Shown one piece after another: positions 1 to 35,479 of a stretch of 35,479 nucleotides of DNA. The DNA comes from Methylococcales bacterium. Its GTDB lineage: Bacteria; Pseudomonadota; Gammaproteobacteria; Methylococcales; Methylomonadaceae. Every line of letters starts with the position of its first letter. Position 1 is the stretch's first letter. The stretch covers positions 1 through 35,479 of the forward strand of contig QVQD01000151.1 of the NCBI GenBank assembly GCA_003584875.1, written 5' to 3'. The notes below the pieces were generated by a model, which did no database searches, was not told where the DNA came from, and worked only from the letters and a program-made list of their open reading frames with translations. Position numbers and translations under genes: made by a program.

Positions 1-82
1 ATGGCGTTTCCGGCATAGGATCGATACCTATGCCGGAAACGCTTTACTCACTTACGCTCGTAAAGTCTTATTCCGGCCTACA
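1..82. repeat. REP/BIME-like palindrome, copy 1 (cut by window edge or truncated)
   Basis: This is the right-hand part of a family seen four times in the window (also 20072-20190, 22359-22439 and 26059-26177). It ends in the family's terminal sequence cttattccggcctaca. It contains the internal palindrome in which ggcgtttccggcat pairs with tgccggaaacgc. The left terminus is missing, but the window begins here, so I cannot tell truncation from the window limit. The layout resembles enterobacterial REP/BIME units; that link is an inference from appearance. Confidence 0.75.
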
Positions 83-108
83 AGTTAAGGCAGCCCCTCT
101 ATTAAGGA

Positions 109-310
109 GCATAGGTATCTACACAAGTTTCTTATCGGCGTGGAAGCGATAAAAAACACCGTAGGGGCGTATTGCATACGCCCAACATCGAAAGTCCAAT
201 GTTATAGAGCTTATTTTATAGGGCGTATGCAATACGCCCCTACGATCTTCAGCACAATGTTATCGTTCGCGCGTGGGAATGCTAACAATTATTTATGTAG
301 ATACCTATGC
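109..310. repeat. Nested inverted-repeat element downstream of hsdR
   Basis: The outer arms are a perfect 15-bp inverted repeat, gcataggtatctaca at 109-123 and its complement at 296-310, with weaker complementarity continuing outwards. Inside it lies a second, 23-bp perfect inverted repeat at 161-183 and 221-243, listed separately. No convincing gene lies inside. It may be a small non-autonomous mobile element or insertion sequence remnant. I see no clear target duplication. Confidence 0.6.
161..243. repeat. Perfect 23-bp inverted repeat around a 37-nt loop
   Basis: The arms are 161-183 (beginning gtaggggcgtattgc) and 221-243 (ending gcaatacgcccctac). They are exact reverse complements. The structure lies within the larger palindromic element at 109-310, downstream of the end of hsdR, and as RNA would form a very stable hairpin. 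There is no T-tract, so I call it a dispersed-repeat candidate and not a terminator. Confidence 0.75.
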
Positions 311-351
311 TTTGGAAAAGAGGGTTTAGGGGGAGATTCAATGACCTTGAA

Positions 352-3300
352 TCAAACCTGTCCACCCACGCCTTTAAACTTCTCTACAAAAGCGGCAATT
401 TTTTGAAAAACACTTTGTTTTTTAGTTAAATATTGCGGATTAAGTGGACTCATTTTAGGAAGAATTGCATTGAGCTCAGTACCATTTTCACTGGCATATT
501 CACGTTTTAACGATGCAGTGATATAGCGCTTGGCCGCTTCTGCATTCAGACCTTCATCAAAAATTAATTCTTCTGCTTCACGTTGTTGTTCAGTTTGAGC
601 AAAACTAAAGAAAGCCTCGATAATACTAGCTTTATCGAGAATATTGTCCAGGTTGGTTTGGTTAATAAAATCTACCACTAAACTTTCTTTGGCTCGATTG
701 CCAATGCTGGCACGAATCAAACGGCGGACTTCATCAAGCAATGCCGATTTATCTTTAAGCTTTTTATTGTGTTCAAAAATCAATTCCAGAATGTAATCCA
801 GATTAATCTCTTGTGATTTGAGCAAATCAACTTCAAACACCACATCATCCCAATCAATGCTGGAGCTGTCTTTTTCATTGCCGGATTTTTCACGACGTAG
901 CCAATCGCGAATATCGTTATAAGTTGATCGGTAGTCTTGAATAGTACGTTCCGCTGGCACTTTAATCGCCTGCATATCGGCAATATCTTCATCATTTAGG
1001 TAGTGCTTAGCTTTAAAAGCCTCTACGGCTTTAGGGTCGGTGATATCTAAGCCTTGTAAGGCTTTTAACCCCGCAAATTCGTCATAGTTTTGCAGCACAT
1101 TCTCGACACGCAGATATTCACCAAATAATTTAGCGAAGTCTTTTTTATCTTTTTCTTTAACGATGTCATCAGGATTAGGGAAGCGTTGTTGTAATTCTTT
1201 CACCACCTCCAAATAACCACGACGTGCTTCACCCGTTGCCACATCGGTAAAGCCTTCCATATATTCTTTATAGCTTTTTTCTAGCACCACATTTTTGGTG
1301 TTTTTGTCACCAAATAAGGTAATGGCATCTATTGTCGCTAGTTCTAAATCACGGAAGGTGACGATATTACCAAAGGTCTTGGTGGCATCAACAATACGAT
1401 TAGTGCGTGAATAAGCTTGAATCAAACCGTGATAACGCAGGTTCTTATCCACGAATAAGGTGTTTAAGGTGGGTGCATCAAAGCCTGTTAAAAACATGCC
1501 CACGACAATAAGCAAATCCACTTCTTGATTTTTTACCCGCATAGCAAGGTCACGATAGTAATTTTGAAAGGCATCACTATCAACGCCGTAATTGGTTTTA
1601 AACAGCGCGTTATAGTCATCTATTGCCGACGTTAAAAACTCTTTAGCACTGCTATCCATTGCGGTGAGCTCAAGGCTTTCATCTGAAATATCGCCTACAG
1701 CCTCTTGTTCTTCATTGGCCGCAAAAGAGAAGATGGTCGCAATCCTAAGTGGATTAGGGCTGTCTTTCTGTAACTGCTTAAACGATTCATAGTAGAGTTT
1801 GGCGGCATCGACACTGCTCACAGCAAATAAGGCATTAAAGCCTCTACCATTAGCTTGTAGACGATGGGTTTTTTGCTTAAAGTTATTTAAAAGATACTGT
1901 GAAATTTCTTGGATACGGTCGGGATGTAATAATGCCTGTTTATTTTCCGCCGCAGATAATTTTTTCTCATCTTGTTCAGTTTCAAGCGCCTTAAACTGTG
2001 GCCGTACATCGTTGTAGTCCACTTTAAACTTCAACACTTTTTCATCGCGAATTGCATCGGTAATCACATAAGAATGCAATTCATGCCCAAACACGCTGGC
2101 GGTGGTTTCAGCACCCAAGGCGTTTTGTGGAAAAATAGGCGTCCCCGTAAAACCAAACTGGTAGAATTTTTTGAATTTTTTCTTTAAGTTTTTTTGGGCC
2201 TCACCAAATTGTGAGCGGTGCGCCTCATCAAAAATAAACACGACTTGCTTGCTGTAGATAGGCAAATCGCCGTCAGCTTTTATCAAGTTATTGAGTTTTT
2301 GAATCGTGGTAACAATGATTTTATTGTCATCTTTATCAAGGTTACGCTTAAGCCCTGCGGTACTGTCTGAACCATTGACACTATCGGGCGAAAAGCGCTG
2401 ATATTCTTTCATGGTTTGATAATCGAGGTCTTTACGGTCAACAACAAAAAAAACTTTATCAATAAAAGGTAAGTCAGTCGCCAAGCGTGCCGCTTTAAAG
2501 CTGGTCAAGGTTTTACCCGAGCCCGTGGTATGCCAAATATAGCCACCCCCATCCAACTTGCTCCAGTTTTTTGCTTGATAAGCGCTATTTATTTTCCACA
2601 AAATACGCTCGGTCGCAGCAATTTGGTAGGGACGCATGACTAACAAAGTATCACTTACATCAAACACCGAATAATGCAGCAACACATTCAACAAGGTGTT
2701 TTTCTGAAAAAACGTAGCCGTAAAATCTTTTAAGTCTTTTATCAAGGCGTTATCTGACTTCGCCCAATTCATGGTGAAGTCAAAACTATTCTTATCCCGC
2801 TTAGTGGTATTAGCAAAATAACGGCAATCGGTACCGTTTGAAATAACGAAAATCTGCAAATATTTAAACAATGAATGTTCTGAATTAAAACTTTCTTTGC
2901 TATAACGGTGTACTTGGTTAAAAGCTTCGCGAATAGCCACACCGCGTTTTTTTAGCTCGATATGGACTAAGGGCAAACCATTTACTAAAACAGTGACATC
3001 GTAGCGATTAGCCTGCGTGCCTTTTTGTTCAAACTGTCTAATCACCTGCACTTTATTACGCGCAATATTTCTCTTATCCAATAAGTAAATGTTTTGGATG
3101 TGCCCATCATCAAAGACAAAATCATAGATATAGTCGTCATGTATTTTACGAGTTTTATCGAGGCTGTTATCACTGGGCTTATCTAAGTAGCCCTCAACAA
3201 AACGCTGCCATTCAGCCTCTAAAAACCGCAAATTATTAAGGGTTTGTAACTGCTCCCGCACATTCGCCAGCATTTTCTCAGCCGTATTTACATCACGCAG

Positions 3301-3450
3301 ATAGTCATAGCCTTGGTTTTCCAAGTCCTCGATAAACTCACGTTCTAAGTCGTATTCACTTTGATAGGCTTCATTGACTTGCGAACACTTAGTGTATTTA
3401 TCCAGAACGATGAAGTTGTTTGATTCAGCAATCGTTTTATATTCGTTCAT
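352..3450 (-). CDS. hsdR: Type I restriction enzyme R subunit (HsdR)
   Basis: This is the motor and nuclease subunit of a type I restriction-modification complex, which translocates DNA using ATP and cleaves unmethylated DNA far from the recognition site. At 1032 aa it is close to EcoR124 HsdR. The N-terminal PD-(D/E)XK nuclease shows D151 and the E-L-K triad at 165-167. The SF2 motor follows, with Walker A TTGSGKT (308-314), DEAH (408-411), the GFTGTP motif, and the late helicase motif ending in SRTNR. It starts at ATG 3448-3450, which overlaps the stop of the upstream nuclease gene by one base, so the two are probably translationally coupled. It is the last gene of the five-gene operon. All catalytic motifs looked for are present, so the subunit looks active. 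Confidence 0.95.
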
Positions 3451-4466
3451 TAATTTACTTCCAAATAGCCGTTTTCAGATAATTCATGTAGTTTAGCCTG
3501 AATTAGTTTTTTATCAGGCAACTGTAATTCATATTGAGCCACCAGCGTGGGTGATAAATTGCGTGATAGTGCGTATTCCACCACCTCTTCATCTTTATCT
3601 CGGCATAGCAAAATACCTATGCTTGGATTTTCATGCGGTTTTTTCACATCACGGTCTAAGGCTTCAAGATAAAAATTTAGTTGCCCTAAATGCTCAGGAC
3701 TAAATTTGCCAATTTTTAATTCAAATGCGACCAATGCCGCCAAGCCACGATGGAAGAATAGCAAATCAATAAAAAAATCTTGATTGCCTACTTGTAAGCG
3801 ATATTCTTCGCCTACAAAAATAAAGTCTCGCCCTAGTTCAAGAATAAATTGTTTCATATTCTGAGTTAAGGCTTTTTGCAAATGACTTTCATTGTGTTGC
3901 ATAGGCAAACCCAAAAACTCCAATACATAGCTGTCTTTCAAGGTATTACTAATATCGGGATGCAATTCTCTCAGCACTGCTGAGAGTTTTTGATTACCTA
4001 GCATCGTGCGTTCAAAGTAAGAAGTGTTAATCTGGCGCTCCAATTCTCGCTTTGAATATCGCTCTTTGATACACATATTTAAATAATATTCACGCTCTTC
4101 GGCAGATTTGCAGCGAGAGAAAATAATCGTGTTGTGCGTCCAAGGTAATGCTCTCACCAGTGGCGAGAGTTTTTCATCTGCCTGATAGGTTTCAAAAAAC
4201 TGTTTCATGCGCCACAAGTTTTTATCACTAAAGCCTTTGAGTTCAGGGTCTTTCTGAGCGATGAATGCGGCTAACTCAGTTACAACGCCTTTACCCCAGG
4301 CTTCTGCACTGACTTTATGGCTAATGATTTGACCAATTTGCCAATACAAGTCGATGAGGGTCGTATTGATTTGGGCAAAAACCTTCTGCCGCGCTTGTTG
4401 AATATGCCTTAATACATCGACAAAGTCATGTTGGCTAGATAAGTCAGTGTTTTTAATGTCCATCAT
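3450..4466 (-). CDS. PDDEXK nuclease domain protein, DUF1016/YhcG family
   Basis: This 338-aa protein matches the YhcG/DUF1016 family: an N-terminal helical DUF1016 region (about 15-165, with the LYWQIGQ and [11 protein letters not shown] type motifs) and a C-terminal PD-(D/E)XK-like nuclease fold. In the latter I see D234 in FFIDLLFF, E249 and K251 in FELK, and a following Gln at 262. Family members are often found inside or beside type I restriction loci; the biochemical role is not settled. Here it sits between hsdS and hsdR. Its start overlaps the hsdS stop by 4 nt and its stop overlaps the hsdR start by 1 nt, so it is co-expressed with the restriction system. Nuclease activity is inferred from the motif only. 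An ATG one codon downstream is an equally possible start. Confidence 0.85.
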
Positions 4467-5590
4467 CCTTGACCTATTCTCAACGCAGTTTCTCCTTCTA
4501 CTTTGGGAAAGCTCAACAGCAAGTCTCGGTAATATTCATATTGCTGTTGGCGCAATTCAATTTCGCGTGGCAAACCTTCGGTGATTGAGTTTGTGAGGGC
4601 ATCAAATTTATCTAATATGGCGACGATGCGGTTTTGTTCCGCAGGTAGTGGAATGGGGATTTGCTTGTTGGCAAAATTACTAATCCATTGACGCTTGTGA
4701 TCGCTATCAGCTTGTTCATCTGGCAAGGTATTCAACCAATAATAGATATATTTCAACAAAACTTTAGATTCATCAACTGACGTAATCATTTTCATCGCTG
4801 ACGATTTAGCTTTAAAATCAAAATCTACCCACTTGTTGGCTGTTGTGAAGTCATCAAAAATGATAACAGGGGTTTTTGACGCTTCATAAATTCCGTTTGT
4901 TTCATCTGTGTAACCAAGGATGAAAGTTTTGCCGGCGGTTAAAACTGGCGTTTCAAAATCATCTCTATAGTTAGTCGTTTTAACAAGATACTTTGTTGGC
5001 TGTTCATATTCCGCCACCTTTTGCAAAGGCTTCCACTCAACTTGACCTTCTTCAAAGCTTAACATCTGGTCGCGATAGTAGTTGTATTGCTTTTTGCGTG
5101 CTGTAAGCTCGGCTGTAAGCTCGGCTGTAAGCTCGGAGAATGCGTCTAATATACGGACTATTTCAGCTTGGATAGCTAGGGGTGGAACGGGGGTTTCTAT
5201 TTTATTTAAAATAGCTTGCGTCAAACTTGGTCTGCCTGCGCCAGTGTCTAACTCCAACAAGTTAATAGTTTTCATGTGATAATAAAAAAACTTAGGAATA
5301 ATTTTCGTATCATCAATTTCGGTATAGTAAATTGTGTCAACATTCCAAAATGGTGATTCAACATAAAAAATATTTGTAATTGAACCTTTGCGAGGAATTA
5401 ATACTGTTGGCTTATCATATGAATAAGTATCAACATACCCCATGATTCCACCCGAGCCATAAATTGGCACATTCCCAATACCTAAGCTTTTCCAATCTTT
5501 ACCATGTTTTATTTTTGCTACTTCTACCAAAGCCTTCCACTCTACCTCAACGCCTTCAAGCAATTTCTCCATAAATTTCGCATGACTCAT
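4463..5590 (-). CDS. hsdS: Type I restriction enzyme specificity subunit (HsdS), type IC-like
   Basis: This is the DNA-recognition subunit, which directs methylation and restriction to a bipartite target. It is 375 aa long with the usual two-repeat plan: target recognition domain 1 at about 16-140, central conserved helix at about 140-180 (LDAFSEL... followed by YNYYRDQMLSF), target recognition domain 2 at about 187-315, and a second conserved helix at about 318-360 (ILDKFDAL... YEYYRDLLLSF). The central helix contains three ELTA units (residues 153-164) encoded by exact 12-bp repeats. In EcoR124 the same kind of repeat (TAEL) sets the spacer between half-sites. It overlaps rhuM and the DUF1016 gene by 4 nt each. 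The start could instead be M7. The target sequence cannot be predicted from this sequence. Confidence 0.93.
   Translation of the reverse strand: MSHAKFMEKLLEGVEVEWKALVEVAKIKHGKDWKSLGIGNVPIYGSGGIMGYVDTYSYDKPTVLIPRKGSITNIFYVESPFWNVDTIYYTEIDDTKIIPKFFYYHMKTINLLELDTGAGRPSLTQAILNKIETPVPPLAIQAEIVRILDAFSELTAELTAELTARKKQYNYYRDQMLSFEEGQVEWKPLQKVAEYEQPTKYLVKTTNYRDDFETPVLTAGKTFILGYTDETNGIYEASKTPVIIFDDFTTANKWVDFDFKAKSSAMKMITSVDESKVLLKYIYYWLNTLPDEQADSDHKRQWISNFANKQIPIPLPAEQNRIVAILDKFDALTNSITEGLPREIELRQQQYEYYRDLLLSFPKVEGETALRIGQG
5100..5135 (-). repeat. Three perfect 12-bp tandem repeats in the hsdS spacer helix
   Basis: The unit gctgtaagctcg (plus strand) occurs three times without a mismatch, at 5100-5111, 5112-5123 and 5124-5135. 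On the coding strand it encodes ELTA three times. Because the unit is 12 nt, gain or loss keeps the frame and changes helix length by four residues. Copy-number change of the homologous repeat in EcoR124 family HsdS changes the length of the non-specific spacer in the recognition site. Confidence 0.9.
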
Positions 5591-6624
5591 GCGTTATCTC
5601 CTTTATTCTCTATGGCTTTGATTGCCTTATCAAAATCGGATTCGTACAGGCGATCCTGCACAATGCGGTATTTTTCAAATTCACTTATCGCGTGCGCTTT
5701 GGCGATTTCGGCGCTGACTTTACCAGCGTCTTGCAAAATATCCCTATCGGTGGCCGCAATAAAACGATTCAGGCGCTCTTCCCAATCGGCCATAGTCATG
5801 GGTATCTGTCTTTCTGCCATATCTTCGGCAATATCCAGATAGGCGTTGACCAGCCTTTGTAATTGGGCAATTTCATGGTCAGTCAGATAATTTTTTGCAA
5901 TGCTGACATCAAACTTTTGAATTTTTCCTTTAGGTGCATCTTTCCATGCTGTTAAACCCATGTTGGTTTTTTCAGCATCGGCTCGGCTGTAAACCACTTC
6001 GGCAGCGGTTTGCCCATGAATTGCCCAGTGCAATTTGTTTTGTACGGTCGCAAAAAAGCGTTTGGTGGCTATAGCTGTTACATCGTAATCAATAGACGAT
6101 GCGTAAATATCGGTAATCTTTTGATAGAACTTGCGTTCGCTAAGTCGTATTTCACGAATACGCTCAAGCTGCTCTTCAAAATATTTTTTTCCAAGAATAG
6201 AGCCATCATTTTTAAGGCGCTCATCGTCCATGACATAGGCTTTGATGGTGTATTCCTTGATAATGCCTGTTGCCCATTTGCGGAACTGTACGGCACGCTC
6301 GGAATTGACTTTGTAACCAACAGCGATGATACCAGAGAGATTATAGTGCTGGGTGTTATAGCTTTTACCATCTTGGGCAGTTATTCGAAAATTTCGAATA
6401 ACTGCATCTTCTTCCAGTTCACTATCTGTGAATATTTTTTTTAAATGATAGTTAATGGTATGGGTTTCTACATCATACAAAACGCCCAGCATTTTCTGGC
6501 TCAACCAAACATCTTCATCCGCATAAATAGCTTCGACACCACCCTCAGCGCTGGCTGCGACAAAGGTAAGGTATTCTGCCGCCGACGAGCGAATAGTGGG
6601 CGTTGGGGAGTTCTTTTTGCTCAT
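5587..6624 (-). CDS. RhuM family protein within the restriction operon
   Basis: This protein resembles the RhuM (virulence RhuM) family, named for a Salmonella SPI-3 gene and often seen in type I restriction loci; its molecular role is unknown. The conserved N-terminal part contains NYHLKKIFTDSELEED, then the NLSGIIAVGYKVNSERAVQFRKW block, as in the family. No membrane segment is visible. An open frame extends upstream to 6684, but I place the start at ATG 6622-6624 (345 aa). This ATG has a purine-rich aaagga just before it and begins 4 nt after the hsdM stop, whereas the longer form would overlap hsdM by 56 nt. Its stop overlaps the hsdS start by 4 nt. Phage-type regulator, anti-restriction modifier and toxin are all possible roles. 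Confidence 0.8.
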   Translation of the reverse strand: MSKKNSPTPTIRSSAAEYLTFVAASAEGGVEAIYADEDVWLSQKMLGVLYDVETHTINYHLKKIFTDSELEEDAVIRNFRITAQDGKSYNTQHYNLSGIIAVGYKVNSERAVQFRKWATGIIKEYTIKAYVMDDERLKNDGSILGKKYFEEQLERIREIRLSERKFYQKITDIYASSIDYDVTAIATKRFFATVQNKLHWAIHGQTAAEVVYSRADAEKTNMGLTAWKDAPKGKIQKFDVSIAKNYLTDHEIAQLQRLVNAYLDIAEDMAERQIPMTMADWEERLNRFIAATDRDILQDAGKVSAEIAKAHAISEFEKYRIVQDRLYESDFDKAIKAIENKGDNA

Positions 6625-6628
6625 TCCT

Positions 6629-8173
6629 TTAATCTCCCTCAATCTCGGCAACAATGGCATCAATGTCAGCGCGTAGCTGGTCAATTTTGGCTACTGTGGT
6701 TTTAAGTTCGGCATTTAGCTTGGTAATATTAATCACTTCGCGAGTGTCTTTGGTTTCGACGTAGGAGCTTACTGATAGATTGAAGTCGTTGGCGGCTATC
6801 GCGTCGTATTCCACTGATTTTGCAAAGTGTTCAACGTCTGCCTTATCATCAAACGCGGTCATTATTTGCGCGATGTGTTCATCGCTGAGGGTATTGGTAT
6901 TGGTTTCTTTTTTAAATAGGGCGCTTGCGTCGATAAACTGGGTTGTGTTGTCGGCTTTGTGTTTGGAAAGCACCAAGATATTGACTGCAATGGTGGTGCC
7001 AAAAAATAAGTTGGGCGCTAAAGAAATAACAGTTTCTACATAGTTGTTATCTAGCAAATATTGGCGGATTTTCTGCTCGGCACCACCACGATAAAAAATA
7101 CCGGGGAAGCAGACAATAGCTGCGCGACCTTTGCTGGATAAATAACTCAAGGCATGGAGCACAAAAGCAAAATCGGCTTTAGATTTTGGAGCTAGGACAC
7201 CTGCGGGCGCAAAGCGTTCATCATTAATGAGAGTGGGATCGTCGCTGCCTATCCAGTTTATCGAATAAGGCGGGTTAGAGACAATGGCATCAAAAGGTTT
7301 ATCATCGCCAAAACGCGGATCTCTCAGGGTGTCGCCCAGCGCCATATTGAACTTATCGTAGTTAATGTTATGCAAAAACATATTCATACGCGCAAGGTTG
7401 TAAGTGGTGTGGTTGATCTCTTGACCAAAAAAACCATCTTCAATGATATGGGCATCAAAGTGTTTTTTGGCTTGCAGTAACAATGAACCTGAACCTGCTG
7501 CTGGGTCGTAAATTTTATTGACGGTGGCCTGCTTGTGCATGGCCAACTGGGCAATCAGCTTGGACACATGTTGCGGAGTGAAAAATTCGCCCCCTGATTT
7601 ACCGGCATTGGCGGCATAGTTAGAAATTAAAAACTCGTAGGCATCGCCAAACAGGTCGATATGGCTTTCTTCGAAATTGCCAAAGCTTAGTTTTTCTACG
7701 CCTTTAAGTACAGAGGCTAAGCGGGTGTTTTTGTCGGCAACGGTATTGCCAAGACGGTTACTGGTGGTATCAAAATCAGCAAACAAACCTTTAATGTCTG
7801 ATTCAGAGGGGTAGCCATTGGCCGAGCTTTCAATGGCAGAAAATAGAGCGGCTAAATCGGTGTTGAGGTTAGCGTTATTGTTGGCATTGGCAGCAATGTT
7901 TGCAAACAGTTGGCTGGGGTAAATAAAATAACCTTTGGTTTTAATGGCATCGTCTTTAATTTCTGTGGTGATGACATCATCGGGGAGCATGGCATAATTA
8001 ACGCTTTCATCACCGCCTTCAATGTAACTGGCAAAATTTTCGCTAATAAAACGATAGAACAAGGTACCGAGTACATATTGCTTAAAATCCCAGCCATCTA
8101 CTGAGCCACGTACCTCATTTGCAATTTGCCAAATTTGGCGTTGTAGTTCGGCGCGTTGTTGGGTACTTGTCAT
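6629..8173 (-). CDS. hsdM: Type I restriction enzyme modification subunit (HsdM)
   Basis: This is an adenine-N6 DNA methyltransferase subunit that uses S-adenosylmethionine and works with HsdS. At 514 aa it matches the EcoR124-type HsdM length. An N-terminal helical domain (about 1-165) is followed by the methyltransferase domain with GEFFTP (204-209), the SAM-binding motif DPAAGSG (223-229) and the catalytic NPPY (300-303). It is the first gene of the operon hsdM-rhuM-hsdS-nuclease-hsdR. The ATG at 8171-8173 is preceded by a cagga ribosome-binding sequence. All key motifs are intact, so I expect an active methylase. Confidence 0.95.
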
Positions 8174-8227
8174 TGTATTGTCCTGTTTAAATACGTGTGG
8201 ATAGTTATTAGCTCATAACAGCTTCGC

Positions 8228-8233
8228 ATTATA
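8228..8233 (-). promoter_or_regulatory. Candidate -10 box of the restriction operon promoter
   Basis: The minus strand reads a perfect TATAAT here, 55 nt upstream of the hsdM ATG. I see no good -35 hexamer at the right spacing, so the call rests on the -10 alone. It lies in the 159-nt gap between hsdM and the response regulator gene, which otherwise holds only a 12-bp palindrome (ggtttgcaaacc type) near 8294-8305. Confidence 0.4.
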
Positions 8234-8332
8234 ACGAGCAAAGGCGCGCTACTCTAATCACTTGTTGCAAACACATCTAAACGTTTCGATCGGGTTTGCA
8301 AACCACGACCAGCATTGCAGTTTTATTAAAAT

Positions 8333-9754
8333 TTAATCCTCAGTCTTAAGATTATATTTACGGACTCTATAACGTAGGGTTTCTCTAGTTGCGCCTAGGG
8401 CTCTAGCGGCGGCAGTTAAGTTATTATTTGCGCGTTCTAAAGCGGTTTTAATAATGAATTTATCCATATCATCCAAAGCCATGTTGCCATCTAAAGGCAA
8501 ATAAATACCGGCGGCACTCACCTCTGCTTGAGTAAGGTCTGCCATCGATTCGGTATCTATGGCGTTGCTGGCAGTATGCAATCCGGGCAATTGCAGCCAT
8601 TGCCCAGGAAATGTCGCGCCATCAGAAAATAAAACACAACGCTCAATGACATTACGTAATTCTCTAACATTACCTGGCCAATGATGTGCTTTAAGCTTAC
8701 GCCAGACCTCTAAAGGAATGTCTTTAACCTGCCGACCGGCTTTAGCATTGTACTCAGCAACAAATAAAGGTACTAACTCATCCAGATCCTCAACCGCTTC
8801 GCGTAAGGGAGGCAAAATAACCTTAAAGACGCTTAAACGATGATATAAATCAATTCGAAAACTACCCTCTTGAGACATCTGCTCCAGATCACGATTACTG
8901 GCGGCAACGATCTGCACATCGATACTGATTTCTTTTTCACCACCTAAACGCCGAACTTTATGATCTTCGATGGCTTTTAACAACTTTGCTTGTAAATCTA
9001 AAGGCATTTCGCCGATTTCATCCATGAACAAAGTACCGCCATCGGCTTGCTCTAATAAGCCCCGATGACGTCCAGAAGCGCCTGTAAAAGCACCTGACTC
9101 ATGACCGAATAATTCCGATTCCAATATTTCTCTAGGTAAAGCCGCGCAATTAACCTCTATCATAGGCTGTTGAGCGCGAGGCCCACCGTAATGTAAAATC
9201 CGTGCAGCTAAGCCCTTACCTGTTCCACTTTCGCCTCCTATGATTAAAGCGCTAAAGGGTACTTGGGTCAGTTTAGCCAATAATTGACGTATACCTAGAG
9301 CTTGCTGACTATGACCTACATAAGCCTCAGGGGAATAACGTCGATAACTTTGCTTAGTTTGATCAATGACTCGACGCTGAATTGAAGCACTGCGCGCAGC
9401 ACTAGCCACAACCAAATCTAAGCGCTCCAAGTCACAGGGCTTTTCTAAAAAATCATAAGCTCCCAGTCGTAAAGCTCTTACTGAATCAGGCACACTTCCG
9501 TATCCAGTTAAAAACAACCATTCAGCATAACTGACTTGCGTCTTAACTTCCTCCATAAAATCCAGAGCATTGCCATCCGGTAAATTCATATCAGATAGTA
9601 TGAGTAAAGGCTCAATGCGCATGTTAAGTAATAAGGTCTTTGCGACAGCTAAGCTATCTGCCAACACCACTTCCCATCCCAAAGTTCGATAATGCCTAGA
9701 TAACTCTGAGCCCAGTAATTTTTCATCTTCAATGATGAGTAATGTTTCTATCAT
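8333..9754 (-). CDS. NtrC-type sigma-54-dependent response regulator
   Basis: This is a transcriptional activator of sigma-54 RNA polymerase, 473 aa, with the complete three-domain plan. The receiver (1-120) has the phosphoacceptor D55 and K105. The AAA+ domain (about 143-375) has Walker A GESGTGK (174-180), the sigma-54 contact loop GAFTGA (221-226), Walker B with D245-E246, and the GNVREL motif (361-366). A Fis-type helix-turn-helix lies at about 446-463 ([18 protein letters not shown]). It starts at ATG 9752-9754 after an aagga ribosome-binding site. The residue after the Walker A lysine is Gly where Glu is usual. It follows the histidine kinase on the same strand, 179 nt away, and is probably its partner. 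Candidate targets are the sigma-54 promoters at 11436, 12254 and 17314 (inference). Confidence 0.93.
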
Positions 9755-9806
9755 AATGAGTCCTTAGCAATACTTACGACATAGTTGAGCATAATAATTT
9801 TAAAAA

Positions 9807-9840
9807 TCCCCCCTAGCCCCAATTTTTCAGTGGGGGGGAA
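9807..9840. repeat. C-run / G-run palindrome between kinase and regulator genes
   Basis: tcccccc at 9807-9813 faces ggggggga at 9832-9839 across a short AT-rich loop, giving an imperfect hairpin. A second C/G-rich pair follows at about 9878-9901. It lies in the 179-nt spacer between the histidine kinase and response regulator genes. It looks like a dispersed intergenic repeat that could also attenuate read-through into the regulator gene. Confidence 0.45.
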
Positions 9841-9933
9841 CGATCATATTCTTCTCTGAACTTTAAAGAAAAAGAGCCTCCCCGCTTTTACAAAGTGGGT
9901 AGTTGGATGTGACTAGATGATAGTATTTCATGC

Positions 9934-11382
9934 TCATTCCTTAGCAAGACATTCTTTGGGCAATAATACCTTGACACAGGCACCATGAGGCTGTTGATTA
10001 CTTAGCTTAATCGTACCACCGGAGTCTTTAACAAAACGTTGCACCATCGCCAAACCTAAGCCGGTGCCTCTGGCACGGCTAGTTCGGAACGGACGTATAC
10101 CATAACTCAGCATATCTTGAGAAAATCCATGACCATCATCACAGACTTCAATATTCAAACCTTGAGGAGACTGACTGGCTTTAATGCATATTGAACCCAG
10201 CTCATTTTCCAAAGCATCGGCCGCATTCAATATCAAATTTAATAACGCTTGGCGCATACCACTCTGAGGCAAATCGACCATTAAGCGTTCGGGTGTATCG
10301 CAAGTCAACACGATAGTTTCAGCAATCTGATAGCGCGTTAAGGTCAATAAATCCCCAATCAATTTCACCATATCAAAATGACTGGCTATTTCTGGAGTGT
10401 GCTTACTTTGATTAAGCATATCGTTAAGTAATCTGGCCAAACGCTTCAATTCATCGCTAATTAAATCCATACGCTCGCACTGATTCACATCCTCAATTTC
10501 ACGGCGTAAGTTATTAAAGGCCATTTGTATGCCTGCCAGCGGATTACGTATTTCATGAGCTAACTCTGCAGCGACTTCACCGATAGCCGCTAACCGTTCA
10601 GCTCTAGCTAAACTATTTTGCTGTTCCAATAGAGCTTGCGTGGCCAGCCTGACTTCGCGCTGTAAAGACTGGGCATATAAGCGTTTAGCTTCTTCAAGTT
10701 CAGCCAAATGCACGACCATTTCATTGTAACTATTAAAAACTGGAACCAACAATGGATCCAAATGATAGGTTGTAATCGGGGTATAGTTTTCATCGGTTAA
10801 ACGCTCTAACAACTGCCTAAGATCATTTAAAGGATGTAAGATACGTCGGTATAAAAATAACAACGCACCCAATAAAAGCAACGTGAAGGTAATTGAGGCG
10901 ATATACAACTCGGTTTGTGTGTCTAAATTAATATCTTCTAATAAGGCTTCTCTCCGCAGACCTTCTTCTTCTAGCATTTTGCTCATCACATCTAGTGCCT
11001 GCTTCAAATGAACATGTTTCTGAGCCTTATCTAAGCTGTTTACATCAGCAAGTAATCGAGCCACCTCTTCTAATTCGGCAAGATTTTTAGGTGGAGATAA
11101 ATAGCGACTATCCGCCATCAACATTTTCATTTCAGCTAATGCTCTAGCCAAATCTGAAGGCTGAGATTCGGGTACAGTTTCCGTCACATAGTCCATCAAG
11201 GACTGCTGTAAATTAACGGATACATTTTGTATACGATGAGAATAATTTACATAAGATACGACCGTTTCAAAATGATGAAAATTACGCCAGATCATACCGC
11301 CCAATATAGCCAGCGCCAACAATAGCAAACCTAAGAACGACAGCGCACGTAACTTTGCTGGATGGTAAAAAACGGTATTCAT
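9934..11382 (-). CDS. Membrane histidine kinase of the NtrB/AtoS-like class
   Basis: This is a sensor kinase of 482 aa. Transmembrane segment 1 lies at about 14-31, a predicted helical periplasmic region at about 35-158, and transmembrane segment 2 at about 161-177. A HAMP-like linker and coiled coil (about 180-260) follow, then the HisKA dimerisation helix with the phosphoacceptor H276 in ELAHEIRNPL. The ATPase domain shows the N box around N386 (LLNLILNAADAL), DDGHGF (415-420) and GTGLGLAMV (439-447). No PAS or other familiar ligand domain is visible, so the signal is unknown. It lies upstream of the NtrC-type regulator and divergent from dabAB. A good sigma-54 promoter lies 54-67 nt upstream of the ATG, which would make the system self-activating. 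There is no clear Shine-Dalgarno sequence. Confidence 0.9.
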   Translation of the reverse strand: MNTVFYHPAKLRALSFLGLLLLALAILGGMIWRNFHHFETVVSYVNYSHRIQNVSVNLQQSLMDYVTETVPESQPSDLARALAEMKMLMADSRYLSPPKNLAELEEVARLLADVNSLDKAQKHVHLKQALDVMSKMLEEEGLRREALLEDINLDTQTELYIASITFTLLLLGALLFLYRRILHPLNDLRQLLERLTDENYTPITTYHLDPLLVPVFNSYNEMVVHLAELEEAKRLYAQSLQREVRLATQALLEQQNSLARAERLAAIGEVAAELAHEIRNPLAGIQMAFNNLRREIEDVNQCERMDLISDELKRLARLLNDMLNQSKHTPEIASHFDMVKLIGDLLTLTRYQIAETIVLTCDTPERLMVDLPQSGMRQALLNLILNAADALENELGSICIKASQSPQGLNIEVCDDGHGFSQDMLSYGIRPFRTSRARGTGLGLAMVQRFVKDSGGTIKLSNQQPHGACVKVLLPKECLAKE

Positions 11383-11435
11383 AGCGTCATTAATTTCATT
11401 AAGGTGAACCTAAAGAAGAGATAAGAATAAATAAA

Positions 11436-11449
11436 GCAACAAGTGTGCC
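11436..11449 (-). promoter_or_regulatory. Candidate sigma-54 promoter of the histidine kinase gene
   Basis: Read on the minus strand, the sequence is aaGGCACacttgTTGCttt. It has GG and GC separated by exactly 10 nt, a full GGCAC at -24 and TTGC at -12. The predicted start site is near 11424, about 42 nt before the kinase ATG. The gene pair it would drive includes a sigma-54 activator, so autoregulation is plausible. Confidence 0.6.
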
Positions 11450-11499
11450 TTTCAAGTCTGAAGAATAAGGAAGCTATTTTTATTTAAGGGCTGACAAGA

Positions 11500-11632
11500 C
11501 TGTGAAAGTATTTTTGTGGGAGAGGCTTTAGCCTCAAATACGAGGCTAAAGCCTCTCCCACATTAAATAAAAACAATGATTTACAAAATTGAAAAACGTT
11601 GTTTTTGCCTTATTTTCATAATACTTTCACAG
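11500..11632. repeat. 133-bp element with 12-bp inverted ends and an internal hairpin
   Basis: The ends are perfect inverted repeats, ctgtgaaagtat at 11500-11511 and its complement at 11621-11632. Inside is a perfect 20-bp stem: gtgggagaggctttagcctc at 11516-11535 and its complement at 11542-11561, with a 6-nt loop. It has no coding capacity. It looks like a miniature mobile element or a dispersed palindromic repeat inserted upstream of the kinase gene. I could not recognise a target duplication. Confidence 0.6.
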
Positions 11633-11692
11633 CCTCATAAGAGATCCAACCCCCGATAAAAGGCTCTTTATTAAAGCAGCCTTTATCATTAT

Positions 11693-12003
11693 GGCTCTAT
11701 GTGAATCGTAGTGGGTAAAAATTTTGTCAACAAGTATTTATTTTAATTATAACGAATTGATGAGCATAAAAATGTGAAAAATGTCATATGGATATCTTAA
11801 ATTACGATTTTTTAATTACTCCTTTTAAAACTTATAAAATAAATTAAAATCAGCTTGTTACGCAATATGAAGACCGACATATAGTAGTCTTGTAAATAAT
11901 GTATGTTAATTTTTTTACTGAAATCCGCACTATTAAAAATTACGATTGTTTTATGGTTAGTTAACTTGACTTTTAATTTACCCACTACGATTCACATAGA
12001 ACC
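11693..12003. mobile_element. MITE with ISL3-like ends and a perfect 8-bp target duplication
   Basis: This non-coding 311-bp element has 27-bp terminal inverted repeats at 11693-11719 and 11977-12003, differing at one position. The left end reads ggctctatgtgaatcgtagt, and partial complementarity extends to about 38 bp. It is flanked on both sides by the identical 8-bp sequence atcattat (11685-11692 and 12004-12011), the signature of transposition. An 8-bp duplication with GGNTCT-type ends fits the ISL3 family, so this is probably a non-autonomous derivative moved by an ISL3 transposase encoded elsewhere. It separates the kinase gene from dabA. Confidence 0.8.
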
Positions 12004-12253
12004 ATCATTATTCGTCTCACTAACTTACCATCTTAAACTAGCTTTACCAAAATAGGGGCTTTACAACCATGTTCGTAGGTTTATTTAAACTACAATGGAG
12101 AACTAGCAGCTATCAGCAATATCAATAAACTAAAGTAACTCAAGCAAAGTAAAAATCTCTCGCTGATTATTTAAGCTATCAACTTATACAATCAACTACT
12201 TATCAAAATTCCTAGCCTATATCACCGCACATAATCTTATACAGCCTACGCTC

Positions 12254-12269
12254 TGGCATAATTCATGCA
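12254..12269 (+). promoter_or_regulatory. Candidate sigma-54 promoter of dabAB
   Basis: The sequence TGGCATaattcATGCA has GG (12255-12256) and GC (12267-12268) separated by exactly 10 nt. The -24 box is a near-consensus TGGCAT, while the -12 box has ATGC in place of TTGC. The predicted start is near 12280, about 20 nt before the dabA ATG. It lies just downstream of the MITE and faces away from the NtrC-type system that might activate it. Confidence 0.5.
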
Positions 12270-12299
12270 TAATTGTTTAGCAAGATTTAAAACAAAACA

Positions 12300-14900
12300 A
12301 TGCCGAGGTTAACGAATAACAACATGGCTCATAATCAACCTACTCCACAAACAGCATCTGATAGCTTAACAACTGCTGAGTTTAATTTAGATGCCTGCAT
12401 AGAGCATATTGCTCACTGGTTACCAGCCCAAGGTCCTATTAAAGACTTTATCCACCACAATACCTTACACGCCTTTCAGCACCACCCTTTTCATGAAGGC
12501 GTCGCCATTGCAGCCAAACTATTCGGTGCTCGTAGTTATTTGCCGTTATCAGATTATCAAAAGCTATACTCAGAAGGACGTATCAATAATGACGCGATTA
12601 GCTGGGCGCTAAACCATGCCGACTGTAACGCTAACGAACAAGATCAACTACACAAGACCTTATTCGAAAAAGATAATATCGGCCACTATCCGCCTATGTC
12701 GCTGACTAATAATGGCATACGCAACGCTTGGCTAACTCAGCTAGAGGTTGATCTTAATTCCCATGTTCATCCGATTTTATTTCGCTTGCTCAGTAACTAT
12801 CTTGATCAAGGCATTAGTCGCTGGAGCTTACCCAATGATAACGAATCATTCTGGGATTGTATTGTCCGCTTAGCCAGAAATAGTTTAATACCGCTATATC
12901 CGCTTAATGAGCCACAAGTACAAGACCAACTCATACAAACACCGGAAGAAGTCATTGGCCATTGCCTGAAAAAAATAGTCGGCGACATAGAGCTTTATGA
13001 ACAATATCTCGTAGAAATGTTGCTAGCTCACCCAGGCTGGTCAGGCATGGTGAGCGTCATAGAACAAAACCCCAAAGCCTTACTCGCAAGACGCGACATC
13101 TCGCTTAAACAATTAATCGCCATAGAGTTATTGATGGAATGGGCATCTTTACTTAAGAAAAAAGGTCCTCATTTTGCTTGTGTTGCTCAGTTGCCGCACC
13201 CAAAAGGTACGCCTTTACTAAAAGAGGGTGCGCTTAGCCCTAAAGTGCCTTTACGCTTAAAAGTCTGGCATGAAGCCATGGAATGGTCTTTACATAGCGA
13301 ACTATTGTTAGCCTTAAAACCAAGTAGCTCACAATCTAATCCGACGACACCGGCTGCCCAAGCCTTATTTTGTATCGATGATCGCGAATGTTCTTTAAGA
13401 CGTAACTTAGAAGAAGTCTATCCTCAAGTAGAAACCTTTGGTGCAGCCGGCTTTTTCGGCATTGATTTCTTTTACCAAGGCTTAGATGATGCTTATCCAG
13501 TCGCTCAATGTCCCAATATCATCACGCCCAAGCATTTAGTTAAAGAATCAAGCAATGATGCACCAACAACCAAATTCAGCAAAACTCGTCATGGCCACTT
13601 TACCGGTCATACTTTATTTAGAGGCTGGTTATACACGCAAACCTTAGGTTTGGGTTTTGCGGCTCGCATGGCTTGGGATGTATTTCGACCAGGTGCAAAA
13701 TTACCTAACGTTCGCGCCTTGAGCGAAATTGACGCTCACTCGCAATTACATTTATTAAGAGAATCTGACCTACCTAATGAAGACGGCCATTTACTGGGGT
13801 TTTCGCTCACCGAAATGGCCGATCGTTTAAGCGGCTTATTGCGTAATATTGGCTTAACCAAAAACTTTGCGCCTTTAGTAGTGGTAGTCGCTCACGGCTC
13901 AAGCAGCGTAAATAATCCTCACTTCGCGGCTTATGATTGCGGTGCTTGTTCTGGAAAACCCGGAGCACCGAATGCCAGAGCCTTTGCTTGGATGGCCAAC
14001 AATGAACAGGTACGCAACATATTGCGAGAACGCGGCATTGATATTCCTGACAGCACCCGTTTTATAGCAGCTATGCATAATACTAGCCGTGATGAAATCA
14101 CTTATTTTGATAGTCATTTATTAGAACAACACCCTGCCACTGGCTTTGCGGCTTTTCAAACCTTCATGACCGAAGCCTTAGAGCGAAATGCAGCAGAACG
14201 TTGTCGCTGGTTTGAATTAGCGCCCATTCAGCAAAGCAATAAAATTGCTCATACTCATGTCAAAGAACGCACCACATCGATCTTTGAGCCACGTCCAGAA
14301 TACAATCACTCTAACAATTTATACGCTATCGTTGGAAGACGGCAATTAACGCGCGATTTATTCATGGATAGACGCGCCTTTTTGCATTCTTATGATCCCA
14401 ACACCGATAGTCAAGGTGAGGTCATGGCACGTATTTTATCCGCGGTCATTCCTGTGTGCGGTGGCATTAATTTAGAATACTTATTTTCGCGCATCGATAA
14501 CTCTGTTTATGGCGCAGGTACTAAACTGCCACACAATGTCATCGGTCTATTAGGAGTTGCAAACGGTGTAGAAGGTGATTTACGCACCGGCTTGCCGCAA
14601 CAGATGATCGAAGTTCATCAACCCGCTAGGTTACTGATTGTAGTCGAACAATCGACCAATGTTATGGACAAAGCCATTGCTAGAATAAATGCGCTTAAAG
14701 AATGGTTAGATAACGAATGGGTTAGATTAGTGGCCTGCCATCCTGATAGCCATCAGCAGTTTTTATATTCAGCTCAGGGCTGGGAAGCGATTAACCTCAA
14801 TAGCGAAACTCTAGTACCGTCTTCAGAATTATCTGCAACTATTTTGGCTGGTCAAACTAAAACCATACCCGTCCATCAATTGAATCGGAGCCCCGCATGA
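12300..14900 (+). CDS. dabA: Inorganic carbon transporter subunit DabA (DUF2309)
   Basis: This is the cytoplasmic catalytic subunit of the DAB dissolved-inorganic-carbon accumulation complex. DabA is a zinc protein related to beta-carbonic anhydrases, proposed to hydrate CO2 unidirectionally when coupled to the cation-translocating partner DabB. The 866-aa protein shows the zinc-site pattern of the family: C358 and D360 in the FCIDDREC block, then H532 in VVVAHGSSS and C547 in AYDCGACSG, 15 residues apart as in characterised DabA. R362 in DDRE also fits. Its stop overlaps the dabB start in an ATGA. There is no Shine-Dalgarno sequence before ATG 12300; an in-frame ATG at 12324 (M9) is possible. 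Function is inferred from the conserved site and partner gene. The expected metal-binding residues are all present. Confidence 0.93.
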   Translation: MPRLTNNNMAHNQPTPQTASDSLTTAEFNLDACIEHIAHWLPAQGPIKDFIHHNTLHAFQHHPFHEGVAIAAKLFGARSYLPLSDYQKLYSEGRINNDAISWALNHADCNANEQDQLHKTLFEKDNIGHYPPMSLTNNGIRNAWLTQLEVDLNSHVHPILFRLLSNYLDQGISRWSLPNDNESFWDCIVRLARNSLIPLYPLNEPQVQDQLIQTPEEVIGHCLKKIVGDIELYEQYLVEMLLAHPGWSGMVSVIEQNPKALLARRDISLKQLIAIELLMEWASLLKKKGPHFACVAQLPHPKGTPLLKEGALSPKVPLRLKVWHEAMEWSLHSELLLALKPSSSQSNPTTPAAQALFCIDDRECSLRRNLEEVYPQVETFGAAGFFGIDFFYQGLDDAYPVAQCPNIITPKHLVKESSNDAPTTKFSKTRHGHFTGHTLFRGWLYTQTLGLGFAARMAWDVFRPGAKLPNVRALSEIDAHSQLHLLRESDLPNEDGHLLGFSLTEMADRLSGLLRNIGLTKNFAPLVVVVAHGSSSVNNPHFAAYDCGACSGKPGAPNARAFAWMANNEQVRNILRERGIDIPDSTRFIAAMHNTSRDEITYFDSHLLEQHPATGFAAFQTFMTEALERNAAERCRWFELAPIQQSNKIAHTHVKERTTSIFEPRPEYNHSNNLYAIVGRRQLTRDLFMDRRAFLHSYDPNTDSQGEVMARILSAVIPVCGGINLEYLFSRIDNSVYGAGTKLPHNVIGLLGVANGVEGDLRTGLPQQMIEVHQPARLLIVVEQSTNVMDKAIARINALKEWLDNEWVRLVACHPDSHQQFLYSAQGWEAINLNSETLVPSSELSATILAGQTKTIPVHQLNRSPA

Positions 14901-16774
14901 ACGGTTTAATCTTAACCAGCTTAGCCTTGCCTTTGCTGGGCTTTTTCTTGATATTCTTATCGGATCACAACGAACAACGCATCGCTCGCATTAGCTTTTG
15001 GTGTACCCATGCCATGGGCTTAAGTTTAGTAGGTCTATTACTAACCTGGGCCAACGCCGGCTTCCCTAACCATGAATACCCTTGGTTCACCTTGTATGAA
15101 ACTAGCGACTATCGCTTTCCAATTTTATTTTATTTGGACAAAGTAGGCGCCGTTTATCTATTTTGCATCTGGGCCATATTCTCCATTATCGTCAAATATT
15201 GCAGAGTCTATTTACACCGTGAAGAAGGCTATCAGCGCTTCTTTATGACTATTTTTAGTTTTGTGTTTGGTCTAAATGTCGTGATCTTATCTGGCTCTAT
15301 TGACATATTATTTGCAGGCTGGGAAATAGTCGGTATCTCTTCGTTTTTGTTGATTGCTTTTTATAGGCATCGCGTACAACCGATACGAAATGCCTTACGT
15401 GCTTATACTATTTATCGCTTCTGTGACATCGGCTTATTATTAGGTGCATGGCTATGCCATCTGTTATTCCACGAAAACCAACGCTTTAGCCAATTTGCTG
15501 AGTTATTTAGTAATCCTGCAGTACCTCCAGCCGATTATGCGGCCTTATTATTAATATCAATACTTATTTTGATTGCGGCTATGGGAAAATCTGCGCAATT
15601 TCCATTCTGCTTTTGGTTACCCAGAGCCATGGAAGGACCTACGCCCTCCAGTGCCATTTTTTATGGGGCTTTGTCGGTGCATTTGGGGGTGTTTTTATTA
15701 CTGAGAACGCTACCAATCTGGTCATACTATTATTTGCCGCGCTTTATCATGCTTATCATCGGCTTATTGACGGTCATCGTAGCCAGTATTTCTGAAAAAA
15801 CTCAATCTAATATTAAAGGTCAGATTGCTTATGCCTCGATTACTCAAGTAGGCTTTATGTTTATGGAATTAGCACTAGGTTTAGAATATTTAGTACTCGT
15901 GCATTTCTTTGGCAACGCCTTTTTACGCTGCTATCAACTACTAGTCTCACCTTCTATCGTAGTACATTTACTGCGCGTAGAAAGTGCGACCGATGCCGAC
16001 TTTAACATCACAAAAAGCTCGATATTTGAATCTTTACCAGCCTCCTTACGCAACATCTTGCCTGAAGTTTTACAAAACACCCTGTATGTATTCTCTTTAC
16101 AAGAAGGTCATTTAGAGATGCTAGTTCGCGGGGCATTATGGTCGCCACTCAAGAGATTAGGCTCAAACATTAACCGTAGACCTATAACCATCAAATTACT
16201 TTACGGCATAGCATGCCTTGCCGTGGTTGAAGGCTTATTAATGAGCTTTGGTTTAGATCAAGACTATGTTGCCTTACCGCTTTCGATGCTTATGGTACTC
16301 AGCTCATTAAGCGCTTTCAGTGAAAAACGTAACCCTTACAAAGTATGGAATGCAATCGGAATTAGCTCAATATTAGCCGGAGTTGCGGTGTGTTTTTTAA
16401 ACCCAGACGCCTGGGCTGATATCATAGTTTTTGCCAGCGGCATCATACCTGCTTGGACTTTAGGCATTATAGTGCTATCAAAATTACTTAAAAACATTGT
16501 CTTTGCTGACAGCCCTTTTACTTATAGAGCTTTTGCAGAAACCCAGCCCACACTTTCGGTGTTATTATTTATTAGCTTTTTAGGCTTGGTTGGCTTCCCT
16601 ATTTCACCCGCATTCTTAGGTGAAGATTTACTACTCTCAGATGCCAGTGATTTTGGCCCTTGGTTTGCACTACCGTTGACCATTACTTTTGTCATTAACG
16701 GCATCGCGGCGGCAAGGGTATTTTTACGTTTATGTATGGGTAGACCGACCGAACTAAGCGATAGCAAACGTTAA
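14897..16774 (+). CDS. dabB: Inorganic carbon transporter membrane subunit DabB (NuoL/MrpA-like)
   Basis: This is a polytopic membrane protein of the complex I / Mrp antiporter superfamily (Pfam Proton_antipo_M type), thought to couple cation flux to DabA catalysis. At 625 aa it has many hydrophobic segments. The hallmark antiporter features are E143 in GWEIVGISSF and the K231 loop KSAQFPFCFWLPRAMEGPTP. It overlaps dabA by 4 nt and has a ggag ribosome-binding site 6 nt before its ATG, so the pair is one operon. No other complex I genes lie nearby, which favours DabB over a stray NuoL. The gene order is dabA then dabB. A hairpin follows at 16804-16844. Confidence 0.92.
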   Translation: MNGLILTSLALPLLGFFLIFLSDHNEQRIARISFWCTHAMGLSLVGLLLTWANAGFPNHEYPWFTLYETSDYRFPILFYLDKVGAVYLFCIWAIFSIIVKYCRVYLHREEGYQRFFMTIFSFVFGLNVVILSGSIDILFAGWEIVGISSFLLIAFYRHRVQPIRNALRAYTIYRFCDIGLLLGAWLCHLLFHENQRFSQFAELFSNPAVPPADYAALLLISILILIAAMGKSAQFPFCFWLPRAMEGPTPSSAIFYGALSVHLGVFLLLRTLPIWSYYYLPRFIMLIIGLLTVIVASISEKTQSNIKGQIAYASITQVGFMFMELALGLEYLVLVHFFGNAFLRCYQLLVSPSIVVHLLRVESATDADFNITKSSIFESLPASLRNILPEVLQNTLYVFSLQEGHLEMLVRGALWSPLKRLGSNINRRPITIKLLYGIACLAVVEGLLMSFGLDQDYVALPLSMLMVLSSLSAFSEKRNPYKVWNAIGISSILAGVAVCFLNPDAWADIIVFASGIIPAWTLGIIVLSKLLKNIVFADSPFTYRAFAETQPTLSVLLFISFLGLVGFPISPAFLGEDLLLSDASDFGPWFALPLTITFVINGIAAARVFLRLCMGRPTELSDSKR

Positions 16775-16803
16775 TTACCTAAGCTTTCATACCTACCTCA
16801 CCT

Positions 16804-16844
16804 AAGCATGATCTAGCTGTTTTCTTAGACGCTAGATCATGCTT
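16804..16844 (+). terminator. Hairpin after dabAB, probable terminator
   Basis: A perfect 14-bp stem, aagcatgatctagc (16804-16817) and its complement (16831-16844), with a 13-nt loop, begins 30 nt after the dabB stop. The following sequence is only moderately T-rich (cctgtctttattt), so termination may be partial or factor-dependent. Confidence 0.6.
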
Positions 16845-17203
16845 CCTGTCTTTATTTAACTCCAGCTCGACACTAAGCGTCCGATTCATTATCGCCAAGC
16901 TGAGGCTCAGGACTCCAAACCAACAATTATCTGCTCGAACTACGGTTGATAGCCAAAAATTGAAGTGGATTAGTTACTGCCTTCATGTATTGAATGAAAG
17001 GCAATCCAAGTTTTCTATTGAGTACCCAACAACCTTAAAGCCCAATATTGAGTCATTCTAAATTTTTAACATTCTCTCAAAGACGAGCCTTCAAAGAGGA
17101 TTATTGCACCATCATAGAGCAGCAACACCCATTTATAGTGCAAATTCAGAATTAAAGTCGCAAATCTTTAACATCACAAGCCTCATAGAAACACATCAAA
17201 ACC

Positions 17204-17223
17204 ATCAATATTTTCATATTGAT
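17204..17223. promoter_or_regulatory. Inverted repeat upstream of the sigma-54 promoter, possible activator site
   Basis: atcaatat and atattgat form a perfect 8-bp inverted repeat with a 4-nt spacer, about 90 nt upstream of the -24 box at 17314. That is the usual distance for an enhancer bound by a sigma-54 activator. Assignment to any particular regulator is inference. The rest of the 588-nt gap between dabB and 17363 holds the dabAB hairpin and otherwise nothing I recognise. Confidence 0.35.
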
Positions 17224-17313
17224 AGTTGATTAACAATCTTAATGAGTTATTCCTTAATCCTGTAAGCAATAGCCATTCCCTTTGTAATCTTTTTAAATGC
17301 ATAAAGCCCTTTA

Positions 17314-17329
17314 TGGCATTTATTTTGCA
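17314..17329 (+). promoter_or_regulatory. Sigma-54 promoter of the Cache-CheW gene
   Basis: TGGCATttattTTGCA matches the -24/-12 consensus closely, with GG (17315-17316) and GC (17327-17328) separated by exactly 10 nt. The predicted start is near 17340, which leaves a leader of about 23 nt containing an aagga ribosome-binding site before ATG 17363. Of the three sigma-54 candidates in the window, its position is the most convincing. Confidence 0.65.
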
Positions 17330-17362
17330 TAAATAAAACATACTATATTACTAAGGATCATT

Positions 17363-19987
17363 ATGAAACACTTAACGGCTATTCAAAAATCAAAGGATAT
17401 CTCTTATTTATCTCGCTTCATGGACAGCCTTCATACTGATCAGGCTAAGCTACGCGAAATTCAAAGTGTTTATGATAATTTAACGTTATTAGGTCAACTT
17501 CTTTGTGCTGGTACTGACATTACCAGTATGCGTAACGACTTTAATACTTTAGCAGAAACATTAATCAATCAATTAGCCCTTGAACTTCGTAAAAAAGCCA
17601 TACTGAGTCTAGGCTATAAAGCCCGTGTTGCCATTGATATATTGGTTAGGAATTTATTTGAGCGTACAGCAGATATAGGCTTCCTTTCTACTGACAATGA
17701 CATTCGTGCCTTTGCCGAAGCGATGACACTTAAATCGCCTTCAATAAACAGCCTCAATATTGACTTAATCACTAGACGGTTCGATGAATATGTTAAAAAA
17801 TATTCGGTATACCAAAATATTATCTTACTTTCTCCTGATGGCACAGTGCTCGCACAATTAGATAACAAAAACCAAGTAACCGCTTCAACTGACGCTCTAA
17901 TTCAAGAGACCCTAACGACCCAACAAGCTTATGTAGAAACCTTTAGAAGCACAGATTTGCAGCCTAAAGTAAAATCATCTCTCATTTATTCCTATAGAGT
18001 CATGTCAGAAGATGAAACTCAAGTAGTCGGTGTGCTCTGCCTTTGCTTTCGTTTTCAGGATGAATGTCAGCGAATTTTCAGCAACCTGATTGCAGATGAT
18101 GACTGGACCGTCATCACTATCTTAGATCCAAGAGGCTATGTGATTGCCAGTAGCGATGAATATCAATTCCCAATCGCTGCTAAACTTGAAACGGTAATCA
18201 AAGATGATTGTAAGATTGTTCGTTTTGGTGGGCGCGAATACTTGGCAACCTCAACCATCTCTTCAGGATATCAAGGTTACTTGGGGCCAGGCTGGCTAGG
18301 CCATGCCTTATCACCGCTGAATCATGCTTTTGAAATGGCTGCCGCTCTTGAATTAGAACGCGTACCCAAAACACTTTTAAAATGCGTGCTAGAGACATCA
18401 ACTTTGTTTAGTGAAGAATCTCGAAATATCCCTATCAAAGCCTCAACTATTCAGCGTGAATTAAATAGAGCGGTATGGAATGGAAATTTATCCATCTCTC
18501 GTAACACGCTTGCGGTGAACGCCTCATTTGCAAAAGTTTTATTGTGGGAAATTAGAAATACTGGCATTAGTACCAGCCAGGTCTTTAGTGATTCCACTAA
18601 CAATCTCTATGAAACCATGATTTCTTCTGCGCTCTATAACTGTGGAACCCAATCTGCCTTAGCTATTGATATTCTGGATCGCAATCTTTATGAACGCGCC
18701 AATGATTGCCGTTGGTGGGCATTAAATAGTGTCTTTAGAGCAGAACTAGCTAAAGGCTCATCAAGTGATGAAGGTCAGCAACAACGACTCACTGAAATAC
18801 TTCGTACGATTAACAACCTATATACCGTCTACAGTAACTTATTAATCTTTGATAAAAATGCCTGCGTACTAGCGGTATCAAACCCTACTTATACGTATTT
18901 AGTTGGTGAAAACCTTCAAGGTAATTGGGTGCGCCAAACACTGGGGCTAGCCGATACTCAAAACTACTGCGTATCGCCTTTTACAGCCTCTACACTCTAT
19001 GATAATCAGCCAGCTTATATCTATTCAGCGGCTATTCGTCAGCCAGATGGCAATAATCCTATTGGTGGTATCGCCATCGTTTTTGATACGCAACCTCAAC
19101 TTGAAACCATGCTCAACGAAACCCTACCTCGCAAAGAGGATGGCTCAGTGGTCGATGGTGCCTTTGCCGTATATGCGGATCAAACAGGCCGTATTATTTC
19201 CAGCACCCACCCTGACTACCAAATTGATCAAGTACTGGAACTCAGTCGAGAATTTTTTGAATTAGAGCCTGCTGAAGGCTGTACCAATATTGTCAGCTTG
19301 AAGGGTCGTTATTATTCTGTTGGTTCTTGTATGTCAGCAGGTTATCGAGAATATAAAGGGCCCGATGATTTATATCGCAACGACATACTGGCTTTAGTCA
19401 TGACACCACTTTCAGATCATATTATCAATGCTGAACAATTGAATACCAACAAGACTAGACTGTCAGAAAGCTATGCTGCACGTCAAACAGGGCTAGTTAA
19501 TTCTGTAGAAATTGCTTCTTTTTATATATGCAAAGGCTGGTATGGTATCCGTTCTAATTGTGTACTAGAAAGTGTTGATACCACAAACATAGTTGAATTA
19601 CCTAGCATGCCAGAATACGTTCGAGGCTATTTAATTTATGCTGATCAAAGCATCCCAGTATTTGATTTAAATGGCTTATTACAACGCGATAATAAGCCGA
19701 GTGAATCCAAGCAAATTATTGTTGTTAGCGTAACAAACTCCAATAATCGCTATGGCATTTTAATTGATGAGCTCGGTGAAATACCAGAAATAGCTCTCTC
19801 AAATATTGAAGCCATCCCTGATTTAGGAGGAAATAAATCAGTGGTAGAGGGTCTAGTTAAACCTAAGACTGACTCAGTCAATGAGCCTATTTTAGTTATT
19901 TTATCGACTGACCGTTTGTTAGACATATTACCCAATTGTATGATGGATAAATTGAGTTTAGAGGAATATTTATTTGACCCATCATGA
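17363..19987 (+). CDS. Soluble double-Cache-like sensor protein with C-terminal CheW domain
   Basis: This 874-aa protein has no signal peptide and no membrane segment. Two related sensory modules lie in tandem: module 1 at about 70-325 with the signature AIDILVRNLFERTADIGFL (90-108), and module 2 at about 415-690 with AIDILDRNLYERANDC (434-449). Each ends in a matching block, GREYLATSTISSGYQGYLGP (290-309) and GRYYSVGSCMSAGYREYKGP (648-667). The pattern resembles Cache-type ligand domains. Residues about 714-860 look like a CheW domain (the RGYLIYADQSIPVFDLNGLL and YGILIDELGEI blocks). There is no chemoreceptor signalling hairpin, kinase or HD/GGDEF domain. CheW domains bind CheA and receptors, so it could feed a cytoplasmic signal into a chemosensory array (inference). 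It has a sigma-54 promoter and a good ribosome-binding site. Confidence 0.8.
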   Translation: MKHLTAIQKSKDISYLSRFMDSLHTDQAKLREIQSVYDNLTLLGQLLCAGTDITSMRNDFNTLAETLINQLALELRKKAILSLGYKARVAIDILVRNLFERTADIGFLSTDNDIRAFAEAMTLKSPSINSLNIDLITRRFDEYVKKYSVYQNIILLSPDGTVLAQLDNKNQVTASTDALIQETLTTQQAYVETFRSTDLQPKVKSSLIYSYRVMSEDETQVVGVLCLCFRFQDECQRIFSNLIADDDWTVITILDPRGYVIASSDEYQFPIAAKLETVIKDDCKIVRFGGREYLATSTISSGYQGYLGPGWLGHALSPLNHAFEMAAALELERVPKTLLKCVLETSTLFSEESRNIPIKASTIQRELNRAVWNGNLSISRNTLAVNASFAKVLLWEIRNTGISTSQVFSDSTNNLYETMISSALYNCGTQSALAIDILDRNLYERANDCRWWALNSVFRAELAKGSSSDEGQQQRLTEILRTINNLYTVYSNLLIFDKNACVLAVSNPTYTYLVGENLQGNWVRQTLGLADTQNYCVSPFTASTLYDNQPAYIYSAAIRQPDGNNPIGGIAIVFDTQPQLETMLNETLPRKEDGSVVDGAFAVYADQTGRIISSTHPDYQIDQVLELSREFFELEPAEGCTNIVSLKGRYYSVGSCMSAGYREYKGPDDLYRNDILALVMTPLSDHIINAEQLNTNKTRLSESYAARQTGLVNSVEIASFYICKGWYGIRSNCVLESVDTTNIVELPSMPEYVRGYLIYADQSIPVFDLNGLLQRDNKPSESKQIIVVSVTNSNNRYGILIDELGEIPEIALSNIEAIPDLGGNKSVVEGLVKPKTDSVNEPILVILSTDRLLDILPNCMMDKLSLEEYLFDPS

Positions 19988-20071
19988 TATTTTGTTTAGT
20001 TACATTTCACAGTTAGCGTAGTTTATTAATCGTTAAGTAGAGGTCTGGGATTACTAAACACATTCAACTTT

Positions 20072-20190
20072 TGTAGGCCGGAATAAAACCACCCAAGAGT
20101 AGCGCGTGATGGCGTTTCTGGCACAGGAGCAGTTATTATGCCTGAAACGCTTTACTCGCTTACGCTAGAAAAGTCTTATTACGGCCTACA
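20072..20190. repeat. REP/BIME-like element, full copy (119 bp)
   Basis: This is a complete copy bounded by inverted ends, tgtaggccggaataa on the left and ttattacggcctaca on the right, with an internal palindrome (ggcgtttctggca against tgcctgaaacgc). It lies between the Cache-CheW gene and the receiver gene. It is closely similar to the copy at 26059-26177. Confidence 0.85.
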
Positions 20191-20271
20191 GCTGCTAAAT
20201 GGCTTGAATCCATTGGTTTAGGCACTTAGAATACAACATTAATTAAGACACCAAATCCGATAAAATCATTT

Positions 20272-20733
20272 ATGCCAAGCATTATCCTCTGTGTCGATGA
20301 CGACAGAACTATTCTTACAGCGATGCGAAATCTGCTAGTTTCAACCCTTGGTAAAACCTGCCGTATCGAGATTGCCGAGAGTGCCCTAGAGGCACTCGAG
20401 ATTTGCGAAGAACTTGCCAATGAAGGCAATGAACCTAAAATAGTCATCTCTGACTTCATCATGCCAGGTATGCGCGGCGACGAGTTGCTCGTGCGTCTGC
20501 ACATGAAATACCCTAATATGATCAAAATCATGCTAACAGGACAGGGGGATTTTTCAGCAGTGATAAGAGTCATCAACGAGGCCAATCTATATCGTTTTAT
20601 CGACAAACCTTTCAAAAATGCTGATCTTGTCCTCACCGCAAAAACAGCCATTGAAGCAAGAACCAGCGTGACCATACTAAATGAGAAGATAAACAATCTC
20701 GAGGTTCGGATTGATAAACTTGAATCTAAGTAA
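20272..20733 (+). CDS. Stand-alone receiver-domain response regulator
   Basis: This 153-aa protein is a CheY-like receiver with a short C-terminal coiled-coil tail (about 128-153, heptad-like INNLEVRIDKLE). Phosphoacceptor D61 lies in VISDFIMPGMRGDEL, the acidic cluster is DDD (9-11), the conserved Thr is in MLTGQ (88-91), and K112 is in RFIDKPF. That last block is typical of receivers fused to HD-GYP or similar outputs, but no output domain follows. No kinase gene is adjacent. It lies 284 nt downstream of the Cache-CheW gene on the same strand, with a REP-like element between them, so a functional link is possible but unproven. No strong ribosome-binding site is seen before ATG 20272. Confidence 0.85.
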   Translation: MPSIILCVDDDRTILTAMRNLLVSTLGKTCRIEIAESALEALEICEELANEGNEPKIVISDFIMPGMRGDELLVRLHMKYPNMIKIMLTGQGDFSAVIRVINEANLYRFIDKPFKNADLVLTAKTAIEARTSVTILNEKINNLEVRIDKLESK

Positions 20734-21135
20734 ATTTCATTGGTTACTTAAAAAGATAAAATTACCGCTATATCAATAAAATAAATATTCTTTCGCTATT
20801 TATCGGACTGATGTTATTTTTTTCTTGCTGCTATGGACAACCCTTATCGAGGAGTTGACGGGATTACGCCGGATGCTTACCAAGGAGTTTTAAAAAGACT
20901 CATGACTCCAATCCCCTGACACACAACAGTCATGCTATGACAAATGCTGGATTATAAAACTAAGCTTTCATCCTTATAAACCAGCATTAAGTGTCTCATC
21001 TTTCATCTGTGATTCACATCCGACTACTCGCTATTAATCGAGAGGATTTACTCAGCATAACTTCATACTAGTGCAAACCTTATTAGGATGACTTATAAGC
21101 ATCTAAATATGCTTAAGTTATTTCACTAACCTAAT
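20734..21135. other. 402-nt non-coding gap between the receiver gene and purM
   Basis: The gap separates convergent genes. It holds one imperfect hairpin: aatgctggattataa (20943-20957) pairs with ttataaaccagcatt (20974-20988) with one mismatch, and has no T-tract. A 28-codon open frame at 20833-20919 lacks a ribosome-binding site and recognisable similarity. I see nothing else. Confidence 0.5.
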
Positions 21136-22179
21136 TTAGTTGTAAATTACCACAGGTTGACCTTCAGCGGCGATCAACTCACCGATAACATAAACTGTTT
21201 CACCTAAAGCTGTTAGTGTTGCTAAGGTTTTAGCTTCGTCTTCAGCGGCTACACAAACAATCATGCCTATACCACAATTAAACGTGGTCAACATATCTGC
21301 CAAGTCGACATTGCCTTGTTCTTGTAACCAGACAAAAACATCAGGTAAAGCCCATGAGGATAAATCAATCACTGCATTAATACCTGTGGGCAATACGCGC
21401 GGTAAATTTTCTGTTAAACCACCACCGGTAATATGCGCAAAGGCATGGACGGGAACTTTTTCCAATAAAGCTAATAAGGATTTAACATAAATTTTAGTCG
21501 GCGTTAATAAAGTCTCGCCCAAAGTTTTGCCGTTAAAGTCATCACTGAGTTTAGCCTGACTATGTTCTATGATCTTACGGACTAGAGAATAGCCATTTGA
21601 ATGAGGGCCTGAAGAGGCTATACCTATCAGTTTATCGCCAACTTGTACTTTGCTACCGTCTAGCACTTTAGTTTTTTCTACAATACCGACACAAAAGCCA
21701 GCTAAATCATATTCACCATCAGCATACATGCCCGGCATTTCTGCAGTTTCACCACCGACTAAAGCAGCACCCGCTAATTCACAGCCTTTACCTATTCCTT
21801 CGATCACCGCTGCCGCCGTCTCAACGTCTAAATGACCGGTGGCGAAATAATCCAGAAAGAATAAAGGCTCAGCACCTTGCACAATAATGTCATTAACGCA
21901 CATGGCGACTAAATCAATACCTACGGTATTATGTATGCCTAAATCGATGGCTAGCTTTAACTTTGTACCAACACCATCAGTACCTGAAACTAAAATGGGT
22001 TGCTTATAACGATCTAAGGGTAATTCGAACATTGAACCGAAGCCACCTAAGCCGGCCATAACGCCTGCGGTTCTTGTTCTTGCGGCAATTGGCTTGATGC
22101 GCTCAACTAATTCATTACCTGCGGCAATATCAACGCCGGCACTTTTATAATTTAAGCTATCTGGTTTTTGTGCGCTCAA
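21136..22179 (-). CDS. purM: Phosphoribosylformylglycinamidine cyclo-ligase (PurM, AIR synthetase)
   Basis: This cytoplasmic enzyme performs the fifth step of de novo purine synthesis, the ATP-dependent closure of formylglycinamidine ribonucleotide to aminoimidazole ribonucleotide. The family signatures are [17 protein letters not shown] near the start, [32 protein letters not shown] and the [13 protein letters not shown] block. The frame stays open up to a TTG at 22219-22221, but a second TTG at 22177-22179, with a purine-rich aaagaga upstream, gives [17 protein letters not shown] and 347 aa. That matches the E. coli protein (345 aa) at the N-terminus, so I chose it. No ATG occurs before codon 55 of the long form. 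purN is not adjacent. Confidence 0.93.
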
Positions 22180-22358
22180 TGTCTTGGTCTCTTTAAAGTT
22201 TAAACTGTTAATATTGTACAAGACCTAAGTACTTTTGTCTGGCGTATGTGTATAAAGCTAACTATTATCGTTACCACGCTATGCACTAGTTGTTATACAT
22301 AACTTTTGCAGCGCAACTCTTTTCCACGTTGATTACCTTGAAACACAATAAGAACAGG

Positions 22359-22439
22359 TGGCGTTTCTGGCATTCGAACAGTATCTATGCCGGAAACGCT
22401 TTACTCGCTTACGCTCGAAAAGCCTTATTCCGGCCTACA
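22359..22439. repeat. REP/BIME-like element, copy lacking its left end
   Basis: It contains the internal palindrome (tggcgtttctggca against tgccggaaacgc) and the right terminus cttattccggcctaca, but not the left terminus tgtaggccggaataag. It lies in the gap upstream of purM and downstream of the mscK-like gene. Imperfect copies of attrccttgaaacac flank it at 22332-22346 and 22460-22474. Confidence 0.8.
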
Positions 22440-22523
22440 AATGCTCTTAACCAACAATCATTGCCTTGAAACACTGTTAGGACGGTAGCGACCTGAACCA
22501 ACATACTATCGCCACTTAAATCC

Positions 22524-25500
22524 TCAAATTTTTACATCGATCACTGAAGAACGTATATGGATATCTTGCTGAGGAAAAGGAATTTCTATTTTATGTTCTC
22601 GCAAGGCTATTTCAAGGCGTCTATAAATTTCATGAGTAACAGGCATTCTATTAATAACTTCCTTAACAAAAACCCGTATAGAGAAATTAAGTGAGTTATC
22701 ACCAAAACCAACCATTAATACACAAGGCTCTGGATCTGCTAATACTAATGGCATAGATATGACGGTATCTAACATAATTTTAAGAGCAAAATCGACATCA
22801 GAACCATAAGCAATACCCACAGGAATCACCACTCGGGTAATGTCATCAGAGAGACTCCAATTAACCAACTGGCTAGTAATAAAGGTTTTGTTAGGCACGA
22901 CATGCTCTTTTTGATCGGCATCGATCAGGGTAGTTGCACGCATTTGTATACGACTGACCATACCCGTAATATCACCAATAGTGACTGTATCATTGACTCT
23001 TATGGGTCTCTCGAACAACAAAATAATCCCTGACACTAAGTTAGCAAATATTTCTTGCAGACCAAAACCTAAACCGACACTGAGTGCCGCTACCAACCAC
23101 TGCACTTGCGCCCAACTGCCACCCAACTCGTAAGCAACACTAATAAAGCCTATGGTTATTAATATATATTTTGCTAATTGATTAACCGCATAACGCCCGC
23201 CGGCTTCTATAGAGATACGCCTAAATACTATCAGCTCCATCAAGCCCGGAAAATTACGCACTGAAACCACAGTAATAAATAAATATAGTCCTGCCAACAT
23301 CAGATTAATGATGGTGATAGGCTCATAACTTTCTTGATTATCGATATTAACCTTATGCTGCCAGAGTTCGATATGCTCTAAAAAGGAAAAAGCTGGAAGA
23401 ATATTCTTCCAGATCATCCAAAAACCAATGGTTAAGGTGAGTCCAATAAAAACATTTAGTAAACGTATGGTTTGAGCATTTATTTTCGGAATATCGAGCA
23501 ACTGTTCATCAACTGGCAATATGGGTTCATCGCTAGCAGCGCTATGGTGCTTTTGCGACAACAAAGCCGCTTTACGTTTATTCTGAGTATTCTTAAGCGC
23601 CAACTGCCGATTAATTAAGCTCAACCATCTAAAAACTAAGGCATGAATAATAATGACAACAAAAACTAAACGTAAGCTGATAATGAATTTTTGTTCTAAT
23701 TCCAAGGCGCTTAAGTAATAACCTGCCGCAGCAAAGCCGATAATCACTAACGGTAGAGCTATGATCGTTGGATACCAGACATAACGAAATTTTCTTAGTC
23801 TGCCCTCAGGATGATGAGCAATGACAGTCGATAAAATACCACTACTAGGTTTTAACAGCACGCCGAAAAACACGGTAATCGCTAACAGTAAAAGAATTAA
23901 CGCCAAGCGACCTATACTATCACTATGCACTGAAAACCGTGACGCTTGCGTACTGGTCATAATAAAAACAGCAGGGATAGCTATGAAACGTATCCAAGAC
24001 AATTGTTTACGAAGCAAAGTTACGGTGAGTTTTTGCCATTGAAAATGCCTACGAGCAATACCCTGCTCTGCAAATAAATGATAGAAGAACTGTAAAAAAA
24101 TAATTGGAGCAGCAATACTCTGCAAGCCTTCACCGATGGCCTTACTAAAATCACTAACATGCAGACTATCACTCAAAAACCAACCTAAATAATAGCTCAG
24201 CATCGGTATGGGTAGAACCAATATCAAGGTATAGGCTAAAGCTTGCAAGGTGTAGTTAAAGTTATCGGTAGATAACTTCCCTACTTTAACCGCAATATTA
24301 ACCAGCTGTTTTTTGGCCTGCTTTTCATAAAGCATGAGCAATACTAAACTAAAAACACCAAACGCTATCAAAAAGGGACTATGTTGCACCATTCTATAAG
24401 TATCTTTAACTAAAGACATCCAATTGGCCGGTGACAATAACCACTGGGTCGAATGAAAAAGACTGGCAATATAGTGAATATTGATAGGGTCTGAACTTTT
24501 GACCCATAATAGGTTTTCGTCAAGATACAAGGCAAATTTATTTGCGATAACTGAGATTTGCTGCCTAGAAAAATCGAAGTCACCAAGCGTACGTAAATAA
24601 GTGCTGTAATCGACTGATAATTTATTTAATAAATCCTCCTGACTATTTAGCAAGACACGTAATTCCGCCTGTATCATCATGCGTTGCTCTGGAGGCAATT
24701 GATGATCAACTTGTAGATCCATGATTTCTTTAAGCTTGGTATCAATATCTGACAACTGCTTCAATTCGTCTTCAATTTTAAATTGCTCTAAACTGGTGAC
24801 AGCCGTCTCCTCTTGAATGATTTCTGATTGCAACTTAAATTGATCTTGGCTAGTGATATTGCGACGTTGTTCACGCAAAATCTTACCCAGCGCCGGACTC
24901 AAACCAGCCAAACTTATTTTCTTTTCTGCATTCTTGAAGTCACTATCTAAATCACTGGCTTGTTGATCTAACTTAGTTTTTTGCTCGGTATAGCTATCAA
25001 TTTTTGTAGCAATGGTTTGCAAGTCACGACTATATTGGATGTTTTCTCGGGTGTAGGATTGGATAAGCGGGTGCTTTCCTGCTAATTCACTTTCAGCCTG
25101 ACTTAGCGCATTTTCCATGGTTTGCGCAGCAAGCTGACGACGCTCTGTTAATAAGCTTTCTATGATGGTAATAACCGGTGCTAGAGCATTTTTTTGCAAT
25201 TCCAGCAACCTAAGCTCGGCTTTAAGTAAATCCACTCGAGACGGATTACTAATTGCCTCTATATCCAGCATCTTTAGCTCAGCGGTACGCGCTTCAATTA
25301 GAGTTTTTAAATTGGCTAGCCTAGCTTCAGTTTCTAAACTATTACTCGCTCTATCCGCTGGTTGGGTTAATTTTTTTTGTGAGTTTTCTATATCTTGTCT
25401 GGCAACAACGGTTTCTGTACGGATCAGTTGTGGTCTAGATTGCTGCTGCAATAACTCGCTTTCTTGTTTATTTTGCTGCTCATCTAAGTTACTTATTTTT

Positions 25501-25946
25501 CCTTTCTCTATAATTAAACGTTGTTCTAATTCTTCTGTAGGGATCCGATTAAAATCTTCAGGCTTTTGTTTTGCAATCTTAATGGTTATTTGATCGATTT
25601 CTTTAAGACGCTTCCTAGTATGCTCAGGCGCTTGCTTGATTGCTAAATTAAATTCGTTAGAGCGAATTTTGTAGTCTTCAATATTGTTTAAGTTATCAAG
25701 CGCCGCTTGATAAATTGATAATATCTTTGATTTTAGTGTTTCATCTAAACCTTGCCGACTATTGATAGCCTCTATTTTTGCTTGTAAGCCCTCTTTATTC
25801 AGCTCCAAAGTAGCATTCATACTAACAACATCTGGTTTTTTAGTTTTAGCCCATGCAACAGAACTAGCAAACATAAGCGATAAAAAACTCGCTAATAAAA
25901 AGGCGCTGATATTAATGCGTACAAGAGAAGGATCAATTGATTTCAT
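22524..25946 (-). CDS. mscK: Large MscS-superfamily mechanosensitive channel, MscK/MscM type
   Basis: This inner-membrane, tension-gated channel releases solutes on hypo-osmotic shock. At 1140 aa it is the length of E. coli MscK (KefA, 1120 aa). It begins with a signal peptide (residues 1-33, ending AWA), then a long periplasmic coiled-coil region to about 480, several membrane segments (about 510-900), and a C-terminal MscS core. The pore-lining helix is at about 951-977 (ALSVGLGFGLQEIFANLVSG, rich in Ala and Gly), followed by the beta domain (FERPIRVNDTVTIGDITG) and the C-terminal alpha/beta domain. The ATG at 25944-25946 gives a proper signal peptide. It appears monocistronic, with long gaps on both sides. 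Whether it is MscK or MscM cannot be settled from the sequence alone. Confidence 0.88.
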   Translation of the reverse strand: MKSIDPSLVRINISAFLLASFLSLMFASSVAWAKTKKPDVVSMNATLELNKEGLQAKIEAINSRQGLDETLKSKILSIYQAALDNLNNIEDYKIRSNEFNLAIKQAPEHTRKRLKEIDQITIKIAKQKPEDFNRIPTEELEQRLIIEKGKISNLDEQQNKQESELLQQQSRPQLIRTETVVARQDIENSQKKLTQPADRASNSLETEARLANLKTLIEARTAELKMLDIEAISNPSRVDLLKAELRLLELQKNALAPVITIIESLLTERRQLAAQTMENALSQAESELAGKHPLIQSYTRENIQYSRDLQTIATKIDSYTEQKTKLDQQASDLDSDFKNAEKKISLAGLSPALGKILREQRRNITSQDQFKLQSEIIQEETAVTSLEQFKIEDELKQLSDIDTKLKEIMDLQVDHQLPPEQRMMIQAELRVLLNSQEDLLNKLSVDYSTYLRTLGDFDFSRQQISVIANKFALYLDENLLWVKSSDPINIHYIASLFHSTQWLLSPANWMSLVKDTYRMVQHSPFLIAFGVFSLVLLMLYEKQAKKQLVNIAVKVGKLSTDNFNYTLQALAYTLILVLPIPMLSYYLGWFLSDSLHVSDFSKAIGEGLQSIAAPIIFLQFFYHLFAEQGIARRHFQWQKLTVTLLRKQLSWIRFIAIPAVFIMTSTQASRFSVHSDSIGRLALILLLLAITVFFGVLLKPSSGILSTVIAHHPEGRLRKFRYVWYPTIIALPLVIIGFAAAGYYLSALELEQKFIISLRLVFVVIIIHALVFRWLSLINRQLALKNTQNKRKAALLSQKHHSAASDEPILPVDEQLLDIPKINAQTIRLLNVFIGLTLTIGFWMIWKNILPAFSFLEHIELWQHKVNIDNQESYEPITIINLMLAGLYLFITVVSVRNFPGLMELIVFRRISIEAGGRYAVNQLAKYILITIGFISVAYELGGSWAQVQWLVAALSVGLGFGLQEIFANLVSGIILLFERPIRVNDTVTIGDITGMVSRIQMRATTLIDADQKEHVVPNKTFITSQLVNWSLSDDITRVVIPVGIAYGSDVDFALKIMLDTVISMPLVLADPEPCVLMVGFGDNSLNFSIRVFVKEVINRMPVTHEIYRRLEIALREHKIEIPFPQQDIHIRSSVIDVKI

Positions 25947-26004
25947 GGGAACTCGATAGACTGGGGATACTTGATTAAACAGATATATAGGCAGTAAGTT
26001 GGGT

Positions 26005-26243
26005 AAACAGCTTTATCGTTTGCCCAGTTTTATATTAACAAAAGCGGTGAGAAGCATTTGTAGGCCAGAATAAGACCACCCAAACGCAGCGCGTGCTGGC
26101 GTTTCCGGCACAGATGCACTGCCTATGTCGGAAACGCTTTGCTCGCTTCCGCTCGAAAAGCCTTATTCCGGCCTACAGTCGTTTTGGGATGAGCAAACAG
26201 CTTTATGGTTTGCCCGTCATCATATCGACAAAACGGTGAGCAG
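26005..26243. repeat. Imperfect direct repeats bracketing a REP-like element
   Basis: aaacagctttatcgtttgcc (from 26005) recurs as aaacagctttatggtttgcc (from 26195). Looser similarity continues through an acaaaa(g)cggtgag block to about 26054 and 26243. The two copies lie on either side of the REP-like unit at 26059-26177, in the gap between mscK and hemY. Confidence 0.7.
26059..26177. repeat. REP/BIME-like element, full copy (119 bp)
   Basis: The inverted ends are tgtaggccagaataag and cttattccggcctaca, with the internal palindrome ggcgtttccggca against tcggaaacgc. It has the same length as the 20072-20190 copy. It lies in the 339-nt gap between the mscK-like gene and hemY. Confidence 0.85.
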
Positions 26244-26285
26244 TGAGCGCCACCACCCACCCTACTTATCTAAAACGGCGACAAC

Positions 26286-27518
26286 TTAAGAGGGCAATCT
26301 ATCTATACGAGCCACTAACTCACTGGAAGCTAGCTCTAAACCATTTTTATAACAACGGCTAGCACCTTCCTGATCGCCCTGTGCAAACAATAAATCACCT
26401 AAAAATTGATAAGCTTGCACAGTGGGTTCAACAGCAATACTTTTAGCCAGATAACTTTCGGCTTTAAAGCTATCCTCACACTTTATAGCCAATTTTCCCA
26501 TAACAGCTAACAAAACAGCATTGTCCTGATGTACATAAGACCATTTTTCAGCGGTTTCTAGCTGAGTGACAACATTATTGGACTGCAGGCTACCAAACAA
26601 AACTAATAAAGTCTCATCCCAGCGGCCGGATAGTATTTCTATCAATTCTTCTTCAATTTCATTATCGGCACCCACATAAATCATAGCGGCAAAATAAATA
26701 GCCGCAATGCTAGGCATGTTTTTTATGAAGCTAGGTATTTCTGACCATAAGGTTTTAAGGTCTACAATATTAGCGTTTGTTGCTGCTTCTTTTAGTAACT
26801 GACTGTAAGTTTCTGTCTCCAACAACTTAACTTCGGCTTCCATTAAAATTTGCTGGCTATGCAAGGATGGAATCAGCTTTCTAATACCGTGCCAATCTCC
26901 TACATGCTGATAGGTTTGATGTAAGAGCTTTAAAACATTTGCATGGTTTGGATCAATGCTATGTAGTCGAGTCAAAGTTTCTAAGGCTTGCTCAAATTGA
27001 TTGCCTGATAAATTAAGCTCCGCTTGAGTGAGTCCAATAATAACATCGGAATCGGGCGCATGATCAGTCGCTTTCTTCAAATACTCATCTCTTTTATCGA
27101 AGGCTCCACGGGATTGAGCTGCTCTTGCTGCCGTTAAATAATGGATTAAAGGCGCGCCACTATGCGATGCATGTTTAATGAGGATATTTTCAGCTTTTTC
27201 CCAGTTACCTTCGACAGAATCAACTAAACCTGCGATCAAGGCTTCTTGAGAGCGATTAAAGCGTATGCTTTTACCTCGGCTTTTCAAATGCCCAGGTAAT
27301 CGAATCAACCAACCTATACATCTAAACAATTGGTAAAAAACAAAAAAGCCTAATAGCAAGCTAATTGAAAAAATCACTAACGAGGTCTCTAGCGACCAAT
27401 GACCAATACCAATCATCACATAGCCTGGATTGCCAAAGCTCTGTAACCAATAATTAAGCAACAATGCAACGGCAATCGTTGCAAACAGAGAACCTAGAAA
27501 ATTAAATAACTTTTTCAT
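26286..27518 (-). CDS. hemY: HemY-type inner-membrane TPR protein
   Basis: This is a membrane-anchored protein of the gammaproteobacterial heme operon. Despite the name it is not protoporphyrinogen oxidase; its role in heme metabolism is not fully defined. At about 410 aa it has two N-terminal membrane segments (about 4-22 and 37-58), then TPR-like helical repeats to the C-terminus (for example the PNHANVLKLLHQTYQHVGDW block and a last repeat near QAYQFLGDLLFAQGDQEGA). The open frame reaches 27545 with a TTG, but ATG 27516-27518 has an agagag ribosome-binding sequence and begins 10 nt after the hemX stop, so I chose it. It is the last gene of hemC-hemD-hemX-hemY. Confidence 0.88.
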   Translation of the reverse strand: MKKLFNFLGSLFATIAVALLLNYWLQSFGNPGYVMIGIGHWSLETSLVIFSISLLLGFFVFYQLFRCIGWLIRLPGHLKSRGKSIRFNRSQEALIAGLVDSVEGNWEKAENILIKHASHSGAPLIHYLTAARAAQSRGAFDKRDEYLKKATDHAPDSDVIIGLTQAELNLSGNQFEQALETLTRLHSIDPNHANVLKLLHQTYQHVGDWHGIRKLIPSLHSQQILMEAEVKLLETETYSQLLKEAATNANIVDLKTLWSEIPSFIKNMPSIAAIYFAAMIYVGADNEIEEELIEILSGRWDETLLVLFGSLQSNNVVTQLETAEKWSYVHQDNAVLLAVMGKLAIKCEDSFKAESYLAKSIAVEPTVQAYQFLGDLLFAQGDQEGASRCYKNGLELASSELVARIDRLPS

Positions 27519-27528
27519 CAATGCTCTC

Positions 27529-28734
27529 TTATTTCGAAGGCTCAACAGCTTGAGCAGGAACCAAAGTTTCTACTGGCTTACTTGATTCAACTGCCGTAGG
27601 CTTTTTAACCGAAACCATAGCGTCTAATGGCTGAATAGCTTTATCTGTTTCTACTCTTAAGGTCGCTATATCTTTAATCATTTTTAAAGATAGGCTGATA
27701 TCGGGTAATTGGCTACTGATCCTAGTGATATTTAGGCGCTCTAAGTCAGCCAAAAAACTATCGTCAGTATTCTTAGTAAAGTTCTGTTCGGTCCATTTCT
27801 TGACATCAGCTAAACTTGATTGAAATAGCACTTCATTACGCTGAACTAAGGAAATCTTGACCATTTCCAATTTAACTCTTAATTGTTCACGAATAAACAA
27901 CGCTTCTTCGGGCGTTAATATTTCTTTAACTTCATGCTCGGTATGTCTAATAACAACAGCATCTTGTAACTGACTGATTGCTGAATCAAGTAAACCTTGA
28001 TTTTCCGTGGGTAACGGAGACTTTTTACTATCAGCAGGTGATGCTAGGGTTTTACCGGTATAAGGCAAAAGCAAAGCTAATTTGTCAACTCGATCTTGCA
28101 GGGTTTGTATAGAAGCATAGATGCCCACGACATCAGGCACCGCAATACTTTTTAGAAGAGACAATTCTTTGGCAATTTCTTCGCGTACTTTAAAAGTTGA
28201 AGCATCACCACTTTCTCTGAGCCGTTGATCAGCGGCTTCCAAAGCTTCTCGCGTGGTATTAACATCACCCACTAAATGTAAGCGCTCATTGGCTACACTA
28301 AGCAAATATTCAGCATCGGCAATCAACCAATCACCTCTAGTTTTTCCTAGTTGGCGCTGTAATCGAATAATCGCGTCATTTAACTCATTACGAGTACCAT
28401 CTAGCTTTTCATTATGTAGCTGTGAAAAGTCCGCAAGCGTTTGTGTAAAATGATTATCTTTACCGGCCACGTTAGATTCTAAAGAGGCTAGCTGAGATTG
28501 GATAGCAACTAACTGAGATTGATAATCGGCGATCTGTTTAGACATTTCGCCTTTAACTTCACCACCTAGATCTTGTTGCTGATCGCGTAATTGCGAAAAG
28601 AAATAAAAACCGGCACCAGCAAGTCCGATAATAATGAGCAGTATAATGACGCCAAACCATAAACCATTTGACGATTGGCGGGCTGATTTGATATCGCCCA
28701 GCTCTTGTTCTTTTTGTTCACTCAATTCGGCCAC
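27529..28734 (-). CDS. hemX: HemX-like membrane protein of the heme operon
   Basis: This protein resembles HemX, often mis-annotated as uroporphyrinogen-III C-methyltransferase. No methyltransferase motif is visible. It has a short cytoplasmic N-terminus, one membrane segment at about 24-46 (LWFGVIILLIIIGLAGAGFY), then a long helical, partly coiled-coil periplasmic part and a Pro-rich tail. It probably acts as a scaffold around heme synthesis enzymes (inference from the family). I start it at GTG 28732-28734 (401 aa), which has a perfect AGGAGG 6 nt upstream; a more distal GTG at 28755 would place that site inside the gene. It overlaps the end of hemD by 13 nt. Confidence 0.87.
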   Translation of the reverse strand: MAELSEQKEQELGDIKSARQSSNGLWFGVIILLIIIGLAGAGFYFFSQLRDQQQDLGGEVKGEMSKQIADYQSQLVAIQSQLASLESNVAGKDNHFTQTLADFSQLHNEKLDGTRNELNDAIIRLQRQLGKTRGDWLIADAEYLLSVANERLHLVGDVNTTREALEAADQRLRESGDASTFKVREEIAKELSLLKSIAVPDVVGIYASIQTLQDRVDKLALLLPYTGKTLASPADSKKSPLPTENQGLLDSAISQLQDAVVIRHTEHEVKEILTPEEALFIREQLRVKLEMVKISLVQRNEVLFQSSLADVKKWTEQNFTKNTDDSFLADLERLNITRISSQLPDISLSLKMIKDIATLRVETDKAIQPLDAMVSVKKPTAVESSKPVETLVPAQAVEPSK

Positions 28735-29522
28735 GCTAATCCTCCTGTTACACACATTTTTACTGTCTCAAGAATTGCCACATCTGAAGGACTATTCGTC
28801 ACTGCAATTCGTTTAAAGCCTATGTCGGCAGCTATGTGCCGAATTCTATCGCTAATTACGACTAGAGGTATCAAAAATAATTGCTGATGATATTGTTCAT
28901 TCAACATAATTAATAAGTTTTGCAACGCATTAACACTGGTTACCGTTATAACATCCAATTTATTTTGAGTCAGTAGTAAATACAACTCTGAATTATCAAT
29001 ACTGGGTATTATCCTTTGATAAACCTCGAGATAATCAACAACTGCGCCTCGACTTCGTAATGTCGTCGCTAATTCTTCTCGACCACCTAAACCTCGAACA
29101 ATTAAACATCGCTGCCCAAGCATGTTTTGCATAGCAGGCATAGCCAACACTGCTTCACTGTTAAATCCTTGTTCAGGCAGCAAATCAACCGGCAATCCTG
29201 CCAATAACAAGGCCTCAGCCGTAGCTTTTCCTATTGCGGCAATGCGCACCGAATTGTTTTTTTTTATTTTATCATCAACTGAATAGTAACTGTGCATAGT
29301 TACTGCATTGACACTGATAAATATAAGCCATTGATAAGTCATCCATTGCGCTAATCCGGCTTGTATGGCTTGTGTGGCTTGTGTATTTTCTAAAGCGGCA
29401 ATCGCTAGCGTAGGAAAACGAATAGCGACCCCGCCCTGCTTTTCAAGCAATTCGCATAAATTTTTAGCTTGATGAGCAGGGCGCGTGACTAAGACACGAA
29501 CATCATTTAACGACTTATTCAA
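28722..29522 (-). CDS. hemD: Uroporphyrinogen-III synthase (HemD)
   Basis: This cytoplasmic enzyme cyclises hydroxymethylbilane to uroporphyrinogen III with inversion of ring D, the step after HemC. The protein is about 266 aa (E. coli 246). It has the family start [20 protein letters not shown], the [10 protein letters not shown] block, the LIFISVNAV segment and [10 protein letters not shown]; sequence conservation in this family is always low. There is no ATG near the start. A GTG at 29550-29552 and a TTG at 29520-29522 are both possible. I chose the TTG because it overlaps the hemC stop by 8 nt and best fits the family N-terminus. The stop overlaps hemX. Confidence 0.88.
28741..28746 (-). 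promoter_or_regulatory. AGGAGG ribosome-binding site that fixes the hemX start
   Basis: The minus strand reads AGGAGG-attagc-GTG, an ideal Shine-Dalgarno sequence at 6-nt spacing before the GTG at 28732-28734. It lies inside the last codons of hemD and so supports coupled expression. Confidence 0.8.
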
Positions 29523-30444
29523 GCAATAACGCTTGCAGAATTTTATCTGCACCTTGAGCTAATAAATCATCTGCTATCTTGCGCCCCATAGTTTCTGCCT
29601 GATCAACTTCAGCCCAACACTCAGCTCTATAAAGAACACTACCATCAGGATCACCAACCAAGCCACGCATAAACAATTGTCCGTTAATAAGCTGTGCAAA
29701 ACCACCAATTGGCACTTGGCAGCCACCTTGTAAGCGTGCATTCATGGCACGCTCAGCCGTTACACACAAACCCGTATCTGAATCATGTAATCGTTGTAGC
29801 ATATCATTCATTTCTACATCATCAATGCGACATTCTATGCCTATTGCACCCTGACCAATAGCAGGCAAACTATCACTGGGGTCTAAAGACTGTGCGATAC
29901 GTTCGCTCATGCCTAATCTTTTTAATCCAGCGGATGCCAAAATAATGGCATCATATTCACCGGCATCCAGTTTAGCTAAACGCGTATTAACATTACCTCT
30001 TAAGGGCAAGATTTGTGCATCTGGAAAGCGTTCTTTAAGCTGGCATTGTCTACGCAGACTAGACGTACCTATTTTGGCATTAGCAGGCAATTCAGCTAAG
30101 GCCGAATAATGCTTCGAAACCAAAGCATCAGTAGGATCTTCTCTACTTAATATAGCCGCTAAATGCAAGCCCACCGGAAACTCAACTGGCACATCTTTCA
30201 TTGAATGCACGGCTATATCTGCCGAACCTTCTAGCATACCTTGCTCTAACTCCTTAACAAACAGACCTTTACCGCCAATTTTAGCTAAAGGTGCGTCGAG
30301 GATTTTATCGCCGCGCGTAACCATTTTGATTAGCTCAGTCTTCACGCCTGGAAAAGTCTGCTCCAATAAAGCAGCAACATGCTCTGCCTGCCATAATGCC
30401 AAAGGACTCTGACGCGTAGCAATTCGAATAGTTTTTTCAGTCAA
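29515..30444 (-). CDS. hemC: Porphobilinogen deaminase / hydroxymethylbilane synthase (HemC)
   Basis: This cytoplasmic enzyme polymerises four porphobilinogen molecules to hydroxymethylbilane, using a covalently bound dipyrromethane cofactor. The family start [19 protein letters not shown] is clear, as are KMVTRGDK, the HSMKDVP motif and [13 protein letters not shown]. The cofactor cysteine lies in [12 protein letters not shown] frame with ATG extends to 30486, but it lacks a ribosome-binding site. Starting at TTG 30442-30444, preceded by aggctctatc, gives 309 aa and places the cofactor cysteine at position 242, exactly as in E. coli, so I prefer it. It is the first gene of the heme operon. 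Confidence 0.93.
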
Positions 30445-30606
30445 GATAGAGCCTACATTATTCAAAAATGAATATTGTAACCGCATTTAAGTTAACGGTA
30501 TGTTAATGGGCAATAAAATTTTATGGTATCACTGAAAAGAAGGATAAAAAGAGGGTGTTAGTTAGCGCTTTTATGGGCTAGGAATTTTAGGTGGGGCAGA
30601 TTGAAC

Positions 30607-30699
30607 GCAGGCAAAAGGCTAAGGGCGAAAGGCTTAGCCTAGGAGGCTAGCAACTTATGGCGAGTAGGCTTAGCCTTTTGCCTTGAGCCTTTCGCCTGC
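30607..30699. repeat. Long imperfect palindrome between hemC and uppP
   Basis: A 34-nt arm at 30607-30640 pairs with 30666-30699 at 29 of 34 positions; the arms are built from the recurring words aaaggct and aggcttagcct. It lies downstream of uppP and upstream of hemC on their shared strand, so it could end the uppP transcript or protect its 3' end. It looks like a dispersed palindromic repeat unrelated to the REP-like family above. Confidence 0.65.
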
Positions 30700-30748
30700 A
30701 CTAAATGAACAATTTAAGAAAATCGTCCTACCTTAAGTAGGCAGTCGA

Positions 30749-31576
30749 TTAAGCCAAACCCCAATTGACCCAACCTAGTTGTGCAGAAACTAACACCATG
30801 ATGCCGAATATAATGCGATACCAAGCAAATACCGTAAAATCATGTCGACTAATAAAGCGTATTAATCCGCGTACGGCGATAAAAGCACTGATGAATGATA
30901 CGCTGCCGCCGACTACAAACAATGCCATGTCATCCATACTGAACAAATCGCGATGCTTATAAACATCGTATAAAGTTGCAGCAAACATAGTAGGTATTGC
31001 GAGGAAAAAAGAAAATTCAGTGGCGGCCCGACGAGATAAGCCGAAAAATAAACCACCAATAATGGTTGCACCCGAACGAGAAGTACCGGGTATCATCGCT
31101 AAAGCTTGTGCGAAACCTATTTTTAAAGCGTCGCGCCAAGTCATATCATCTATGGATTCAGCATGAACCTCATGCTGACGACGCTCAGCCCACAAGATCA
31201 GAAAACCACCAACAATAAAAGCTGATGCAACTACTATCGGATTAAATAAATAGGCTTTTATTTGCTTTAAAAACAAAAAGCCCAAGATAGCTGCGGGCAA
31301 AAAAGCAATAATCAGATTTAAAGCCAAACGCATGGATTTTGTTTCTGTCCTCACGCTAAGCAGCGTATGAACTAATCGCGCCCGATACTCCCAAACTACA
31401 GCAAGTATCGCCGCAAATTGAATTGCAATTTCAAAAACTTTACCTTTATCATCATTAAAGTCTATCAATTGACCCACTAGAATTAAATGACCTGTAGATG
31501 AAACCGGAAGAAACTCAGTCAGTCCTTCAACAATACCTAAAATAAGTGCATGTATTAATAGAGTAGGATCTGTCAT
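30749..31576 (-). CDS. uppP: Undecaprenyl-diphosphate phosphatase (UppP/BacA)
   Basis: This integral membrane enzyme dephosphorylates undecaprenyl diphosphate to recycle the lipid carrier of cell-wall synthesis; raised dosage gives bacitracin resistance in E. coli. At 275 aa (E. coli 273) it has about eight hydrophobic segments. The catalytic motifs are E17 and E21 in [17 protein letters not shown] with H30, and the second motif is [13 protein letters not shown] (163-175). The ATG at 31574-31576 matches the family start. It is 59 nt downstream of rho on the same strand. All catalytic residues looked for are present. Confidence 0.95.
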
Positions 31577-31635
31577 GGCAAAGTCTCTATAGATATAATC
31601 TGTATGAAATTAAGCAGTCGTAATGCTTTATGAAA

Positions 31636-32892
31636 CTAGCGTTTCATAGAGTTAAAGAACTCAGCATTAGTTTTGAAGTCTTTTAGCTTACCGATCAAAA
31701 ACTCTGAAGCAGCTGTTTCGTCCATGGGCTGCAAGATCTTGCGTAAGATCCAGGTTTTTTGCAAAGTATCGGGATCTACCAAATACTCTTCTCTACGCGT
31801 ACCCGAACGATTAATATTGATAGCAGGATAAATTCTTTTTTCAGCAATTTTACGATCCAGATGCAATTCCATGTTGCCGGTACCTTTGAATTCTTCATAG
31901 ATAACCTCATCCATTCTTGATCCGGTATCGACCAATGCCGTTGCGATAATGGTCAAACTACCGCCTTCTTCGATATTACGTGCCGCACCGAAGAAACGCT
32001 TAGGTTTTTCTAAAGCATTGGCATCAACACCACCCGTTAATATTTTTCCTGACGAAGGCACAACTGTATTATAAGCTCTGGCTAGACGAGTAATTGAGTC
32101 TAACAAAATGACCACATCGTGTTTATGTTCGACCAAGCGTCGCGCTTTTTCAATAACCATTTCAGCCACTTGTACGTGGCGAGTGGCAGGTTCATCAAAG
32201 GTACTTGAAATCACTTCACCGCGCACGCAACGCTCCATTTCAGTGACTTCTTCTGGGCGCTCATCAATTAACAGCACGATTAAATAACATTCTGGATTTT
32301 GTTCTGCAATGGCTTGCGCCAAACTTTGCAGTATCATGGTTTTACCCGCTTTAGGGGGCGATACAATCAAACCGCGTTGACCTTTACCTATGGGTGCAAT
32401 TAAATCAATAATTCTTCCTGTTAAATCTTCGCTACTGCCATTACCTTGCTCAAGTGTAAAACGTTGCTTAGCAAAAAGTGGCGTCAAATTAGAAAAGGTG
32501 ATTTTATTTTTAGTATTCTCTGGAGATTCAAAATTGATCTGGTCAACTTTGAGCATGGCGAAATAACGCTCATTATCTTTTGGGGGTCTAATCTTACCCG
32601 TGATCGTATCACCGGTTTTTAAAGAAAAGCGTCTAATTTGACTGGGTGACACATAAATATCATCGGGGCCAGCTAAATAAGAGCAACCCGGCGTTCGTAA
32701 AAAGCCAAAACCATCTTGTAAAATTTCAAGGACACCATCACCGGAAATATCGTCGCCGGCCTTTGCCTGCTTCTTAAGAATAGCAAAGATCAAATCTTGC
32801 TTGCGTGATCTTGCAACATTTTCAAGCCCAAGAGACTCGGCAATTTCAATAACTTCACTAATTTGTTTTAGTTTTAACTCGGTAAGATTCAT
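31636..32892 (-). CDS. rho: Transcription termination factor Rho
   Basis: This is a hexameric RNA-dependent ATPase and helicase that terminates transcription at Rho-dependent sites. At 418 aa (E. coli 419) it shows the N-terminal RNA-binding domain with DGFGFLR (60-66) and a segment with [17 protein letters not shown]. The motor has Walker A PPKAGKT (179-185), the same position as in E. coli, then [15 protein letters not shown] and [13 protein letters not shown]. It lies downstream of trxA, as in E. coli. The 186-nt leader after trxA holds a hairpin (33028-33063); Rho autoregulation through its leader is known in other bacteria but not demonstrable here. Confidence 0.97.
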
Positions 32893-33027
32893 AAAAAGAC
32901 AACTCGGAGAAAAGTAGTTCGGCTGTACACCGTAACAACCAGGATAGAATTTAGAATTCGGAGGGTAAGTATCAGACGATATGATTGATTGCGCGAGACT
33001 ATCGCACGAGATAAGTATATATCAAGT

Positions 33028-33063
33028 ATTCAGAACCGTCCAACTTTTATGAGCGGTCTGAAT
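33028..33063 (-). terminator. Hairpin after trxA, possible terminator or rho leader structure
   Basis: On the minus strand, attcagaccg pairs with cggttctgaat (one bulge) around an AT-rich loop, starting 15 nt beyond the trxA stop. There is no clear U-tract, so it may be a weak terminator or a structure of the rho leader. Confidence 0.4.
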
Positions 33064-33078
33064 AATGACAAATATTTT

Positions 33079-33405
33079 TTAAATATTAGTATCAAGAAAT
33101 TTAGCAAGTTCTACTTTGGTTAAAGCGCCTACTTTAGTCGCTTCCACTTCGCCATCTTTAAACAACATTAGCGTTGGAATACCGCGCACACCATAGTGTT
33201 GTGGCGTCTGTGGATTGTCATCTATGTTTATTTTAACGACTGTTAATTTACCAGCATATTCTTCGGCAATGGCATCCAGTACAGGCGCAATCATTTTGCA
33301 AGGACCACACCATTCTGCCCAATAGTCAACCAATACAGGCCCACTAGCTTTAATAACAGTTTCGTTAAATTCACTATCACTTACATGAAGAACTGAATCG
33401 CTCAC
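33079..33405 (-). CDS. trxA: Thioredoxin 1 (TrxA)
   Basis: This small cytoplasmic disulfide reductase is 108 aa, the size of E. coli TrxA. The redox motif WCGPC is at residues 32-36, D26 is in VLVDYWA, and the cis-proline segment is GIPTLMLF. The start is GTG 33403-33405 with ggag 7 nt upstream. It lies upstream of rho on the same strand and divergent from rhlB, the arrangement seen in E. coli. Confidence 0.97.
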
Positions 33406-33503
33406 ACTATTTCTCCAAAAATAAAAAGTTAAAACTATAGGAGGGATAGCTTATTGAGTCAATCAATTTCAAGCAATTTGATTTTTACGTTATGCTATAG
33501 CCT

Positions 33504-34748
33504 ATGAAAACTACCCATTTAACTAAAACACGCTTTTGCAATTTGGAATTGTCTGACTCTATACTGTCAGGCTTAAACGATGCCGCCTTTAATTATTGCA
33601 CACCCATTCAAGATAAAGCATTGCCTTTATTGTTGCGAAGTAAAGACATTGCTGGGCAAGCGCAAACAGGAACAGGTAAAACCGCGACCTTTTTATTAGC
33701 CACTTTTCAACATCTAATCAATGATGAAAGTGAAACTATTAAAAATCCCAGAGCACTCATTCTTGCCCCCACACGTGAATTAGCCATCCAGATTCATAAA
33801 GACGCCTTATTACTCAGCAAACATCTTAATCTAAAGTTTGCGTTGATTTATGGCGGCACCGATTATCAAAAACAACTGGACACCTTAAAAACCAATATTG
33901 ATATTATCATTGGTACTCCAGGACGCATTATTGATTTTTATCGACAAAATGCCTTCACACTCGACCATATCCAAGTCACGGTAATGGATGAAGCTGATCG
34001 TATGTTTGATTTAGGCTTTATCAAGGATATCCGTTATTTATTAAAACGCATGCCAGCACCAGAAAAGCGTTTAAACATGCTTTTTTCAGCGACCCTCTCT
34101 TATAAAGTCACTGAACTCGCTTATGAGCACATGAACAACCCTATACTCATACGCATTGAAACAGAGGAAGTAACCTCTAAAGCGATACAGCAAAGCGCCT
34201 ACTGCCCTGCTAACGAACAAAAATTACCGCTATTAATAGGCTTATTAAATCATCATCAGCCTCAACGCAGCATTATCTTTGTCAACACCAAACGTTGCGC
34301 AGAATTACTAGACGACACCCTGAATGCAAACGGTTATAAAACTGCAGCGCTCAGTGGTGATGTTGCCCAAGACAAACGCCAGCGGCTACTGGCTGATTTT
34401 CAGGACAATAAAATCACGCTACTCATTGCCACCGACGTAGCCGCAAGAGGCTTACATATAGTCGACGTGTCTCATGTTATTAATTATGATTTACCGCAAG
34501 ATGTAGAAGATTATGTACACAGAATTGGCAGAACAGCTCGCTTTGGTGCAAGTGGCATCGCTATTAGTTTTATTTGCGAACATTACGCCTATTCTATGCC
34601 GGACATTGAAACCTATATTGGCCAGAAAATTCCCGTTAACGCCATCACCGCTAATCTTTTAGCGGATATTGTCATACCGGAAAAAAGACCACCAAAACCT
34701 AAGTCAGGCCATCAAAGCAAGCGCCCTAATCAAAACAAACACCGATAA
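33504..34748 (+). CDS. rhlB: ATP-dependent RNA helicase RhlB
   Basis: This DEAD-box RNA helicase unwinds structured RNA, in E. coli as a part of the degradosome on RNase E. At 414 aa it has the RhlB N-terminus (THLT...F), the Q motif with CTPIQ (32-36), Walker A AQTGTGKT (53-60), PTREL (89-93), DEAD (162-165), SAT (195-197), the ATDVAARGLHI motif, and HRIGRTAR. The basic, Pro/Lys-rich tail (from about 392) is typical. Identity with RhlB rather than RhlE is supported by FIKDIRYLLKRMPAPEKRLN, the C-terminal AYSMPDIETYIG block, and the rhlB / trxA-rho context. It ends one base before the convergent yrfG. Confidence 0.93.
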   Translation: MKTTHLTKTRFCNLELSDSILSGLNDAAFNYCTPIQDKALPLLLRSKDIAGQAQTGTGKTATFLLATFQHLINDESETIKNPRALILAPTRELAIQIHKDALLLSKHLNLKFALIYGGTDYQKQLDTLKTNIDIIIGTPGRIIDFYRQNAFTLDHIQVTVMDEADRMFDLGFIKDIRYLLKRMPAPEKRLNMLFSATLSYKVTELAYEHMNNPILIRIETEEVTSKAIQQSAYCPANEQKLPLLIGLLNHHQPQRSIIFVNTKRCAELLDDTLNANGYKTAALSGDVAQDKRQRLLADFQDNKITLLIATDVAARGLHIVDVSHVINYDLPQDVEDYVHRIGRTARFGASGIAISFICEHYAYSMPDIETYIGQKIPVNAITANLLADIVIPEKRPPKPKSGHQSKRPNQNKHR

Positions 34749-34749
34749 C

Positions 34750-35406
34750 TTACCAGCCGATCATCAACTCCCGAAAATCCTCAATAGAATGAAATTCGGT
34801 GATGAGTTTTTTAGGCTGTTGAGTGTCCGGCTTACTCACAGAGATTAAATGCGCTATACCAAACAACTGCGCCGAATTCAAAACGGCTACGTTATCATCA
34901 ACCATTAATGTATGCTCTTTATCAAAGACTTGAGATTGCTGCAATAATGGCCAAAAACCAACATGCTCTTTTGGCAAACCCAAATCATGAGAGCTAACAA
35001 TGTCATCAAAAAAAGACTGTAAACAGGTCTTTTCCATTTTTAGCGCTAAGCTATCTCGATGTGCATTGGTTACTAATATTACTTGCTTAGAGGATTGCTG
35101 TAGCTTTTCTAAAAAATCAGTCACATGCGGTAAAACGGCAATTAATTCTGAAAGCTCTCGCTTTAAAGCAACAATATCCAACTGCAAAGCCTCACTCCAG
35201 TAATCTAAGCAATACCACTCCAACTGGCCTTCCATACTTTTAAACCTAGGCTCTAAGTGCTGTTTTGCAAAACTTAGATCCAAACCGTGCAATTGAGCAT
35301 ACTTGAGTGGCACAAACTCTTTCCAGAAATGATTATCAAAATTCAAATCCAATAAAGTTCCATCCATATCCAGTAAAACCGTATCAATTTCTTGCCATTC
35401 AATCAT
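34750..35406 (-). CDS. yrfG: HAD-family GMP/IMP nucleotidase YrfG
   Basis: This is a haloacid dehalogenase superfamily phosphatase of 218 aa (E. coli YrfG 222 aa), for which purine nucleotide (GMP/IMP) 5'-dephosphorylation is reported in E. coli. Motif I is LLDMDGTLLDLNFDN with nucleophile D13 and acid D15. The YCLDYWSEALQLDI block is shared with YrfG. Motif II is ILVTNAHRDSLALKME, and motifs III/IV are LPKEH and LMVDDNVAVLNSAQLFG. The ATG at 35404-35406 gives the family N-terminus. It faces rhlB tail to tail with a 1-nt gap, and no terminator is visible there. Positions 35407-35479 are non-coding. Confidence 0.92.
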   Translation of the reverse strand: MIEWQEIDTVLLDMDGTLLDLNFDNHFWKEFVPLKYAQLHGLDLSFAKQHLEPRFKSMEGQLEWYCLDYWSEALQLDIVALKRELSELIAVLPHVTDFLEKLQQSSKQVILVTNAHRDSLALKMEKTCLQSFFDDIVSSHDLGLPKEHVGFWPLLQQSQVFDKEHTLMVDDNVAVLNSAQLFGIAHLISVSKPDTQQPKKLITEFHSIEDFRELMIGW

Positions 35407-35479
35407 GATGAGTTATATTTAGTATGAAAAAATCATAAAATACCACAATGCCTATCAAACCGACCATTCTTAAAAGAAC

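Follow-up and report, generated by a model that had tools for sequence, protein, structure and literature searches.

Soluble tandem-dCache-CheW proteins as candidate cytosolic sensor-adaptors for the chemotaxis kinase CheA

In chemotaxis, CheW is usually regarded as an adaptor that couples passively, and dCache as a sensor that faces outward. The dCache ligand-binding domains of DctB, Tlp3 and PctA/B/C are extracytoplasmic parts of membrane proteins. A CheW domain that carries its own sensor is known from CheWS of Treponema denticola, a CheW-CheRlike SAM sensor that is anchored to arrays and that its authors call the first characterised CheW-fused chemotaxis sensor (PMC10653840). The same paper also covers CheW-CZB, CheW-PAS and other fusions of CheW with an input domain, and among the CheW architectures in Pfam it counts 30 that are undescribed, 12 of which have input domains (Fig. 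S10 of PMC10653840). The word Cache is missing from its main text, and Fig. S10 may include a Cache-CheW architecture. In the literature searched (titles and the starts of abstracts) we found neither a described Cache-CheW protein nor a functional study of the family reported here. We here describe a protein that, like CheWS and the other fusions, holds CheW and a small-molecule sensor domain in one chain. The sensor of CheWS is a C-terminal CheR-like SAM binder, whereas the present protein has two N-terminal dCache modules and a putative location in arrays. Our best reading, by analogy, is that it would resemble CheWS in role, as a cytosolic sensor-adaptor; because a soluble protein here joins sensor modules to the receptor-kinase adaptor CheW, its probable task is to inform the chemotaxis kinase about a chemical inside the cell.

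The stretch of DNA analysed (hereafter the window) comprises 35,479 nucleotides from a Methylococcales bacterium. The gene lies at 17363..19987 on the + strand and encodes 874 amino acids, a length kept in full in orthologues at 96 and 75% identity. It is present as a single copy in the 3.0-Mb assembly, which is 97.6% complete. No membrane segment was found in the 874-aa protein, for which the maximum 19-residue hydropathy is 1.31. This bears out the solubility proposed by an earlier sequence-only reading, and the protein is thus not an extracytoplasmic sensor flanked by membrane helices, as in dCache receptors. Across the family a 19-residue window of at least 1.6 occurs in 16 of 81 members, the highest value being 2.07, but among the controls a soluble CheA reaches 1.82, and DabB, a membrane protein, 2.41.

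An AlphaFold2 model of the whole protein, with the 81 family members as alignment input, has a mean pLDDT of 85.3, and Foldseek matches it to CheW structures and to dCache domains. Module 1 (residues 74-326; 17582..18340, +) is recognised by Pfam dCache_1 (PF02743) at residues 107-299 with 49.1 bits (cut-off 45). Module 2 (residues 416-686; 18608..19420, +) has a weak Pfam match to Cache_WalK at residues 480-534 (27.6 bits, cut-off 27), and VIA-align places it on the sensor domain of DctB, 3by9_B, with a Z score of 19.8 and 2.8 Å over 226 residues. The VIA-align list did not single out module 1, and its assignment is therefore based on Pfam together with its homology to module 2, which hhalign aligns to it over 234 columns (probability 99.6, E 5e-24). 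Two motifs occur twice in the translation, the first as IDILVRNLFER (residues 91-101) and IDILDRNLYER (435-445), the second as GREYLATSTISSGYQGYLGP (290-309) and GRYYSVGSCMSAGYREYKGP (648-667). The CheW domain (residues 712-858; 19496..19936, +) matches Pfam PF01584 at residues 719-854 with 60.8 bits (cut-off 23.5) and E. coli CheW, 6s1k_C, with a VIA-align Z score of 17.3 (3.0 Å, 142 residues). Repeated motifs, Pfam, hhalign and AlphaFold2 hence agree with the proposal of two related modules followed by CheW, and the structural scores with that of Cache and CheW folds. The layout corresponds to that of CheWS in that CheW and a sensor fold share one chain without a membrane segment, as judged from Pfam, AlphaFold2, VIA-align and hydropathy. 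The modules have the fold of the DctB, Tlp3 and PctA/B/C domains but differ from them in being soluble, duplicated and marked by an RNLxER helix signature.

The sequence-only reading had noted that the second module carries ERANDC in place of ERTADIGF and took it for the diverged copy. The replacement was read correctly, but the polarity is the reverse: the motif DVRWWA is kept in 15 of 15 aligned single-module relatives and D.RWWA is common to module 2 of all 81 aligned members, so that module 1 is the one that departs from the wider superfamily. In a tree built from the modules of 16 members of the family and of 15 relatives with a single module, first, second and single modules form three groups, each with support of 100/100, from which we infer that the duplication would be older than the spread of the family.

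The CheW domain departs from the standard at one motif. By alignment, E736, G755, A760 and D761 are the equivalents of E38, G57, R62 and G63 of E. coli CheW, so that E38 and G57 are kept, while the R62-equivalent arginine and the NLRG motif are missing. The sequence-only reading had named loss of the contact residues as grounds for giving up the CheW assignment, and the outcome is therefore divided. Over the 81 family CheW domains, E38 is found in 72, G57 in 81, R62 in 22 and G63 in 29, R62 thus being absent from 59, whereas all 22 ordinary CheW domains examined from the same genomes have E38, G57 and R62, and 21 of them have G63. These controls, chosen by frame only, comprise domains from 18 loci, a further three from a single protein, and the CheW of genome G026, with locus L037 excluded for its long frame, and smaller control sets give the same picture. 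In F7-class CheW the E38-R62 salt-bridge pair is nearly absolutely conserved, and Gly57 and Gly63 are conserved across both CheW classes studied (PMC3828127); in the window protein the pair is incomplete. Because E38 is kept and R62/NLRG mostly lost, the altered motif suggests a non-standard array position or a changed coupling of the two binding faces, not a simple substitution for CheW. The pattern is compatible with docking in which coupling is altered, though it is no proof of it.

The same residues bear on a reading in which the protein would act as a decoy or modulator, its CheW domain binding receptor tips without coupling to CheA, and ligand-controlled competition with ordinary CheW tuning array assembly. 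The uneven retention of E38 and R62 speaks for this, given that the pair aligns the receptor and kinase binding sites, with R62 helping to hold the alignment, and that in E. coli changes at E38 lower receptor binding while R62 substitutions impair chemotaxis with little change in binding (PMC3828127). Excess CheW from overexpression moreover blocks contacts between receptor trimers (PMC3828127). However, CheA P5 domains vary at the R62/NLRG motif too (six examined), so loss of the motif need not abolish coupling, and we regard a decoy as unlikely.

A scan of named genomes returned at least 568 stretches that encode a relative of some kind. Among the best 80 of these, from which the taxonomy was read, most of those that name a class belong to Beta- and Gammaproteobacteria; eight records carry names of Campylobacterota taxa, one that of Deferribacteraceae and one that of Chthoniobacter. 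A 76%-identical relative comes from a record named uncultured Methylococcaceae. A scan of 53 of the 81 aligned members at E<=0.01 recovered CheW in every one and dCache_1 in all but one (52). The architecture is therefore no one-off: it recurs with a fixed layout through a far-spread family. The relatives sample has full-length relatives in 6 of its 61 genomes, that of the window included, and the module-profile search gave two-module matches in 6 of 370 Gammaproteobacteria (G000, G555, G570, G607, G675 and G686) and in 3 of 249 genomes of the phylum sample (G000, G274 and G293). The family is thus sparse inside any one group. An in-frame stop interrupts two of its copies (L115 5944-8559 and G570:C1:2852377-2854176).

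The proposed co-occurrence with CheA is borne out by the genome counts. All 49 family-positive genomes examined, represented by 44 of the 80 named loci and by six sampled genomes (two loci sharing one genome), encode the CheA dimerisation domain (PF02895). In the relatives sample, where 31 of 61 genomes have CheA, it was found in 6 of 6 family-positive and 25 of 55 negative genomes. In the phylum sample, where 191 of 249 genomes have it, so do all 22 that contain a module match, although one of these matches, in G166, looks like an ordinary membrane receptor; all these counts are inflated by kinship, related genomes not being independent observations. Whether one class of CheA is the partner was considered through G067, G068, G075 and G088, each of which has one CheA match, in open frames that differ in length. 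On this indirect evidence, the tie to CheA is supported.

The gene neighbourhood is less suggestive of chemotaxis. No CheA or CheW neighbour was read in 85 loci with flanks of up to 6 kb, many of which were ended by contig ends, and CheA-REC seed matches in these loci were classed as receiver or hybrid-kinase proteins from length and seed; in these loci the family gene was not seen as part of a Che operon. An MCP gene lies near the family gene in three of the 85 loci, L048 and the pair L057 and L099, which are near-copies of each other, and in L048 a NIT-domain gene sits between an MCP gene and the family gene. Two receiver-like genes lie nearby in each of L059, L065 and L066; in L066 both were confirmed by Pfam, as was a PilJ gene, which occurs in one of the 85 loci. 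The orphan position, with CheA being common anyway, would also be expected had the CheW domain been recruited to a pathway without CheA, the co-occurrence then being background. Against this stand the presence of CheA in all 49 family-positive genomes examined, the contrast between positive and negative genomes of the relatives sample and the fact that sister proteins adjoin CheA in G026 and G258; we consider this reading improbable.

The sister proteins lack a C-terminal CheW. A module-only search gave 15 single-module proteins of 342-441 aa (longest start; L136-L149 and L153), which share with the window protein the same dCache module, RNL[FY]ER...DVRWWA, but combine one module with an N-terminal MCP tip where the window family combines two modules with a C-terminal CheW. 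The Pfam MCPsignal tip was found in 10 of the 10 scanned, with 42.7-62.1 bits (cut-off 34.6), and some are publicly annotated as ‘methyl-accepting chemotaxis protein’ (for example NZ_CP089298.1, Methylobacterium currus). The earlier claim that no receptor domain is present hence stands for the window protein, MCPsignal (PF00015) having been found in 0 of 53 family members scanned out of 81 aligned (E<=0.01), but the single-module relatives are small, soluble proteins that do have such a tip. In G258 the single-module gene is divergent from CheA-, CheW-, CheY-, CheB- and CheR-like genes (phmmer labels). MtpA of Methylobacterium aquaticum, a cytosolic protein of formaldehyde taxis in which MCP is the sole domain recognised (PMC10613068), may be a single-module member and provides a lead.

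A second kind of sister occurs in G026, from the genus of the window, where CheA and CheW are directly followed by a tandem dCache protein of 734 aa that has no CheW domain. The cluster (L051, G026:C54 3470-11664) encodes a CheA-REC with two CheW domains, CheW, the tandem dCache protein, a REC-REC-guanylate cyclase and a PDE-like product whose Pfam score is under the cut-off (19.9 vs 24.8 bits). It is a candidate for a chemosensory system that controls a cyclic nucleotide. A cNMP-binding MscS channel is encoded upstream on the opposite strand. A receptor-less CheA system, with the tandem dCache protein replacing receptors, was considered for this cluster and rejected, as two MCP genes lie elsewhere in G026; in G009, an assembly that is 80% complete, no MCP genes were seen. 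Taken with the single-module proteins, we read the dCache module family as bound up with chemosensory signalling.

Two helical segments precede the modules of the window protein. Segment 1 (residues 21-109; 17423..17689, +), with IDILVRNLFERTADIGFL, lies N-terminal to module 1 and is modelled by AlphaFold2 as helices 21-47 and 54-109, and segment 2 (residues 351-452; 18413..18718, +), with DRNLYERANDCRWWA, as helices 351-380 and 387-452. In segment 2, W372-N373-G374 is invariant across 81 sequences. Because the sister proteins carry MCP tips at that place, both segments were tested as relic tips; were they diverged tips, the protein would be a receptor-coupler hybrid acting on CheA without a separate receptor. 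An ungapped register scan of module 2 of the G026 tandem protein gave 10.5 at the best offset against -7.6 at the next, which reads as a clear MCP-tip relic. Second segments of the window family score slightly above shuffles on the tip profile (mean 1.3 vs -1.6, reversed 0.3), and for four of the 15 sister tips no more than 4 of 200 shuffles matched the score of segment 2. However, single shuffles outscore every member (ten shuffles per member), the N373 register comes no higher than 33rd among 828, and hhalign between family segments and MCP or sister tips is not significant, with no probability above 3.5 outside the RNL helix that they share. MCPsignal is absent from all members scanned, and the predicted model of one single-module protein shows a continuous helix at 18-140 with no hairpin. 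Relic MCP hairpins are consequently not claimed for the window family: for segment 2 we lean weakly towards a relic, which is not established, and a hybrid with diverged tips seems to us very unlikely. The broader possibility is an intracellular dCache family with two outputs to CheA, an N-terminal MCP tip in single-module proteins or a C-terminal CheW in double-module ones, the latter being receptor-coupler hybrids that would gate CheA internally without a transmembrane receptor; we entertain it as a doubtful generalisation.

We return to the sensor-adaptor, in which ligand occupancy would alter CheA activity without a transmembrane receptor, and to which we assign a probability of roughly 0.6. 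What has been computed is the set of domains and their order, the predicted solubility, the conservation, the occurrence together with CheA and the relationship to MCP-tip and CheA-cluster proteins, and the sensor-adaptor reading is based on the folds, the fixed layout, the CheA co-occurrence, the sisters in G026 and G258 and the precedent of CheWS. Counted against it were the orphan gene, the low retention of R62 and G63 and the general frequency of CheA. Mechanistically, the two tandem dCache modules would take up one or two intracellular small molecules, the C-terminal CheW domain would dock the protein into the CheA/receptor array, and occupancy would then change CheA activity in a direction that may be either up or down, a transmembrane receptor being unneeded. 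A conserved soluble dCache-CheW fusion, present in free-living Proteobacteria with cultured strains among them, would offer metabolic signals a general route to CheA arrays. The family would also test whether sensor-fused CheW, with one characterised case (PMC10653840), is a common mechanism, and its many members without the R62 motif offer a natural experiment on what CheW requires for coupling.

Downstream of the family gene, at 20272..20733 (+), lies a stand-alone response-regulator receiver of 153 aa (Pfam Response_reg, 64.2 bits) in which no output domain was recognised. As a partner it was rejected, since it adjoins the family gene in G000 and G019 (the 96% relative) only and not in G006; it is probably not a conserved partner. 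Upstream, window positions 12300-16774 encode DabA (Pfam, 779 bits) and then a membrane protein that, judged by where it lies and by its sequence, was taken as DabB, a candidate inorganic-carbon transporter that is present in G019 too. Elsewhere in the genome of the window, L043 3407-4981 encodes a protein with three CheW domains near MCP and CheA, and the genes between, judged from the starts of their sequences, resemble CheB, CheR and CheY.
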